A DNA stretch of 64,000 nt from Sphaerisporangium siamense (GTDB lineage: Bacteria; Actinomycetota; Actinomycetes; Streptosporangiales; Streptosporangiaceae), in the NCBI RefSeq assembly GCF_014205275.1, contig NZ_JACHND010000001.1, positions 1-64,000 of the forward strand. The letters are read 5' to 3'. Under the pieces are notes generated by a model. That model had not been told where the DNA came from. It saw only the letters and a list, made by a program, of their open reading frames with translations, and made no database searches. Position 1 is the stretch's first letter. Every line of letters starts with the position of its first letter. Below, piece by piece: positions 1 to 64,000 of this stretch. The translations under genes were made by a program, and so were the position numbers.

Positions 1-3429
<3,429 letters not shown>

Positions 3430-3534
3430 CAGATGTCCTTCCGAGGGCTCGCGGACTGACTACACGCACGCCAGACGACCGGGACTCAGAAGTTACCTAG
3501 AGAGACGGGTCGTCAAAGGGCAGCGCAAAGGGGC

Positions 3535-3563
3535 AGTGTAGCCGATAGGCATACACCTGTCCA
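3535..3563 (-). promoter_or_regulatory. Probable rpoB promoter
   Basis: Read on the minus strand, TGGACA (-35), a 17-nt spacer and TACACT (-10) match the housekeeping consensus TTGACA-17-TANNNT. This predicts a leader of roughly 100 nt before the TTG start of rpoB. A second box, TTTGACG, lies about 25 nt downstream, but I see no well-spaced -10 for it. Confidence 0.6.
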
Positions 3564-3886
3564 CTCCCGTCTCGCTCTGCGCTCCACGTTGGACGCAGCA
3601 TCGCCCGTCAGCGCCGAAACGTCAAGCCCGAGAGGCCCGGTTCGCGCGAACCGATGGCCGTCACGCTGGGTTTTCTTCCCTCAGGGAGCCAGAGCCCGAG
3701 CCGGATCCAGACGATACCCACGCGGCGGATCGGCTAACGCTCTGTCACTCCGAGGGTCGAAGGCTTACCCGCCATCGACGCTGTCGTGCCGTAATACCTG
3801 CCCCGGTTCGCGATCCTCAAACCCAAGCTTTACTAACAATTGAATAACGTGCCACGCCCGGACCGGTGCGGCCCGCCGGACATGAC
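3564..3886. other. Intergenic region upstream of rpoB, no gene seen
   Basis: Short open frames here lack ribosome binding sites and recognisable products. Nothing convincing was seen beyond the rpoB promoter immediately downstream. The composition is less GC-rich near 3830-3850 than in the flanks. Confidence 0.5.
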
Positions 3887-4456
3887 TCAGTTTGCCGGGG
3901 CGTTTCCGATCAAGGTCGACAACTCAGCCACCAACCAGTGGTCCTCGCCTCTGACCAGCACGAACCGGGCACGGCTCTGGAGGACCTGCCGCTGGGGTCG
4001 GCTCTCGCCCGGCACCACCTTGGTCGTTCCCATGTTGACGAACAGCAACACCTGCACCCGGTCCGGTGTGGCCGACTCCACGGCGGCCGCGGCCACCACC
4101 GCCTGTTGCACGGTCTGCTGACGTTTGACGGTGGGCGCGAGCGTCCGCGCGAGTTCGCGGTAGTTCTCGGCCAGCGTGCCGGTGGCGTACCCCCGCGCCC
4201 GGGCGAGGTCGGCGTCGATCGTGCGGTAGTCGTACGACAGCATGTCCGGCGCGTAGGCGCGTGCCGCCGCCAGCGCCTCGGCGGAGGCGGCCTCGCTCAC
4301 GCGGAGGTCGCGGAGGCGCAGATGACCCACCACCACCAGAACGGCCAGAACGGCCACCACGACCGCCGCGACGCCCGTCGCGAGCAAATAGCCGAGGGAC
4401 GCCCCACGACGGCGCTCGGGCCGCTCCAGGGCCGCGGAGAGCCCTTCGCCGGTCAC
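3887..4456 (-). CDS. Mce-associated-like membrane protein (second of pair)
   Basis: This 189-residue protein has one N-terminal membrane helix (about residues 22-44) followed by an outward-facing domain. It resembles the Mce-associated membrane proteins of actinobacteria, with the pattern of helix, coiled segment (LRLRDLRVSEAASAEALAAA), then an NTF2-like fold containing SYDYRTIDADL and ending HWLVAELSTL. The GTG start overlaps the stop of the upstream gene as GTGA, so translation is probably coupled; GGAG lies about 10 nt upstream. It is a divergent paralogue of its neighbour. No mce or yrbE genes are nearby, so the link to lipid import is by family only. Confidence 0.7.
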   Translation of the reverse strand: MTGEGLSAALERPERRRGASLGYLLATGVAAVVVAVLAVLVVVGHLRLRDLRVSEAASAEALAAARAYAPDMLSYDYRTIDADLARARGYATGTLAENYRELARTLAPTVKRQQTVQQAVVAAAAVESATPDRVQVLLFVNMGTTKVVPGESRPQRQVLQSRARFVLVRGEDHWLVAELSTLIGNAPAN

Positions 4457-4971
4457 GTCACCTGCTCCAGCTTCGACACCCACCACGCTCCACGGGTCTT
4501 GGTGACCTCCATGTTCCAGCGGTAGAAGCGCTCCTGCGGCGCCGTCTTGACGCCCTCCCAGCGGATCACCGAGTCGGCCACCACCAGCACCCGGGCGCTG
4601 GTCCCGCGGGCGTCGATCGACACCAGGCCGGCGGCGCGCACCACGCCGGTCTGGACGGCCTTGTTCCGCAGCGTCGCGGCCTTGAGCCGCTCGACGTCCC
4701 TGGCGTAGTCGCTCCTGGCCTGGCCGACGGAGGAGTCGAGCACCCGCCGCACGTCGCGGTCCAGGGTGCGGTGGTCGACGGCCATGAGCGTCAGGGCGTA
4801 GCGCTCCGCGGCCTGCACCGCGGCCGAACGGTCCCGCGCGGCGGCGCGGGCGGCGTCCAGGTCGGCGCCGACGCGCACCCAGGCGACGCCGAGGCCGGCG
4901 ATGAGGACGGCCAGCGCCGTCAGAACCAGCAGCCGTGTCCTTCGGGGGGAGCGAGCCGCGTGCAGCGCCAC
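4453..4971 (-). CDS. Mce-associated-like membrane protein (first of pair)
   Basis: This 172-residue protein has one membrane helix (about residues 14-35: TRLLVLTALAVLIAGLGVAW) and an extracytoplasmic domain with VDHRTLDRDVRRVL and a C-terminal RFYRWNMEVTKTRGAWWVSK. That layout is shared with Mce-associated proteins and with the gene downstream, suggesting tandem duplication. I placed the start at GTG 4971 because GGGAGG sits 5 nt upstream; an upstream ATG at 5172 lacks a site and would add low-complexity sequence. The two genes form a small operon between rpoB and rplL. The function is unknown beyond the family; a role in stabilising envelope lipid transporters is inference. Confidence 0.68.
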   Translation of the reverse strand: MALHAARSPRRTRLLVLTALAVLIAGLGVAWVRVGADLDAARAAARDRSAAVQAAERYALTLMAVDHRTLDRDVRRVLDSSVGQARSDYARDVERLKAATLRNKAVQTGVVRAAGLVSIDARGTSARVLVVADSVIRWEGVKTAPQERFYRWNMEVTKTRGAWWVSKLEQVT

Positions 4972-5229
4972 CTGTTCCTCCCATCGCCCGGTGACCGCCT
5001 CCGGAGGCGCCACGACGACCACGACGACCGGGACGCGCCGCGGCCCCCGGGCGGCCGGTCGCCGGATCATAACCCGGTATCGCGCCGCCCCGGCGGCGAT
5101 CACCGTTTTCTCACAGCCGCGCCGGAGCGGCGGCGCCGAGAGGCGATCCGGACCACCGCCCCACGGCGACATGTCCGGCGATGACTCTCATAAGAACCGT
5201 TGACACGCGCGAGGACCCCGGGCACACGG

Positions 5230-5269
5230 AAGGGGCGGCCCACCCGGCACCTGGGTGGGACCGCCCCTT
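5230..5269 (-). terminator. Terminator after rplL
   Basis: A 16-17 bp inverted repeat (AAGGGGCGGCCCACCC, 7-nt loop, matching arm with one bulge) lies 27 nt past the rplL stop. There is no U-run, as is common in high-GC actinomycetes. Confidence 0.75.
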
Positions 5270-5296
5270 CTCGACGTGCGGATCAGTCGCGCGAGG

Positions 5297-5689
5297 TCAC
5301 TTGACGGTGACGGTGGCGCCGGCGCCCTCCAGGGCGGCCTTGGCCTTCTCGGCGGCTTCCTTGTTGACCTTCTCCAGGACCGGCTTGGGAGCGCCGTCCA
5401 CGAGGTCCTTGGCCTCCTTGAGCCCGAGGCTCGTGAGGGCGCGGACCTCCTTGATGACCTGGATCTTCTTGTCGCCGGCCGCGTCGAGGATGACGTCGAA
5501 CTCGTCCTGCTCCTCGGCCTCCTCGGCGGGGGCGGCGGCGCCACCGCCACCGGGGGCGGCGGCGACCGCGACCGGCGCGGCGGCCTTGACGTCGAAGGTC
5601 TCCTCGAAGAGCTTCACGAAGTCCGCGAGCTCAAGAAGGGTCATCTCCTTGAACGCGTCGAGCAGCTCGTCGGTGCTGAGCTTCGCCAT
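5297..5689 (-). CDS. rplL: 50S ribosomal protein L7/L12
   Basis: This is the acidic ribosomal stalk protein that recruits and stimulates translational GTPases. The 130-residue protein shows the standard layout: an N-terminal dimerisation helix bundle ([20 protein letters not shown]), an Ala/Gly/Pro hinge with [15 protein letters not shown], and the globular C-terminal domain with [20 protein letters not shown] and the closing GATVTVK. It lies downstream of rplJ on the same strand, giving the usual L10-L12 unit, and is followed by a strong terminator. The ATG has GGAGG close upstream. Confidence 0.98.
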
Positions 5690-5796
5690 GGTGGTTCCTC
5701 CGTATGAATTGCAAAAACTTGGAACAGGTCCGCGGTACGCGGCTGAATCCCCTGCCGTGACGCTCTCGCGCCGTGCTTACTCCGCTTGCTCCGCGC

Positions 5797-6336
5797 TCAC
5801 TCGGCGGCGTCCGCCGTGCCGGACTCCTCGCGCTTGGCGCGCAGGGCCTCGGCGAGGCGGGCCATCTGAGTGGGCAGCGCGTTGAGGGTGGCGGCGGCCT
5901 GCGACTGCTTCGCCTTCAGCGCGCCGGCCAGCTTCGCGAGCAGGACCTCGCGCGGCTCCAGGTCGGCAAGCGTGTTGATCTGGGCCGGGGTCATCGACTT
6001 GCCGTCGACGACGCCGCCCTTGATGATCAGGAGGGGATTGGCCTTGGCGAACTCACGCAGCCCCTTGGCGGCCTCGACCACGTCGCCGCTGACGAACGCG
6101 ATCGCGGTGGGCCCCTGGAACAGATCGTCCAGGGAGTCGACCCCGGCCTGGTTGGCCGCGATCTTGGACAGCGTGTTCTTCGCCACGGCGAACTTCGCGT
6201 GCTCACCGAGTGAGACGCGCAGCTGCTTGAGCTGCGCGACGGTGAGACCGCGGTACTCGGTCAGGACAGCGGCGTTCGAGCTCTCGAAACGATCCTTGAG
6301 CTCGGCGACCGCGGTCGCCTTTTCCGCCCTCGCCAT
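5797..6336 (-). CDS. rplJ: 50S ribosomal protein L10
   Basis: This is the stalk base protein that binds 23S rRNA and anchors L7/L12 dimers. It has 179 residues starting [20 protein letters not shown], with GGAAGGAG 5 nt upstream of the ATG at 6336. The L10 core [20 protein letters not shown] and the Ala-rich C-terminal L12-binding helix are evident. It is co-transcribed with rplL about 107 nt downstream. A hairpin in the leader suggests autogenous control by L10-L12. Confidence 0.98.
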
Positions 6337-6379
6337 GGGCCTCCTTCCAGATGTGCCGCCGGCGAAGTGCTCAAGGAGT

Positions 6380-6418
6380 CGGAAAAACAGAAAGGCCCCG
6401 GCGCAGGCGCACGGGGCT
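6380..6418 (-). promoter_or_regulatory. L10 leader hairpin / attenuator
   Basis: On the minus strand a GC-rich hairpin (AGCCCCG...CGGGGCC) is followed directly by TTTCTGTTTTTCC, about 45 nt before rplJ. The position and form match the ribosomal protein L10 leader family, in which excess L10-L12 complex binds the leader mRNA. The terminator-like tail suggests premature termination. The covariance signature could not be tested here. Confidence 0.6.
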
Positions 6419-6610
6419 CGCACACGGACGCGCGTGGGGAGGCCACGCGGGACGCCATATGGAAACTCGTATCACACCTGCGCTGGCCGTCCACGTCGTG
6501 GATCCTTGGGCCACCGAACCATGACAGGCTCGGCGACGACCGGCGGTCTTCGGCACTGGACACTTTACGTCCTCCTGCCTCCTGGCGCCAAATCGCGCCC
6601 CAGGCAGAAC

Positions 6611-6645
6611 GGCGCGCTCCGCGGAACCGTCCCGCGGAGCGCGCC
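6611..6645 (-). terminator. Terminator after the LppX-type lipoprotein gene
   Basis: A perfect 14-bp inverted repeat (GGCGCGCTCCGCGG, 7-nt loop, complementary arm) lies 15 nt beyond the stop of the lipoprotein gene. Confidence 0.75.
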
Positions 6646-6659
6646 GGCGCGGTCTCGCG

Positions 6660-7559
6660 TCAGCTACCGCCACCGGTGGTGTCACCGTCACCGGCCGGGA
6701 CGTTGCCGAAGTTGCTCGGCAGCTCCCCCACCTCGGCGGCCGGCGGCGGCGTGACCTCGGCCGCACTGTTGAAGTCGCCGAACGTCGAGGTCAGCTTGAA
6801 GCTCCCCTCGTTCTGGGCGCCGTTCATCTCGACCTTGCGCGGCAGGTTCTGCGCGTCGATCCAGGCGTCGAACTTCATGTCCTGGACGTTGGAGAGCTGG
6901 CCCTCCAAATTCTGCCGCAGCTCGGGCGCGAGCTGCTTGATCGCGTCGGCGACGACGAACGTGCCCTTGTAGTGGGTCGTCTCAACCCCGCCGACGGTCT
7001 CGGTGCCGGCCGTGGTGACGTCCTTGGATGTGGTCAGCATCTTGACGCTGGTCTGCAGGTCGACCTGCTGGGCCTGCCGCAGCAACTGGTCGACGTCGAC
7101 GCCGCCCTGCTGACCGGCCTTGGTCAGGTCGACCTTGATCCACGGCTTGGTGCCGCCCATGACCTTGCTGAGCATGTCCATCTTCAGGTACGCCGTGTCG
7201 CCGAGGAGGATCAGGCGGACGCCGCCGGGCACGTTCTGCCCGCCCACGCTGATCTGGTCGAGCTTGACGTCCGAGGCGATCTGAGGCTTCTGGTGGTAGA
7301 CCACCGAACCCTTGACGACGCCCGCCCCACCTGCGCCCCCAGCGCCCTCCTTGGGAGCCGTGAAGTTCACGACGAGCTGGGCGCTGTAGGAGTTCACGCT
7401 CTCGGCGCTCTTGGCGCTCTGCTGGAGCGTCTCGGCGGCGGAGAGCTGGACCGCGCCGAGGTCGGCCGACTGCCGCTGCGGCGTCTGGCCGCACGCTGAT
7501 ACCGCGATGAGCATGGCCGAGCCCACGGCCGCGATCACGGGGGTCATTCGCCGCTTCAC
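6660..7559 (-). CDS. LppX/LprAFG-like lipoprotein
   Basis: This is a 299-residue exported lipoprotein. The start is GTG 7559 with AAGGGA upstream, giving a positively charged n-region (KRR), a hydrophobic core and the lipobox VSAC with the lipidated Cys at 23. The mature part (YSAQLVVNFTAP, GDTAYLKMDML, WIKVDL, FDAWIDAQNLPRKVEM) fits the LppX/LprAFG half-barrel family that carries lipids or glycolipids across the periplasm in mycobacteria. Its place between rplJ and rplA is conserved in Streptomyces. It has its own terminator and a long leader. The cargo is unknown. Confidence 0.82.
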   Translation of the reverse strand: MKRRMTPVIAAVGSAMLIAVSACGQTPQRQSADLGAVQLSAAETLQQSAKSAESVNSYSAQLVVNFTAPKEGAGGAGGAGVVKGSVVYHQKPQIASDVKLDQISVGGQNVPGGVRLILLGDTAYLKMDMLSKVMGGTKPWIKVDLTKAGQQGGVDVDQLLRQAQQVDLQTSVKMLTTSKDVTTAGTETVGGVETTHYKGTFVVADAIKQLAPELRQNLEGQLSNVQDMKFDAWIDAQNLPRKVEMNGAQNEGSFKLTSTFGDFNSAAEVTPPPAAEVGELPSNFGNVPAGDGDTTGGGS

Positions 7560-7725
7560 TACCTGTCCCTTCGTATCCCCTGAAAGTGTTTCGACCCTAC
7601 GTGGGTGCACTACCCCGTGCGGCGCGTCAATCGCATGAATCACGGGCCCGCCCGGCGAATTCGCCTCCTATGGGCCCTCTGACCAGCGAAAAAGGGAAAT
7701 GTAGAAAGAGTGTGCAGAAACGGGA

Positions 7726-7755
7726 AAGGGCCCCCACCCGTGGGTGGAGGCCCTT
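7726..7755 (-). terminator. Terminator after rplA
   Basis: A near-perfect hairpin (AAGGGCCCCCACCC / GGGTGGAGGCCCTT) with a 2-nt apex lies about 50 nt beyond the rplA stop on the minus strand. A second GC-rich hairpin follows between it and rplA. Confidence 0.7.
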
Positions 7756-7806
7756 CACGCCCGCTCCCGGCGCGACGCGGCGCGCCGGGAGGACGACGGA
7801 CGGTCG

Positions 7807-8526
7807 TCAGGCGTCGAGCTCGGCGGTGATGCCCCGCGTCACGTTCGGGTCGACCGGGATGCCCGGGCCCATGGACGTGGAGAAGGTCACCTTCTTGAGG
7901 TAGCGCCCCTTCGCCGCGGACGGCTTGAGACGGATGATCTCGTCGAGCGCGGCGGAGTAGTTCTCCAGGAGCTGGCGCTCGGGGAACGACACCTTGCCGA
8001 TGATGAAGTGCAGGTTGGCGTGGCGGTCGACCCGGAACTCGATCTTTCCGCCCTTGATGTCGCTCACGGCCTTGCCCACGGCCGGCGTGACGGTGCCGGT
8101 CTTCGGGTTCGGCATGAGGCCGCGCGGGCCGAGGACGCGGCCGAGACGGCCGACCTTGCCCATGAGGTCGGGGGTGGCGACGACGGCGTCGAACTCGTTC
8201 AGGCGGTTGCCCTTGGAGATCTCGTCGATCAGCTCGTCGGCCCCGACGATGTCGGCGCCCGCGGCGCGGGCCTCCTCGGCACGGTCACCGGTCGCGAAGA
8301 CCAGGACCCGGGCGGTCTTGCCGGTGCCGTGCGGGAGGTTGACGGTGCCGCGGACCATCTGGTCGGCCTTGCGGGGGTCGACGCCCAGCCGCAGGGCGAC
8401 CTCGACGGTCGCGTCGAACTTGGTGACCGAAGTGGTCTTGGCCAGCCGGGCCGCGTCGACAGGGCTGTACAGGTTCTCCCTGTCGACCTGCTGATCGGCG
8501 TTGCGGTAGGTCTTGCTGCGCTTCAC
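7807..8526 (-). CDS. rplA: 50S ribosomal protein L1
   Basis: This is the large-subunit protein that binds 23S rRNA at the L1 stalk and assists release of deacylated tRNA. The full length is 239 residues from ATG 8526 ([20 protein letters not shown]), with an AGGAG-type site 6 nt upstream. It carries the L1 signature around [15 protein letters not shown] and ends [18 protein letters not shown]. It is downstream of rplK, about 100 nt away, in the usual L11-L1 operon. In many bacteria L1 represses this operon. Confidence 0.98.
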
Positions 8527-8626
8527 GTGCCTCTCCTTGTGGAGTTCGTGGTCGTGGGCCAGCGCGTGGCCCTCCCACGGTCATGTGCTGGTTCGCGGTG
8601 CCGCGCTCGGCGGCTCGGGGCCGCGG

Positions 8627-9058
8627 TCAGTCCGCGATGGTGATGCCCATCGACCGGGCGGTGCCGGCGATGATCTTCTCGGCCGCCGCGATGTCGTTGG
8701 CGTTGAGGTCGGGCATCTTCGTCTCGGCGATCTGGCGCAGCTGCTCCTTGGTGAGCTTGCCCACCTTGTCGCGAAGCGGGTTGGCGCTGGCCTTGTCGAC
8801 GCCCGCGGCCTTCTTGATCAGCTCAGGCGCCGGCGGCGTCTTCGTGACGAAGGTGAAGCTGCGGTCTTCGAAGATGGTGATCTCGACGGGGATGATGTTC
8901 CCCCGCTGGGCTTCGGTCGCGGCGTTGTACTGCTTCACGAAGTCCATGATGTTGACGCCGTGGGGGCCGAGCGCCGTACCGACCGGCGGCGCGGGCGTGG
9001 CCTGGCCGGCGGGGAGCTGGACCTTGACCAGGGCCGCGATCTTCTTCTTTGGAGGCAT
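8627..9058 (-). CDS. rplK: 50S ribosomal protein L11
   Basis: This protein organises the GTPase-associated centre of 23S rRNA. It has 143 residues beginning [20 protein letters not shown], with GGAG upstream of ATG 9058. The Pro-rich N-terminal thiostrepton-contact segment ([19 protein letters not shown]) is intact. The C-terminal rRNA-binding domain carries [20 protein letters not shown]. It is transcribed with rplA and follows nusG. Confidence 0.98.
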
Positions 9059-9238
9059 TTCTACTCCGGGTCCTTGACTGCTGCCTGACCCCGCGGGACG
9101 CGGGGGCCCCGAGGGCACGCGCGGGCCACCAAGGGGCCTGCTTCCTCGGGATTTCACCCCGCGGGCGGCGGTACGCCGGCCGCGGGGACGAGTTATCAGT
9201 GTATGCGCGCCGTCAGATCACCGAGACCCGACCGTGGG

Positions 9239-10012
9239 TCAGATCTTGGAGACCTGGTTGAACGACAGCTCCACCGGGGTCTCACGGCCGAAGATCGACA
9301 CGAGCACCTTGAGCTTCTGGGACTCGGCGCTGATCTCACTGACGGTGGCGGGGAGCGTGGCGAACGGGCCGTCCATGACCGTGACGGACTCGCCGACCTC
9401 GAAGTCGACGGTCGCGGCGGCGGCCTTGGCGGTGGTGGTCTTGGCCTGCTCGGTCGGCTCGGGCGCGAGCAGCTTGGCGACCTCGTCCAGGTTCAGCGGG
9501 CTCGGGCGGTTGGACAGGCCCACGAAGCCCGTGACGCCGGGCGTGTTGCGCACCGCGGACCAGGACTCGTCGGTCAGGTCCATGCGCACCAGGACGTACC
9601 CGGGCAGGACGCGCTCTTTGACCGGGGTGCGCTTGCCACCCTTGATCTCGGTGACGGTGTGCACCGGGACCTCGACCTGGAAGATGTAGTCCTCCATGTT
9701 GAGGGACTGGGTGCGGGTCTCGATATTGGACTTCACGCGGTTCTCGTAGCCCGCGTAGGAGTGGATGACGTACCACTCGCCGGGCAGGCCGCGCATCGCG
9801 CGCTTGAACTCTTCGACGGGGTCGACGTCGGGAACGAGATCGCCGTCTTCGTCGGCGGCGCCTGCGGAGGCGGCGACGGCGTCACCCTGCTCCTCCACGG
9901 CGTCACCGGGAGCGCCGGCCTCGCCGGACTCCTCGGTGATCTCGATCGCCTCTTCCGGCTTTCCCTCCCACTCTTCGTGGGAAGCGCCGGCCGACAGCGG
10001 GGACTCGGACAC
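9239..10012 (-). CDS. nusG: Transcription termination/antitermination protein NusG
   Basis: NusG binds RNA polymerase and couples it to Rho or to ribosomes. The 257-residue protein has a long acidic N-terminal extension (about residues 1-75, rich in Glu/Ala) typical of actinobacteria. Next is the NGN domain ([31 protein letters not shown]) and a C-terminal KOW domain ([20 protein letters not shown]). The start is GTG 10012; its ribosome site is weak (AAAGAG), and the extension makes the exact start less certain. It follows secE with an 83-nt gap. Confidence 0.96.
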
Positions 10013-10095
10013 GGTGGCTCTTTCTTCTCTCGACGATGTTGCGATCTTCGGCCGCCCCAGAACTCAGGGCGGGTTGTCGCGTAGCGACGGCAGGA

Positions 10096-10347
10096 TCAGC
10101 CGAAGACCGCCAGCACACCCTTCGTGAGCAAGGCGTCCACACCCGCCACGATCCCGACCATGATCAGAACAAAGACGAGGACAATTGTGGTGTAGGAGAT
10201 GAGATCCTTGCGCGTCGGCCAGATGACCTTACGAAGCTCGGCGACGATCTGCCGATAGAAGAGTGCCGGCGAAGTGCGCTTCTTAGCGGGGCGGCCGGTC
10301 GGCTTGCTCGGCCTGTCCGCGGCCTCGCCACGTGTGTCGATCGCCAC
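10096..10347 (-). CDS. secE: Preprotein translocase subunit SecE
   Basis: SecE is the essential clamp subunit of the SecYEG channel. The 83-residue product has a short cytoplasmic part, the conserved amphipathic segment FYRQIVAELRKVIWPTRKDL, and one C-terminal membrane helix (TTIVLVFVLIMVGIVAGVDA), the single-helix form seen in Gram-positives. I chose GTG 10347 because GAGG lies 3-4 nt upstream; a GTG nine bases upstream has no site. It follows tRNA-Trp and precedes nusG, the classical trpT-secE-nusG order. Confidence 0.95.
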   Translation of the reverse strand: MAIDTRGEAADRPSKPTGRPAKKRTSPALFYRQIVAELRKVIWPTRKDLISYTTIVLVFVLIMVGIVAGVDALLTKGVLAVFG

Positions 10348-10422
10348 AGTCCTCACCTGATCCGTCGTTCCTACGCAACTTTGCGGCGGCTTACACGCCA
10401 TCGGTGCGCGGACCGCACTTCG

Positions 10423-10495
10423 CAGGGCACGAGGGACTCGAACCCCCAACCGCCGGTTTTGGAGACCGGTGCGCTACCAATTGCGCTAGTGCCCT
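10423..10495 (-). tRNA. trpT: tRNA-Trp (anticodon CCA)
   Basis: This is a 73-nt cloverleaf on the minus strand. The acceptor arms AGGGCAC/GTGCCCT pair over 7 bp with discriminator G. The anticodon stem CCGGT/ACCGG encloses the loop CTCCAAA (anticodon CCA), and the T arm contains GGTTCGAGTCC. No CCA is encoded. It lies about 75 nt upstream of secE and may be processed from a common transcript. Confidence 0.97.
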
Positions 10496-10705
10496 CTGCC
10501 GTGAACCACCTTACCCCGAGCAGTCGGGGGCGCGTTGCTCACTAGTTGCAGAAGTGTACGGGTGAATGGGCCTCACGTCGAACCAACGCGGCAAGCAGGC
10601 CGCGGCGATCCGCCGGCGCGCGCGCGTCACGCGCGTCGTCCCACGTCGCGGCGGGGGCGGGAATATGCGGCGACGATGGTCCCGGGCGTCTGGAACCATG
10701 GAGGT

Positions 10706-11911
10706 ATGACCCGTCCTCGCATCTCAGCGCGCATTTCCGCGATCTCCGAGTCCGCCACGCTCGCCGTCGACGCCAAGGCCAAGGCGATGAAGGCCGCCGG
10801 CCGGCCGGTCATCGGCTTCGGCGCCGGCGAGCCGGACTTCCCGACGCCCGACTACATCGTCGAGGCCGCCGTCGAGGCCTGCCGCACCCCGAGGTTCCAC
10901 AAGTACACGCCGGCCGGGGGGCTTCCCGAGCTCAAGCAGGCCATCGCCGACAAGACCCTGCGCGACTCGGGCGTGGCGGTCGAGGCGGCCCAGGTGCTGG
11001 TCACCAACGGCGGCAAGCAGGCCGTCTACGAGGCCTTCGCAACCCTGCTGGACCCGGGCGACGAGGTCATCGTCATCGCGCCGTACTGGACGACCTATCC
11101 GGAGGCCATCAAGCTCGCCGGCGGCGTCCAGGTGGACGTCGTGACCGACGAGTCGACCGGCTACCTGGCCTCGGTGGAGCAGTTGGAGGCGGCGCGCACC
11201 GAGCGCACCAAGGTGCTGCTGTTCGTGTCCCCGTCCAACCCGACCGGCGCGGTGTACTCCCCCGAGGAGGTCGAGGCCATCGGCCGCTGGGCCGCCGAGC
11301 ACGGCCTGTGGGTGGTCACCGACGAGATCTACGAGCACCTGGTGTACGGGGGCGTCCGATTCACCAGCATCGCCGCGGCCGTGCCCGAGCTCGCTGACCG
11401 CGTGGTCGTCCTCAACGGCGTCGCCAAGACCTACGCCATGACCGGCTGGCGGGTGGGCTGGCTGATCGGCCCGAAGGACGTCGTGAAGGCCGCGACGAAC
11501 CTGCAGTCGCACGCCACCTCGAACGTCTCCAACGTCTCGCAGGCCGCCGCGCTCGCGGCCGTGTCGGGCGACCTGTCGGCGGTGGCCCGCATGCGCGAGG
11601 CGTTCGACCGGCGGCGCCAGACCATCGTGCGCATGCTGAACGACATCCCGGGCGTCGTGTGCCCCGAGCCCTTCGGCGCGTTCTACGCCTACGCCTCGGT
11701 CAAGGAGCTTCTCGGCAAGGAGATCCGGGGCGGCCGGCCGCGGACGTCGGCCGAGCTGGCCGAGCTGGTGCTGGAGGAGGCCGAGGTCGCCGTGGTGCCG
11801 GGCGAGGCGTTCGGCACGCCGGGCTACTTCCGCCTGTCCTACGCGCTGGGCGACGACGACCTCGTCGAGGGCGTCAGCCGCCTCGGCAAGCTGCTGTCCG
11901 AGGCCCACTAG
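10706..11911 (+). CDS. aspC: Aspartate/aromatic-type PLP aminotransferase (class I)
   Basis: This pyridoxal-phosphate aminotransferase probably interconverts aspartate and oxaloacetate with 2-oxoglutarate/glutamate. It has 401 residues from ATG 10706. It shows [13 protein letters not shown], the PLP-contact motif [10 protein letters not shown], the Schiff-base Lys241 in [16 protein letters not shown], and a C-terminal GYFRLSYA holding the substrate-carboxylate Arg. The short T spacer after GGAGG makes the ribosome site unusual, so leaderless or atypical initiation is possible. Genes at this position in Streptomyces are annotated as aspartate aminotransferase; the substrate is inferred from family. 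It is followed by a very strong terminator. Confidence 0.9.
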
Positions 11912-11951
11912 AGGCGCACTAGAGGCGCACCGGCCGCCACGCGGCACGCGA

Positions 11952-11990
11952 GCCGAAGGCCCCGGACCACGCCGGTCCGGGGCCTTCGGC
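11952..11990. terminator. Bidirectional terminator
   Basis: A perfect 17-bp inverted repeat with a 5-nt loop (arms GCCGAAGGCCCCGGACC / GGTCCGGGGCCTTCGGC) sits between the convergent aminotransferase and anti-sigma-like genes and probably serves both. Confidence 0.85.
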
Positions 11991-12002
11991 GTGTCGCGGT
12001 GG

Positions 12003-12803
12003 TCAGCGCGTGGCGCGGACGCCGCCGGCGATCGCCCGCAGCTCGTGCCGGGTGCGCTCGGGGCCGAGGCGCTCGGCCATGGGCGGGCTCATCATGACCT
12101 CGACCGCCGTTCCGGAGCCGAGCGTCCACAGGATCGTCGGCGTGCCCGCGTCGGTCACCTCCGACCCTTCGCCGAGGCTGGCGATCACGCCGTCGGCGCC
12201 CCGCACCGACACCTTCTCGGACCGCTCGTCCCTCCGGTACTCGGCGAGCAGCGTTTTCATCCGCTTCGCGGCGCCTTTCTCGAAGACGACGATCTGCACG
12301 CTGTATTCGCCGGGCGCCTGTTCCGGGCTGACGTACGTGGTCGTGTAACTGGTCGTCCCGAATCCATTTTTCCCTGACCATTTACCCCATATAAGTCCGT
12401 CCGGAAGATAGCCCACCCGGATTCCGCCGAACGCGCGCCCGTCGCCGAGATCTCCGAGATCCTGCGGCAGCTTCACCTCGTCCGGCGCGGGCGACTCCTC
12501 GGCCGGCGGGGGCGTGGCCACCTCCACCAGGTCCTGGCCGCTCTCCGACGGATCATCCGAGGGCGTCACCTGCCCGGCGGGCGGGCCTCCGGTCGCCGGG
12601 TGCGCGGCGTCTCCCGAGGTCAGCGCCGCGTAGGCGGGGAACGCCGCCGCCGCGACCACGGTCAGTGCCGCGGCCCCCGCGACGCGGAACCGCACCGTGT
12701 GCGCGCGGCTCCGCCTGCGCACCTCCCGCCCCATCATCGCCGGGGCGCGCACGTCCGCGACATGGGCGGACATGGCCTCCTTGAGGGCCTCTTCGACGTT
12801 CAT
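12003..12803 (-). CDS. Membrane protein paired with an ECF sigma factor (putative anti-sigma)
   Basis: This 266-residue protein has a short cytoplasmic N-terminus (VEEALKEAMSAHVADVRAP), one membrane helix (about residues 42-61), a Pro/Ser-rich spacer and an extracytoplasmic domain (GGIRVGYLPDGLIWGKWS, YSVQIVVFEKG). Its ATG overlaps the stop of the sigma gene as ATGA, so the two are translationally coupled. Such sigma-adjacent single-pass proteins usually act as anti-sigma factors or sensors. No HxxxCxxC zinc motif is visible, so direct sigma binding is inference from context. Confidence 0.7.
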   Translation of the reverse strand: MNVEEALKEAMSAHVADVRAPAMMGREVRRRSRAHTVRFRVAGAAALTVVAAAAFPAYAALTSGDAAHPATGGPPAGQVTPSDDPSESGQDLVEVATPPPAEESPAPDEVKLPQDLGDLGDGRAFGGIRVGYLPDGLIWGKWSGKNGFGTTSYTTTYVSPEQAPGEYSVQIVVFEKGAAKRMKTLLAEYRRDERSEKVSVRGADGVIASLGEGSEVTDAGTPTILWTLGSGTAVEVMMSPPMAERLGPERTRHELRAIAGGVRATR

Positions 12804-13300
12804 ACCGATGTTCCCTTCAGTACGCCCATGCGCTCCCGTATCCGGGCCAGCCCCCGGGCCGCCTGGCTCTTCACCGTTCCCGCCGAGCAGCCGAGCATCG
12901 CGGCGGTCTCGGCCTCCGACATGTCCTCCCAGTAGCGGAGGACGACGACCGCCCGCATCCGCGCGGGCAGGCGCCGGAGCTCCTCGATGAGCACGCCCCG
13001 CAGGTCGGGGTCGGACTCGGGGGCGGGGGTGTCGGGCGGCCGTGCGAACGTGATCTCCTGGATCACCCTCCGGCGCCGCGACCGGGAGATCGCCGCGTTG
13101 ACGACGATCTTCCTGGCGTACGCCTCGGGGTTGTCGTGGCGGATGCGCGGCCAGTGCCGGTAGACCTTCTCCAGGGCGCCCTGGGCGAGGTCCTCGGCGT
13201 CGTGGGCCGACGCGCCGCAGACGAGGATGGCCGTGCGCAGGAGCGCGGTGCTCCGGGCGGCCAGGAACTCGTCGAAGGCCGCTTCGTCTTCTTCCGTCAT
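12800..13300 (-). CDS. ECF RNA polymerase sigma factor, SigE-like family
   Basis: This is a 166-residue group 4 sigma factor. Region 2 includes ARSTALLRTAILVCG and HDAEDLAQGALEKVYRHWPR. Region 4 is RLPARMRAVVVLRYWEDMSE followed by the helix-turn-helix EAETAAMLGCSAGTVKSQAA. The phrasing of region 2 and the NPEAYARKIVVN motif fit the actinobacterial SigE subfamily. The start is ATG 13300 with GGGGA upstream. It is coupled by a 4-nt overlap to the membrane protein downstream, its likely regulator. Target genes are unknown. Confidence 0.9.
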   Translation of the reverse strand: MTEEDEAAFDEFLAARSTALLRTAILVCGASAHDAEDLAQGALEKVYRHWPRIRHDNPEAYARKIVVNAAISRSRRRRVIQEITFARPPDTPAPESDPDLRGVLIEELRRLPARMRAVVVLRYWEDMSEAETAAMLGCSAGTVKSQAARGLARIRERMGVLKGTSV

Positions 13301-13397
13301 TCGAGTCCCCTTTCGCCCTCCCAACGCGCCGGGGCCCTCGGAGGTTGAGTGCCGGGAGTGGCGCCGGGACGTGCCGCGCGTACGGCAGGATATGGAG

Positions 13398-14411
13398 ATG
13401 GCACGCCCGCTCGACCAGCTCCCCAAGGCCCATCTCCACCTGCACTTCACCGGCTCGATGCGCCACTCGACGCTTCTGGACCTCGCGCGCGAGCACGGGG
13501 TGCACCTGCCGGACGCCCTCGTGCAGGACTGGCCGCCGAGGTTGCGGGCGACGGACGAGCGCGGCTGGTTCCGCTTCCAGCGCCTGTACGACATCGCGCG
13601 CTCGGTGCTGCGCCGCGACGAGGACGTCTACCGCCTGCTGCGCGAGGCCGCGCAGGACGAGGCGGCCGAGGGGTCGCGCTGGCTGGAGATCCAGGTGGAC
13701 CCTTCGGGGTACGCCCAGCGGTTCGGCGGGCTCACCGCGACGCTGGAGCTGGTCCTCGACGCCACCGAGAAGGCCGCGCGGGAGACCGGCGTGGGCATCG
13801 GCCTGATCGTCGCGGCCAACCGCACCCGCCATCCTCTGGACGCCAAGACCCTGGCCCGGCTGGCCGGCCAGTACGCCGACAGGGGCGTGGTGGGGTTCGG
13901 GCTGTCCAACGACGAGCGGCGCGGCCGTGCCCGTGACTTCGACGGGGCCTTCCGCATCGCCAGGCGCGCCGGGCTGCTGGCCGTCCCGCACGGCGGCGAG
14001 CTGTCCGGGCCGGCGAGCGTCTCCGAGTGCGTGGACGATCTGGAGGCCGACCGCATCGGACACGGGATCCGGGCCGCCGAATCCCCGAGGCTCATGGACC
14101 GGCTGGCCGACCGGCAGATCACCTGCGAGGTGTGCCCTACCTCGAACGTGGGGCTCGGCGTCGCCAAGGGCACGGCGGACGTCCCGGTCAAGCGCCTGTT
14201 CGACGCCGGGGTGCCGATCGCGCTCGGCGCGGACGACCCGTTGCTGTTCGGCGCGCGGCTGCTGCCGCAGTACGAGCTGGCGCGCCAGGTGTACGGCTTC
14301 CGCGACGCCGAGGTGGCCGAGCTGGCCCGGCAGTCGATCCGCTTCTCGGCCGCGCCCGACTCCTACAAGAAGGAACTGCTGGCGGCGATCGACGCCTGGC
14401 TCACCCGCTGA
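13398..14411 (+). CDS. add: Adenosine deaminase
   Basis: This enzyme hydrolyses adenosine to inosine and ammonia in purine salvage. The 337-residue TIM-barrel protein has the zinc motif HLHLHFTGS at residues 12-20, HGGE at 198-201, CEVCPTSNVGLG, and the metal/catalytic pair GADDP with D279-D280. ATG 13398 has AGGA 7 nt upstream; ATG 13392 is also possible. The genomic position near the secE-nusG region agrees with Streptomyces. Some members of this superfamily act on adenine or 6-aminodeoxyfutalosine, so the exact substrate is inferred. Confidence 0.85.
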   Translation: MARPLDQLPKAHLHLHFTGSMRHSTLLDLAREHGVHLPDALVQDWPPRLRATDERGWFRFQRLYDIARSVLRRDEDVYRLLREAAQDEAAEGSRWLEIQVDPSGYAQRFGGLTATLELVLDATEKAARETGVGIGLIVAANRTRHPLDAKTLARLAGQYADRGVVGFGLSNDERRGRARDFDGAFRIARRAGLLAVPHGGELSGPASVSECVDDLEADRIGHGIRAAESPRLMDRLADRQITCEVCPTSNVGLGVAKGTADVPVKRLFDAGVPIALGADDPLLFGARLLPQYELARQVYGFRDAEVAELARQSIRFSAAPDSYKKELLAAIDAWLTR

Positions 14412-14450
14412 TCCCGTCCCGGCGGACCGGCCGGCCCGGAAGAAGGCGAA

Positions 14451-14507
14451 GGCCCGGCGGAGTGCTCCGCCGGGCCGTGCCCGCCCGGCCTCTCAGGGGC
14501 CGGGCGG
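14451..14507. terminator. Double terminator between convergent genes
   Basis: Two adjacent hairpins are present. GGCCCGGCGGAG/CTCCGCCGGGCC (12 bp, tight loop) is followed by CCGCCCGGCC/GGCCGGGCGG (10 bp). One probably serves the adenosine deaminase gene and the other the secreted-protein gene ending at 14513. Confidence 0.75.
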
Positions 14508-14512
14508 CCGCC

Positions 14513-16162
14513 TCACTGCGCGTGGATGTAGATGGTGTCGAAGACCTCCGCGAGCTTGGTGAGGTCCTGCGTGACGCCGCGCTCGGGGTCGCCGGCGTCG
14601 AAGGTCACCGCCATCCTGCCGAGCCCCTTACGGGCCTTCAGGGCCTTCCAGAGGGTGTTGTCCTTGAGCCCCTCGTCGAGGATGCGCCACACCGCGCCGT
14701 CCCAGTCCTGCCGGTGGGTCCACAGCATGACGGTCTGCACGCCCGCCTGCAGGGGCAGGTCGACGCGCAGCTTGGCCGCGGCCTCGGCCTGGGCGGCGGT
14801 GAGGTTGGTCGGGCCGCTGTGGGCCAGGCCGACCTCGCGGGCGCCGATGTGCACGCGGGTGTCCCAGCCGCGGGCCCGCACGGCGATCCACTGGTTGCGC
14901 AGCGCCTTGTCCGGTGTGACCTTCCACTTGGAGTACTCGCTGGCGAACAGGCCGCTGGAGAGGTTGACGTGGTCCACGTCGCCGGTGAGCACGTACTTCT
15001 CGACGTTGGCGCGGGTGATCAGCGGGTACTTGGTGCGCAGCGCCGCCTGGCACGGCTCGGAGGCGCCGCAGCCGAGCTCGGGGACCACCACGTCCACGGC
15101 GAGCTGCTTGCCCGCCGGCATCGCGGCGCGCAGGGCCGTCGAGGACTCCTTGACGAACTTGCGGATGTCGTCGGCGGACTTGAAGCCCCAGTAGCCGAGG
15201 TCCTGGGCGAACTTGACGCCCACGACGCCGGGCCTGCTCGCCTGCGCGGCCAGCGAGGCGACGGCGGCGTCGAACTGCTCCTTGCCCGCCGTCCACGCCG
15301 GGGCCAGCTCGCTCTCGACCCACACGCGCATGCCGAGCTTGACGGCCGCGGCGGCGGCCTTGCCGGTGGCGTCGTTCGGCGGCGTGAGGGTCTGCTTGTC
15401 CGTGGTCGTGGTGCGCGGCGCGGTGGAGGCGTCGGGGCGCGGGTCGGCCTGGCCGGTCGGCTCGGGGTCGGCGGGCGCGGACGGCTCGGCGGACGTCTCG
15501 TTCTCGGGCAGGGCGTTGGTCTGGTTCTCGGTCTGGTTCTGGGTCTCGTCCGTCGACAGCGGCTGTCCCTCGTCGGGGCCGGTGGAGTTCTCGACGACGG
15601 GCGCCTGGTTCTCCTCGACGGGGGCGCCGTTCACGTCGTTGCCCGCTTGCGGGCTCGACGACGGGCCGGGCGTGCCGTTCTGCTTGTCGGAGGTCGTGCT
15701 GCCCTCACCGCGCGTGCAGTCGTACTCGCCGCCGAGACACGCCTTGGACGGAGGGTTGGTGGGGTTGCCGTCGGTGTCCTTGCAGACGTACTTGCCGACG
15801 CTCTGGTCGTACTTGCACAGGACCTGGTCCTTGTCGGCGCAGTCCTGCATGCCGGGACCCTTGTTGTTCTTGTCCTTGCAGAACAGCACCGGGCCGGGGA
15901 AGGGGACCGCCTCCTCCAGCTTCTTGTTCCCGTCCTGGGTCCAGAAGCGGACGACGTCGAGCGCGTCCCGCGGGGTCTCGGCCATCCAGGAGCAGTACAT
16001 GTACTCGGGGGTGCCGGTGCCGAGGATCTCGTCGCACTGGTTGTTCACGCCCTCGGGCGTGGACGGCGCGGCGAGGGCCATGCCGGTGGGGATGCCTATG
16101 GTCAGCGTGAGAAGCACCGCGACGAGCGCGATGATCCATTCGCGTTTGCGAAGCCGGGGCAT
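14513..16162 (-). CDS. Large secreted protein of unknown function with a possible TIM-barrel domain
   Basis: This 549-residue protein has an N-terminal signal/anchor helix (about residues 7-31, ending in an Ala-rich site). A Cys-rich segment follows at about 35-150, with roughly eight Cys (NNQCDEI, YMYCSW, LFCKDKNNK, KACLGGEYDC). Next is a long Asn/Gln/Glu/Pro-rich linker (QNQTENQTNALPENETSAE), then a roughly 280-residue C-terminal domain (GMRVWVESELAPAW, GVVGVKFAQDLGYWGF, LAVDVVVPELGC, TVMLWTHRQDW). The alternating strand/helix pattern suggests a glycosidase-like TIM barrel, but I cannot name a family. The next gene upstream on the same strand is the sigma-BACON chimera 32 nt away, so the two may share an operon. 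Confidence 0.6.
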   Translation of the reverse strand: MPRLRKREWIIALVAVLLTLTIGIPTGMALAAPSTPEGVNNQCDEILGTGTPEYMYCSWMAETPRDALDVVRFWTQDGNKKLEEAVPFPGPVLFCKDKNNKGPGMQDCADKDQVLCKYDQSVGKYVCKDTDGNPTNPPSKACLGGEYDCTRGEGSTTSDKQNGTPGPSSSPQAGNDVNGAPVEENQAPVVENSTGPDEGQPLSTDETQNQTENQTNALPENETSAEPSAPADPEPTGQADPRPDASTAPRTTTTDKQTLTPPNDATGKAAAAAVKLGMRVWVESELAPAWTAGKEQFDAAVASLAAQASRPGVVGVKFAQDLGYWGFKSADDIRKFVKESSTALRAAMPAGKQLAVDVVVPELGCGASEPCQAALRTKYPLITRANVEKYVLTGDVDHVNLSSGLFASEYSKWKVTPDKALRNQWIAVRARGWDTRVHIGAREVGLAHSGPTNLTAAQAEAAAKLRVDLPLQAGVQTVMLWTHRQDWDGAVWRILDEGLKDNTLWKALKARKGLGRMAVTFDAGDPERGVTQDLTKLAEVFDTIYIHAQ

Positions 16163-16194
16163 ACGCGGTCTCTCCTCGTTCTTGGCGGGGGTTC

Positions 16195-17925
16195 CTAGCG
16201 GGGGACGGGGCAGGGCTTCACGTAGGTGATCGTCACGCCGACGCTTCCGGAGCCCGCGGTGCCCTTGTTGTCACCGGTCCAGGAGATGGACAGCGACGTG
16301 CTGAGCGGCTTTCCGCAGTTCTCCTCGCCCGTTCCCGAGTTGACGGAGAACTGGATCGTCGTGCTCTCGCCGTCGGCGACACGTCCGCTGCCCGGCGAGA
16401 CGTTGACCATCGTCCCCGCGGCCGTCCAGTTGATCGAGCCGCGCTGCGACCGCACGGAGACCGAACCCTGGCGGGTGGTGCCCACGTCCACCGAGCCGGT
16501 GGAGGCGGCGAACTGCGGAGGGGGCGGTGGCGGGGGCGGAGGCGGCGGAGGGGGCGGCTGGGAGGACTGCTTGGCCTGCGGCTGGGAGGACTGCTTGGGG
16601 GCCGAGGTGGGCCGTGAGGTCTGTTTCGGCGGGGGCGGCGGGCCGTTCGGGCCGTCCGCCGACGGCGGGTCCGTGCGCCGGGGCTTGGCCGACGGGCTCG
16701 CGGAGGGGCGGGAGCTGCTCGACGGCGGCGAGGCCATGGGCGCCGAGGACGTCGGCAGCGTCACGCCGGGCTGCCGGACGCCGCCGGTGCCGGTCGGCGC
16801 GGCGGAGCCCACCGGCGTGCCCCCGGTGGCCACGGGCGGCGGAGGAGGGGAGTCCACGAGTGCCGGCAGCGATTCGCCCGGCGAGACGACGATCGTGCCG
16901 CCCGCCGCCTCCACGTCGACCGGCGCGGTGCCGCTGGGCGCGAAGATCAGCGACCAGATCGCGCCCGCGGAGACGACCGAGGCGAGGGTGACGAGCGCGA
17001 CGCGTCCCCAGCGGATGCGGCTCTCGGGGTCGTCGGCGTCGGGGTCGGGCTCCCAGAACTCGGGCTGGGACGCGGCGGCCTCCGCCTTCTTCTCGGGCGT
17101 GAACCCCTCTTCGACGGTGAGCGGGGCCTCGGGAGGGGGCGGGTCCTCCAGGGCGTCGGGCTGCACGGGGAAGCCGTCGGGGTGCCAGCTCTCGGTGCGG
17201 GTCTCGGCGGCGGTGAAGGAGGCGTCGGCGCCGGAGAAGAGCCGTTCCATGGGGGCCGGGCTGGCGAGGATGGGCATGCGCGTCATCAGTGCCGTGATCG
17301 TCACCCCGGCCTTGGCGGCCCCGCAGTCCTTGCAGGAGCGGATGTGCCGGGTGATGTGGGCGCGCAGCAGCCGCGTCGGCGACGCGGCCCACGACTTCAC
17401 GAGGCCGGGCAGCACCGAGCAGCGCGGGTCGGCGCTGCGCGCGTCCACGACGGCGGCCAGCCACTGCTCGGCGTTCTTCCGGCCCGTGCGGGCCGCGGAC
17501 TCCACGGCGTCGACCGAGATGTCCAGAACCCTGGCGACCTCGTCGGACTTGAGGCCGTGCCGCAGGGTCAGGTCGAGGATCTCGCGTTCGCGCGACTCCA
17601 GGCAGGCGAGCACCTCGACGCCCAGTTCCGGCGAGCCGCCACGCCCCTGGCGGGCGTAGGAGCCGGTGTGGGTCACGCCGGCGAGCCGGGACTGGCACTC
17701 CGCCCGGGCCAGGGAGTACATCCAGGCGCGCAGGCGGGTCGCGTCGTACAGGCGGTCGGTGTGGGCGACGGCCCCGTGCAGGGCTCCGACCGTCGCCGAA
17801 AGAGCGTCGTCGTCGTCCAGCAGGGATTGGCAGTAGTCGTAGAGATGATCTCCGTACTCGCGGCACAACCGCTCCAGAGCGGCGGGATCATCCCTCCTCA
17901 GCACGGGACTCAGCTCTCCTGACAT
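16195..17925 (-). CDS. Membrane-tethered sigma-factor-like protein with zinc motif and extracellular BACON-like domain
   Basis: This 576-residue chimera has five parts: (1) a sigma region-2-like segment (about 14-82, LERLCREYGDHLYDYCQSLL); (2) a region-4-like helix-turn-helix (about 110-158, SREREILDLTLRHGLKSDEV); (3) an anti-sigma-type zinc motif H194-x3-C198-x2-C201; (4) one membrane helix (about 306-328); and (5) a Ser/Pro spacer with a run of 14 prolines and a C-terminal BACON/Ig-like beta domain (GSVDVGTTRQGSVSV, CGKPLSTSLSISW). ECF families with long C-terminal extensions including carbohydrate-binding-like domains are known in actinobacteria. The ATG at 17925 lacks a clear ribosome site. 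A divergent proline-rich membrane protein starts about 210 nt away. Surface sensing linked to transcription is inference. Confidence 0.75.
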   Translation of the reverse strand: MSGELSPVLRRDDPAALERLCREYGDHLYDYCQSLLDDDDALSATVGALHGAVAHTDRLYDATRLRAWMYSLARAECQSRLAGVTHTGSYARQGRGGSPELGVEVLACLESREREILDLTLRHGLKSDEVARVLDISVDAVESAARTGRKNAEQWLAAVVDARSADPRCSVLPGLVKSWAASPTRLLRAHITRHIRSCKDCGAAKAGVTITALMTRMPILASPAPMERLFSGADASFTAAETRTESWHPDGFPVQPDALEDPPPPEAPLTVEEGFTPEKKAEAAASQPEFWEPDPDADDPESRIRWGRVALVTLASVVSAGAIWSLIFAPSGTAPVDVEAAGGTIVVSPGESLPALVDSPPPPPVATGGTPVGSAAPTGTGGVRQPGVTLPTSSAPMASPPSSSSRPSASPSAKPRRTDPPSADGPNGPPPPPKQTSRPTSAPKQSSQPQAKQSSQPPPPPPPPPPPPPPQFAASTGSVDVGTTRQGSVSVRSQRGSINWTAAGTMVNVSPGSGRVADGESTTIQFSVNSGTGEENCGKPLSTSLSISWTGDNKGTAGSGSVGVTITYVKPCPVPR

Positions 17926-18137
17926 GGTTGCAAATGATAAATCTGGTACCGGCAAAGCAGTCAGAAATATACGGGAGGATGCCTCAGCTTCTGATATCAC
18001 TTTTGTTACATAACAAACTTCTATACTCTGTTGACTGTCTTGACGTCTTAACCTCCCCATGAATGCACATGTAGTGACGAATCACCGCATTGTGCAAGAG
18101 AAGCCGACGCCCACCCCGCCCCGGAGACGAGAGCACC

Positions 18138-18794
18138 GTGTCAGACAGCTGGGAGGATCCGCCGCGGCGTCGTCCCCCGTACGCCAAGGATTCAACGGGC
18201 GGACGTCCGGCGGACGAACGATGGCGTACGTGGGAAACCTCGCTCGACCTGGAGGGCGAGGAGGAGCCCTCCCTGTGGCGCAGGCTCGGCGGCGACCGGC
18301 GCGGCGGCATCGTGATCGGCCTCATCCTGCTGCTCGCCGCGGCTCTCGGGATCTGGTTCGCGCTGCCGGAGTCCTCCGGCGGGTCCGGCGTCCCGGCCGC
18401 CGTGCGGACGGACCTCCCGGGCGCCGGCTCGGGCGCCGCGCAGACGTCCCCCACGGGGGCCTCCTTCGGCATCGAGTCCCCGCCTCCCCCGCCGGTGATC
18501 ACCCCCAAGGCCCCCGGGAAGACCACGGCCGCGCGCCCGCGCCGTACCGCGGTGCCGCCCCCGCCCGCCTCCTCGGCGCCCTCGCGCCCGCCCGTCCCCC
18601 GCACGAGCGCCACCCCGCGCCGGACGTCGAAGCCGACCCCCAAGCCGACGCACCGGCGGACGAGGAAGCCCGTGCCCACCACCGGGCCCACCGCTCCCCC
18701 GCCGCCCCCGAGCTCGTCCCGCCCCACCTCCCGCCCGACGCGCACCACGCCGCAGACGGGCCCGAGCGTCCCCCCGCCCCCGCCGGGAGGATGA
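18138..18794 (+). CDS. Single-pass membrane protein with proline-rich exterior
   Basis: This 218-residue protein starts at GTG 18138, with GGAGACGAGA upstream. It has a charged cytoplasmic N-terminus with WEDPPRRRPPY and WRTWETSLDLEGEEEPSLW, one membrane helix (about 58-77, GGIVIGLILLLAAALGIWF), and an outer part of low complexity made of Pro, Thr, Ser and basic residues (TPKPTHRRTRKPVPTTG). No family is recognised. It is divergent from the sigma-BACON gene and shares its roughly 210-nt promoter region, which is unusually AT-rich for this genome. It may be a partner, a wall-spanning anchor or a decoy; the function is unknown. Confidence 0.6.
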   Translation: MSDSWEDPPRRRPPYAKDSTGGRPADERWRTWETSLDLEGEEEPSLWRRLGGDRRGGIVIGLILLLAAALGIWFALPESSGGSGVPAAVRTDLPGAGSGAAQTSPTGASFGIESPPPPPVITPKAPGKTTAARPRRTAVPPPPASSAPSRPPVPRTSATPRRTSKPTPKPTHRRTRKPVPTTGPTAPPPPPSSSRPTSRPTRTTPQTGPSVPPPPPGG

Positions 18795-18829
18795 CGCCCC
18801 GCGACGGCGGCAGGTGACGGCCCGCGGCC

Positions 18830-19594
18830 TCAGCGGAGCGACTCGGCGACGCGGCGGGCGCGGTCGAGCTCCGCGGGGCCTTCGAGGCGGTAGGCGACCC
18901 CGCCGCGCCGCCAGATCAGCGTGGGGGCGGCGGCGCGGGGCAGCGTGCGGGTCGAGCCGTCGCCGGGCAGGTACGTCACCTGGTGCGGCCCGCTGATCCA
19001 CCAGCCCTCGGCCGTGCCCACCACGACCTCCTCGGGGAACGGCGCGCCGAGGTCCTTGCGCCACATGGGGGTCAGGACGCCGTCGTAGGCGTCCAGCCGC
19101 ACGCCGGGCCAGAACAGCGACACCACGCGGCCCCCGTCGCTCACCCGCACGTCCCGCGTCTCGCCGAGCGCGGCGGGGACGGCGAACGGCAACCGCACCA
19201 GGCGGCGGGCCTCGTCGAGGGTCACCCTCCGCTCGCCGGGCAGCGGGCTCGGGACCCCGCGGGGCGGCGGAGGCGGCTCCTCGCCGATGTGCGCCTCGAT
19301 GCCCGCGAAGCGCAGGACGGCTCCCACGGCGGCCTGCCCCTGCGGGGTGAGCCCGACGAGCAGGGCGACGACCGCCGCCACGCCCGCGGCCCCCCATCGC
19401 CACGTCCGCCGCCGCCCCGGACGCTCCGGCCGGCGCGGTTTGAGCGAACCGGCACGCTCCGGCCCCTCCAGGCGTGCCCGCACGGCCCGCGCCACGTCGG
19501 CGGGCGGCGGCTCGGGAACGCGGAGGGCCTCGCCGAGCGCGCGCAGCTCGGCCTCCATCTCCTCAGCGCCGCCGGCGTCGTCAGGAGAGTTCAT
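18830..19594 (-). CDS. Putative anti-sigma factor / sigma-associated membrane protein
   Basis: This 254-residue protein has a cytoplasmic N-terminus with MEAELRALGEALRVPEPPPA and VARAVRARLEG, a pattern common in anti-sigma regulators of ECF factors. One membrane helix follows (about 67-83), then an extracytoplasmic domain (GERRVTLDEARRLV, FPEEVVVGTAEGWWISG, HQVTYLPG). It overlaps the upstream sigma gene by 14 nt, so expression is coupled. No zinc-binding HxxxCxxC is present. It is a second, unrelated-looking sigma/anti-sigma pair in this window. Confidence 0.7.
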   Translation of the reverse strand: MNSPDDAGGAEEMEAELRALGEALRVPEPPPADVARAVRARLEGPERAGSLKPRRPERPGRRRTWRWGAAGVAAVVALLVGLTPQGQAAVGAVLRFAGIEAHIGEEPPPPPRGVPSPLPGERRVTLDEARRLVRLPFAVPAALGETRDVRVSDGGRVVSLFWPGVRLDAYDGVLTPMWRKDLGAPFPEEVVVGTAEGWWISGPHQVTYLPGDGSTRTLPRAAAPTLIWRRGGVAYRLEGPAELDRARRVAESLR

Positions 19595-20090
19595 GGCCCA
19601 CCTCCTTCCGCAGCCTGGCGAGCCCCCGGAACGTGCGGGACTTCACCGAACCGAGCGGCCAGCCGAGCACCTCGGCGGTCTCGGCCTCGGACAACTGCAG
19701 GAAATACCTGCAGACCACCGCCTGCCGTTCCCGCTCGGGCAGCGCCCGCACGGCCTCCAGCAGCCGGGCGCGCCGGTCGCCCGCGATGGCGACCCCCTCG
19801 GGGTCGTCGGGCACCCGGGTCTCCGGCTCGACGCCGATCTTGAGCACCAGGTCGTTCCTGCGTCCGCGCGAGCGGGTGAGATCGTGGGTCAGGTTGGCGA
19901 CGATCCTGAGCAGCCACGGCTTGAACGCGGCATCCCTCCGGAAGCCGGACAAATACCGAAATGCTCTGACGAAGGCCTCCTGGACCACGTCCTCGGCCTC
20001 GTCACCCGCGCCGAGCAGCGCGGCCGTACGGTGGGCCACCGCACTGTAGCGCGTGACCAGCACCTCATAGGCGGCGAGGTCCCCGGCCAA
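19581..20090 (-). CDS. ECF RNA polymerase sigma factor
   Basis: This 169-residue group 4 sigma factor has region 2 (YEVLVTRYSAVAHRTAALLG, EDVVQEAFVRAFRYLSGF), KPWLLRIVANL, and region 4 with PERERQAVVCRYFLQLSEAE and the helix-turn-helix AEVLGWPLGSVKSRTFRGL. The only start codon found in the open frame is TTG 20090, which falls inside the usual SLAGD motif and has a weak ribosome site. The in-frame upstream codons back to a TGA still look sigma-like (SEELPTDDDEAITRS), so the true start may be a non-standard codon. It is coupled to the downstream membrane protein. Confidence 0.85.
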   Translation of the reverse strand: MAGDLAAYEVLVTRYSAVAHRTAALLGAGDEAEDVVQEAFVRAFRYLSGFRRDAAFKPWLLRIVANLTHDLTRSRGRRNDLVLKIGVEPETRVPDDPEGVAIAGDRRARLLEAVRALPERERQAVVCRYFLQLSEAETAEVLGWPLGSVKSRTFRGLARLRKEVGHELS

Positions 20091-20326
20091 GGACCGGGTT
20101 ATCGCCTCGTCGTCGTCCGTCGGGAGCTCCTCGGAGTGCGCCTTCGCGGCAGAAAGGTAGTTCGCCCGGCCGCCGTTCGCAAAGGATCAGCATGACCCGT
20201 TTCCCGTGCCGCTACGGGGGAACTCGGACTTCTCGCGCGGGCGGGCCGGTAGACTCGGAGGCCATCCGTGACCGTGGCACCCGACCGGGGCCGCGGTCTT
20301 CGAGTGAACGAGGCTGGGCGGGACGC

Positions 20327-21058
20327 ATGTCTGGGTATGACCGCGTGGTGCAACCGGCGGCCGGCGACGAGGCTCTGGAGAACCACCTCGGCGGCGACGA
20401 GGCCAAGAACTACCGGCGGTACGAGTACGACATGGTCGCCCCGCACGTCGGCAGGTCGATGCTCGAGATCGGCTCGGGTCTCGGCCACTTCGCCGAGCAG
20501 TTCCTGCCGCGCCTCGACCGCCTGGTGGTGAGCGACTTCGACCCCTACTGCGTCGAGCAGCTCGCCAAGCGGTTCGAGGGCCGCGACGACATCCAGGTCC
20601 TGCGGTTCGGCCTGCCCACCGAGATCCCGCTCGCCGAGCCGGTCGACACGGTCGTCATGATGAACGTCCTCGAACACATCGAGGAGGACGTCGAGGCCCT
20701 GCGCTCCCTGGCCAAGGTGACCGCGCCGGGCGGGCGCATCATCATCTGGGTGCCCGGTTACATGCAGCTCTACGGCGACTTCGACCGCAAGGTCGGCCAC
20801 GTCACCCGCTACACCCCCGCCACCCTGGGCCGCACGGTCAGGGCGGCCGGGCTGAAGCCCGCGGTGCTCAAGCCGATCAACTTCCTCGGCGGCATCGCCT
20901 GGTGGGCGGCCGTCCGCCGCGGCGGCGTCGGCTACCCCGACCCGCGCCTGGTCAAGATCTACGACCGCACGGTGGTGCCGACCACCCGCTTCATCGAGCG
21001 CTTCATCCGCCCGCCCTTCGGCCAGACCGTCTTCTGCGTGGCCCGCGTCCCGCACTGA
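20327..21058 (+). CDS. Class I SAM-dependent methyltransferase
   Basis: This 243-residue protein carries the SAM-binding glycine motif MLEIGSGLGHFAEQF, the acidic strand VVSDFDPYCVEQL, and post-motif NVLEHIEEDVEALRSLAKVT followed by PGGRIIIWVPG. It resembles methyltransferases found with glycosyltransferases and lipid-linked sugar genes; the acceptor cannot be told from sequence. I chose ATG 20327 (MSGYDRVVQPAAGDEALENH), where GCGGGA gives a plausible site; an ATG at 20192 would add a low-complexity extension. It appears to be monocistronic. Confidence 0.8.
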   Translation: MSGYDRVVQPAAGDEALENHLGGDEAKNYRRYEYDMVAPHVGRSMLEIGSGLGHFAEQFLPRLDRLVVSDFDPYCVEQLAKRFEGRDDIQVLRFGLPTEIPLAEPVDTVVMMNVLEHIEEDVEALRSLAKVTAPGGRIIIWVPGYMQLYGDFDRKVGHVTRYTPATLGRTVRAAGLKPAVLKPINFLGGIAWWAAVRRGGVGYPDPRLVKIYDRTVVPTTRFIERFIRPPFGQTVFCVARVPH

Positions 21059-21240
21059 CGCCGGCTCTCGGCGATATCACAGGGTTTCCTCCTGCTTCTC
21101 CTAGCGGCGTGGGCTGAGCTGCCGCCATGAGACTCGTCTCCACGGTGCTCGTCCCCGCCCGGCAGCGCGACGGCCTGACCTTGGCCTGGGCGACGAGCCC
21201 GGATACTGGAGTCCGGCAGAACGGTGCGAAGTGAGCAGGC

Positions 21241-21954
21241 ATGAGCGACCAGCAGAACAAGCCGCGCGTCCTCGTCGTCGACGACGAGCGCAACATCCGT
21301 GACCTGGTGGGCGTCGCCCTGCGCTTCCACGGCTTCGAGGTGGTCAGCGCCTCGCGGGGGTACGAGGCGCTGGAGCTGGCGCTCTCGGGGGCGCCCGACC
21401 TCATCGTGCTGGACGTCATGCTGCCCGACCTGGACGGGTTCGAGCTGTGCCGCCGGCTGCGCGCCCACGGCGACGACGTCCCCGTCATCTTCCTGACCGC
21501 CCGCGACACCTCGGCCGACACCGTGCACGGGCTCACGCTCGGCGGCGACGACTACGTCACCAAGCCGTTCTCCGTGGAGGCGCTGGTGGCGCGGGCGCGG
21601 GCGGTGCTCCGGAGGGGCCGTCGCGCGTCGGAGGACACCGGCGCGCCGGACCAGGAGGTGCTGACCGTGGCCGACCTCGAACTGGACGAGGCCCGCTGGG
21701 AGGTCAGGCGCGGCGGCGCCCCGGTCGAGCTGTCCCCCACCGAGTTCCGCCTGCTGGCCTTCCTGATGCGCCACCCCGGCCAGGTGCTCACCAAGGCGCA
21801 GTTGCTGGAGCACGTGTGGGGCTTCGGCACGCAGTCGCAGGTCGTGGAGACCTACATCTCCTACCTGCGCCGCAAGCTGGACCCGCTCGGCCCGCCGCTC
21901 ATCCACACCCAGCGCGGCGTGGGGTACGCGCTGCGCCCCGCGCAGGACGCGTGA
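21241..21954 (+). CDS. OmpR-family response regulator
   Basis: This 237-residue two-component regulator has a receiver domain (about 8-122) with the acidic pair D14-D15, the phosphoacceptor D58 in LIVLDVMLPDLDG, T86 and K108 (YVTKPF). A winged-helix DNA-binding domain follows (about 140-232: LSPTEFRLLAFLMRHPGQVL, VETYISYLRRKL, RGVGYALRP). Its sensor kinase follows 61 nt downstream. The arrangement and the RR-HK order match actinobacterial TcrA/PrrA-like or MprA-like systems, but the signal is unknown. Confidence 0.93.
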   Translation: MSDQQNKPRVLVVDDERNIRDLVGVALRFHGFEVVSASRGYEALELALSGAPDLIVLDVMLPDLDGFELCRRLRAHGDDVPVIFLTARDTSADTVHGLTLGGDDYVTKPFSVEALVARARAVLRRGRRASEDTGAPDQEVLTVADLELDEARWEVRRGGAPVELSPTEFRLLAFLMRHPGQVLTKAQLLEHVWGFGTQSQVVETYISYLRRKLDPLGPPLIHTQRGVGYALRPAQDA

Positions 21955-22015
21955 TGCCGCGCCCGAATACTCCGGCGAAGGCGCCTTTCGTCCGGAGACC
22001 AGGCACGATGGCATC

Positions 22016-23374
22016 GTGATGACGCTCAGAGGACGCCTCCTCGCCGGACTGCTCTCGGTGACGCTGGTGGGCCTGGCCGTCCTGTCGGTGGTCAGCGTCC
22101 TGGTGCTGCGCAGTCACATGATCGACCGCACGGACGCGGCGCTGGCCGCCGCCGCGCGGGCGTCGGCCGCCCGGCTCGGCAAGGCGACGGGCATCGCCCT
22201 GGTCAACGCCAGCCCCACGTACGCGATCGCCGTGCTGAACACCACCACCAACCGCGGCCGGCTGCTGTCCGGCGACGACGCCGAGGCGGCCGGGCTGCCC
22301 GCCGTCCTGGAGGGCCTCGGCGCGGCGAAGGTGACGGCGCTCGCCGACGCCGGCCGGCCGTTCGCGCTCAGCGAGCGGCTGCGCGCGGCGGCGGCCCACA
22401 TGCCGAGCGGCCAGCGCGTGATCGTCTTCGCGGTGCCGCTCGACGAGGTGTCCGACTCGATACGCCAGCTCGTCGTCACCGAACTGGTCACCGGGGCCGT
22501 TCTCATGATCCTGCTCGCGCTGCTCGGCAGGTCGCTGATCGGCAAGGGCCTCGCGCCGCTGTCGCGCATGGCGACGACCGCCAAACTGGTCGCCGAGGGA
22601 GGCGACCTGTCGGCCCGCATGCCCGAGGGCAGGTCCGAGGCCGGGCACCTCGGTTCCACGATCAACGTCATGCTGACCCGCATCCAGGACGCCTTCGCCG
22701 CCCGCTGGGCGTCGGAGGAACGCGTCCGCCGCTTCGCCGCCGACGCCTCCCACGAGCTGCGCAACCCGCTCACCACGATCTCCGGGTACGCCGAGCTGTA
22801 CCGGCAGGGCGCGATCCCCGACGAGGAGGTGCCGCAGGTGATGCGCCGCATCGAGGACGAGGCGGGCCGCATGACCCGGCTGGTCTCCGAGCTGCTGGAG
22901 CTGGCCCGGCTGGACAAGGGCTCGCCCCTCAGCGTCGCGCCCGTCGATCTGACCGCGGTGGCGATGGAGGTCGCCGACGACTTCGCCGCGCTGAACCCCG
23001 ACCATCCGGTGCGGGTCGCGGCGCCGGACAGACTGGTCGCGGTGGTGGACGAGGCGCGGATCCGCCAGGTGCTGGTCAACCTGCTGGCCAACGTCCGCGC
23101 GCACACCCCGCCCGGGACCGGGGCGACCGTGCGGCTGGAAGCGCCGGTGGTGCTGGAGGTGAGCGACGACGGCCCGGGCATGTCCCCGGAGAACGCGGCG
23201 CGCGCCTTCGACCGGTTCCACCACGCCTCCTCCGACGACAGCGACGGCAGCGGCCTCGGCCTGGCGATCGTCCAGGCCATCGCGAGCGCGCACGGCGGCC
23301 AGGCGACCCTGCGTTCCCTGCCCGGGCAGGGAACCGTGGTCCGCGTCGAGGTCCCCGACCTCGCGGCCCGCTGA
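22016..23374 (+). CDS. Sensor histidine kinase
   Basis: This 452-residue membrane kinase is the partner of the upstream response regulator. Helix 1 is at about 12-32, the outer sensor domain at 33-150 and helix 2 at 151-175. A HAMP linker includes APLSRMATTAKLVAEGGDLS. The HisKA domain has phosphoacceptor H246 in FAADASHELRNPLTTISGYA. The HATPase has N box RQVLVNLLANVRAHTPPG, G1 VSDDGPGMSPENA and G2 SDGSGLGLAIV. Translation probably starts at the GTG of a GTG-ATG pair. Confidence 0.93.
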   Translation: MMTLRGRLLAGLLSVTLVGLAVLSVVSVLVLRSHMIDRTDAALAAAARASAARLGKATGIALVNASPTYAIAVLNTTTNRGRLLSGDDAEAAGLPAVLEGLGAAKVTALADAGRPFALSERLRAAAAHMPSGQRVIVFAVPLDEVSDSIRQLVVTELVTGAVLMILLALLGRSLIGKGLAPLSRMATTAKLVAEGGDLSARMPEGRSEAGHLGSTINVMLTRIQDAFAARWASEERVRRFAADASHELRNPLTTISGYAELYRQGAIPDEEVPQVMRRIEDEAGRMTRLVSELLELARLDKGSPLSVAPVDLTAVAMEVADDFAALNPDHPVRVAAPDRLVAVVDEARIRQVLVNLLANVRAHTPPGTGATVRLEAPVVLEVSDDGPGMSPENAARAFDRFHHASSDDSDGSGLGLAIVQAIASAHGGQATLRSLPGQGTVVRVEVPDLAAR

Positions 23375-23440
23375 CCCGCGCGGCCGCTCCCCCGCCGTCC
23401 GGCCACGGTTCAGGAACGTTCCAGCGCCGGTGGCGCGCGG

Positions 23441-24412
23441 TCAGACGGTGATGACGAACTTGCCGCGGGCGCGGCCTTCGCGCAGGTGGCGCAGGGCCTC
23501 GGGGGCCTGGTCCAGCGGGTAGGCGCGGTCGATGACGGGCCTGAGCGCGCCGGACTCGATGAGGTCGGTCAGGGCCAGCAGGTCCTCCAACGGCTCCGCC
23601 GAGAGCAGCGGGCGCAGGGTGTGGCCGACGAACGGGTTCAGGACCAGCGAGACGAGCTGCCGATGGGTGCCGCCGAGCCAGCGGCCTCTCCCTTCGCCGC
23701 CGGCGAGGACGAGAGTGCCCCGGGGCGCGAGGGCGGAGCGCATGACCCGGAGCGAACGGACGCCCGCGATGTCGATGGCGACGTCGAACCCGCGCGCCCG
23801 GGTGGCGAAGTCCTCGCGGGTGTAGTCGATGACGTCCTCCGCGCCGAGCGAGCGGACCAGGTCGGCCTTGCCGGTACCGCACACGCCGGTGACCTCGCCG
23901 CCGAACGCCTTGGCGATCTGCACCGCGTACGTCCCGACGCCTCCCCCGGCGCCGGTGATCAGCACCCGCTGCCCCGGCCGCACCCGGCCGGCGTCCCGGA
24001 CGGCCTTGAGCGCGGTGCAGGCGGACGCGGGGACGGCCGCCGCCTGCTCCAGGGTGAGGCTCGGCGGCTTGGGCGCGAGCCGGTCCTCACGGACGGCGGC
24101 GTACTCGGCGTACGACCCGTCGCTGGTGCCGAACACCTCGTCTCCGGGGGCGAACCGGGTCACGTTCCGGCCGACCTCCTCGACGACCCCGGCGATGTCG
24201 CGGCCCCGGACGGGGAGCTTCGGCCTGCGCAGCCCGAAGCCCGCGAGCCTGACCGGGTACGGCAGGCCGGTCATCAGGTGCCACACCCCCTGGTCGACGC
24301 CCGCCGCGTGGACCCGGACGAGCACCTCGCCGTCCCCGGCCACCGGCCGCGGGATGTCCCGTAACGCGAGGGCGTCGAACGAGCCGTATCTCTCCTGCAC
24401 GATCGCCTTCAT
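23441..24412 (-). CDS. Zinc-independent MDR oxidoreductase (quinone reductase-like)
   Basis: This 323-residue NAD(P)H-dependent medium-chain dehydrogenase/reductase has an N-terminal GroES-like fold (VRVHAAGVDQGVWHLMTGLP, GDEVFGTSDGSYAEYA) and the Rossmann motif VLITGAGGGVGTYAVQIAKA. The zinc-site GHE found in alcohol dehydrogenases is replaced by GRDIAGVVEEVG, so a quinone/enone reductase role is more likely. The start is ATG 24412 with GGAGAGA upstream. It is downstream of, and on the same strand as, the small XRE regulator (10-nt gap), so probably in its operon. Confidence 0.85.
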   Translation of the reverse strand: MKAIVQERYGSFDALALRDIPRPVAGDGEVLVRVHAAGVDQGVWHLMTGLPYPVRLAGFGLRRPKLPVRGRDIAGVVEEVGRNVTRFAPGDEVFGTSDGSYAEYAAVREDRLAPKPPSLTLEQAAAVPASACTALKAVRDAGRVRPGQRVLITGAGGGVGTYAVQIAKAFGGEVTGVCGTGKADLVRSLGAEDVIDYTREDFATRARGFDVAIDIAGVRSLRVMRSALAPRGTLVLAGGEGRGRWLGGTHRQLVSLVLNPFVGHTLRPLLSAEPLEDLLALTDLIESGALRPVIDRAYPLDQAPEALRHLREGRARGKFVITV

Positions 24413-24422
24413 GGCGTCTCTC

Positions 24423-24638
24423 CTAACTGTCCGGATACTGGAACACGTCGTCGAGCGGTACGTCGAACACCCGGGCGATCTGGAACGCCACCTCCAGCGA
24501 CGGCGAGTACTTGCCCTGCTCAATGGCGATGATCGTCTGCCGGGTCACGCCGATGCGGTCGGCCAGGTCGGCCTGCGTCATCTCTCCGTGCGTGAATCTG
24601 AGGGTCCTGATCGAGTTGGTGATCCTGGTCCGTTTCAC
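24423..24638 (-). CDS. Small XRE-family transcriptional regulator
   Basis: This 71-residue protein is essentially one Cro/C1 helix-turn-helix: ITNSIRTLRFTHGEMTQADL, ADRIGVTRQTIIAIEQGKYS, PSLEVAFQIARVFDVPLDDV. The start is GTG 24638, whose GTGA overlaps the stop of the upstream membrane-protein gene. Tiny XRE repressors joined to a small multi-pass membrane protein are a recurrent pair in Gram-positives. It probably autoregulates the membrane-protein/XRE/oxidoreductase operon; no operator was identified. Confidence 0.85.
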   Translation of the reverse strand: MKRTRITNSIRTLRFTHGEMTQADLADRIGVTRQTIIAIEQGKYSPSLEVAFQIARVFDVPLDDVFQYPDS

Positions 24639-25063
24639 CACGGCTGGAAGCCCCAGCGGTAGGCGGCGATCTTGGCGATCGACCCGAGGATCGCCGACAG
24701 GACGAACGCCAGGTACATCACGTTGGCGATCCAGAACGTGTCCCACTCGGCCAGCGCCATGAGGATCACGGCGACGCCGCCGATGACCACGAACGACTGG
24801 CCGATGTGCTCGCCGAACCGGTAGATCTCGCGGTCACGGACGTCCTTCTTGCCGGCGTCCCGGGGCGAGGCGATGGCGACGGCGATGTTCAGGACGATCC
24901 CTGCCACGATGCCGCCGCCGATGGTCCACAGCATCGTCGCCGCGTACGGCACGTCGGCGAGCGGCTTGTCGCCCGCCCGGCCGAGGACGATGACGACGTA
25001 CACCGCGTACGCCGCGATCGCGACCAACCCCATGATCCACGCGTTCTTCTCTTCTGAGGGCAT
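24635..25063 (-). CDS. Four-helix membrane protein paired with XRE regulator
   Basis: This 142-residue protein has four predicted membrane helices (WIMGLVAIAAYAVYVVIVLG; MLWTIGGGIVAGIVLNIAVA; SFVVIGGVAVILMALAEW; NVMYLAFVLSAILGSIAKIA). No enzymatic motif is visible. I chose ATG 25063 because a TAGACA-17-TACATT promoter ends 6 nt before it, predicting a leaderless mRNA; an ATG at 25111 would lie upstream of that promoter. It overlaps the XRE gene by 4 nt. Its function is unknown. Confidence 0.75.
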   Translation of the reverse strand: MPSEEKNAWIMGLVAIAAYAVYVVIVLGRAGDKPLADVPYAATMLWTIGGGIVAGIVLNIAVAIASPRDAGKKDVRDREIYRFGEHIGQSFVVIGGVAVILMALAEWDTFWIANVMYLAFVLSAILGSIAKIAAYRWGFQPW

Positions 25064-25069
25064 GCCACG

Positions 25070-25098
25070 AATGTAAAGCAGACGCGACACGATGTCTA
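25070..25098 (-). promoter_or_regulatory. Probable leaderless promoter of the membrane-protein/XRE operon
   Basis: On the minus strand TAGACA, a 17-nt spacer and TACATT precede the ATG at 25063 by 6 nt, so the transcript should begin at or next to the A of the start codon. Confidence 0.55.
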
Positions 25099-25165
25099 GT
25101 TTTTTTGACATTACCCAGCTCGGAAGGGGTATCGCCTACCCCAGGGCGGGTGGCGAATAAATCGG

Positions 25166-25195
25166 TTGCGGGCGATCCCGGCGGTCTCGTACCGT
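25166..25195 (+). promoter_or_regulatory. Candidate promoter of a leaderless micro-ORF
   Basis: TTGCGG, an 18-nt spacer and TACCGT (TANNNT) lie 6 nt before the ATG at 25202, the same geometry as the divergent promoter on the other strand. Confidence 0.4.
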
Positions 25196-25201
25196 CAGGG
25201 C

Positions 25202-25222
25202 ATGCGCATTTTTCCTTACTGA
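25202..25222 (+). CDS. Candidate six-codon leader peptide MRIFPY
   Basis: ATG CGC ATT TTT CCT TAC TGA begins 6 nt after a plausible -10 box and has no ribosome site, so it would be translated from the 5' end of a leaderless mRNA. It is followed 7 nt later by a stable hairpin and then by a small ORF with a strong ribosome site. A regulatory leader-peptide role is inference. Confidence 0.35.
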   Translation: MRIFPY

Positions 25223-25229
25223 CGGCCTC

Positions 25230-25251
25230 GATCGGTCCTCGCCGACCGATC
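25230..25251 (+). promoter_or_regulatory. Hairpin in leader of small Pro/Arg-rich ORF
   Basis: A perfect 8-bp stem GATCGGTC/GACCGATC with a 6-nt loop starts 7 nt after the micro-ORF stop. It could be part of an attenuator or a translational control element. A further GC-rich pairing (GCGG...CCGC) is possible around 25290-25332. Confidence 0.45.
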
Positions 25252-25355
25252 CGCCGGCACTCGGCTCTCTGATCCCGTCCATCCAGACGCGGTAGCTGAG
25301 CGGCTTCCCGCGGCATGACCTTCTGCCGCGTCGCCATCCGTAAGGAGACCTTCTT

Positions 25356-25520
25356 ATGCGTGCTCGTTCTTTCCCCACGCCGGTATCCCAGCCGGGCGCC
25401 CAGCCGGGACCTACTCCACAGCCCGCGCGACGCCTGCCTCCGGTTCCGAGGCGTGTGCCGGTGCCGCCCGCGCCCATGCGGCGCGTACCGCCGCCGCGCC
25501 GTCAGCCGAAGGGCCGCTGA
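25356..25520 (+). CDS. Small proline/arginine-rich protein, unknown
   Basis: This is a 54-residue ORF beginning MRARSFPTPVSQPG, with AAGGAGA 6 nt upstream, one of the best ribosome sites in the window. The product has about 17 Pro and 12 Arg, no membrane helix and no signal peptide, and ends RRQPKGR. No family is recognised. The strong site, the dedicated promoter/leader and the intergenic position argue that it is real; a disordered nucleic-acid- or ribosome-binding peptide is only a guess. Confidence 0.5.
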   Translation: MRARSFPTPVSQPGAQPGPTPQPARRLPPVPRRVPVPPAPMRRVPPPRRQPKGR

Positions 25521-25643
25521 CCGGTGTAAAGACGGGACCGTCCGCGCGCCGGGCGGCCCCGTGACGGCGGCGCCCTGCCCCCGCCCTTGACCGCGGTCCC
25601 CTATCCGCAGGTCGGGCCGGGGCGGAGCGCCGCCCTTCCGGGC

Positions 25644-26789
25644 CTACAGTCGTTCGATGATGGTGACGTTGGCCTGGCCGCCGCCTTCGCACATGGTCTG
25701 CAGCCCGTACCGGCCGCCGGTGCGCTCCAGCTCGTGCAGCAGCTTGGTCATCAGGATCGCCCCGGTGCCGCCCAGCGGGTGGCCGAGCGCGATGGCGCCG
25801 CCGTTCGGGTTGGTCCGGGCCGGGTCGGCGCCGATCTCCTTGAGCCAGGCCAGCGGAACCGGCGCGAACGCCTCGTTGATCTCGATGACGTCGATGTCGC
25901 CGATCGACAGCCCGGACCTCTCCAGCGCTCGCCGGGTGGCCGGGATCGGCGCGGTGAGCATGTACACCGGGTCGTCGCCGACGAGGGCCAGCTGGACGAT
26001 CCGGGCACGCGGCGTGAGCCCGTGCGCGCGCATCGCCCGCTCGGAGGCGATCAGTATCGCGCCGGAGCCGTCGGAGATCTGCGAGGAGGTGGCCGCGGTG
26101 ATCCGCCCGCCGTCGCGCAGCGTCTTCAGCCCGGCCATCTTCTCCAGCGTCGTGTCCGCCCGGGGGCCCTCGTCGTCCTCGACCCCGTTGAGCGGCGCGA
26201 TCTGCTCCTTGAAGTAGCCGTTGGCGACGGCCTTGGCGGCCCGCTGGTGGCTCTCGTACGCGTACCGTTCGAGCTCGTCGCGCTCGAAGCCCCACTTCTC
26301 GCACATCAGCTCGGCCCCGCGGAACTGCGAGATCTCCTGCTTGCCGTACCGCTCGACCCACATGTCGCCGAAGGGGAACGGCATCCCCTTCTCCAGCGCG
26401 GCGGTGACGCTCGACCCCATCGGCACGACGCTCATGGACTCGACGCCGGCCGCCACCACCAGGTCCTGCGTACCCGACAGCACGCCCTGGGCCGCGAAGT
26501 GGATCGACTGCTGCGACGAGCCGCACTGCCGGTCGATCGTGACGCCCGGCACGGACTCCGGCAGTCCCGCTGACAGCCACGCGTTGCGGGCGATGTCCAT
26601 GCTCTGCGGTCCGAACTGCATGACGCAGCCCATGATCACGTCCTCGACCGCCGCGGGATCGACACCGGTGCGCTCCACCAGGGCCTTGAGCGTGTGCGCG
26701 GCCAGATCGGTGGGGTGGACGGTGGACAGGCCGCCCTTCTTCTTGCCGACCGGGCTACGGACCGCCCCGACGATGTACGCCTCTGCCAC
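25644..26789 (-). CDS. Acetyl-CoA C-acetyltransferase (thiolase)
   Basis: This enzyme condenses or cleaves acyl-CoA/acetyl-CoA pairs in fatty acid degradation or in acetoacetyl-CoA formation. It has 381 residues from GTG 26789 with an excellent GGAGG site. The catalytic residues are visible: nucleophile Cys89 in TIDRQCGSSQQSIHFAAQ, the C-terminal His in GHPLGGTGA and Cys in CEGGGQ, plus NEAFA. The sequence (VAEAYIVGAVRSPVGKKKGG) matches the many acyl-CoA acetyltransferases of actinomycetes used in beta-oxidation or steroid degradation. It is apparently monocistronic. Confidence 0.92.
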   Translation of the reverse strand: MAEAYIVGAVRSPVGKKKGGLSTVHPTDLAAHTLKALVERTGVDPAAVEDVIMGCVMQFGPQSMDIARNAWLSAGLPESVPGVTIDRQCGSSQQSIHFAAQGVLSGTQDLVVAAGVESMSVVPMGSSVTAALEKGMPFPFGDMWVERYGKQEISQFRGAELMCEKWGFERDELERYAYESHQRAAKAVANGYFKEQIAPLNGVEDDEGPRADTTLEKMAGLKTLRDGGRITAATSSQISDGSGAILIASERAMRAHGLTPRARIVQLALVGDDPVYMLTAPIPATRRALERSGLSIGDIDVIEINEAFAPVPLAWLKEIGADPARTNPNGGAIALGHPLGGTGAILMTKLLHELERTGGRYGLQTMCEGGGQANVTIIERL

Positions 26790-26892
26790 GGTGCCTCCTG
26801 GGGTTCGTCCCACCTGAAACCGAGCAACGTTCGGTACCTGCGAGCGTATTACAGAATAATGCTCCACGGAGAACCGAGCCCGCCCGCGCGCC

Positions 26893-28680
26893 TCACCGCA
26901 CGTACTCGACCTTCTTCCCCGACCGGCCCGGGAACACCACGATCAGGTGCTGCTCGTAGGCGTCCTCCCCGCCCCCGGCGTAGACCCGCACCCGGTACCG
27001 CCCGGGGCCCTTCACCGCGAGGTTCGGCAGACGTACCGCGGTCCCCTGCTCGGCGCCGTCCTCCATCATGGGCACCAGCAGCCGGCCGCTCGTGCTGACC
27101 ACGCCGACCTCCGTCACCTGCTCCCACCCTTTCAGCCGCAGCGGCGGGGCCGAGTCGAACGCCTTCACCGTCAGGCACATCGGCTGGTTCTCGCTCTCGG
27201 TCATCACGGTCACCGCGCCCCCGGCCGCGCCCACGAACCCGTCGTCCAGCGCCGCGTCCCAGCTCTCCTCGCCGATCTCGCCCTCGGGGTCGTAAACGGC
27301 GTACCCACCACCCTCGAACAGGAAGTACGCGGACGTGCCCTCCCGTCGTGCCCGCACCCGCGGCCAGGCTTCAGGGCACCGGGCGTTCTCCTCGGCCACG
27401 AACCGGTCCTCGTCGGCCTTTTTCTCGGCCTCCGAGCGCAGCAGGTCGGGCTGCCGCGCGCCGACCACGTCCGGGCACAGGAACACCAGATCGTCGGGAT
27501 CGGCGCCCCATCCGCTGCGCTCGCTGCCCGCCTCCTCCAGCAGGGCCACCTGCTCCTCGCGTTCCCGCGCCTGGCACAGCCGCCTGCCGTACGCGAGGAC
27601 GTACTGGTCGGCGAGGGTGTCGGGGAACATCGGCGGGACGCCGTCCATGGTGGTGCGCGCGTGGCAGATGAACGCCCTCTCCCGGTCCTCCGGCCGGGTG
27701 TCGCCGTAGGGACGGTACTGCATGGTCCACTCGTAGCACCTGTCATCCCAGCCGCTGTAGGTGAGGCGTGGCCTTTCCTCGGGCTCGATCATCCCGATCA
27801 CCGGCACGAGCACGACCGCCGCCGAGACGATCCTTACGGCACGAGGCGGCCCGCCGGAGGCGACCCCGGCGGGGGCGGACCCGGCGCCGGGACCGGCGAG
27901 CTCATGGGCCGAGCGGGCGAGCCACACCGTGTAGAAGACGTTCAGCTCGTCCGACAGCCAGTTGATCACCAAAGCCTCGGGGCCGAGGAAAGGCACCAGA
28001 AGCGCCCCGAAGAACTCGAACGCGAACGGCATCGTCAGGCCGGCCAGGCCCAGGGTGACCGTGGCACGGCTCCAGCGCTCATCCCGCCGCTGGGCGAGGA
28101 GGATCATGAGCAGCCAGGCGGAGTCGACCAGTGAGAGCAACCAGCCGGTGTTCGGCCACACGACTCCCGGCAGCTCGTCGATCGCGCTCTCCACGGACAG
28201 GGCCACGCAGATCGCGGCGAAGACCAGGCCCAGAGCACGGAACCGCCAGGACTCACCGGTCAGGACCAGGAGGAAGGTCACCCACAGTGGGGCCCACACC
28301 AGCAGGAAGAGGGCCTCGGCGAGCGCGTCGGGAAGCAGCTCGCTCGGCAGCCAGAGGACCGCCGAGTAGGCGGCGGCCAGGTAGAGCAGCCGCCGCAGCC
28401 GGATCACCCGCCGGTCGGCGCCCTTGTCCGCGCGTGGGGGCAGGCGCAGGACCTGCCAGAACATCCACGCGTTGAGGACGGCGACCACGGCTAGCCCGGC
28501 CGCCATGTCCCCGGCCTCCGGGAACCCGTCGCCGAGCATGAATCCACCGCCGGCCCACTCCCAGACCACGCCCAGGTAGAAGACGCGCAGATCGTCGTTG
28601 GCGATGGCGATCACCGCGGCGACGGCCACGGACACCAGGTAGAGCCCGGCCGCGAGCAGCCCTAGATGGCGCCTTGACAC
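26893..28680 (-). CDS. Multi-pass membrane protein with large soluble C-terminal domain, unknown
   Basis: This 595-residue protein starts at GTG 28680 (VSRRHLGLLAAGLYLV) with GAGGGGGA upstream. The N-terminal half holds about seven or eight membrane helices (examples: LAVVAVLNAWMFWQVLRL, ALFLLVWAPLWVTFLLVL, WLLSLVDSAWLLMILLAQ). The remainder is soluble and probably extracytoplasmic: a Cys-containing segment (DDRCYEWTMQYRPYGD, AFICHARTTMDG, LVFLCPDVVGA) and a beta-rich C-terminal domain. I recognise no family. It stands alone between the thiolase and a sortase module. Confidence 0.6.
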   Translation of the reverse strand: MSRRHLGLLAAGLYLVSVAVAAVIAIANDDLRVFYLGVVWEWAGGGFMLGDGFPEAGDMAAGLAVVAVLNAWMFWQVLRLPPRADKGADRRVIRLRRLLYLAAAYSAVLWLPSELLPDALAEALFLLVWAPLWVTFLLVLTGESWRFRALGLVFAAICVALSVESAIDELPGVVWPNTGWLLSLVDSAWLLMILLAQRRDERWSRATVTLGLAGLTMPFAFEFFGALLVPFLGPEALVINWLSDELNVFYTVWLARSAHELAGPGAGSAPAGVASGGPPRAVRIVSAAVVLVPVIGMIEPEERPRLTYSGWDDRCYEWTMQYRPYGDTRPEDRERAFICHARTTMDGVPPMFPDTLADQYVLAYGRRLCQAREREEQVALLEEAGSERSGWGADPDDLVFLCPDVVGARQPDLLRSEAEKKADEDRFVAEENARCPEAWPRVRARREGTSAYFLFEGGGYAVYDPEGEIGEESWDAALDDGFVGAAGGAVTVMTESENQPMCLTVKAFDSAPPLRLKGWEQVTEVGVVSTSGRLLVPMMEDGAEQGTAVRLPNLAVKGPGRYRVRVYAGGGEDAYEQHLIVVFPGRSGKKVEYVR

Positions 28681-28866
28681 ACCGTCCCCCTCATCCGACA
28701 GGAGGATGATCTTAGGGGTGAACCACCACGAAGTATGGCGAATGCCGTGAACCTCCGGAGATTTCCGGAAAAGATCACTCAGCGCAACCTCAGAGCTGCT
28801 CAGCGGGAAGTCATCGGGCACTCATTCGGCGATCCACCAGGGCTTCAACAGAACGTGGGCGACCAC

Positions 28867-29772
28867 TCAGCGTGAGGAGGAGGTCGCCTTCCGGGTGCCC
28901 GTCATCCGGGCGTACACGATCACGTTGTCGACGTAGTGACCGGTCGTACGGTTGTACGTGCCGCCGCAGGTGATCAGCCGCAGCTCGGCCGCGTCCGCGT
29001 TGCCGTACACCCGGTTCGTCGGGAACGTCTTCTTGTCCGCCTGCTCGATGCCGCCCACGGTGAAGATGGCCACCGTGCCGTCCATGCGGGTGACCTCGAT
29101 CGTGTCGCCGTACTGCATCTCGTGCAGCCGGCTGAACACAGCGCTGCGCGTGGTCGTGTCCTTGTGACCGAGCATCACGGCCGGACCGGACTGCCCCGGC
29201 GTCGGGCCGTAGCGGTACCACCCGACCAGGTTGTGGTTGTTGATCGGAGGCGTCTCGATCGCGCCGTCCTTGTCGGTGCCCACCGACTTGATCGGCGCGT
29301 TGATCCCCAGCTTCTGGATGATGAGCCGCTTCGGGCTGGACGGTTGCATCGGCGGCGCGGGCGGCAGGCTCGGCACCGGAGGCGGCGCCGACGACACGGC
29401 CTGCGTCAGCGGCTGCCCCAGGCCGCCCGGCCCCACCGACGGAGCCAGGGACGGCTCGGACTGCAGGCGCAGCGGCGTACGGGACTCCTTCAGGCCGTAC
29501 TGGTCGGGCGCATTCACCATGAACAGCAGCCCGACCACCACCGTGACCACACCCGCGACCGCCGCGATGATGAGCACGGTCCGCATCATCTGGCCCCGGT
29601 CGGAGCGCTGCGGCTGCCCCCACTGGTCCCCGCCGGGGTACTGGTAGTAGAACTGCGGCGGGTACGGCGCCCCCTGCCCAGGCTGTGGATAGCCGTGCGC
29701 GCCCTGCGCTCCCGGGTCGGCGTGCGGATGGCCGCCGTTATCCGGGAACGGGTACTCGGGAGGCGTCGTCAT
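28867..29772 (-). CDS. Class F-like sortase (module 1)
   Basis: This 301-residue membrane transpeptidase has a Pro/Gln/Tyr-rich cytoplasmic N-terminus, one membrane helix (about 63-86), a Pro/Ser stalk and a sortase barrel starting near 148 (RLIIQKLGINAPI). Catalytic H203 is in VMLGHKDT and C269 in RLITCGG. The start is ATG 29772 with GGAGGCACGCG upstream. It lies 14 nt downstream of a signal-peptide plus C-terminal-anchor protein, its likely substrate. The position before DN that I expect to be Arg in class F enzymes is V281; R289 lies later in the strand, so the catalytic Arg is unclear. Confidence 0.85.
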   Translation of the reverse strand: MTTPPEYPFPDNGGHPHADPGAQGAHGYPQPGQGAPYPPQFYYQYPGGDQWGQPQRSDRGQMMRTVLIIAAVAGVVTVVVGLLFMVNAPDQYGLKESRTPLRLQSEPSLAPSVGPGGLGQPLTQAVSSAPPPVPSLPPAPPMQPSSPKRLIIQKLGINAPIKSVGTDKDGAIETPPINNHNLVGWYRYGPTPGQSGPAVMLGHKDTTTRSAVFSRLHEMQYGDTIEVTRMDGTVAIFTVGGIEQADKKTFPTNRVYGNADAAELRLITCGGTYNRTTGHYVDNVIVYARMTGTRKATSSSR

Positions 29773-29785
29773 CGCGTGCCTCCGA

Positions 29786-30664
29786 TCAACCCCGGTTCGG
29801 GCGCCGGTGCCGGACCACGAGACCGCCCACACCCGCCCCGACCACCAGCACCATCCCGGCCGCCACGAACAGACGCCCGTCAGGCCCCGCGTCCGCACCC
29901 CCACCGGTCGCGGCACCACCGGACGGCTTCCGCTTCACCTGCTCCGGATTGTGCGTCACGGTCTCGTAGACGGTGTGCGTCGGCTTCGGCGTCCTGGTGG
30001 GCGTAGGCGTGGCTGTGGGGGTATTCGAAGAAGTGGTCGAACCCGTGGGCGATGCAGAGGGAGACGCGCTCGGGGACGCGACCACAATGGTCAGCGGAAC
30101 CGCCGTCGCGTTGGCCGGTGATGGCGCTGCCGCGATCTCACATGTGTAGGTGCTGTTCGCCCCGAGTTTCAGGGTGAAGTTCCCGGGCTTGACCGAGAAC
30201 TGGCCGACCGCAGTAGGTACCACGGTGGCCGTCATCGTGGGCAGCGGAAGGGGGTCCCCGGGGGAGATGGTGGCCAACGGGGCGTAGGACGTCGTCGGCT
30301 TGGGAGTGATCGGGGCGGGACCCAGCGGCGGGCCGCTGGCGACGAGCTGACCTTCGATCTGAACCGCAGTACTGGGTGTGATCACGGACGTGGCAGTGAA
30401 GCTCGGGGTAGCCGTGGGCTGCCCGACCACCCAGGTCAACGTCACGGTCTCGCTAGGCGAGGGAGTCGTCAGCGGACCATCCAGTGACACTTGGAAGTTG
30501 TAGGTGCCAAGGGTGGTGTTACCCGACTTACAGGTATAGGTGACGGGGGTCGGGCCGACGAAGGCGCCCAATGCGGGAAGGGCGCCGAAGATTACGCCCG
30601 TACCGATGACACCGGCTACGGCTGCCTTGGTGGCGATGCGACGGCGTGCTCGCGACTTCAGCAC
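29786..30664 (-). CDS. Surface-anchored secreted protein (probable sortase partner, module 1)
   Basis: This 292-residue protein starts at GTG 30664 with GGAGAG upstream. It has a signal peptide to about residue 34, a beta-rich domain with a Cys pair (VTYTCKSGNTTLG ... TYTCEIAA), a Thr/Ser/Pro wall-spanning region (TPTATPTPTRTPKPTHT), and a C-terminal hydrophobic helix (LFVAAGMVLVVGAGVGGLVV) with a basic tail. It has the architecture of a sortase substrate, but no LPXTG is visible before the helix. It is a distant paralogue of the gene at 35813-37201; a DUF6801-like domain is possible. Confidence 0.7.
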   Translation of the reverse strand: MLKSRARRRIATKAAVAGVIGTGVIFGALPALGAFVGPTPVTYTCKSGNTTLGTYNFQVSLDGPLTTPSPSETVTLTWVVGQPTATPSFTATSVITPSTAVQIEGQLVASGPPLGPAPITPKPTTSYAPLATISPGDPLPLPTMTATVVPTAVGQFSVKPGNFTLKLGANSTYTCEIAAAPSPANATAVPLTIVVASPSASPSASPTGSTTSSNTPTATPTPTRTPKPTHTVYETVTHNPEQVKRKPSGGAATGGGADAGPDGRLFVAAGMVLVVGAGVGGLVVRHRRPNRG

Positions 30665-31077
30665 GTAATCTCTCCATTCCAGCGGCGATGACCGGTTCGC
30701 TAGGCGTAACAGGATCCCAGTCTGTGGTTACAGTTCAGTTGAGATCCTACGGAGGCTTCGTCCCGCCTTGCTGTGGTTTGACGGGTCTTCTCGCGCTGTT
30801 CATCCATCACCGCAGGTCACAAAGTCGCAGCGCGTCAACTTAATTTGTGAGACCCGTCAACCCGGCCGAGAAACCGTCACTGTACGTGTGCGACGGTGTT
30901 GCTCCTGTGACTGGTGAGGTCGAGTCCAGCCACAATCGTTCCGCAAGGATCTTCGTACCGCAATTGCGGTGAACGTCCCGGTCTACGCGACCGATGATGG
31001 CGGAGCGATCACCGCGATCCGCCCCAGGAGTCGGCGGTGGGGCCGTCAACAGCCACCCGCCGACTCCCGCAGGAGCT
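30665..31077. other. Intergenic region, no gene seen
   Basis: This is about 410 nt between the surface-protein gene and the DUF397 gene, with lower GC than the surroundings. A 69-codon open frame on the minus strand lacks a ribosome site and a recognisable product. The region should hold the promoter of the surface-protein/sortase operon and the 3' end of the DUF397 transcript; no clear terminator was seen. Confidence 0.5.
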
Positions 31078-31404
31078 CTACCTACGACTGAACTCGTCGA
31101 CCTTCACGCCGGAGATGAAGGCGGTCCACTCATCGTGCGAGAAGAGCAGCTTCGGCCCCTCCGGGTTCTTGGAGTCCCGAACCGCGACCACCTCGTGCGT
31201 GACCGGCTGAGCGACTTCCAAGCAGTCGCCGCCGTTGTTGCCGCTGTGGCTGGACTTCTGCCAGGGGTCAGCGACCTCTACGCAGTTCCCTCCGTTGTCA
31301 CTGGTGTAGCTCGACTTACGCCACAGCTCCGCGATCTCTACGCAGTTTCCTCCATTGCTACTCGTGTAGCTGGATTTCCGCCAAGTGACGTTGCTGAGGT
31401 CCAT
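31078..31404 (-). CDS. DUF397 protein with three tandem motif copies
   Basis: This 108-residue protein belongs to the DUF397 family that accompanies XRE/DUF5753 regulators in actinomycetes. Ordinary members have one WRKSSYS...NGGNCVEVA motif; here it occurs three times as consecutive 20-residue units beginning at W8, W28 and W48. They are followed by a single C-terminal VAVRDSKNPEGPKLLFSHDE WTAFISGVK segment. The start is ATG 31404 with GGAGGACC upstream. It overlaps the 3' end of the XRE gene by 67 nt in another frame. A role as antitoxin-like or regulatory partner is inferred from the family. Confidence 0.88.
   Translation of the reverse strand: MDLSNVTWRKSSYTSSNGGNCVEIAELWRKSSYTSDNGGNCVEVADPWQKSSHSGNNGGDCLEVAQPVTHEVVAVRDSKNPEGPKLLFSHDEWTAFISGVKVDEFSRR
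31204..31383 (-). repeat. Three 60-bp in-frame coding repeats in the DUF397 gene
   Basis: Three adjacent 60-nt units each encode W-R/Q-KSS-Y/H-...-NGG-N/D-C-V/L-E-A. Units one and two are closer to each other than to unit three. The first unit overlaps the 3' end of the XRE coding region. Confidence 0.85.
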
Positions 31405-32177
31405 CGGTCCTCCGCCGTTCTGTTGATGAGGTCTACTGACATTTGCTGCGGTAGTGCCTCTACGCGAATGGCTTCGAATTTGGCCATGGCTGCCGTGACA
31501 TCATCTTGATCGGCGGTCACTAGGCCACGCACTGCCGTGTCTAGGTAAGCCAGCTCGCTTCCGCCTTCCAGCGTAGCCACCATGAAGCCCGCATCAAGTC
31601 CTGGATGCATACCACCGACCGGCACTATTTGTACGCTGATGCGAGGACTGACCACCGAGACGAGATGTCTCAACTGCTCGTACATGGTCTCCGTAGTACC
31701 GATCAGCCGATGCAGCACCGACTCGTCGATCACGAAGCGCAGCATGGGAGGCGGCGGGTCCCGGCGCATGAATATCTCCTGACGCGCCAACCGCGCCTGT
31801 ACGGCTGACTCGTCACCAAAGAGCACCTCAGTGGCGTACGCGGGGGTTTGAAGCAGACCGGGTATCAGCAGTGATTCATATGCCTTGACCACGGTGGCCA
31901 CACGTTCCTTGTCCTGCCACTTTCCGAACCACTCAGGGAACGGACTACCCTTTCGCCAGTCGAGTAGCCGGTGAAGGGCTCCCCCCGTACTCAGGGTGGT
32001 GTCGCACGCCTGAGCGAACTCCGGGCTCGCTGGAAGCTGTCCTGTCTCAATGCCGCTGATCAGCGACTCGCTGAAGTGGATCCTCTGTGCGAGCTGGGCC
32101 TGGGTGAAGCCGGCCACCTGCCGGTAGTGACGAAGCTCCCTGCCCCAGATGGCCTGAGGTGTGTACTTGTCCGCCAT
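31338..32177 (-). CDS. XRE-family regulator with DUF5753 domain
   Basis: This 279-residue protein has an N-terminal helix-turn-helix (about 10-65: LRHYRQVAGFTQAQLAQRIH, SESLISGIETGQLPASPEFA) and a long C-terminal DUF5753 domain (FPEWFGKWQDKERVATVVKA, YESLLIPGLLQTPAYATEVL, RISVQIVPVG). It is the classic partner of DUF397 proteins, of which many copies exist per Streptomyces-type genome. A divergent ATP-binding protein follows the known XRE/DUF397/ATPase grouping. The C-terminal tail encoded in the overlap with DUF397 is not family-typical. Confidence 0.9.
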   Translation of the reverse strand: MADKYTPQAIWGRELRHYRQVAGFTQAQLAQRIHFSESLISGIETGQLPASPEFAQACDTTLSTGGALHRLLDWRKGSPFPEWFGKWQDKERVATVVKAYESLLIPGLLQTPAYATEVLFGDESAVQARLARQEIFMRRDPPPPMLRFVIDESVLHRLIGTTETMYEQLRHLVSVVSPRISVQIVPVGGMHPGLDAGFMVATLEGGSELAYLDTAVRGLVTADQDDVTAAMAKFEAIRVEALPQQMSVDLINRTAEDRWTSATSLGGNPATRVAMEETA

Positions 32178-32320
32178 CGTGCTCCCAATCGCCGGGGTTC
32201 AACGAACCGATCCTGACGTTCAAAGCCATGGACTAGTAATCATTCACCTACGGAGAGTAGCGCCACCTCGGCACGCTTGGCATGCGAAATCCACACGGCG
32301 AGCAAAGATCATGAGGGGTC

Positions 32321-32806
32321 ATGGCGATTCAGATGGCAATGTCCGGCCACGACATCGAGCAGGACGGCGACATACCTCTGCTGGGGCAGAAGTGGATACC
32401 GGCGGACGAGAAATGTATCGCCTCCGCGCGACGCTTCGTCCGCGACGTCGCCCTCGACTGGAAGGCGGCGGACAAGGTTCCGGCCGTCGCGGAGCTGCTC
32501 ACCTCGGAAGTCGTCACGAACGCCCTCGTCCACGGGATGAAGGCGCTCCCCGTCTCCAGCACCATACGCATCGCCGTCCGCCGGGACGGGTCATTGATGA
32601 CCGTCGAGGTGTACGACTCGTGCGTCACCATCCCGCGCATGAGATCGGCCGAGTCGATGGAGACCTCCGGCCGGGGCCTGGCCATCGTCCAGGCCCTCGC
32701 CTGCAAATGGGGCTGGATCCTCCACCACCACGGAAAAACAGTCTGGTTCCACCTCACCGCCTGGCCCCAGAGCGACCCGTCCGTCCCGTTGAAGCTCCTC
32801 CCCTAG
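32321..32806 (+). CDS. ATP-binding anti-sigma-regulator-like protein (RsbW/SpoIIAB type)
   Basis: This 161-residue protein consists of a GHKL ATPase domain: the N box EVVTNALVHG (about 63-72), a G1-like VEVYDSCVTIPRM and a G2 SGRGLAIVQALACKWGW. Such small kinases regulate sigma factors or partner-switch modules and often sit divergent to XRE/DUF397 pairs in actinomycetes. The ATG 32321 has GAGGGG upstream. The stop codon overlaps that of the convergent gene within the palindrome CTAG. Confidence 0.88.
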   Translation: MAIQMAMSGHDIEQDGDIPLLGQKWIPADEKCIASARRFVRDVALDWKAADKVPAVAELLTSEVVTNALVHGMKALPVSSTIRIAVRRDGSLMTVEVYDSCVTIPRMRSAESMETSGRGLAIVQALACKWGWILHHHGKTVWFHLTAWPQSDPSVPLKLLP

Positions 32807-33585
32807 TCATTCGGGCGGGAACCGCCTCGTTCCTTCATCCGCTGGGCCCGCTTCCGATACTCGGCCTGACGGCACGCGTCCGTACAGTACAGACGCGGCC
32901 GGCCGGAAGCGGACCGTTCGCCGGTGAACCCGTAGGAGGCCAGCAGCGCTCCACAGTGCCTGCACGGCCTGCTGTCGGCCTTCAGCCAATCCCGGAACCT
33001 GTCCACGAATTCATCAGGCCCGATAACCCAGAACAACCCGGCGTCATCCTCGACGAACCCACGTAACGCCCCGCTGAGCCGCATGAAATCGCGAATCCGG
33101 TCGGCCTGGTGACGTACGTCGCAGCCGCACACGCATTTTCCACGGTGGAAGTCCTTGATCACCGGCTTGCACCGGGTCACCATGCGCAGCGCTTCATCCA
33201 GACGGTGTACTACCGGCGGGTTGCTCCCTGCAATGCCGTTCAAGATCGTCATGTAAATCGCCGTGTACGTCGGAAAGGCCGCATAGGGGTTGAGTCCCTG
33301 GTCGTCACACACCAGTCCGTACAGAAAGCCCCGCTCATCAGCGGAGGACGTGCATTCGATGAGGTGGAGCGCCGAACGGGCCGTCTCGCGGTTCCTGCTG
33401 AGGAGGCACCCATCGACGAAGGACTCGAAGTCGTAATCGTAGAGGGACTCCCAGCCCCACAGGAGGGAATCCCAGTCCGCATCGGGGGACGCGGCCAGTT
33501 CAGCCAGCAGGAACAGTTGGTGGACGGTGCGCCGTTCGATCGGCCGGGCCGCCGCCCTGCGAGGCGGAGGGACATGGACGCTCAT
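32803..33585 (-). CDS. Unknown protein with C-terminal zinc-finger-like domain
   Basis: This 260-residue protein has a helical N-terminal body (VHQLFLLAELAASPDADWDS, YDYDFESFVDGCLLSRNRET), a possible metal site CVCGCDVRHQ, and a C-terminal CGNR-like zinc finger: CRHCGALLASYGFTGERSAS, then RLYCTDACRQAEYRKRAQRM. The finger suggests nucleic acid binding. It is translationally coupled (ATGA) to the small membrane protein upstream, with AGGAC 6 nt before the ATG. I recognise no family for the body. Its place among XRE/ATPase regulators hints at regulation. Confidence 0.6.
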   Translation of the reverse strand: MSVHVPPPRRAAARPIERRTVHQLFLLAELAASPDADWDSLLWGWESLYDYDFESFVDGCLLSRNRETARSALHLIECTSSADERGFLYGLVCDDQGLNPYAAFPTYTAIYMTILNGIAGSNPPVVHRLDEALRMVTRCKPVIKDFHRGKCVCGCDVRHQADRIRDFMRLSGALRGFVEDDAGLFWVIGPDEFVDRFRDWLKADSRPCRHCGALLASYGFTGERSASGRPRLYCTDACRQAEYRKRAQRMKERGGSRPND

Positions 33586-33896
33586 GGCATGTCCTCCGAT
33601 GCCGTCGGCTCCCCGGTACCAGTCTGCCCGCGCGGCGGGTCCACCGGGAGGCGTACGGGCCCCGTACCGAGCGGAGGGCGCGTGACCACGTTCCCGACGC
33701 TGTCCACCAGCGACCGCAAGGCGGCCAGCACCTGGGGCAGGTCGTCGGCGTCGGCCTTGTCGATGACGCGCTTGACGATGGCGTACAGCAGGACGGCGAC
33801 CACGACGAGGGCCGCGAGCGCCACGCAGGCCAGTTGGACGGGCCACGGCATGGCCGGTAACGCGGGAGACGCGGTGGCGATCGGAACGGGGGGCAT
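33582..33896 (-). CDS. Small single-pass membrane protein
   Basis: This 104-residue protein starts at ATG 33896 (MPPVPIATASPALPAMPWPV) with GGAGGAAGGC upstream. One membrane helix (about 18-41, LACVALAALVVVAVLLYAIV) is followed by a cytoplasmic or outer helix (DKADADDLPQVLAALRSLVD) and a Pro/Thr tail. It is the first gene of a two-gene operon; its stop overlaps the next start. The leader carries two terminator-like hairpins. No family is recognised. Confidence 0.6.
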   Translation of the reverse strand: MPPVPIATASPALPAMPWPVQLACVALAALVVVAVLLYAIVKRVIDKADADDLPQVLAALRSLVDSVGNVVTRPPLGTGPVRLPVDPPRGQTGTGEPTASEDMP

Positions 33897-33915
33897 GCCT
33901 TCCTCCGGGAAAACG

Positions 33916-33956
33916 CGAGACGGCCCCCGCGTGCGCATGACATGGAGGCCGTCTCG
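33916..33956 (-). terminator. Terminator-like hairpin in operon leader (proximal)
   Basis: Perfect 10-bp arms CGAGACGGCC/GGCCGTCTCG around a 21-nt loop are followed on the minus strand by CGTTTTCCC, and end only about 20 nt before the ATG at 33896. It may attenuate transcription or translation of the operon. Confidence 0.55.
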
Positions 33957-33990
33957 GTGGGGATCGATGGACTTGCCCGTGAACGACAAA

Positions 33991-34026
33991 AGGCCCTCCC
34001 CCCGGCGCAGCCGGAAACGAGGGCCT
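33991..34026 (-). terminator. Terminator-like hairpin in operon leader (distal)
   Basis: AGGCCCTC/GAGGGCCT arms (8 bp) with an inner CCGG/CCGG stem are followed on the minus strand by TTTTGTCG. It looks like an intrinsic terminator, yet no minus-strand gene lies immediately upstream. Confidence 0.55.
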
Positions 34027-34199
34027 CAATGAGGTCGCGGACTTCGGCGCAAGAGTACATCCCGGTCCCGGACCGCCCGTGCACAAGAGGTATAGACCAT
34101 CATCGATGGAATGCGTTTCGCCAGGTCGCGGGCATGAGCCGAGTCGACGGACATCATTCAGGGTTTCGTAACGCCGGCCGTTTTTGCAGGATGGCAGGC

Positions 34200-34886
34200 A
34201 TGAGTGCGAACAGGGTGTATCACGGCACCGGTCCCGGAGCGATCACACCGGACGGGTGCGCGGTCGACTTCTACGCGACGCTCAAGCCCCGGGGCGAACC
34301 GGAGTTGATCCACGCGGCCATCCCCGAGGGGGCGTCCATTCTGGAGCTCGGCGCGGGTGTCGGACGGATCACGCACAGCCTTGTGGCCCTCGGGCACGAG
34401 GCGGTGGCCGTGGACGAGTCCGCCGAGATGCTCGCGCACATCAAGGGCGCCGAGACCGTCCGCTCGCCGATCCAGTCTCTGTCCCTCGGCAGGACGTTCG
34501 ACGTCGTCCTTCTCATGTCGTTCGTCGTCGAGACGGCGGACGACGACCTGCGCCGCGACTTCCTGCGCGCCTGCGCGCGGCACGTCGCCGCCGGCGGGTG
34601 CGTGATCCTGCAACGCCAGCCGCCCGAGTGGTACGACACGATCGAGCCCTTCGAGCGCGTCGCGAGTGAGGGCCACAGGGTGCGCGTGGCCGGGCTGGAG
34701 CGGCCTGGCCCGGGGCTCCTTCTTCTGACGCTGGAGTACACCCTCGGCGACCGGCAGTGGACGCACACCTACCTCAGCAAGCGCCTCGACGATGACTACC
34801 TGGAGGCCCAGCTCAACGAAGCGGGCCTGACCATATCCGGCTTCCTCGCCGACGACCGCGGTTGGGTGCGCGCGGTCCCCCGATGA
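34200..34886 (+). CDS. Class I SAM-dependent methyltransferase
   Basis: This 228-residue protein has motif I ASILELGAGVGRITHSLVAL, the acidic strand EAVAVDESAEMLAHI, and a downstream FDVVLLMSFVVETAD with a conserved PPEW-type motif (QRQPPEWYDTIEPFERVASE). The substrate is unknown. I chose ATG 34200 on ribosome-site spacing; ATG 34191 is nearly as good. It is isolated between the XRE/ATPase group and the second sortase module, and divergent from the small membrane-protein operon. Confidence 0.8.
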   Translation: MSANRVYHGTGPGAITPDGCAVDFYATLKPRGEPELIHAAIPEGASILELGAGVGRITHSLVALGHEAVAVDESAEMLAHIKGAETVRSPIQSLSLGRTFDVVLLMSFVVETADDDLRRDFLRACARHVAAGGCVILQRQPPEWYDTIEPFERVASEGHRVRVAGLERPGPGLLLLTLEYTLGDRQWTHTYLSKRLDDDYLEAQLNEAGLTISGFLADDRGWVRAVPR

Positions 34887-34940
34887 CCTGTGCCCCGGCC
34901 GGCGGAACGCACGACATGGGACCCCGGCCGGGGCACCTGG

Positions 34941-35816
34941 TCAACGGCGCGCGGCGGAGGTGAGGGTGGCGTAGATGATGATGTTGTCGGTGTAGCTGTG
35001 CGCGCGGGGGTTGAAGATGCCGCCGCAGGTGATGAGTCGCAGGCTGGGACGATCCACGTGACCATAGACGCGCTTGGTCGGAAACCTGTTCTTGCTCGCC
35101 TGCTCGGCACCGTCCACCGTGAACCGCGCCGACGACCCATCCGAGCGAACCACCGTGATCACGGCGCCCCGGCCCAGCTCGCGCAGGCGGCTGAACACCG
35201 CCGGTCCCTTCCGGGTGTTCACATGCCCGAGAATCACCGCCGGGCCCATCTCGCCGGGCGCAGGCCCGAGCCGGTACCACCCCGCCAGCTTGGGACGGCT
35301 CAGGGACGGCACCTGGATCTCGCCGGACTTGTCCACACCAAGAGAGACCAGCGCCGCGTCCACCCCGATCGAGGGGATCTTGACGCGCACGGGGGCCGCC
35401 TTACGCAGCGGCTTCGCGGGGACGGCGGCTGCCGGGGAGGGCGGCGGGGCCGTGGGCGCGGCCTCCACCAGCGGGACGTTCGCTCCTCCCGGCCCGACCG
35501 TCGCCATCGCGGCAGCGGCGGGATCGGCGACCTGGACGCCGACCGGGTTCGTCCCCGACGTACCACCGGACAGGCCGGGATCCCCGGCCGTACCGCCGGA
35601 CGAGCCCGGATCTCCTGCGGCGTCCATCCGAGCAACCCGCGCCGCGTCCGGGGACGCGTTCGACGCGTTCTCCTGCACGGGTGAGAGGTACATCAGCAGG
35701 CCCACCATCACGGCGCCTACCCCGGCCAGCGAGCCCACGGTGAGCACGACAGGGGCCAGCGCCGCCTTCCAGCGGGCTTCGCGTGGAGCGTCCTCGGGCG
35801 GCATGGGCGCGCTCAA
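34941..35816 (-). CDS. Class F-like sortase (module 2)
   Basis: This 291-residue membrane sortase has an N-terminal helix (about 19-43), a long Gly/Ala/Pro spacer and a sortase barrel from about 142 (VRVKIPSIGVDAALVSLGVD). Catalytic H198 is in VILGHVNT and C264 in RLITCGG. The TTG 35816 start overlaps the stop of the upstream surface-protein gene (TTGA) with GGAAG 5 nt before it; ATG 35804 is an alternative. Paralogous to the sortase at 28867. The position before DN is T276, and the later Arg of module 1 is Thr here, so the catalytic Arg cannot be placed with confidence. Confidence 0.85.
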   Translation of the reverse strand: MSAPMPPEDAPREARWKAALAPVVLTVGSLAGVGAVMVGLLMYLSPVQENASNASPDAARVARMDAAGDPGSSGGTAGDPGLSGGTSGTNPVGVQVADPAAAAMATVGPGGANVPLVEAAPTAPPPSPAAAVPAKPLRKAAPVRVKIPSIGVDAALVSLGVDKSGEIQVPSLSRPKLAGWYRLGPAPGEMGPAVILGHVNTRKGPAVFSRLRELGRGAVITVVRSDGSSARFTVDGAEQASKNRFPTKRVYGHVDRPSLRLITCGGIFNPRAHSYTDNIIIYATLTSAARR

Positions 35817-37201
35817 CCGAGCTTCCCTCGTCCGGCGGAGCCGCGTGCCATACGCCGGCGTCTCAGCAACAGGCCACCGCCGAGCCCGCCCGCGGTCAGG
35901 ACGGCGCCGTACCCGATCAGCAGCGACGCGGCACCGGCGTTCCGCTCGGGCGCCTCACCCGTGTGCGCGCCACCCTTCGGCGTCACCCGCACCTGCGGCG
36001 TCGAACTGACCTTCTTCGTCGGCTTCGGCGTGACAGTAGCCGTAGCGGTAGCCGTAGGCGCCCCATGCCCCTGCCCGCCACCAGACAACACGACAACTCC
36101 CCGAGCCGAGTCGTCTCCGTCACTGATCTGCCCACTGGTGGAGGGACTACTGGACGTACTGGCGCTCGGCGCAGGCACGATCTCTACGGTCGCCGTCTTC
36201 AGGTCGCCGTTGTCCTTGACGCTGCAGGTCGTGCGGAAAGAGTCCGAGGGAACCCTGCTGGGATCAGTGCTCACCTTGAAGGCATCAACCAACATGTATT
36301 TGCCGTTCTCGGCCTTATTGGTGAATGTGACCGTGTGCTCGCCATAGGTGAAGTCGTTCTTCTGCCAGAGAACTTGCTTGAACTCGCGAGCATCGACCGG
36401 GACCGGGGTCGTCTTGTCTTCTTTGACAGACGCGTCCACTGTCTCCGTGGTGACTCCCGTGCCGGTCACTTCGACCTTGCCCATCGCGGCATGCCGCTCG
36501 GTGATGTACTGAAGTCCCGTCCCGTAAAACGTCACCGTCGCCTTGTCACCCTGCTTGGTCGTGTGGTGTACGTCGCCTTGATAGTCGTCGAACTTGGGCC
36601 GCTCAGACGGCCCTGACAGTGACCAACCGCCTTGCGGCAGGGACGGAGCTGCGCCCGCATAAGTGATCGGCCCATTGGCCCCGGTAGCGGTGTTATTTAA
36701 GAGCGTCTCCTCGGCCGGTGGCTGGAAATCCACCACCAGATCACCGGGCTTGACGGTGAGCTTGCCGACCTTGCTCGTGGCGACGGCCCCCGTTATCGCC
36801 GTGGGCAGTGACACCACGCCACCAGCGGCAAGCTCTCCCTGATCTTTGGTGCCGAGGGAGTCCAACTGCCCCTGCCACAAGCCGCTGACTTGAAGAATTC
36901 CCCGGACGGATATCTTTCCGCCGACCGGAAACTTGCGCGGAACCGCCAACGTGGAGTTCGTGAGCGTCCACTCCACGGGAATCTGCTGGCCAAGTGGCAC
37001 GGACTTCGGCACCGCGACCTGGACGTCGACCTTCTTCGGATTCGTAGCCGGCAGCAGAGGCCCAGACAGGCATTCATAGGTGTAGATGTAATTGTCCGTG
37101 TCGGCGGCGCCAGGGCTGGCCTGCAGCACCACCACGCCCGTGCACGCGGCCAACGACAGTGCCGCTAATGATCCACGGACCCTGGATCCCCACGCGTTCA
37201 C
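35813..37201 (-). CDS. Surface-anchored secreted protein (probable sortase partner, module 2)
   Basis: This 462-residue protein starts at GTG 37201 with GGAGACG upstream. It has a signal peptide to about residue 33. The DUF6801-like beta domain includes YTYECLSGPLLPATNPKKVD and IPVEWTLTN. An inserted beta domain (about 200-320: KATVTFYGTGLQYITERHAA, KQVLWQKNDFTYGEHTVTF) resembles carbohydrate-binding jelly rolls. A Ser/Thr/Pro wall spacer and a C-terminal helix with tail LLLRRRRMARGS follow. No LPXTG was found. It is directly coupled to the sortase downstream, its likely processing enzyme. Confidence 0.75.
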   Translation of the reverse strand: MNAWGSRVRGSLAALSLAACTGVVVLQASPGAADTDNYIYTYECLSGPLLPATNPKKVDVQVAVPKSVPLGQQIPVEWTLTNSTLAVPRKFPVGGKISVRGILQVSGLWQGQLDSLGTKDQGELAAGGVVSLPTAITGAVATSKVGKLTVKPGDLVVDFQPPAEETLLNNTATGANGPITYAGAAPSLPQGGWSLSGPSERPKFDDYQGDVHHTTKQGDKATVTFYGTGLQYITERHAAMGKVEVTGTGVTTETVDASVKEDKTTPVPVDAREFKQVLWQKNDFTYGEHTVTFTNKAENGKYMLVDAFKVSTDPSRVPSDSFRTTCSVKDNGDLKTATVEIVPAPSASTSSSPSTSGQISDGDDSARGVVVLSGGGQGHGAPTATATATVTPKPTKKVSSTPQVRVTPKGGAHTGEAPERNAGAASLLIGYGAVLTAGGLGGGLLLRRRRMARGSAGRGKLG

Positions 37202-37402
37202 GAGCGTCTCCGATCATCCCGGCGGCCGAAGGACGGACCGAAGGTAGATCGTATGACTTTCAACTCATCCACGTAGGAGCAGATAGGGAACGGATACCTG
37301 ACGTGGCTGATTCGTAACGTTGGGCGGCTCGGGAGGCGGACGCGACAGACCGGGCCGCTAACAGAATCGTATTCTGGTGAGGGAGCCCCTAGGAGGATGC
37401 GA

Positions 37403-38548
37403 ATGCGGCGAGACCTGTTCGACGAGGAACATCTGCTCTTCCGTGAGACCGTGCGTGAGTTCATGAACCGGGAGGTGGCGCCCCGGCACGAGCAGTGGGA
37501 GAAGGACGGGATCGTTCCCAGGGAGGTGTGGAAGAAGGCCGGGGAGCTGGGCATGTTCGGGTTCGGGGTGCCTGAGGAGTTCGGGGGGGCCGGGATCACG
37601 GACTTTCGGTACAACGCGATCATCGTTGAGGAGATCCTCAGGTTCGGCGCGACCGGGCTCGGGTTCGGCCTGCACAACGACATCATGGCGCCGTACCTGG
37701 TGGACATGACCGACGACGAGCAGAAGCGGCGCTGGCTGCCCGGGTTCGCGTCCGGCGAGCTGATCACGGCCATCGGGATGACCGAGCCCGGCGCGGGCAG
37801 CGACCTGCAGAGCATCAGGACGACGGCCGTCCGGGACGGCGACCACTACGTCGTCAACGGGCAGAAGACGTTCATCACCAACGGCATCAACGCCGACCTG
37901 GTGGTGGTCGTCGCCAAGACCGACCCGGCCGAGGGCGCGCGGGGCACGACGCTGCTCGTGGCGGAGCGGGGCATGGAGGGCTTCACCCGGGGCCGCAACC
38001 TGGAGAAGATCGGCATGCACGCCCAGGACACCGCCGAGCTGTTCTTCGAGAACGTCCGGATCCCGGTGGCCAACCGTCTCGGCGACCAGGACGGGCAGGG
38101 CTTCTTCCAGCTCATGACGAACCTGCCGCAGGAGCGCCTGTCGATCGCGGTGGCGGCGGTCGCGGCGGCCGAGTCGGTGCTGGAGATGACGATCGAGTAC
38201 TGCAGGACGCGCAAGGCGTTCGGCCGCAGCATCGGCTCCTTCCAGAACACCCGTTTCGTCCTCGCCGAGCTGTCGACCGAGGTCGAGATCGCCCGCCACT
38301 ACGTGGACAAGTGCATCCGGGCGCTCAACGCCAAGGAGCTGACCGTGGTCGACGCCGCGAAGGCCAAGTGGTGGACGACCGAGCTGCAGAACAAGGTGAT
38401 CGACCGCTGCCTGCAGTTGCACGGCGGCTATGGCTACATGACCGAGTACCCGGTGGCGAAGGCGTGGATGGACGGCCGGGTGCAGACCATCTACGGCGGC
38501 ACGACCGAGATCATGAAGGAGATCATCGGGCGCTCGTTCGGCTTCTGA
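37403..38548 (+). CDS. Acyl-CoA dehydrogenase (long-chain type)
   Basis: This FAD enzyme introduces the 2,3-double bond into acyl-CoA in beta-oxidation. It has 381 residues from ATG 37403, chosen because AGGAGG lies exactly 6 nt upstream (the ATG at 37397 abuts it). The FAD/substrate motif GMTEPGAGSDLQSIRT is present, with C-terminal LHGGYGYMTEYPVAKAW. The C-terminal catalytic Glu of medium-chain enzymes (YEGT) is Gly here (YGGTTEIMKE). Instead E244 in NLPQERLSIA sits at the LCAD/isovaleryl-type catalytic position, as in LCAD proteins. Confidence 0.92.
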   Translation: MRRDLFDEEHLLFRETVREFMNREVAPRHEQWEKDGIVPREVWKKAGELGMFGFGVPEEFGGAGITDFRYNAIIVEEILRFGATGLGFGLHNDIMAPYLVDMTDDEQKRRWLPGFASGELITAIGMTEPGAGSDLQSIRTTAVRDGDHYVVNGQKTFITNGINADLVVVVAKTDPAEGARGTTLLVAERGMEGFTRGRNLEKIGMHAQDTAELFFENVRIPVANRLGDQDGQGFFQLMTNLPQERLSIAVAAVAAAESVLEMTIEYCRTRKAFGRSIGSFQNTRFVLAELSTEVEIARHYVDKCIRALNAKELTVVDAAKAKWWTTELQNKVIDRCLQLHGGYGYMTEYPVAKAWMDGRVQTIYGGTTEIMKEIIGRSFGF

Positions 38549-38782
38549 GCGTTTCGCCGGTGGTCCGTACGCGCACGGCCGGACGTGCGGACGTGCGAAC
38601 CCGTGCGTGTCCGGGATACGCGGGCCGCCGCGTGCCGGAAAAACCCGGGGGCGCGGGGCCGTGGAAGCCCGCGCCGGACGGCCGGGGGCCGCATACTGGT
38701 CAGCGGAGGATCCCTGAGGCGGGCTCCCCGCGTCGGCCCGGCGGAAGCCGGCCTCACGAGCGAGCTCCCGGAGGCGGTGGCG

Positions 38783-38947
38783 GTGGACAACGGCGGACTG
38801 GTCCTGTTGGTCTTCCTGGCGTTCCTGTTCGCGTGGGGCCTGAACCGCGTCCGCAGGGCGCTCCGCTTCGGCCCGATGGCCTACACCGGCGTGATGATCA
38901 CCTTCGTCATCGTGATGCTCGCCGTGTACACGCAGACCTTCCGCTGA
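38783..38947 (+). CDS. Small two-helix membrane protein
   Basis: This 54-residue protein starts at GTG 38783 with GGAGG 8 nt upstream. It has two hydrophobic helices (GLVLLVFLAFLFAWGLNRV and AYTGVMITFVIVMLAVYTQT) joined by a basic loop. It probably belongs to the many small conserved actinomycete membrane proteins of unknown role. It lies about 230 nt after the acyl-CoA dehydrogenase. Confidence 0.6.
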   Translation: MDNGGLVLLVFLAFLFAWGLNRVRRALRFGPMAYTGVMITFVIVMLAVYTQTFR

Positions 38948-39300
38948 CCCCGGCCTCTCGCCGTCCCGTCCCGTCCGCGGACTGACACCACGGGCGGGTC
39001 GCGGCTTTTCACGCGCGCATCCGGTTTCTCCCGCGAAACGGATACTCCCCCCTGCTCCGCTAGATAGCCAGCCATCATCCTTAATACGTTCAAGCGGGCG
39101 AACGGCCGCGAGAAACCACATATCACCGGTGATGGCGGGCCGAGAAAATTCCTTTCTCCATTTGTCGGCCAATTTTGCGCCGGAGCGGCCCCGTCGTGGC
39201 CGGGCATGCGGCCGGGCGCAGGGTAATCATGGACGAAGCGCTATCACGATGGCGCGACAAGTCTGATTCACCAGAAACACGTTGACATGGGAGAAACCGA
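38948..39300. other. Intergenic region upstream of the collagen-like gene
   Basis: No gene was seen in about 350 nt. The stretch is less GC-rich than its surroundings and holds a 12-bp perfect palindrome ATCACCGGTGAT at 39122-39133, a possible operator for the secreted collagen-like gene. No well-spaced promoter could be assigned. Confidence 0.45.
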
Positions 39301-39963
39301 GTGATTCCTCGGGATGAAACGCGGGTTTCGCGAGTGAGCGTACCCTTCTGGACCATCACGGCGGCGACGCTCGTGACGGGCGGGCTCTTCGCCGTGGCGG
39401 CCCCGGCGCAGGCCGGCACCGCCTCCGGCGCGGGCCACCAGAGCACCGCCGGCGCTTCGGTGACATACACCAGGGCCGACAACTGTCCGGGCAACTCCAG
39501 AGACGAGCACTGCAGGGACGGGGAGAAGTCCCACAAGAGGAAGTGCAAGGTCTGCATCGGCCCCGAAGGCCCCCAAGGCCCGCCCGGACCCCAGGGTCCT
39601 CCCGGACCGCAGGGCCCTCCCGGGGCCTCCGGTCCACAGGTGGACACCGCCTTCCAGGGCAACAACAAGTTCATCGGCCTGGCGCCGGGCAACGGAACCA
39701 CGTCGGTGCGGGACCCGCGGACGATTCCGCCGTGGCACAGCCTCACCAGCCTCACCGGATACCCCGGCAACGTCACGGACGTCTCTCTCGCGGTGATGGG
39801 CAACAACCTGCACGTCACCGTGGCCAGCGCGAACGGCTCGGTCGCGCAGACGTCGTGCACGGTGAACCCGACGCCCGGCACCGGGAACAACCCCGCCTGG
39901 CCGGGCAACTGCACGGCCTTCGTCAACCTCACCCCGCCGCTCAGGATGGCGACGCCGAGCTGA
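39301..39963 (+). CDS. Secreted collagen-like (Gly-X-Y) protein
   Basis: This 220-residue protein starts at GTG 39301 with GGGAGAAACC upstream. An N-terminal signal peptide (about 18-38, ending AAPAQA) is followed by a Cys-rich segment (NCPGNSRDEHCRDGEKSHKR, KCKVC). A collagen-type run of about nine Gly-X-Y triplets follows (GPEGPQGPPGPQGPPGPQG), then a C-terminal domain of about 100 residues with a Cys pair (QTSCTVNP, GNCTAFVNL). Bacterial collagen-like proteins form triple helices on the surface; here there is no anchor, so it is probably secreted. The C-terminal domain may be the trimerisation knob. Confidence 0.78.
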   Translation: MIPRDETRVSRVSVPFWTITAATLVTGGLFAVAAPAQAGTASGAGHQSTAGASVTYTRADNCPGNSRDEHCRDGEKSHKRKCKVCIGPEGPQGPPGPQGPPGPQGPPGASGPQVDTAFQGNNKFIGLAPGNGTTSVRDPRTIPPWHSLTSLTGYPGNVTDVSLAVMGNNLHVTVASANGSVAQTSCTVNPTPGTGNNPAWPGNCTAFVNLTPPLRMATPS

Positions 39964-40035
39964 GCACGGGCCCGCACCGCGCCACGTGACGCCTCATCGC
40001 GCCGTCGCGGCCGGTGAACGTCTCACGTAGACCGA

Positions 40036-40072
40036 CGGCGGGCGATCGTGGTGATTCCACGGTCGCCCGCCG
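40036..40072. terminator. Bidirectional terminator
   Basis: A 16-bp inverted repeat (CGGCGGGCGATCGTGG / CCACGGTCGCCCGCCG, one internal mismatch) lies between the convergent collagen-like gene and the phosphatase gene. Confidence 0.7.
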
Positions 40073-40116
40073 GCCTGTCGCGAGCGGTCCCGAGGGACGG
40101 CCGAAGGGACGGAAGG

Positions 40117-42339
40117 TCAGCGGCCCCGGGTCGGGATCTCGAACCAGACGGCCTTGCCCTCCTTGGTGGGGCGGGAGCCCCAGCGCTTGGCGAGCTGGTC
40201 GACGAGGTACAGGCCGCGGCCTCCCTCGTCGTTCTCGCCCGCGCTGCGGATGCGCGGCAGGCGCAGATCTTGGTCGAAGACCTCGACCCAGATCGACTCC
40301 TCTCCCCTGCGCAGGCGGAGGGTGAACTCCTTCTCGTTGACGACCTCGGTGTCGAAGCCGGGGACGTCCCACGACTCGTCGAACGGCAGCGGCGGGCCGT
40401 CCAGGACGAGCTCGCGGCGCGGGACGCTGGAGCTGGCGGCGTGCAGGACGACGTTGGTGACGACCTCCGAGACCAGCAGGCAGGCCATCTCGGCGCTCTC
40501 GTCGGGGACGCCCCAGCTCGCGAACGCCTCCGAGGCCATGCGCCGGGCCTCACCCACCATGATCGGCTGGGCGGGGAACGTGCGTTCCTGGAACTTGAGC
40601 TCTTTGCCCGCCGATCGGATGACGAGGATCGCCATATCGTCGTCGATCTCACCGGGCACCGCGATCGTGGCGGCGTCGGCGATGCGCTCGACCGAGTCGG
40701 CGGACGCCTCCGCGACCTTCTGCCGCAGGACGGTCAGCGTCTCGTCGTCGCTGAGCGGGGGCTCGCCCCGCGCGGGACGGCGGTCGACCAGGCCGTCGGT
40801 GTAGAGCAGGAGGGTGGCGCCGGGCGGAAGGACGCGGCTCTCCTCCTTGTAGACCAGGTCGGCGTGCACGCCCTTGGCGCTGACGCCGAGCGGCTGGCCG
40901 ACCTCGGAGATGTCGAGCTCGCTCACCATGCCGTCGACGATCATCAGCGGCGGGGAGTGGCCGGCGTTGGCGAACGAGAGCTGCCGCGACCAGGCGTCGT
41001 ACACCAGATACTGGCAGGTGACGATGGGCGGGGTGCTGACGTCGGCGCCGTAGTCGTCGCGCTCGGGCGGGCCGATGATCCGCGTCCACTCGTCGAGCCG
41101 GGCCAGGATGTCGGCGGGGGACTTGTCGTCCTGCGCGAAGGCGCGCAGCGCGGCCCTGAGCTGGCCCATCACGGCGGCCGCCTTGGCTCCCCTGCCCTCG
41201 ACGTCGCCGATGACGATGCCGACGCGCCCCGCGGACAGGGGGATGACGTCGTACCAGTCGCCGCCGACCTGGGTCTGGATGCCCTGGCCGTGCGAGGCGA
41301 GCGGCGCCGCGGGGTAGTAGCGGACGGCGATCTCAAGGCCGTCGAGCTTGGGCAACTCGCGGGGCAGCAGATGTTTCTGGAACGACTCGGCGGTGTGGCG
41401 TTCCTCTTCGAAGAGCAGGGCGTTGTCGACGGCGATGGCCACGCGGGTGGCGATGGCGCCGACGAAGTCGCGGTCGAAGGCGTCGTAGTGGGGCGAGCGG
41501 CGGTCGGTGAGGTTGGACAGGCTGAGGTACATCAGCCCGAGCGTCTCGCCGCGGGCGCACAGCGGGGCCACGATGGCCGAGGTCATGCCGATCTCGCCGC
41601 ACAGCTTGGCGCTCTCTTCGCTGGGCGTGGGGTAGCTCATCTGCGCGAAGTCTTCGACGATGATCGTTTCCTGGCGGCGCATCGCGATCTCGGCGTAGTG
41701 GCCGGCCGGGTAGCGGATCTCGGAGCCGACGGGGCGCCAGGTGCCCGGCGGGGGGTTCCAGCCCTTGACGTGGGTGGAGACCTTGCGGACGAGCTTGTCG
41801 CCCTCGGTCAGCTCGATGAAGCAGTGGTCGGCGAACTGGGGGACCAGCATCTCGGCGACGCGGTTGAGCGTCTCTTCGACGTACAGCGAGCCGGCGAGGC
41901 GCTCGCCGATGCGTTCGAGCAGGCCGAAGCGGTCCTTCTCGCGCTCGTTGCTGCGCATGGCCTCGCGGGCGGTGATGACGACGCCGGTGACCGACCCGGA
42001 GGGGTGGCGCAGCGGGACCGCCTGGGCGCGGACGTAGATGATGGTGCCGTCCGCGCGCAGGACGTCGAAGGTGCCCTCCCAGACGCCGCCCTTGAGGACG
42101 TGCCTGGCCAGCTCGACGGCGAGCGGGTGGTCCTTCTCCATGATGCCTAAGGACAACACGGTCTGATCGCCGTCGACCGTGCGGTCAGGGCGCCCGAAGA
42201 GGCGCTCGGCGAACGGGTTCCAGTACAGGACGTTGCTGAAACGGTCGGTGACCACCACCGCCATCTCGGCGTTGTTCAGCACCGAGTCGGACGTGAGGTG
42301 ATCGGCCGCGTCCTGCGAAAGGTCCCCCCATCGCTTCAT
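40117..42339 (-). CDS. PAS-GAF-PP2C (SpoIIE)-HATPase signalling phosphatase/kinase
   Basis: This 740-residue multidomain regulator has a PAS domain (about 20-130: VVVTDRFSNVLYWNPFAERL), a GAF domain (about 150-320), a SpoIIE-type PP2C phosphatase (about 345-590, with VGGDWYDVIPL, GDVEGRGAKAAAVM and EIDDDMAILV), and a C-terminal RsbW-like ATPase (about 600-740: LLVSEVVTNVVLHAA, GGRGLYLVDQLAKRWG). The fused kinase and phosphatase imply partner switching with STAS anti-anti-sigma proteins; two such proteins (51060 and 56173) are in this window. No membrane helix was found. Genes of this layout are abundant in Streptomyces-like genomes. Confidence 0.9.
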   Translation of the reverse strand: MKRWGDLSQDAADHLTSDSVLNNAEMAVVVTDRFSNVLYWNPFAERLFGRPDRTVDGDQTVLSLGIMEKDHPLAVELARHVLKGGVWEGTFDVLRADGTIIYVRAQAVPLRHPSGSVTGVVITAREAMRSNEREKDRFGLLERIGERLAGSLYVEETLNRVAEMLVPQFADHCFIELTEGDKLVRKVSTHVKGWNPPPGTWRPVGSEIRYPAGHYAEIAMRRQETIIVEDFAQMSYPTPSEESAKLCGEIGMTSAIVAPLCARGETLGLMYLSLSNLTDRRSPHYDAFDRDFVGAIATRVAIAVDNALLFEEERHTAESFQKHLLPRELPKLDGLEIAVRYYPAAPLASHGQGIQTQVGGDWYDVIPLSAGRVGIVIGDVEGRGAKAAAVMGQLRAALRAFAQDDKSPADILARLDEWTRIIGPPERDDYGADVSTPPIVTCQYLVYDAWSRQLSFANAGHSPPLMIVDGMVSELDISEVGQPLGVSAKGVHADLVYKEESRVLPPGATLLLYTDGLVDRRPARGEPPLSDDETLTVLRQKVAEASADSVERIADAATIAVPGEIDDDMAILVIRSAGKELKFQERTFPAQPIMVGEARRMASEAFASWGVPDESAEMACLLVSEVVTNVVLHAASSSVPRRELVLDGPPLPFDESWDVPGFDTEVVNEKEFTLRLRRGEESIWVEVFDQDLRLPRIRSAGENDEGGRGLYLVDQLAKRWGSRPTKEGKAVWFEIPTRGR

Positions 42340-42510
42340 CTGGCGGCCACCCCCCGAAGAAGGGGATTTCCGGAGAGAAGGACCACATACGCTCCTGGAG
42401 AGACCCCGGCGGCCTGCCGCGGGCTTCCCACGAGCCCCGGGAAAACCGGGTTGCCTGACATGGAAAGGGGGAACTTTCTGTCGGGAACCAACCGAACACG
42501 CCCTGAAAGA

Positions 42511-43215
42511 TCAGCGTCTGGAGACGAAGACGTGCGCGGCGACATCGCGCGGGAGATCCGCGGGAGTGTTGTCCGCCTCATCGTCACCTGTCACCCGTAC
42601 ACCGTCGTCGCTCGCCGCGAGCGTCACCTCGCGTCCGGGTTGTATCCCAACTTGCTTGAGTTTAAGCATCACGACGGGATCACTTTGCACTTGTTCGCTA
42701 ATTCGGCGCACGACCACCGGCGTATCGGCGGGCCCCGCGGCGGCGACCATGGCCGTGATCATCTCGTCGGCGGAAGGGGCGACCTTGGCGACGCCGAGCT
42801 CGTCGAGGCCGGGAATTGGGTTGCCGTGCGGGCACACCATGGGGTTGCCGAGCAGGGCGACGAGACGGGTCTCGACCGACTCGGACATGACGTGCTCCCA
42901 CCGGCACGCCTCTATGTGGACCTCTTCCCAGGGGAGACCGATGACCTGGGTGAGGAGGCACTCGGCCAGGCGGTGCTTGCGCATGACGCGGGTGGCGAGG
43001 GCACGGCCGAGGTCGGTCATGGCGAGGTGGCGGTCGCCCTCGACCTTGACCAGGCCGTCACGTTCCATGCGGGCCACCGTCTGGCTCACCGTCGGGCCGC
43101 TCTGCTGCAACCGTTCGGCGATGCGGGCACGGAGAGGGGTGATTCCCTCTTCCTCCAACTCGTAGATGGTGCGGAGATACATCTCGGTCGTGTCGATGAG
43201 GCCGTGTGCGGTCAA
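42511..43215 (-). CDS. DtxR/IdeR-family metal-dependent repressor
   Basis: This 234-residue regulator is probably Fe(II)-responsive. It has an N-terminal winged helix ([20 protein letters not shown]), a dimerisation domain and a C-terminal SH3-like domain ([20 protein letters not shown]). Metal ligands match DtxR with offset +2: M12, C104, E107, H108 for one site, and H81, E85, H100 for the ancillary site. The start is TTG 43215 with GGGAGGAC upstream. Upstream on the same strand lies an MFS exporter. In Streptomyces the homologue (DesR) controls siderophore genes. No DtxR box was identified in the window. Confidence 0.92.
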
Positions 43216-43450
43216 GGCGTCCTCCCCTCACATTTCCGATGCTACGTCCGGCTTCCTGGGGTTACAGCCATCCGTGATTTGGCCGTGCGCCGTTTCGGAA
43301 GCGGAGATCCGTGTAGGAACAGAGCTTACGCAGACCGACTGACAGAACGGTCCGAGATGGGGAACGTGATCGTTCCTCACCATCATCTCAGGCGCCACGC
43401 CCCGCGTCACACGGTTGTGCGGGGCTCCGCGGCCAGGTCTCGCGGGGGCG

Positions 43451-44701
43451 TCAACGCTTCTGCCGCGTGTCGTATTTCCAGAAGGACCGCACGGCCACTC
43501 CGGTGATCACGACGAGCAGCGCGCACAGCAATCCCCCGCCCGCCCAGGCAGGTACGAGACCGACCGCGCTCGACGTCGCGCCGGCCCTCAGGTCTCCGAG
43601 CCTCGGCCCTCCGGCGACGACGACCATGAACACGCCCTGCATGCGCCCGCGCATCTCGTCGGGGGCGTAGGTCTGCAGGATCGTCTGCCGCCACACCGCC
43701 GACACCATGTCGATGCCGCCCGAGACGGCGAGCAGGAGCACGGCCAGCCAGAGCGGCCCGGCGAAGGCCGAGGCGGCGACGGTCAGGCCCCACAGCGCGA
43801 TGGCCACGGTCAGCGCCACGCCCTGGCGGTGGATGCGCCCGACCCACCCGGACACCAGGCCGGCCGCGACCGCGCCGATGGCCAGGCTCGCCGAGAGCCA
43901 GCCGAACGCGACGGCGGACCCGCCGAACCGCTCGGCCGCCATCTCGGGGAACAGCGCCCGCGGCATGGCGAACGCCATGGCGATGATGTCGACGAGGAAG
44001 GACATCATCACGATCGGCTGGCCGGCGATGTAGCGCAGGCCGTCGGTGACCGAGCGCAGGCCCGGCCGCGACACGACGCCGAGCGGCTCCAGGGCCGGCA
44101 GCCGGACCGCCGCGTAGAACCCGGCGCCGAACAGGACCGCGTCGATCAGATAGGCCGTCCCGTACCCGCCCTGGGCGAGGACGACGCCGGCGAGCAGGGG
44201 GCCGACCACCGAGCCGATGCTGCTGACCAGGTAGTTGAGGGTGTTGGCCGCCGCGACGTGCTCCAGAGGGACGAGCCTCGGGATGATCGCGCCGCGGGTG
44301 GGCGAGGTGACGGCGAAGCCGGTGGCCTGGACGGCCGTCGCGGCGAGGATGACGTAGACGTTGCCCCAGCCCGCCGCGGCCTGCGCCAGCAGGACGAGGG
44401 TGGCGAGCCAGGCGACGACCGAACCGGCGAGCAGGAGCTTACGACGGTCGACCGCGTCGGCGACGGCGCCGCCCCACAGGCCGAACACCACGAGCGGGAT
44501 GAGGTTGGCCGGGCCGAGCAGGCCCACCCACAGCGAGGACCCGGTGATGGCGAACACCTGGGCGCTGACGGCGACCGAGGTGAGCTGGAAGCCGACGAAG
44601 GAGACGCCCTGCCCGAGGAGCAGCCGCCGATACGCCGGCCGGCTCATGGGCTGGGTATCGACGGCGATCCGTCTGAGCGCTGCCTGGACGACCCCCGCCA
44701 T
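43451..44701 (-). CDS. MFS transporter, EntS-like exporter
   Basis: This 416-residue major facilitator has about twelve helices and the MFS loop motif GGAVADAVDRRKLLL after helix 2. The sequence (YRRLLLGQGVSFVGFQLTSV, GNVYVILAATAVQATGFAVTSPTR) is close to the MFS_3/enterobactin-exporter (EntS) branch. Placement directly upstream of a DtxR-type regulator, on the same strand with a 235-nt gap, makes siderophore or metal-related export plausible but unproven. It is followed by pdxH upstream on the same strand. Confidence 0.85.
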   Translation of the reverse strand: MAGVVQAALRRIAVDTQPMSRPAYRRLLLGQGVSFVGFQLTSVAVSAQVFAITGSSLWVGLLGPANLIPLVVFGLWGGAVADAVDRRKLLLAGSVVAWLATLVLLAQAAAGWGNVYVILAATAVQATGFAVTSPTRGAIIPRLVPLEHVAAANTLNYLVSSIGSVVGPLLAGVVLAQGGYGTAYLIDAVLFGAGFYAAVRLPALEPLGVVSRPGLRSVTDGLRYIAGQPIVMMSFLVDIIAMAFAMPRALFPEMAAERFGGSAVAFGWLSASLAIGAVAAGLVSGWVGRIHRQGVALTVAIALWGLTVAASAFAGPLWLAVLLLAVSGGIDMVSAVWRQTILQTYAPDEMRGRMQGVFMVVVAGGPRLGDLRAGATSSAVGLVPAWAGGGLLCALLVVITGVAVRSFWKYDTRQKR

Positions 44702-44772
44702 TCCCCACCCCGTCGAACCGGAAACTACCCAACATCTCCGGGCACTCTACTCAGACGGGTGGGATGATCCGG

Positions 44773-45426
44773 TCACGGGGCGAGCCGTTCCAGCGTCCAC
44801 CCCGCCTTCGTGTGCCGGTAGCGGAGCCGGTCGTGCATGCGGTCGATCTGGCCCTGCCAGAACTCGACCTCCGAGGGGACCACGCGGAGCCCGCCCCAGA
44901 AGTCCGGCAGGGGCGGGTCCTCGGGCCAGCGCTCGGCCAGCTCGCGGAACCGGGCGTCCAGCTCGTCCCGTGACCTGACGACCGCCGACTGCCGCGAGGC
45001 CCAGGCCCCGATGCGCGAGCCGTACGGCCGGGAGTGGAAATACGCGGCGGAATCCTCGCGCGGCAATTTTGTGACTTTTCCCTCGACGCGGACCTGCCGG
45101 CGGAGGGGGTGCCAGGGGAACAACAGGCATGCGCGCGGGTTCTCGGCGAGGTCGCGGCCCTTGCGTGACTCGTAGTTGGTGTAGAAGACGAACCCCTGCT
45201 GGTCGTACCCCTTGAGCAGGACCGTCCTGGCAGTGGGAAGGCCTCCCGCGGAGGAGGTGGCCAGCACCATGGCGTTCGGCTCGGGCAGCCCGGCCTCGAC
45301 GGCGTCGGCGAACCACGACGCGAACTGCGAGACCGGATCGGGGGCCATGTCGCTCTCGTTCAGAGGACGACCTTCGTATGTACGGCGAAGCCCGGAGAAG
45401 TACGGCGGGCTCGATGCGGCATCCAC
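44773..45426 (-). CDS. pdxH: Pyridoxamine/pyridoxine 5'-phosphate oxidase
   Basis: This FMN enzyme makes pyridoxal 5'-phosphate from the pyridoxamine or pyridoxine phosphate. I chose GTG 45426, giving 217 residues, the usual length. The start includes the conserved LRRTYEGRPLNESD segment, which an ATG at 45348 would remove. FMN/PLP motifs are present: PEPNAMVLATSSAGGLPTAR TVLLKGYD, VFYTNYESRKGRDLAENPRA, RIGAWASRQS, and the C-terminal WQGQIDRMHDRLRYR. It is divergent from citrate synthase; pdxH, citA and serC are neighbours in Streptomyces too. Confidence 0.93.
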   Translation of the reverse strand: MDAASSPPYFSGLRRTYEGRPLNESDMAPDPVSQFASWFADAVEAGLPEPNAMVLATSSAGGLPTARTVLLKGYDQQGFVFYTNYESRKGRDLAENPRACLLFPWHPLRRQVRVEGKVTKLPREDSAAYFHSRPYGSRIGAWASRQSAVVRSRDELDARFRELAERWPEDPPLPDFWGGLRVVPSEVEFWQGQIDRMHDRLRYRHTKAGWTLERLAP

Positions 45427-45594
45427 AGACCGGTATTCTTCCGCGTCCGGCGCCGCGAGCGCGCGGTGCCCCCTACCAGCGGGATCGCGTTTCGGAGGCC
45501 CCCACGACAGATCGCCGCCGCGGAGGGGGTTGAATATGACCCGCCGGTATCTCGACATCAAGGCTTTGACTTCAAGAAAGGGAGGCGGCCGCGA

Positions 45595-46701
45595 ATGTCC
45601 GACTTCAAACCCGGGTTGGAAGGCGTCGTAGCGTTCGAGACCGAGATCGCGGAACCGGACAAAGAGGGGGGCGCCCTCCGGTACCGGGGCGTCGACATCG
45701 AAGAGCTGGTCGGCCGCGTGTCCTACGGGCACGTCTGGGGCCTGCTCGTGGACAACAAGTTCAAGCCGGGCCTCCCCCCGGCCGAGCCGTACCCGATCCC
45801 CGTCCACTCCGGTGACATCCGCGTCGACGTCCAGAGCGCCCTCGCCATGCTGGCCCCGGCCTACGGGTTCCGCCAGCTCCTCGACATCGACGAGGACCAG
45901 GCCCGCGACGATCTCGCGCGCGCCTCGGTGACCGCCCTGTCCTTCGTCGCCCAGTCCGCCCGCGGGCTCGGCCTGCCCATGGTCCCGCAGTCCCGCGTCG
46001 ACGAGGCCGACACGATCGTCGAGCGCTTCATGATCCGCTGGCGTGGCGAGCCCGACCCGAAGCACGTCAAGGCCATCGACGCCTACTGGACCTCCGCCGC
46101 CGAGCACGGCATGAACGCCTCCACGTTCACCGCCCGCGTCATCGCCTCGACCGGCGCCGACGTGGCCGCCGCGCTGTCGGGCGCCGTCGGCGCGATGTCC
46201 GGCCCGCTGCACGGCGGCGCGCCCGCGCGCGTGCTGCACATGATCGAGGAGGTCGAGCGCATCGGCAGCGCCGAGACCTACGTCAAGAAGGCCCTGGACT
46301 CCGGCGAGCGCCTGATGGGCTTCGGCCACCGGGTGTACCGCGCCGAGGACCCGCGGGCCCGCGTGCTGCGCCGCACCGCCCAGGAGCTCAACGCGCCGCG
46401 CTACGAGGTGGCGTGCGCGCTGGAGAAGGCCGCGCTGGCCGAGCTGCACGCCCGCAAGCCCGACCGCGTGCTCGCGACGAACGTGGAGTTCTGGGCCGCG
46501 ATCATGCTGGACTTCGCCGAGGTCCCTCCGCACATGTTCACCTCGATGTTCACCTGTGCGCGTACCGCGGGCTGGGCCGCGCACATCCTGGAGCAGAAGC
46601 GCACCGGGCGGCTCGTGCGGCCGAGCGCGCGTTACGTCGGCCCGCCCCAGCGCTCGATCGACGACGTGCCGGGCGCGGCCGAGGTCGCCGGCAAGAACTG
46701 A
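45595..46701 (+). CDS. citA: Citrate synthase (citrate synthase 2 type)
   Basis: This enzyme condenses oxaloacetate with acetyl-CoA. It has 368 residues from ATG 45595, with GGGAGG about 9 nt upstream. Catalytic motifs are visible: EHGMNASTFTARVIAST (first His), GPLHGGAPARVL, MGFGHRVYRAEDPRARVL (second His and Arg), and the Asp region MLDFAEVPPHMFTSMFTCAR. The short N-terminus and overall length fit the citrate synthase 2 subgroup of actinobacteria; a 2-methylcitrate synthase activity cannot be excluded. A hairpin terminator follows. Confidence 0.92.
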   Translation: MSDFKPGLEGVVAFETEIAEPDKEGGALRYRGVDIEELVGRVSYGHVWGLLVDNKFKPGLPPAEPYPIPVHSGDIRVDVQSALAMLAPAYGFRQLLDIDEDQARDDLARASVTALSFVAQSARGLGLPMVPQSRVDEADTIVERFMIRWRGEPDPKHVKAIDAYWTSAAEHGMNASTFTARVIASTGADVAAALSGAVGAMSGPLHGGAPARVLHMIEEVERIGSAETYVKKALDSGERLMGFGHRVYRAEDPRARVLRRTAQELNAPRYEVACALEKAALAELHARKPDRVLATNVEFWAAIMLDFAEVPPHMFTSMFTCARTAGWAAHILEQKRTGRLVRPSARYVGPPQRSIDDVPGAAEVAGKN

Positions 46702-46789
46702 CACCCTCCTGTCCGTCCCGCTTCCCCCTGCGAGCAGGGCATCCCCCGCCGTCCCGGCCCTCGCCGGACCGGCTCGCACACCCGTACAG

Positions 46790-46814
46790 GGCCCGCAGCC
46801 CCCGGTTGCGGGCC
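46790..46814 (+). terminator. Terminator after citA
   Basis: The hairpin GGCCCGCA/TGCGGGCC (8 bp, 9-nt loop) is nested in a wider pairing of ACAGGGCC with GGCCCTGT, about 90 nt after the citrate synthase stop. Confidence 0.55.
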
Positions 46815-46927
46815 TTGAGCGTGTCCGGGGCCCTGTGGCCCTCCGAGGCGTGCCGTGGAGACCCGTGGCACGCCCACCTGGGCGTTCGCCCGCGGCTCGC
46901 CCGTATCTCACGATCCGGACCCCCGGC

Positions 46928-48074
<1,147 letters not shown>

Positions 48075-48093
48075 CGCCCGGCCCGTCGCGCTC

Positions 48094-48117
48094 CTGAGGG
48101 CCCGGCCGGGCTCTCAG
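48094..48117. terminator. Terminator between serC and blaI-like gene
   Basis: A 24-nt near-perfect hairpin CTGAGGGCCCGG/CCGGGCTCTCAG overlaps the 3' end of the convergent repressor gene. It probably ends both transcripts. Confidence 0.6.
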
Positions 48118-48530
48118 GGGGACGGTGGCGGCACCCAGCCGGGGCCGCCGCCCGCGAGGTCGTCGTGCCCGGCCGTGCGCCGGGCGAGCTCCTCCAGCAG
48201 GCGCAGGGCGTCGTCCAGGTCGACGCTACGGGCGAAGCAGGACAGCACGGGAGCCCGGTCGGGGCTGGCGGCGAGGGCCTCCAGCATCACGGCGGTGACG
48301 TGCTCGTCGCGGGTGCGGCTCGCGGAGTAGCGGAACGCCTTGCGCTCGGCCGTGCGCCGCACCAGGCCCTTCCTGGCCAGCCGCTCGGCGACGGTCTGGA
48401 CCGTGGTGTAGGCGAGCGGTTTCTCCGCCCCCTCGTTGAGCAGGCTCAGCACCTCGCGGACGAGCAAAGGGTGCGGGGAATCCCAGAGCACCTCCATGAT
48501 GGCGCTCTCCAAGGACCCCAGATTGTTCAC
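48114..48530 (-). CDS. BlaI/MecI-family transcriptional regulator
   Basis: This 138-residue winged-helix repressor has LGSLESAIMEVLWDSPHPLL, VREVLSLLNEGAEKPLAYTT and VQTVAERLARKGLVRRTAER, followed by the C-terminal dimerisation helices. BlaI proteins are normally inactivated by a BlaR/M56 membrane protease encoded next door; none is present here. The adjacent membrane protease is a rhomboid (48624), transcribed from the same strand upstream. Such orphan BlaI copies in mycobacteria and streptomycetes regulate diverse genes. The start is GTG 48530 with GGAGAG about 9 nt upstream. Confidence 0.88.
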   Translation of the reverse strand: MNNLGSLESAIMEVLWDSPHPLLVREVLSLLNEGAEKPLAYTTVQTVAERLARKGLVRRTAERKAFRYSASRTRDEHVTAVMLEALAASPDRAPVLSCFARSVDLDDALRLLEELARRTAGHDDLAGGGPGWVPPPSP

Positions 48531-48623
48531 GCGGCCATTCTCTCCAATCGTCCGGGTCCGCGGCCAGGCGAACGGAGAAGGCTCCGGGCCGCCGCGGCCG
48601 GGGCTCCCGGACGGCGATGGGGG

Positions 48624-49280
48624 TCAGGCCGGGAGCGCGCGCCTCCTCCTGCGGAGCGTCCAGGCGGCGAGCACGCCGCCGATCAGGCCGAACAGGTGGC
48701 CCTGCCACGAGATGCCGGGCTGGCCGGGGAGCACGCCCCAGATCAGGGAGTAGTACAGGACGGCGACGCCGATGCCGAGGGCGATGTCGAGGATGTGCCT
48801 ATCAAAAAGCCCGCGCGTCACGACATATCCGAAATAGCCGAAGACGAGGCCGCTGGCCCCGACGGTGAGCCCGCCCGGAGAGCTGAGGAACCAGACGCCG
48901 AACCCGCTCACCAGGATGATGATCAGGCTGGCGGCGAAGAACCGGCCGAGGCCGCGCAGGGCCGCCAGAAAACCGAGAATGGCGAGCGGCAACGTGTTGG
49001 CCATGAGGTGGCCGAAGCCCGCGTGCAGGAACGGGGCCATCAGGATGCCCCCGAGGCCGTTGACGTCGTGGGAGACGATGCCGAGCCGGTCGAGGTCCAT
49101 CGGCAGGATGTAGTCGGCGATCTCGACGGCCCATTCGAGCGCCACGAGGAGGGCCACGATCACGGCGGCGGCCGCCGCCCCGGTGACCAGGCTGCCCACG
49201 CGCCGTTTGACCGCCTGCCCGGAGTACCCGGTCCCTCCGGACGTACGTTCCGGGGTCAGCCCGGTCGCGTAGTCGTTCAT
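48624..49280 (-). CDS. Rhomboid-family intramembrane serine protease
   Basis: This 218-residue protein has six membrane helices. The catalytic Ser143 lies in the GASG motif (GLTVGASGLVFGYFGYV) and His195 in SWQGHLFGLIGGV. The oxyanion-side HxxxN is H91-N95 in FGHLMANTLPL. It cleaves membrane proteins near or within the bilayer; substrates are unknown. It lies upstream of and on the same strand as the blaI-like gene with about 94 nt between. The start is ATG 49280 with GAGGAGAG upstream. Confidence 0.88.
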   Translation of the reverse strand: MNDYATGLTPERTSGGTGYSGQAVKRRVGSLVTGAAAAAVIVALLVALEWAVEIADYILPMDLDRLGIVSHDVNGLGGILMAPFLHAGFGHLMANTLPLAILGFLAALRGLGRFFAASLIIILVSGFGVWFLSSPGGLTVGASGLVFGYFGYVVTRGLFDRHILDIALGIGVAVLYYSLIWGVLPGQPGISWQGHLFGLIGGVLAAWTLRRRRRALPA

Positions 49281-49368
49281 CGCTCTCCTCTTGTACCGCC
49301 CCGCTCAGCTCTTCCTTTACCGTACGCAATGCGGGTTTAACCCGCGATTTCGCGGGAGACACGAAAAA

Positions 49369-49405
49369 GGCGCATGTTGCCCACATTGAGGCGGCAACAT
49401 GCGCC
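49369..49405 (-). terminator. Strong terminator after the crotonase gene
   Basis: A perfect 13-bp stem GGCGCATGTTGCC/GGCAACATGCGCC with an 11-nt loop is followed on the minus strand by TTTTTCG. Nearby are a 15-nt palindrome GCGGGTTTAACCCGC (49331-49345) and a 7-bp repeat AGTGATC...GATCACT (about 49414-49443). Confidence 0.85.
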
Positions 49406-49457
49406 GAACCACCGCAGTGATCGTTTATGCGGATAAAGATCACTTAGCGTTTGGAGA

Positions 49458-50222
49458 TCATTCTCCTGCCCACCGGGGCGCCCGCTTCTGCGCGAACGCC
49501 GCCGCGCCCTCCTGGGCGTCCTTGGAGCCGAACACCGGATCGCTGATCGCCGCCTGCCGCGCGAACATCTCCTCGCGCGGCCAGTCGGCGGACTCCACCA
49601 CGATCCGCTTGGTCGCCAGCAGCGACAGCGGCGCGTTCGCGGCGATCTTCCCCGCGACCTCCCTGGCCGCCGCCAGCGCCTCGCCCGCCGGGGTCACCCG
49701 GTTGACCAGCCCCAGCTCGTACAGCCGGTCGGCCGGGTAGAAGTCGCCCGTCAGGGCGATCTCCATGGCGATGTGGTACGGGATGCGGCGGGGCAGCCGC
49801 ATGGTCCCGCCCGCGGCCGCCACCAGGCCGCGCTTCGGCTCCGGCAGGCCGAACCTGGCCTCCTTCGAGGCCACGACGATGTCGCAGGACAGCACCAGCT
49901 CGAACCCGCCGGCCAGCGCGTAGCCCTCCACGGCCGCGACGATGGGCTTCTTCGGCGGGCCTTCGGTGATGCCGCCGAACCCTCGCCCCTCGACGACGGG
50001 GAGATCACCGCTCAGGAACCCCTTCAGGTCCATGCCCGCGGAGAAGTCGCCGCCCGCCCCGGTCAGGACGTACACCGAGACGTCGCTGCGCTCCTCCAAC
50101 TCGTCCAGCGCCGCCGCCACGCCGCGCGCGACCGCGCCGTTGATGGCGTTCCTGGCCTCGGGCCTGTTGATGGTGATGACGGCGACCCCGCCGTCCACCT
50201 CGACGAGAACCTCGTCGGACAT
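49458..50222 (-). CDS. Enoyl-CoA hydratase / crotonase-family protein
   Basis: This 254-residue crotonase-fold enzyme forms the oxyanion hole with GDFSAGMDLKGF and GYALAGGFELVL. Both glutamates used by true enoyl-CoA hydratases are present (E108 in GGFELVLSCD, E128 in RFGLPEPKRG), so hydration of 2-enoyl-CoA is plausible. It lies 16 nt downstream of a short-chain dehydrogenase that resembles 3-hydroxyacyl-CoA dehydrogenase type 2, giving two successive beta-oxidation steps in one operon. The chain length is unknown. Confidence 0.9.
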   Translation of the reverse strand: MSDEVLVEVDGGVAVITINRPEARNAINGAVARGVAAALDELEERSDVSVYVLTGAGGDFSAGMDLKGFLSGDLPVVEGRGFGGITEGPPKKPIVAAVEGYALAGGFELVLSCDIVVASKEARFGLPEPKRGLVAAAGGTMRLPRRIPYHIAMEIALTGDFYPADRLYELGLVNRVTPAGEALAAAREVAGKIAANAPLSLLATKRIVVESADWPREEMFARQAAISDPVFGSKDAQEGAAAFAQKRAPRWAGE

Positions 50223-50238
50223 CCTGGACCTCCCTGGA

Positions 50239-51012
50239 TCACTTGGGCTGGAAGCGGATGCCGCCGTCGAAGCGGATGACCTCGCCGTTCATGTAGTCGT
50301 TCTCGACCAGCGACCGGACGAGCCGGGCGAACTCCGACGCGCGGCCCATGCGCTTGGGGAAGGGGACCGGCGCGGACAGCTTGGCCTTGAACGCCTCGGC
50401 CTCCGGGCCGCTCCCGTAGATCGGGGTGTCGATGATGCCGGGGCAGATCGTCAGCACCCGGACGCCGATCGCGGCCAGGTCGCGCGCCGCGGGCAGGGTC
50501 ATGCCGATGATGCCGCCCTTGGAGGCGGAGTAGGCGACCTGGCCGGTCTGTCCCTCGATGCCCGCCACCGAGGCGGTGTTGACGATGACGCCGCGCTGGC
50601 CGTCCTCGTCGACCGGGTCGGTCTTGGCGATCGCGGCGGCGCCGACGCGCATGAGGTTGAAGGTGCCGATCAGGTTGATGTCGATCACGCGCCGGTAGGC
50701 GGCCAGATCGTGCGGCGCGCCGTCGCGGGCGACCGTGCGGGCCGCCCAGCCGATGCCGGCGCTGTTGACCACGCCGCGCAGGGGCCTGCCCGTCGCCACG
50801 GCGGCGTCCACCGCCGCCTGGACCGAGGCCTCGTCGGAGACGTCGGTGTGCGCGAAGACGCCGCCGAGCTCGTCGGCGATCGCCTTGCCGCGATCGGCGT
50901 TGACGTCCGCGATGACGACCGTGGCGCCGACGCGCGCCAGTTCGCGAGCCGTGGCCTCACCGAGGCCGCTGGCACCGCCTGAGATGATTGCTGCTGCTCC
51001 GTTCAGGTCCAT
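50239..51012 (-). CDS. Short-chain dehydrogenase, 3-hydroxyacyl-CoA dehydrogenase type 2-like
   Basis: This 257-residue SDR has the NAD motif SGGASGLGEATA (12-18 glycines), NSAG, catalytic S148 and Y161-x3-K165 (QVAYSASKGG). The insert-containing pattern (VDEDGQRGVIVNTASVAGIE, GQTGQVAYSAS, CPGIIDTP) matches the HSD10-like 3-hydroxyacyl-CoA dehydrogenases. I chose ATG 51012; an in-frame GTG at 51033 is possible and the ribosome site is weak for both. It is in an operon with the crotonase, consistent with fatty acid or branched-chain acyl-CoA oxidation. Confidence 0.88.
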   Translation of the reverse strand: MDLNGAAAIISGGASGLGEATARELARVGATVVIADVNADRGKAIADELGGVFAHTDVSDEASVQAAVDAAVATGRPLRGVVNSAGIGWAARTVARDGAPHDLAAYRRVIDINLIGTFNLMRVGAAAIAKTDPVDEDGQRGVIVNTASVAGIEGQTGQVAYSASKGGIIGMTLPAARDLAAIGVRVLTICPGIIDTPIYGSGPEAEAFKAKLSAPVPFPKRMGRASEFARLVRSLVENDYMNGEVIRFDGGIRFQPK

Positions 51013-51059
51013 ATCGTGGACCCTAACGGGCACCCGAATGAAGTTCTACTACGGGTGGC

Positions 51060-51401
51060 TCAAATCTCGCCGGAGATCGCGGCGTCGACGTCGGAGTACA
51101 CCTTGATGCGGCGGTCGAGGCCGGTCGTCCGTAAGATGCGCGCCACCGGAGGCTGCGGGGCGGCCAGGGAGACGCCGCCGCCCTCGCCGGTCGCGAGGCG
51201 CCAGGCCTCGATCAGCACCGACAGGCCGCTCGAATCCATGAACGACAGCTTCTCGAGGTCGAGGACGAGGCGGTTGCCGTCCTGCAGGATGGCCTCGCGC
51301 ACCTCGTCGCGCAGGAACGGCGCCGTGAAAAGATCGAGCTCGCCTTCGACCGCGACCACGACGGCATCGGCGTACACGTGCCGCGCGAGCCGCAATTTCA
51401 T
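51060..51401 (-). CDS. STAS-domain anti-sigma factor antagonist
   Basis: This 113-residue single STAS domain has VEGELDLFTAPFLRDEVREA and the phosphorylation-loop motif LSFMDSSGLSVL with S57/S58, one of which would be phosphorylated by an RsbW-type kinase. The start is ATG 51401 with GGAGG 6 nt upstream. Anti-anti-sigma proteins release sigma factors when dephosphorylated; the fused phosphatase-kinase at 40117 or the kinase at 32321 are possible partners, but there is no direct linkage. Confidence 0.9.
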   Translation of the reverse strand: MKLRLARHVYADAVVVAVEGELDLFTAPFLRDEVREAILQDGNRLVLDLEKLSFMDSSGLSVLIEAWRLATGEGGGVSLAAPQPPVARILRTTGLDRRIKVYSDVDAAISGEI

Positions 51402-51543
51402 AAGGAACCTCCTCCGCGGGCCCCACTTTACTTCGCGGAGACGGTGACGGCGGTCACGCCGCGTAAGATCGCCGAAATCGGTGGCCGCGCACACGAGCGC
51501 CACTGACCTCCGCTTTCCGGCGCGGGCTCGCCGGCGGGGCGGC

Positions 51544-52293
51544 TCAGGAGGGCCGGTCGGCCACCGCGAACCCGAACGGAAGCTCCAGGCGGTGGGCGGC
51601 GAGCAGGGCGTCGTCGGCCAGGATCTCGCGGGTGGGGCCGTCGGCCGCGATGACGCCGTCGGACAGGATGAGCGAGCGTTCGCACAGCTCCAGGGCGTAC
51701 GGCAGGTCGTGCGTGACCATCAGCACCGTGACGTCCAGGGACCGCAGGATCTGCGCCAGCTCGCGGCGCGAGGCCGGGTCGAGGTTGGAGGACGGCTCGT
51801 CCAGCACGAGGATCTCGGGCCGCATGGCCAGCACCGTGGCCACCGCCACCCGGCGGCGCTGCCCGAACGACAGGTGGTGCGGCGGACGGTCGGCGATGTC
51901 CGGCAGCCCGACCTGCTCCAGGGCGTCCTTGACGCGCAGCTCAAGCTCGGCGCCGCGCACGCCGAGGTTGGCCGGGCCGAACGCCACGTCCTCGCGGACC
52001 GTGGGCATGAACAACTGGTCGTCGGGGTCCTGGAACACCAGCCCGACCCTGCGGCGGATCTCGGGCAGGGTGTCCTTGCGGACCGGCAGGCCGGCGACCT
52101 CGACCGTCCCGTGCCCGGCGGTCAAAATGCCGTTGAGGTGCATGACCAGCGTGGTCTTCCCCGCGCCGTTCGGGCCGAGCAGCGCGACCCGCTCGCCGCG
52201 CCCGATGGTGAGGTCGACGCCGAACAGCGCCTGGGTGCCGTCGGGGTAGGCGTAGGCGAGCTCGCCGACGCGCAGCGAGGGGGGCACGGTCAC
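51544..52293 (-). CDS. cbiO: ECF transporter ATPase, CbiO/NikO type
   Basis: This 249-residue ABC ATPase belongs to a metal energy-coupling-factor transporter. It has Walker A LGPNGAGKTT (40-48), Q loop VFQDPDDQLFMPTVREDVAF, signature LSFGQRRRVA, Walker B ILVLDEPSSNLD, and the H-switch THDLPYALELC. The GTG start overlaps the CbiQ stop (GTGA). It forms an operon with CbiQ and the CbiM-CbiN fusion, so the set imports cobalt or nickel. The candidate Nur operator upstream and the absence of room for a B12 riboswitch favour nickel. Confidence 0.93.
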   Translation of the reverse strand: MTVPPSLRVGELAYAYPDGTQALFGVDLTIGRGERVALLGPNGAGKTTLVMHLNGILTAGHGTVEVAGLPVRKDTLPEIRRRVGLVFQDPDDQLFMPTVREDVAFGPANLGVRGAELELRVKDALEQVGLPDIADRPPHHLSFGQRRRVAVATVLAMRPEILVLDEPSSNLDPASRRELAQILRSLDVTVLMVTHDLPYALELCERSLILSDGVIAADGPTREILADDALLAAHRLELPFGFAVADRPS

Positions 52294-53054
52294 GCGAGGC
52301 TCCACGAAAGCGCCGCCGTGGCCAGGGCGGCCGCCGGGAGCAGGGCGGCGACGGCCCAGCTCGCCGCCGGGGCCGCGATGTCGTCGATGATCGGCATGGA
52401 CCCGTTGTACCCCCTGCTGAGCATGGCCAGGTGCACCCGCTCCCCCCGCTCGTAGGAGCGGATGAACAGCGCGCCCGCCGACTTGGCCAGCACGGGCAAC
52501 TGGCGGACGTCGCGGGCCACGAAGCCGCGCGACTCGCGGGCGACGCGCATGCGGCGCATCTCGTCCAGGATGACGTCCATGTAGCGCAGCATGAACATCG
52601 CGATCTGCACGAGCAAGGCGGGCAGCCGGAGCCGCCGCGCGCCGAGCAGCATCATGCGCGGCTCGGTCGTGGCGGCGAGCAGGATGCTGGCGACGACGCC
52701 GAGCGTCGCCTTGGCCAGGATGTTCCACGCCGCCCAGAGCCCCTCGGCGCTGAGCGACAGGCCGAGCACCTGGACGCGCTCCCCCAGCCCGATGATCGGC
52801 AGCGCGAGCGCGAAGACCACGAACGGCACCTCGATCACCATGCGCCGCAGCACGAACGCCGCGGGCACGCGCGCCAGGGCCGCCACCGCCGCCAGCAGCA
52901 GGACGTACACCCCGAAGGCCCAGAAGGCGTCTCTCGGGGTGGCGACCACGACGACGGCGAACGCGGCCACGGCGGGCAGCTTGCACTGCGGGGGCAGGCG
53001 GTGGACCACCGTGTCCCCCGGCCGGTAGAGCTGGTGGTGGTGCCCGGCGCCCAC
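52290..53054 (-). CDS. cbiQ: ECF transporter transmembrane protein, CbiQ type
   Basis: This 254-residue T-component has about five or six helices (LPAVAAFAVVVVATPRDAFW, VPFVVFALALPIIGLG) and the cytoplasmic coupling helices with the characteristic basic ARG-like motifs (RRMRVARESRGF, RGYNGS). It connects the substrate-binding CbiM to the ATPase. GTG 53054 lies 16 nt past the fusion-gene stop and overlaps cbiO by 4 nt. Confidence 0.92.
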   Translation of the reverse strand: MGAGHHHQLYRPGDTVVHRLPPQCKLPAVAAFAVVVVATPRDAFWAFGVYVLLLAAVAALARVPAAFVLRRMVIEVPFVVFALALPIIGLGERVQVLGLSLSAEGLWAAWNILAKATLGVVASILLAATTEPRMMLLGARRLRLPALLVQIAMFMLRYMDVILDEMRRMRVARESRGFVARDVRQLPVLAKSAGALFIRSYERGERVHLAMLSRGYNGSMPIIDDIAAPAASWAVAALLPAAALATAALSWSLA

Positions 53055-53070
53055 TACGCGCCCGACCTCA

Positions 53071-54102
53071 CTACGCGCCGGCCTTCTCGGCGTGGCGGTT
53101 GCGGCGGCGGACCCCGTAGAAGATCGCTCCCCCGGCCAGCACCGTGATGCCCACCCCGGCCACGCCCGCGACGCCGACGGCCAGGCGCTCGTTGTCGACG
53201 CCCCTGACGCCGTAGTCGGCCAGCGGCGAGCCGCCGAGGGCGTGGTCGCGCTCCTGGGCGTTCATGCCCTTGTCGCCGGCGACCTTCTCCAGGCCGTCGG
53301 GGCTGCTGGAGGCGTAGAAGGAGACCACCCCGGCGAGCAGGACGGCGACCAGCGCGCCGCCGACCAGAAGCGGGCGCAGGCTCCGGGCGGGCGCCGGCGC
53401 GGGCTCGGGGGCGACATCGGTCTCGACGCCGTCCCTGCTCAGCCTGAGCGGCGCGGTGAGGCCCCGCGCGCCGTACACCAGGTCGGGGCGCACGGCGAGC
53501 ACGCTGCTCACCGTCAGCGCGGTGATCAGGCCCTCGCCGATGCCGATGAGGACGTGCACGCCGCCCATGGCGACCGCGACCGAGGAGACGTCGATCGGCG
53601 CGGTGCCGCCGATCCAGAACAGCAGCGTGAACATCAGCGCGGAGGCGGGGACCGAGACCAGGGCTCCGGCGAACGCGGCGACGGGGACGGCGGCGCGCCC
53701 GCGCGGGAGGGCACGGGCGACCAGGCGGAACACCGCCCATCCCACGGCGGCCGTCACGATCGCCATCAGCGTGATGTTGACGCCGAGGGCCGTGAGGCCG
53801 CCGTCCGCGAAGAAGAAGCCCTGGACGAGCAGGACGACGGCGACACAGAGCACGGCGGTATAGGGCCCGACGAGCACGGCGGCGAGGGCGCCTCCGAGGA
53901 GGTGGCCGCTGGTGCCGGCGGCGACGGGGAAGTTCAGCATCTGGACGGCGAAGATGAACGCCGCCACGAGCCCGGCCATGGGGGCGGTGCGGTCGTCCAG
54001 CTCGCGGCGCGCGCCGCGCAGACAGACCCCGAGCCCCGCCACGGCGAACGCTCCGGCCCCGAGGGACACCGCTGCGTTGAAGAAACCGTCAGGTACGTGC
54101 AC
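53071..54102 (-). CDS. cbiM: CbiM-CbiN (PDGLE) fusion, metal-binding component of an ECF transporter
   Basis: This 343-residue protein has an N-terminal CbiM domain (about 1-215) starting MHVPDGF, whose His2 and conserved N-terminus bind Ni(II)/Co(II), with LNFPVAAGTSGHLLGGALAA and GEGLITALTVSSVL. A linker and a CbiN-like region with two helices enclosing the family motif SSSPDGLEKVAGD follow. Fused CbiMN/NikMN subunits are well known. The start is GTG 54102 with GGAGG upstream. Only about 97 nt separate it from the upstream gene, too short for a cobalamin riboswitch but holding a candidate Nur box. Confidence 0.92.
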   Translation of the reverse strand: MHVPDGFFNAAVSLGAGAFAVAGLGVCLRGARRELDDRTAPMAGLVAAFIFAVQMLNFPVAAGTSGHLLGGALAAVLVGPYTAVLCVAVVLLVQGFFFADGGLTALGVNITLMAIVTAAVGWAVFRLVARALPRGRAAVPVAAFAGALVSVPASALMFTLLFWIGGTAPIDVSSVAVAMGGVHVLIGIGEGLITALTVSSVLAVRPDLVYGARGLTAPLRLSRDGVETDVAPEPAPAPARSLRPLLVGGALVAVLLAGVVSFYASSSPDGLEKVAGDKGMNAQERDHALGGSPLADYGVRGVDNERLAVGVAGVAGVGITVLAGGAIFYGVRRRNRHAEKAGA

Positions 54103-54157
54103 GTGGAGCCTCCGGCGATGGTTCAGATCGCCCCAACTCTATGCCGACGGGTTGTAT

Positions 54158-54174
54158 TTGCAAAAGACTGGCAT
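54158..54174. promoter_or_regulatory. Candidate Nur (nickel-responsive Fur-family) operator
   Basis: TTGCAA-5 nt-TGGCAT matches the Streptomyces Nur box (tTGCaa-N5-ttGCAa) in one full and one partial half-site. It lies about 56 nt upstream of the CbiM-CbiN start, where it could cover the promoter. Confidence 0.45.
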
Positions 54175-54199
54175 TAAGGGCGGCGGCGTGAACGTGCCG

Positions 54200-56032
54200 T
54201 CAACGCTCGGTGCGCGCCCGGCGGCGGCCCATGCGCATGGACCGGCGCACGACGGCGCGCGGGCCGGTCGCCAGCACCGTCACCACCAGGCGGCGGCGCA
54301 CCTTGGAGGCCCTCGCCCAGGCCGTCCACCGCCGCCTCCCGCGCCACCACACCGCGCCGGCCCCCAGCCTTCCAGGCTCGGCCTCGGTGATCTGCACCGG
54401 GTAGCGGACCGGCGGCCCGCCGAGGGTCAGCTCCAGGTCGGCCTCCCAGACGCCGGGGGCGTCCAGCGTGGCCGTGGCGGTGAACGCGGCCTCGCCCACC
54501 GCGGAGGCCGGCGCCCTGCGCTCGTTGCCCGAGGAGCGTTCCCGCCACACCAGATGGCGCACGCACCGCGCCGCCGGGCACCCCGCCCCCACGCTGACCG
54601 TGCCCTCGACGGTGAGCACGCCCTTGCCGCCCCAGGTGAGACGGGCCAGGCGCGCCGAGCCCCGCACCCTGACCACGTGACCGCCGACGTCGATGCTGAG
54701 GTTGCCGTGCGTGCGGGTGAAGTACGGGGCCGCGACGGCGGTCACGAGGCGCGGGACCGGGCGGGCGACTCCGGGGTCGCGGCGCGCGCCGAACCGCGCC
54801 ACCCGGCGCACGCCCTCGCAGGCGACCACGACGTGGACGTCCCACACCCCCGGGGGAAGGCGCGAGACCTTCACGCCGCCCGCGAAGACGTCGGCCACGG
54901 ACGTCACCGGGACGCGCCGCTCGGCGGCGGTGAAACGCTCGCGCAGGAGCAGGCCGACCGCGACGCCGTTCCTGGAGTCGGTGAGCGCGGCGCGGCCGGA
55001 GACCTCCAGCCGGTCGCCCGCCCAGGCGAGTCCGGTCAGATGGTGGCGCAGGCCGGCCGTCTCGACCTGGGCGATGCGGACCAGGCGTTCGGCGTCGCCG
55101 AGCGCGGCGACGCGCAGGCGGTCGATCGGGCGCAGCCGTTCCAGGACGCCGTCGGTGAGCCAGGTGGCGCACATGTCGGCCACCTCGCGGATCGTGGCGT
55201 GCCGCGCGGCGGCGTCCAGCGACAGCAGCGGGGCGGCGAGCTGGGCCAGGATGTCGAAGCGGAAGTGCCTGCGCAGCAGATGGTCGCGCAGGGGGCCCGC
55301 GGGGATGTGGCGGGTCATCAGCTCGATGGGCGTGCGGATCATGCGCAGCCAGGACAGCGGGTCGCGGCTGCCCGGCTCCTGCATGACGCTGGTGCCGTCC
55401 GGGCGGGCCACGAGGTGGTAGCAGTCGTGGTCGGCGACCACGGAGATCGTCTCGGCGTGGCAGTAGGCGTGGACGGAGAACACGATGTCCTCGCCGACGC
55501 GCAGCGACTCGTCGAAGCGGATGTGGTGGCGCGTGAGCATCTCGCGGCGGAACAGCTTGAAGCAGGTCAGGACGTTGTAGACGGTGGTCTCGCCGAGCGG
55601 CGCGCGGTCGCGGTTCTCGCGGAACATCGAGGCCGGCACGCGGCGGCCGTGCCCGACGATCTTGCCGAGGACGATGTCGGAGCCGTTGCGGTCGGCCATG
55701 GCGAGCATGCGCGGCAGCGCCTCGGGGCCGAGGTGGTCGTCGGCGTCGCAGAAGAAGACGTAGCGGCCGCTGGAGTGGGCGATGGCGCGGTTGCGCGGGC
55801 GGGCGGCGCCCCCGGAGGCGGGCTGGTGATAGAGCCGGATCTCGGGGAACTTCGCCGCGTAGTCGGCGAGGAGGTCGCGGCTGCCGTCGGTGGACCCGTC
55901 ATCGACGATGACGATCTCCTTGCTGACGGCCTGCTTCAGCAGCGAGGCGAGGCAGCGGTCGAGATAGGGGCGGCAGTTGTGGACGGGCACCACGATGCTC
56001 ACGTCGACAGGCCGGTCACTTTCCGTCTTCAT
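54200..56032 (-). CDS. GT2-family glycosyltransferase with C-terminal beta domain (TarS-like layout)
   Basis: This 610-residue protein begins with a GT-A glycosyltransferase domain: VDVSIVVPVHNCRPYLDRCL, EIVIVDDGSTDGSRDLLADY, and the metal-binding motif CDADDH (96-100), followed by an acceptor-site region (FDESLRVGEDIVFSVHAYCH). About 270 further residues form beta-rich repeats (GDRLEVSGRAALTD, RLTWGGKGVLTVEGTVS), the pattern seen in wall-teichoic-acid and capsule glycosyltransferases with C-terminal Ig-like trimerisation domains. The acceptor is unknown. The start is ATG 56032. There is no membrane helix. Confidence 0.85.
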   Translation of the reverse strand: MKTESDRPVDVSIVVPVHNCRPYLDRCLASLLKQAVSKEIVIVDDGSTDGSRDLLADYAAKFPEIRLYHQPASGGAARPRNRAIAHSSGRYVFFCDADDHLGPEALPRMLAMADRNGSDIVLGKIVGHGRRVPASMFRENRDRAPLGETTVYNVLTCFKLFRREMLTRHHIRFDESLRVGEDIVFSVHAYCHAETISVVADHDCYHLVARPDGTSVMQEPGSRDPLSWLRMIRTPIELMTRHIPAGPLRDHLLRRHFRFDILAQLAAPLLSLDAAARHATIREVADMCATWLTDGVLERLRPIDRLRVAALGDAERLVRIAQVETAGLRHHLTGLAWAGDRLEVSGRAALTDSRNGVAVGLLLRERFTAAERRVPVTSVADVFAGGVKVSRLPPGVWDVHVVVACEGVRRVARFGARRDPGVARPVPRLVTAVAAPYFTRTHGNLSIDVGGHVVRVRGSARLARLTWGGKGVLTVEGTVSVGAGCPAARCVRHLVWRERSSGNERRAPASAVGEAAFTATATLDAPGVWEADLELTLGGPPVRYPVQITEAEPGRLGAGAVWWRGRRRWTAWARASKVRRRLVVTVLATGPRAVVRRSMRMGRRRARTER

Positions 56033-56172
56033 TGCGATTCATTATGTAACCGCCGACCCGTGCGATGAAGGGCAATCATCCGTGATGGCACCACCTGGAC
56101 TACCCGGTTGTTTGCCTTTGGGGGCTTATTGCCTTTTCGTCAGGGTAACGACTGTGCAACGGAGGTGATGAC

Positions 56173-56544
56173 ATGGCGTATCCGACGCGCCAGACAGGAC
56201 TGGAGATACACCAGAGGCGCCAGGGAACGTGCACGGTGGTCGAGGTCGCGGGCGAGCTCGACATGAACGCCGTCCCGCGGTTGCGCGCCGAACTGGACGT
56301 GGCGTTGAAGGCCAGGAGGCCGCCGCGCATGGTGCTGGACCTGTCGGCGACGGCGTTCTGCGACTCGCTCGGCCTCGGCCTGCTGGTGAGCACGCTGAAC
56401 CGGGTTCGCGAGACAGGGGGCGCGCTGGCCCTGGTGGTGGCACCGGGAATGATCTCAAGGCTGTTGACGATCACGAATCTGGACCGGCACTTCGCCACGT
56501 TCGACACGGCGGACGACGCGGTCAGGGGGCTTGAGGCCGCCTGA
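56173..56544 (+). CDS. STAS-domain anti-sigma factor antagonist
   Basis: This 123-residue anti-anti-sigma protein has CTVVEVAGELDMNAVPRLRA and the phosphoacceptor loop LSATAFCDSLGLGLLV with S65. The region around the Ser (FCDSLGLG) is the common actinomycete variant. ATG 56173 has GGAGGTGATGAC upstream. It is transcribed ahead of the HelD-like gene with about 140 nt between and is probably independent. It differs from the STAS protein at 51060 in the Ser loop. Confidence 0.9.
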   Translation: MAYPTRQTGLEIHQRRQGTCTVVEVAGELDMNAVPRLRAELDVALKARRPPRMVLDLSATAFCDSLGLGLLVSTLNRVRETGGALALVVAPGMISRLLTITNLDRHFATFDTADDAVRGLEAA

Positions 56545-56686
56545 CCCGGACGGGGCCGGGCGGGACGCTCCTCGGGGGCGGTGCGGCGAGAGGGTGCGGG
56601 CGGGAACGGGAGCTGTTACGCTCGCGCGGTTAGCCATGCCATCGCAACCAGCCGCACACCCTGCCCGTAAGGAGTATACCACACCG

Positions 56687-59002
56687 ATGCAGCCCCGTGC
56701 ATCCGAATCCGCCCGCGCCGAGGCGCTGCGCGCGGAGCAGTCCTATGTCACCATGCTCTACGACCGCCTGGACGTGACCCGCGAACGCGCCGAGGCGTCG
56801 CTGCGCGACGAGCACGGGCGCGGGGCGGAGGGGGGCACGCACCAGGCGAGGCTGGAGCGTGACGTGTCCGCCGCCGAGCACGCGCGCCAGGTCTCCCGGC
56901 TCTCCTCGATCGAGCGCGGGCTGTGCTTCGGCAGGATCGACGACACCGGCGGCGAGACGTACTACATCGGCAGGGCGTTCCTGCGCGACGCCCGCGACGA
57001 ACTCGTGCTCGTCGACTGGCGCGCCCCGGCCGCGCGGCCGTTCTACACCGCGACGCCGAGCGACCCGGGCCCGCTGGTGCGCCGCCGGCACCTGCACACC
57101 CGGGGACGCACGGTCGTCCACATCGACGACGAGGTGTTCGACCTCGCCCGCATGAGCGAGCCCGACCGCCGCGCGCTGGTCGGCGAGGCCGCGCTCCTGG
57201 CGGCGCTGCGGCGCGGGCGCACCGGGCGCATGGGCGACGTGGTCGCCACCATCCAGGCCGAGCAGGACCAGGTCATCCGCTCGGGCCTGCCCGGGGTGCT
57301 GGTCGTCCAGGGGGCGCCCGGCACGGGCAAGACCGTCGCGGCCCTGCACCGCGCCGCCTACCTGCTGTACACGCACCGCGAGACGCTGGAGCGCCGCGGC
57401 GTCCTGGTGGTCGGGCCGAACGCCCTGTTCCTGCGCTACATCGGCCAGGTGCTGCCCTCGCTCGGCGAGACCGACGTCGTCCTCACGACCGTCGGCGAGC
57501 TGTTCCCCGGCGTGCGGGCCACCGCGCGGGACACGCCCGAGGCGGCGGTGGTGAAGGGCGGCGCGCGGATGGCCGAGGTGGTCAGGGCCGCCGTGCGCGA
57601 CCGGCAGCGGGTGCCCGAGGGCGACCTCACCGTGCTGATCGACGTGCGCACCTCGGTGCGCGACGGGGTCGAGGTGGTCGTGGAGCAGATGGCGCTGCGG
57701 GTGGACCACGCCACCTGCGTGCGCGCCCGCGACCGCGCCCGCGCGGTCCGCAACCCGCACAACATCGCGAGGAAGCTGTTCGTCGACTCGGCGCTGACCG
57801 CGCTGGCGCTGGACGAGGCGCGGCAGCTCGACCTGCCGATGGACGAGGAGGACCTGCGGTACGCGCGGGCCGCGCTGTGGAGCCGTCCCGCGGTGCGCGA
57901 GGCGCTGGACGCGCTGTGGCCGCCGCTCACGCCGCGGCGGCTGGTGGCGGAGCTGCTGTCCGACCCCGGGCTGCTGCGCGCGGCCTCCTCGGGCCCGGAC
58001 GGCGAAGTCCTGCTCTCGCCGCAGGAGCGGCGGGCGCTGCTGCGCCCGGCGGGCTCGCCGTGGACGACCGGTGACGTCCCGCTGCTCGACGAGGCCGCCG
58101 AACTGCTCGGCGAGGACGACGCCCCGCGCAGGGCCGCCGCCCGCGAGGACCGGCGCCGCCGCGACGAGGAGCGCGCGTACGCGCGCGGCGTCCTGGAGAT
58201 CAACGAGCTGACCGAGGTGATGGACGCCCGCGCCCTCGCCGAGCGCAACCCGTCCGACGCCGCCGCCCTGACCACCGCCGAGCGGGCCGCGGGCGACCGC
58301 GCGTGGGTGTACGGGCACGTGATCGTGGACGAGGCGCAGGAGCTGTCGGCGATGGCCTGGCGCACGGTCATGCGCCGGGTCCCCACGCGCTCGCTGACCG
58401 TGGTCGGCGACGTCGCCCAGACCGGGTCGGCGGCGGGCGCGCGCTCGTGGGCCGAGGTGCTCGACCCGTACGTGAAGGGCCGCTGGCGCGAGGCGCGCCT
58501 GCTGGTCAACTACCGGACCCCCGCGGAGATCATGGCGGTCGCCGCCGACGTGCTGCAGGCCGTCGATCCTGACCAGGCGCCGCCGATCTCGGTGCGGGAC
58601 GGCGAGGCGCCGCCCCGCGTGGTGCGCGCCGCCCGGACGGAGCTGGCCATGGTGCTGCCGGAGCTCGTGCGGTCGGAGCTGGCGCTGGTGACCGGCGGTG
58701 GCGCCGGCCGCCTGGGCGTGCTGACGCCGGACGCCCGGCACGGGGAGGTCGCGGCCCTGCTGCCGGAGGCGGCGTCCGCGCTGACCGCCGAGGCGCTGGA
58801 CGCGCCGTCGGTGGTGCTGACCGTGACCCAGGCGAAGGGGCTGGAGTTCGACGCGGTGATCGTGGTCGCGCCCGACGAGATTCTGGCGCAGGGGCCCAAG
58901 GGCGGGCAGGACCTGTACGTGGCGATCACCCGGGCCACCCGGCGGCTCACGGTGGTCCATGAGAACGGGCTGCCGCCCGTGCTCGCGCGCCTGCGTGATT
59001 GA
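56687..59002 (+). CDS. HelD-like UvrD/Rep superfamily 1 helicase
   Basis: This 771-residue protein is related to HelD, which binds RNA polymerase and recycles stalled or inactive complexes. It has an N-terminal coiled-coil arm (EALRAEQSYVTMLYDRLDVT), Walker A VVQGAPGTGKTVAALHRAAYLL (motif I), a Walker B-like VIVDEAQELSAM, motif III GDVAQTGS, motif IV NYRTPAEI and C-terminal TVTQAKGLEFDAVIVV, LYVAITRATRRL. Some actinomycete homologues (HelR) give rifampicin tolerance by dislodging the drug. ATG 56687 has AAGGAG 12 nt upstream, longer than usual. I saw no rifamycin-associated element upstream. Confidence 0.85.
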   Translation: MQPRASESARAEALRAEQSYVTMLYDRLDVTRERAEASLRDEHGRGAEGGTHQARLERDVSAAEHARQVSRLSSIERGLCFGRIDDTGGETYYIGRAFLRDARDELVLVDWRAPAARPFYTATPSDPGPLVRRRHLHTRGRTVVHIDDEVFDLARMSEPDRRALVGEAALLAALRRGRTGRMGDVVATIQAEQDQVIRSGLPGVLVVQGAPGTGKTVAALHRAAYLLYTHRETLERRGVLVVGPNALFLRYIGQVLPSLGETDVVLTTVGELFPGVRATARDTPEAAVVKGGARMAEVVRAAVRDRQRVPEGDLTVLIDVRTSVRDGVEVVVEQMALRVDHATCVRARDRARAVRNPHNIARKLFVDSALTALALDEARQLDLPMDEEDLRYARAALWSRPAVREALDALWPPLTPRRLVAELLSDPGLLRAASSGPDGEVLLSPQERRALLRPAGSPWTTGDVPLLDEAAELLGEDDAPRRAAAREDRRRRDEERAYARGVLEINELTEVMDARALAERNPSDAAALTTAERAAGDRAWVYGHVIVDEAQELSAMAWRTVMRRVPTRSLTVVGDVAQTGSAAGARSWAEVLDPYVKGRWREARLLVNYRTPAEIMAVAADVLQAVDPDQAPPISVRDGEAPPRVVRAARTELAMVLPELVRSELALVTGGGAGRLGVLTPDARHGEVAALLPEAASALTAEALDAPSVVLTVTQAKGLEFDAVIVVAPDEILAQGPKGGQDLYVAITRATRRLTVVHENGLPPVLARLRD

Positions 59003-59218
59003 TGGGGGTTTCAGGGGACTTGTTGATGAACATCACGTTCGTCTACGACCGTGGCTGCAGATGTCCCGGGACGGGTCAGCCCACGGGATGAGTCGCTTCG
59101 GCCTCAGGACGGATGCCGGGCGCTTTCCGCAGCGGGGAGGCTGGAAAAGGATCGGCCGGCGCGCCGGATCCGCAATGCGCACGCCATCTGAAACTCCACG
59201 GGGACAGCAGGAGGCTCA

Positions 59219-60472
59219 ATGAACAACGCGGCCCGGCCGGCGCGATGGTTCGGCGGAGTGGCAATCGCCCTCGCCGGCGCCCTTCTCGTCGCGTCATGCG
59301 GGGGAGGTGGCAACGCGACCACCACCGGGGCACAGAGCAGCGCGACGGCCCAAGCCTCACAACAGGCCCAGACACCGTCGACCGGCGCCCACGGCGGGCA
59401 CGGCGGCACCTTCTCCGCACCGCCCGCGGCTCCCTTACGCGAGTCCGAGCGCTTCGTCGAGGTCAAGCTGGCCGAGCCCTACAAGCCCGCGGCGCCGAAC
59501 GGCGGGACCGACGAGTACCGCTGCTTCATCGTCGACCCCGGCCTCACCGAGCAGGCGTTCCTGACCGGCAGCCAGTTCTTCCCGCAGAACACCTCGCTCG
59601 TCCACCACGCGATCATCTTCCGCGTCGACCCCGACAAGGTGCAGCAGGCCCAGGACCTCGACGCGAAGACGCCGGGCGAGGGCTGGACCTGCTTCGGCAA
59701 CTCGGGCGTCGACGGCGGCGGTTGGGTGGGCCACTGGGCGCCCGGCGCGAACGAGACGCTGCTCAAGCAGAAGGTCGGCTATCCGCTCCAGCCCGGCAGC
59801 AAGCTCGTCATGCAGATCCACTACAACCTGCTCGCCTCGGGCGGCAAGGCCGACCAGAGCGACCAGTCGAGCATGCGGCTACGGCTCACCGATGGCAAGG
59901 CCGAGCTCAAGCCGCTGGCCACCGGGTTGCTTCAGGCCCCGATCGAGCTGCCCTGCACGAGCCAGGAGTCCGGTCCCCTCTGCGACCGTGACACCGCCGT
60001 CAAGGACGTCGTGAGCCGCTTCGGCACGGACTCGGGCGAGAACGTCGCCCAGCTCGCGCAGTACTGCGGCCAGGGCAAACCGCTCACCCCCGGGCCTACC
60101 CAGCACTGCGACAGCAAGTTCGAAGGCAAGGCGACGATCTACGCCACCGCGGGGCACATGCACCTGCTCGGACGCGCGATCAAGGTCGAGATGAACCCGG
60201 GCACGCCCAAGGCGAAGACGCTGCTGGACATCCCGTCCTACGACTTCGACGACCAGCAGATCCGCCCGTTGCCCGAGCCCGTCACCGTCAAGCCCGGCGA
60301 CAACCTCCGCGTGACCTGCACCCACGACGCCGGCCTGCGCAAGACCCTGCCCGCGCTCCAGGGCCTGCCCGCGCGGTACGTGGTGTGGGGCGAGGGCACG
60401 AGCGACGAGATGTGCCTCGGCCTGCTCGTCATGTCCCCCGAGGGCCGGCAGCGGGCGGGCGCGGGCGGCTGA
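59219..60472 (+). CDS. Copper type II monooxygenase-like lipoprotein (PHM/DBH family)
   Basis: This is a 417-residue lipoprotein with lipobox LVASC (Cys27) and a Gly/Thr/Gln/His-rich spacer. Two jelly-roll copper domains follow. All ligands known from peptidylglycine and dopamine monooxygenases have counterparts: the CuH set H129-H130 (LVHHAIIF) and H201 (MQIHYN), and the CuM set H313-x-H315 (GHMHLLGR) with M398 (SDEMCLG). The substrate is unknown; bacterial members are little studied. ATG 59219 has AGGAGG upstream. It is monocistronic, between HelD and the B12-regulated bluB. Confidence 0.82.
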   Translation: MNNAARPARWFGGVAIALAGALLVASCGGGGNATTTGAQSSATAQASQQAQTPSTGAHGGHGGTFSAPPAAPLRESERFVEVKLAEPYKPAAPNGGTDEYRCFIVDPGLTEQAFLTGSQFFPQNTSLVHHAIIFRVDPDKVQQAQDLDAKTPGEGWTCFGNSGVDGGGWVGHWAPGANETLLKQKVGYPLQPGSKLVMQIHYNLLASGGKADQSDQSSMRLRLTDGKAELKPLATGLLQAPIELPCTSQESGPLCDRDTAVKDVVSRFGTDSGENVAQLAQYCGQGKPLTPGPTQHCDSKFEGKATIYATAGHMHLLGRAIKVEMNPGTPKAKTLLDIPSYDFDDQQIRPLPEPVTVKPGDNLRVTCTHDAGLRKTLPALQGLPARYVVWGEGTSDEMCLGLLVMSPEGRQRAGAGG

Positions 60473-60732
60473 GCCACGCCCGGCCCACCACCGGGGTGCC
60501 GCCGTCCGCTTCCAGGACGCCGGCACCCCGGCGCGTGCGTTCGCGCGGCCGCCGGTCGCGCGGCACCGGCGCGTTCGCCGGAACCCTCACCACCGTCCCC
60601 GCCATCGGCGGCCGGCGTGACCGCTCCCGTTCAGGTGAGCGCCATGCCGTCGTCCGGACAGGCGATTGCGACGCCCCCGGCGATACGGCGGCGGCAGGTG
60701 ATCGTTTATGGTTTTCCACGGAGAGTCGTAGT

Positions 60733-60900
60733 GAGGTGCCTCGCCTCGGCGGGGAGAATCGGGAAGCCGGTGTGATTCCGGCACGGGCCCGCCGCGGTGA
60801 CCGGGGAGCCACCACCCACGCGCGAGTGCGCGGCCACTGGCCCGGAAGGGCTGGGAAGGCGGGTGGCGGGCGTCGATCCGGGAGTCCGAAGACCGGCCTC
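60733..60900 (+). promoter_or_regulatory. Cobalamin (adenosylcobalamin) riboswitch
   Basis: The conserved core is easily read: AGAATCGGGAAGCCGGTG, then ATTCCGGCACGGGCCCGCC, GGTGACCGGGGAGCC, the B12 box GCCACTGG near 60834, GGGCTGGGAAGGCGGG, and the 3' arm GAGTCCGAAGACCGG. It lies 46 nt upstream of bluB. No terminator hairpin follows, so control is probably at translation initiation; GCAG/CTGC could pair around the ribosome site. Confidence 0.93.
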
Positions 60901-60946
60901 GCGCCCACCGCCCCGGGTATGGGGCACGCGCAGCGGGAGCCTGCCC

Positions 60947-61567
60947 ATGGACAACCGGTTCTACGACGTCATCCACCGCCGCCGGGACGTGCGCGGCCAG
61001 TTCACCGGCGCGCCGATCCCCGATCGGGTGCTGCACCGCGTCCTGTCCGCGGCGCACGCCGCGCCGAGCGTCGGTCTGTCCCAGCCGTGGGACTTCATCG
61101 TCGTGCGGGACGACGCGGTCCGCGCGGCCTTCCACGAGCACGTGACGGCCGAGCGTGAGACCTTCGCCGCGACGCTCGACGCCGCGGCGGCGGAGCGGTT
61201 CGCCCGGATCAAGATCGAGGGCGTGCTGGAGTCGACGCTGTCGATCGTCGTCACCTACGACCCCGGGCGCGGCGCGCCCGCCGTGCTGGGCCGGCACGCC
61301 ATCGCCGACACGGGCCTGTACTCGGTGTGCCTGGCCATCCAGAACCTGTGGCTGGCCGCGACCGCCGAGGGCCTCGGCGTCGGCTGGGTGTCGTTCTACC
61401 GCGAGCCGTTCGTCGCCGGGCTGCTCGGCGTGCCCGCGGGCATCCGCCCGGTGGCCTGGCTCTGCGTCGGCCCCGTGACCCACCTGGAGGCCGCGCCGGA
61501 CCTGGAACGGCACGGCTGGCGGCACCGGCGCCCGCTGCGGAAGGCCGTCCACCACGACCGGTGGTGA
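60947..61567 (+). CDS. bluB: 5,6-dimethylbenzimidazole synthase BluB
   Basis: BluB converts reduced FMN and O2 to dimethylbenzimidazole, the lower ligand of cobalamin. The 206-residue nitroreductase-fold protein carries RRDVRGQFTGAPIPDRVLHR, AAHAAPSVGLSQPWDFIVV, and GHAIADTGLYSVCLAIQNLW-type motifs (here GRHAIADTG), with GLGVGWVSFYREPFVAGLLG. ATG 60947 has GGGAG 6 nt upstream. Its transcript carries a cobalamin riboswitch, which fits repression by the end product. It ends 4 nt from the stop of a convergent gene with no hairpin between. Confidence 0.95.
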   Translation: MDNRFYDVIHRRRDVRGQFTGAPIPDRVLHRVLSAAHAAPSVGLSQPWDFIVVRDDAVRAAFHEHVTAERETFAATLDAAAAERFARIKIEGVLESTLSIVVTYDPGRGAPAVLGRHAIADTGLYSVCLAIQNLWLAATAEGLGVGWVSFYREPFVAGLLGVPAGIRPVAWLCVGPVTHLEAAPDLERHGWRHRRPLRKAVHHDRW

Positions 61568-61571
61568 CCGA

Positions 61572-62684
61572 TCACGAGATCGCGATCGAGATCGGCCTTC
61601 CGCCGCTCAGCAGGGCGCCGAGGTGGGTCGCCTCGGTTTCGAGCGCGGCGGTGTCCGGCTTCGGGGCGCCCGGGAACAGGGACACGGAGAGCGCCCCCTC
61701 GTCGTTCTCCCACACCCCGGTCACCGTGCCGGCGTGGACGAGGACGGGCGAGATCCATCCCGCGGTCCTGCTGACGTCCTTGCGGTGCGCGGCCGGGACC
61801 ACGCGGGTGTCGTCGGTGCCGACGCCGAGGACGTACTGGTCGAAGGCGGGCAGGAGGCGGAGCATGTCGGTGGGCGCGGCCGAGGCGAGGGAGCCGGCGT
61901 CCTCGGTGCGTACCCACAGCCGCTCGCCCTCGACGTCGACCTCGGTGAGTATGTCGCCGAGGTCGGCGAACCACCGGCGCACGGTCGTCTTCTTGAGCGC
62001 GCCGCGCACCAGCCAGCGGTTGAAGGCGTCCGGCCCGGCCGGGCCGTACGCCGACAGGTAGGCGGGGATGGCGACCCGGGCGGCGGCGTCGGGCTCGGGC
62101 AGCCCCGGCCAGCCGGGAAGGTAGGTCGCGGGGTTGGTGAAGGTGACCCGGCCGTCGTCGCCGTCGCCGTTGCACAGGTCGCCGAGCCAGGCCAGCGGCT
62201 TCAGAACCGTGCCCCAGCCGGACCGCACGGCCTCGGAGATCGTGGCGTCCCTGGTCCGCCTCTCGACGGCCGCGACCAGTTCCTCGCGGGTGAGCACGGC
62301 GCCGTCCAGCTCGGCGCGGACGGCGTCGGCGAGCCGCGCCATGCGCGGCGCGTCCAGGAAGGACCGCTGCCAGGCGCCCTTCTCCCAGGTGCGGGCCGAG
62401 GCCAGCAGCGACAGGAAGGCGGGCGCGTCACGGGTGGACAGGGCGTGCAGGGTGCCGCGCATGGCCCAGGTGCGCATCAGCGCCTTGGCGGCGATCCCGC
62501 GCTGGACGGCGTCCTTCGCCGGCGCGGGCGAGCGCACCGCCACCGCGAGTTCGGCGTAGGACCTCACCTGGCTCTGGACCCCGCACAACCGGCGGACGAC
62601 CTGCTCGGTGGAGACGGACGCCGGGCGGTCCAGGAACTGCCGCCGCATGCGCCAGGCGAGAACGGCGTCCCAGGTCAGCTTCAT
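61572..62684 (-). CDS. AlkZ-like (HTH_42/winged-helix) DNA glycosylase homologue
   Basis: This 370-residue protein of the winged-helix HTH_42 family includes the interstrand-crosslink glycosylases AlkZ and AlkX/YcaQ. The family's catalytic Gln-x-Gln appears as Q37-S38-Q39 (RLCGVQSQVRSYAELAVAVR), the same residue numbers I recall for Streptomyces AlkZ. Other marks are AMRGTLHALSTRDAPAFLSL and a C-terminal FDQYVLGVGTDDTRV. ATG 62684 has GGGGGA upstream. It may unhook crosslinks or alkyl lesions. No toxin biosynthesis genes are adjacent. Confidence 0.8.
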   Translation of the reverse strand: MKLTWDAVLAWRMRRQFLDRPASVSTEQVVRRLCGVQSQVRSYAELAVAVRSPAPAKDAVQRGIAAKALMRTWAMRGTLHALSTRDAPAFLSLLASARTWEKGAWQRSFLDAPRMARLADAVRAELDGAVLTREELVAAVERRTRDATISEAVRSGWGTVLKPLAWLGDLCNGDGDDGRVTFTNPATYLPGWPGLPEPDAAARVAIPAYLSAYGPAGPDAFNRWLVRGALKKTTVRRWFADLGDILTEVDVEGERLWVRTEDAGSLASAAPTDMLRLLPAFDQYVLGVGTDDTRVVPAAHRKDVSRTAGWISPVLVHAGTVTGVWENDEGALSVSLFPGAPKPDTAALETEATHLGALLSGGRPISIAIS

Positions 62685-62785
62685 CGTCGGTCCCCCAGGT
62701 TTCGCGTGCCGGCGCCGCCCGCAGCCGAGAATACCGGCATGAAACCCTCCGACCAGGGCGCTCACCGTCCCCTCTCACGCGAAAA

Positions 62786-62813
62786 GGCCGCTCCCGGTCA
62801 CCCGGGAGCGGCC
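62786..62813 (-). terminator. Terminator after chitinase gene
   Basis: A perfect 12-bp stem GGCCGCTCCCGG/CCGGGAGCGGCC with a TCAC-type tetraloop is followed on the minus strand by TTTTCGCG, 17 nt after the chitinase stop. Confidence 0.88.
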
Positions 62814-62829
62814 CTTCACGTCCTGCCGG

Positions 62830-64000
62830 CTAGCGGCCCTGCAGCCCCTTCACGGTGTCGCCGAAGGTCCAGTTCCGCGAGCCGTCCCAGTTGATGGACC
62901 AGTCCATCAGGCCCTTGAGCTGGCCGTTGAACGCGTTCCAGCTCTGGCTCACCAGCGACGGCGACATGTAGCCGCCGCCCGCGCCCGCCTGGGCGGGCAG
63001 ACCAGGAACCTGCTTGTCGTAGGGCACCTTGATGGTCGTGCCCTGGATGACCAGACCGTTGTTGAGGCAGGTGGTCTGGGCGGTGAAGCCCTGCACCGTG
63101 CCGGCCTGGTAGGAGTCGCCCGAGCAGCCGTACATGCTGCCGTTGTAGTACTGCATGTTCAGCCACCACAGGCGGCCGTTGTCGGCGTACTTCTTGATGA
63201 TCGGCAGGTACGCGCCCCAGATGGAGCCGTAGGTGACGCTGCCGCCGGTGACGTACGCCGTCTCGGGCGCCATGGTCAGGCCGAAGTTGGACGGCATCTG
63301 GGCGAGCACGCCGTCGATGATGCGGATCAGGTTGGACTGCGAGGCCGACAGCGTGTTGATGTTGCCGCTGCCGGACAGGCCGGTCTCGATGTCGATGTCG
63401 ATGCCGTCGAAGTTGTACTTCTTCAGGATCGGCACGACCGTCGCGACGAAGCGGTCCGCGACGGTGCTGGAGCTGAGGTCGATGCCGGCCGTCGCCCCGC
63501 CGATGGACATCAGGATCGTGGCGCCCGCGGCCTTGGCGGAGCACATCTCGGCCGGGGTGGAGACCTTCACGGTCGCGTCCATCCCGTCCTCCCACAGCAC
63601 GGTGCCGTCGCTGCGGATCACCGGGAAGGCGGCGTTGATGACGTTGTACCCGTGCTGCTTGATCCGCGGGTCGTTGATCGGGACCCAGCCGAACGGCGGG
63701 TGGACGCCGTTGATGGCGCCGTCCCAGTTCTCCCAGTAGCCCTGCAGCACCTTGCCGGCCGGGCGGCTCTTCACCGCGCAGGTGGCGTCACCGGTCGGCG
63801 TGGGGGTCGGGGTGGGGGTGACCGTCGGGGTCGGCGTGGGCGTCGGCGAGACCGTGGGGGTGATCGTCGGCGTCGGGGTCGGCGTGGAGGTGGGCTGGGT
63901 GCCCGGCCCGTCGAAGCTGACGTCGTCGGCGTAGTAGGTGCCCTGGCCGTACCAGCCGTTCACGTACACCGTGGCGGAGGTCTGGTTCGCGCCGGTGGTG
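62830..64000 (-). CDS. GH18 chitinase, N-terminus beyond window
   Basis: This secreted endochitinase-like enzyme is cut at its 5' end by the right edge; about 390 residues are visible. It begins inside a carbohydrate-binding module (TSATVYVNGWYGQGTYYADD), passes a Thr/Pro linker (about 63780-63900), then the GH18 barrel: KVLQGYWENWDGAINGV, ATILMSIGGATAGID, catalytic DGIDIDIE (about 63390-63415; last Glu is the acid), MAPETAYV and WLNMQYYNGSMYGC. The fold and DxxDxDxE are intact, so activity is likely. It has its own strong terminator. The signal peptide should lie outside the window. Confidence 0.93.
   Translation of the reverse strand, partial: TTGANQTSATVYVNGWYGQGTYYADDVSFDGPGTQPTSTPTPTPTITPTVSPTPTPTPTVTPTPTPTPTGDATCAVKSRPAGKVLQGYWENWDGAINGVHPPFGWVPINDPRIKQHGYNVINAAFPVIRSDGTVLWEDGMDATVKVSTPAEMCSAKAAGATILMSIGGATAGIDLSSSTVADRFVATVVPILKKYNFDGIDIDIETGLSGSGNINTLSASQSNLIRIIDGVLAQMPSNFGLTMAPETAYVTGGSVTYGSIWGAYLPIIKKYADNGRLWWLNMQYYNGSMYGCSGDSYQAGTVQGFTAQTTCLNNGLVIQGTTIKVPYDKQVPGLPAQAGAGGGYMSPSLVSQSWNAFNGQLKGLMDWSINWDGSRNWTFGDTVKGLQGR
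63780..63900 (-). repeat. Low-complexity Thr-Pro linker repeats
   Basis: Repeated GGGGTC/GGCGTG units encode a (PT)n linker between the binding module and the catalytic barrel of the chitinase. Such repeats vary in number between strains. Confidence 0.8.

Follow-up and report, generated by a model that had tools for sequence, protein, structure and literature searches.

A membrane-spanning protein of Sphaerisporangium siamense with a sigma-derived domain that may have been repurposed for protein binding

Introduction

When a sigma factor is fused to its own anti-sigma segment and anchored in the membrane, is it still a sigma factor? This question is raised by a gene in the first 64,000 nucleotides of contig NZ_JACHND010000001.1 of Sphaerisporangium siamense (hereafter the window; the product is called the window protein). 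A sequence-only reading of this DNA had described a sigma-like part, a zinc anti-sigma motif, a membrane helix and a BACON-like outside domain in one chain, and had proposed that a wall or glycan ligand outside might release or reposition the tethered sigma domain. Neither this architecture nor the idea of release by proteolysis is new, as both are already in print for ECF52 and SCO4117. The passages of PMC5826349 used here outline ECF52 as a sigma part followed by a zinc finger, a membrane helix, a proline-rich stretch and a carbohydrate-binding module, and propose, citing Pinto and Mascher 2016, that either proteolysis or a change of conformation sets the sigma part free. The same passages report that transcription is altered upon loss of SCO4117, the ECF52 protein of Streptomyces coelicolor, and take the fused ECFs as working sigma factors. 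In the portion of a review that bears on ECF48, ECF52 and ECF53, the sigma part is likewise freed by proteolysis or conformational change (PMC8999054), and some ECF52 and ECF53 proteins are predicted, in the portion of PMC10766802 used here, to carry glycosyl hydrolase and carbohydrate-binding domains. Within the limits of the searches made, nothing was found in the literature on ECF sigma factors in Sphaerisporangium and, judged by titles and abstracts, the combination of a BACON domain with a sigma factor led to work on Bacteroidetes alone.

Architecture of the window protein

The gene encodes 576 amino acids (P0001) on the minus strand of the window (16195..17925, with the ATG at 17925), as established by the open reading frame call and by alignment with seven orthologues. 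The Sphaerisporangium orthologues used are L001-L007, which are 84-93 percent identical to the window protein over residues 1-237, and L073. The layout that had been read from the letters was borne out. All features being on the minus strand, the chain begins with a sigma-2-like segment (residues 13-80, 17686..17889) and a sigma-4-like segment (residues 100-162, 17440..17628), the latter marked by Pfam PF08281. Next come a putative zinc anti-sigma-type motif, C169-x24-H194-x3-C198-x2-C201 (17323..17421), which was recognized in the alignment, and the peptide WHPDGFPVQ (residues 247-255, 17161..17187), which holds a conserved G-F-P motif and lies N-terminal to a single membrane helix (residues 309-327, 16945..17001), where the hydrophobic 19-mer starting at residue 309 scores best. 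Arginines flank the helix on its N side, and the topology is predicted to be N-in, C-out. The remainder consists of a linker rich in proline and serine (residues 355-470, 16516..16863), which closes with 14 prolines (457-470), the longest proline run in the protein, and an Ig-like (BACON-like) domain (residues 471-576, 16198..16515). Cysteines occur at positions 21, 32, 77, 108, 169, 198, 201, 537 and 572. The evidence thus supported an ECF-derived chain that carries, within one gene product, a zinc anti-sigma-type segment of its own, a single membrane helix and, at the C-terminus, an Ig-like domain.

Alignment of the window protein with L001-L007 showed that residues 10-165 are mostly invariant, as are C169, H194, C198, C201 and TESWHPDGFPVQPD, along with much of the segment N-terminal to the membrane helix. 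The proline linker and the outside domain are variable among the same sequences. A search of a phage collection gave no match.

The N-terminal part derives from a sigma factor

The sequence-only reading had claimed sigma regions 2 and 4, and our results support region 4 directly and region 2 less strongly than claimed. Region 4 of the window protein matched Pfam Sigma70_r4_2 (PF08281) above the cut-off, with an E-value of 1.9e-6, whereas Pfam Sigma70_r2 gave no match to the protein at E-values up to 10, and the gene is not among the 58 sites of its own genome that match Sigma70_r2 at E <= 0.001. Two NCBIfam sigma models placed their best stretch at residues 10-78 and 16-80, far under the cut-off; the whole-protein E-values were 1.6e-4 and 3.6e-4 for a 236-residue piece, with no single stretch passing, and 0.0022 and 0.0045 for the full protein.

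Stronger evidence came from a family profile (A2) built from 30 sequences, 29 of them relatives that are 25-38 percent identical to the window protein. Searched against the PDB, this profile matched ECF sigma factors across regions 2 and 4, with SigW as the best match (E 3.8e-15). Of the 38 distinct sequences matched at E <= 0.01, 35 were named as sigma factors; the others were two response regulator proteins and a PhyR sigma-like domain. When the 30 sequences were themselves searched with Pfam (E <= 0.01), PF08281 was found in 22 and region 2 in 19. Similarity to sigma-70 is thus present within residues 1-160, a chance likeness is ruled out by the PF08281 match together with the profile matches to sigma factors in the PDB, and we consider the window protein sigma-derived by homology.

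Structure prediction was less informative for this part. In AF2 runs on the eight Sphaerisporangium sequences and, a second time, on residues 1-237, the sigma-2 part was of low confidence, with block means of about 40-60; in the second of these runs the block means reached 64-91 across residues 101-210 and stayed below 50 across residues 1-100. In Foldseek searches with the cytoplasmic model, stretches of 45-51 columns aligned locally with sigma region 4 at an rmsd of 0.6-1.0 and a probability of 1.00, with E > 1; the best E-value of any match was 0.085, with nothing at 0.001.

A family of fused proteins and its relatives

At E <= 1e-8, protein searches with the window protein found matches in 50 of 61 sampled genomes of its taxonomic family, its own genome included. 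From a subset of these matches, 60 places, three of which had a second protein, together with L001-L007 and L009, we assembled 71 proteins; exclusion of the fragments L099b, L130 and L124 left 68 family proteins, or 69 with the window protein. One further protein of the window's own genome (L043, C1 2979000-2984500) has a weak sigma likeness, lacks the zinc ligands and carries a hydrophobic helix at its extreme C-terminus.

Three kinds of fused protein served for comparison. The ECF52-type set (L216-L221) was taken one per genome from 12 places with an NPCBM module in six genomes of a genus taken as Streptomyces, and its assignment to the SCO4117 type is by inference from domain order. ECF52 proteins are actinobacterial and have a zinc finger, a membrane helix and a proline-rich extension behind the sigma part, all of which is true of the window protein; they carry an NPCBM module, for which the window protein gave no match, its own outside domain being Ig-like. 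Group A, which comes from the genus taken as Streptomyces and for which the name ECF53, a group with WP_030276194.1 as its reference, is inferred, shares with the window protein the order of sigma part, zinc motif, helix, linker and variable outside domain. The third kind, the BACON-bearing type, was matched in each of 14 genomes searched (genus taken as Streptomyces), and 13 of its proteins were looked at (L163-L169, L174, L175, L183, L187, L158 and L159). Like the window protein, these have an altered region 2.2, a zinc motif, a G-F/Y-P motif and a membrane helix, but their BACON domain lies ahead of the proline stretch and the window domain lies behind it.

In a tree of 104 rows, from which eight of the 71 family proteins were omitted, a branch supported at 97/99 split the ECF52-type, group A and ordinary ECFs from the window family and the fused proteins L179-L182; the order of branching among the window family and L179-L182 had low support (56/79). 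The ECF52-type proteins formed a clade at 100/100 and group A a clade at 100/99. The window orthologues fell into a 12-row clade (99/99) together with L075, L076, L084, L104, L107, L074 and L009.

Loss of the clamp contacts in a segment under strong selection

The residues of sigma that contact the RNA polymerase clamp, which we take to be D403, Q406 and E407 of E. coli sigma70, were located in the window protein by alignment. It has S43, V46 and G47 where D, Q and E are expected, so that all three clamp-contact residues are lost. In the portion of PMC7406223 used here, ECF regions 2.1 and 2.2 bind the clamp helices, and anti-sigma helix 4 is reported to bind the clamp-facing surface of 2.1/2.2.

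How unusual this loss is was judged within the genome itself, from 23 other sigma-2 proteins: those of the 58 Sigma70_r2 sites with open frames of more than 300 residues, minus two family paralogues and the site at 5067015. Clamp positions in this set were assigned by residue offset; whichever register is used, none of the three residues is present in the window protein. The first position was D or E in 23/23, the second Q in 20/23 and the third D or E in 22/23, and none of the 23 was missing all three. One ordinary ECF within the window has G at the third position, and the two family paralogues of the genome read D/H/D (L041) and V/R/D (L042). The loss of all three residues in the window protein appears to be new.

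Across the window branch, by which we mean 16 rows (the 12-row tree clade plus L001, L002, L005 and L006), Q at the second and D or E at the third position occur in 0/16 each, and E at the first is kept in two (L075 and L107). Of the 52 zinc-bearing family rows outside the window group, 43 carry D at the third position, and 42 carry H or R at the second. The acid at the third position is also present in 9/9 BACON-bearing fusions and the canonical D-x-x-Q-E/D of region 2.2 in 12/12 group A proteins, and the ECF52-type proteins L216-L221 keep D and E there; the window protein has none of these. Q together with D or E is found in six fused proteins of other taxonomic families (L146, L148, L150, L151, L152 and L181). 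Family and fused outgroups appear to show a graded path from a canonical sigma to the state of the window protein, although the series from canonical to degenerate is not clean, since L179, L180 and L182, which lie outside the family, also lack Q at the second position.

The window protein has also lost most of the basic residues of its region-4 recognition helix. The mean net charge of this helix was +5.1 in ordinary ECFs (n=7), +3.2 in group A, +2.5 in L179-L182, +1.0 in both the family and the ECF52-type, +0.4 in the window orthologues (n=5), -0.6 in zinc-less relatives and -1.8 in the BACON-bearing type. Several points count against reading these marks as proof of a pseudo-sigma. Within the family, W68 is kept in 66 of 69 rows and R74 in 67 of 69. 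Moreover, the ECF52-type proteins have no Q at the second clamp position and Y in place of W68, and since they are also weakly charged, a protein with these features may still be a sigma factor. The G at the third position of an ordinary ECF in the window and the milder degeneration of the other family rows, most of which have D at that position, also speak for caution.

Selection was estimated for each segment as the mean dN/dS of the window gene versus eight other Sphaerisporangium sequences. The value was 0.077 for sigma-2, 0.084 for residues 81-99, 0.18 for sigma-4, 0.42 for the zinc segment, whose dS of 0.31 is low, 0.20 from there to the helix, 0.22 for the helix, 0.54 for the linker, 0.56 for the Ig domain and 0.34 overall. 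Sigma-2 is the most constrained segment of the protein, which suggests that it still does something. A pseudogene is ruled out by the overall and sigma-2 values and by eight orthologues without stops, of which L005 has a displaced start, its first seven residues being absent at the corresponding position.

Candidate zinc ligands and a conserved G-F-P motif

The proposed zinc anti-sigma segment stands as a motif and not as a profile match. Upstream of H194, C198 and C201, we identified C169 as a candidate fourth ligand. Class I zinc anti-sigma domains have a cysteine or a histidine as the upstream ligand, and the putative zinc motif of the window protein accordingly combines H-x3-C-x2-C with such a ligand. 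As in class I domains of the RsrA/ChrR/RsiW type, helices follow the motif; the difference is that in the window protein the segment is fused behind the sigma part in one chain. The four candidate ligands are invariant in 8/8 aligned Sphaerisporangium sequences, the window among them, and are kept in 62/62 of those family rows that have the zinc region (69 rows were aligned, and seven are without the region). Pfam zf-HC2, by contrast, did not match the window protein; it matched 10 of the 30 A2 sequences (E <= 0.01).

Between the zinc segment and the helix, the G-F-P motif is the outstanding feature of the family. The pattern G-F/Y/W-P was found within residues 201-345 in 63 of the 68 family proteins, versus 4.0 expected from 200 shuffles of the same segment, which rejects an origin from composition alone. 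One of the 63, L075, has its match past the membrane helix. The distance from the zinc histidine to the motif could be measured in 56 proteins and was 64 residues in 34, 57 residues in eight (all Sphaerisporangium) and between 27 and 142 in the rest; these motif and distance counts include many close kin and so are not independent.

The motif is present in 11/11 BACON-bearing fusions (genus taken as Streptomyces) and in two more, and absent from group A (0/15), the ECF52-type (0/6) and other fused proteins (0/4). Five further fused proteins from other taxonomic families comprised L146 with GWP, L152 with GYP, and L148, L150 and L151 with none. Exclusivity to the family was rejected, given the matches in L146 and L152 and GFP in L138. 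Identity of the window protein with ECF52 is ruled out by tree, motif and domain, and identity with group A, the ECF53 look-alike, by tree and motif. In a number of relatives (L120, L122, L123, L126-L128, L131, L176 and L177) the zinc segment is missing and GFP (GWP in L120) and the membrane helix are kept.

An Ig-like domain predicted to lie outside the membrane

AF2, run on the eight Sphaerisporangium sequences, gave a beta-sandwich of high confidence for roughly the C-terminal 105 residues, with low confidence elsewhere; ten-residue blocks over residues 461-570 had pLDDT values of 70-90, mostly >= 85. Foldseek matched the C-terminal domain to Ig-type folds at an E-value of 5e-6, and the best 50 of 98 matches (E <= 0.001) were mainly PapD-like chaperones and MSP. 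The Ig-like fold that had been proposed is thus upheld. Its assignment to BACON is not, as BACON_2 scored 12.7 bits against a cut-off of 25 in the window protein and matched one of eight orthologue domains even at E <= 1, and we use the BACON label tentatively. Among fused relatives, BACON_2 was above the cut-off in L167 and L180 (the latter outside the G-F-P family) and below it in L163. Homology of the window domain with the BACON domain of L163-L169 was not supported (hhalign probability 3.6 percent), and Pfam found no carbohydrate module in the window protein. C537 and C572 are invariant in 8/8 Sphaerisporangium sequences and would fit a disulfide outside the cell.

Outside domains differ elsewhere as well. 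Pfam scans of four group A proteins found CAP in two, a glycosyl hydrolase core in one and no domain in one. In the canonical sigma/zinc/membrane fusions L170-L173, L185, L191 and L197 the outside ends vary, with CAP or a glycosyl hydrolase core, and by eye some ends resemble an AbfB module and a pectate-lyase-like repeat.

What the sigma part may do

Our leading explanation, to which we give a probability of about 45%, is that the window protein is a membrane receptor whose protein-binding (pseudo-)sigma domain would have been repurposed from an ECF sigma/zinc anti-sigma fusion. Because the usual clamp contacts are gone in the window branch, the job of the sigma part would be to bind protein and not promoter. 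In such a receptor, the N-terminus would be cytoplasmic, and the proline stalk would hold the Ig domain off the membrane on the outside. An outside signal, which may be a ligand, stretch, or the loss of a partner, for example of the next gene's product, would change or cut the protein. The sigma part itself would most likely serve as a built-in plug by packing against the zinc anti-sigma segment of the same chain; upon the signal, that segment, or the one with the G-F-P motif, would become free to act on a different sigma factor or partner. Absence of a G-F-P motif ahead of the helix in three rows of the window branch itself (L075, L076 and L084) counts against this explanation.

In its wider form, which we put forward tentatively and at somewhat short of even odds, this explanation extends to a family, widespread among actinobacteria, whose fused ECF sigma was turned stepwise into the protein-binding part of a membrane receptor, with G-F-P as a new, near-invariant docking motif and the window protein near the end of the path. 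If so, the family would provide intermediate steps from a transcription factor to a receptor. Should the sigma part have ceased to be a sigma in the window branch, the proteins there that match sigma models carry the wrong name, as may others in the family. Since relatives from canonical to degenerate exist, clamp binding could be tested along the path, and the G-F-P motif offers a definite handle for finding partners.

The main rival is the ECF52 model, in which the fused anti-sigma tethers a working sigma factor to the membrane until, upon an outside signal, proteolysis or a conformational change sets it free. The architecture of the window protein fits both the ECF52 outline and the account of ECF48/52/53 in the portions of PMC5826349 and PMC8999054 used here, region 4 exceeds its Pfam cut-off, the family profile matches true ECF sigmas, and most family rows keep the acid at the third clamp position. 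IutY (ECF243), as described in the portion of PMC8999054 used here, likewise combines a sigma and a membrane anti-sigma in one chain and is activated by proteolysis; it serves Gram-negative iron signalling. For the window protein itself, release of a working sigma seems doubtful, because the clamp-contact residues and most of the basic residues of the recognition helix are lost; in addition, the Sigma70_r2 model misses the protein, and a scan for the sigma-70 promoter pattern found none. As the clamp contacts are lost yet sigma-2 is the segment under the strongest constraint, we rank a repurposed sigma slightly above a releasable one.

The gene neighbourhood

At 18830-20090, an ordinary ECF sigma gene precedes one whose product has a hydrophobic segment. 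This pair adjoins the orthologue of the window gene in seven of eight other Sphaerisporangium loci (not L003) and gives some room to a second rival, in which the exposed sigma-like part would act as an anti-anti-sigma mimic that titrates the anti-sigma of a separate ECF, for example that of this pair. PhyR, whose sigma-like domain binds protein and not a promoter, provides the precedent, and our leading explanation proposes the same role for the sigma part of the window protein. Unlike the window protein, PhyR lacks a membrane helix and includes a receiver domain, which was not among the Pfam matches of the window protein. The PhyR sigma-2 model did match three of the 30 A2 sequences weakly (best E 8.9e-4), but such matches reflect common sigma ancestry. 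Furthermore, this neighbourhood was seen in Sphaerisporangium only, the protein of 18830-19594 has no Pfam match and no functional tie between the two systems is apparent, and we regard titration of this kind as unlikely.

On the other side, 32 bases from the window gene, lies a downstream gene for 549 amino acids (14513..16162, minus strand), which adjoins the orthologue in 8/8 other Sphaerisporangium loci (for L005, as far as the contig reaches) and was found in none of the other loci searched (E <= 1e-6). Its product had no Pfam or PDB match; by eye, it has a hydrophobic segment near the N-terminus, a part rich in cysteine, a linker rich in proline and a long domain at the C-terminus. That the sigma part is a relic selected for folding or anchoring only, the protein acting through its outside domain and this neighbour's product, would agree with the constancy of the neighbour and the fast change of the outside part (dN/dS 0.56), but is very improbable given that the strongest selection is on the cytoplasmic sigma part and that genera with different outside domains retain the G-F-P motif.

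Upstream of the start codon, within a conserved AT-rich leader, we found the 16-base palindrome TTTGTTACATAACAAA (18002..18017), which is the sole copy in the 8.5-Mb genome at <= 1 mismatch. In nine aligned sequences it is exact in four, the window included, and differs by one base in three, by two bases in one and by four bases in one. It looks like a putative operator for a very specific regulator.

Finally, at about 4500-5900 of L008 (Sphaerisporangium album scaffold39), broken remnants of the window gene and of its downstream neighbour lie adjacent to one another, with changing frames, which suggests that the two genes may once have been duplicated as a pair.
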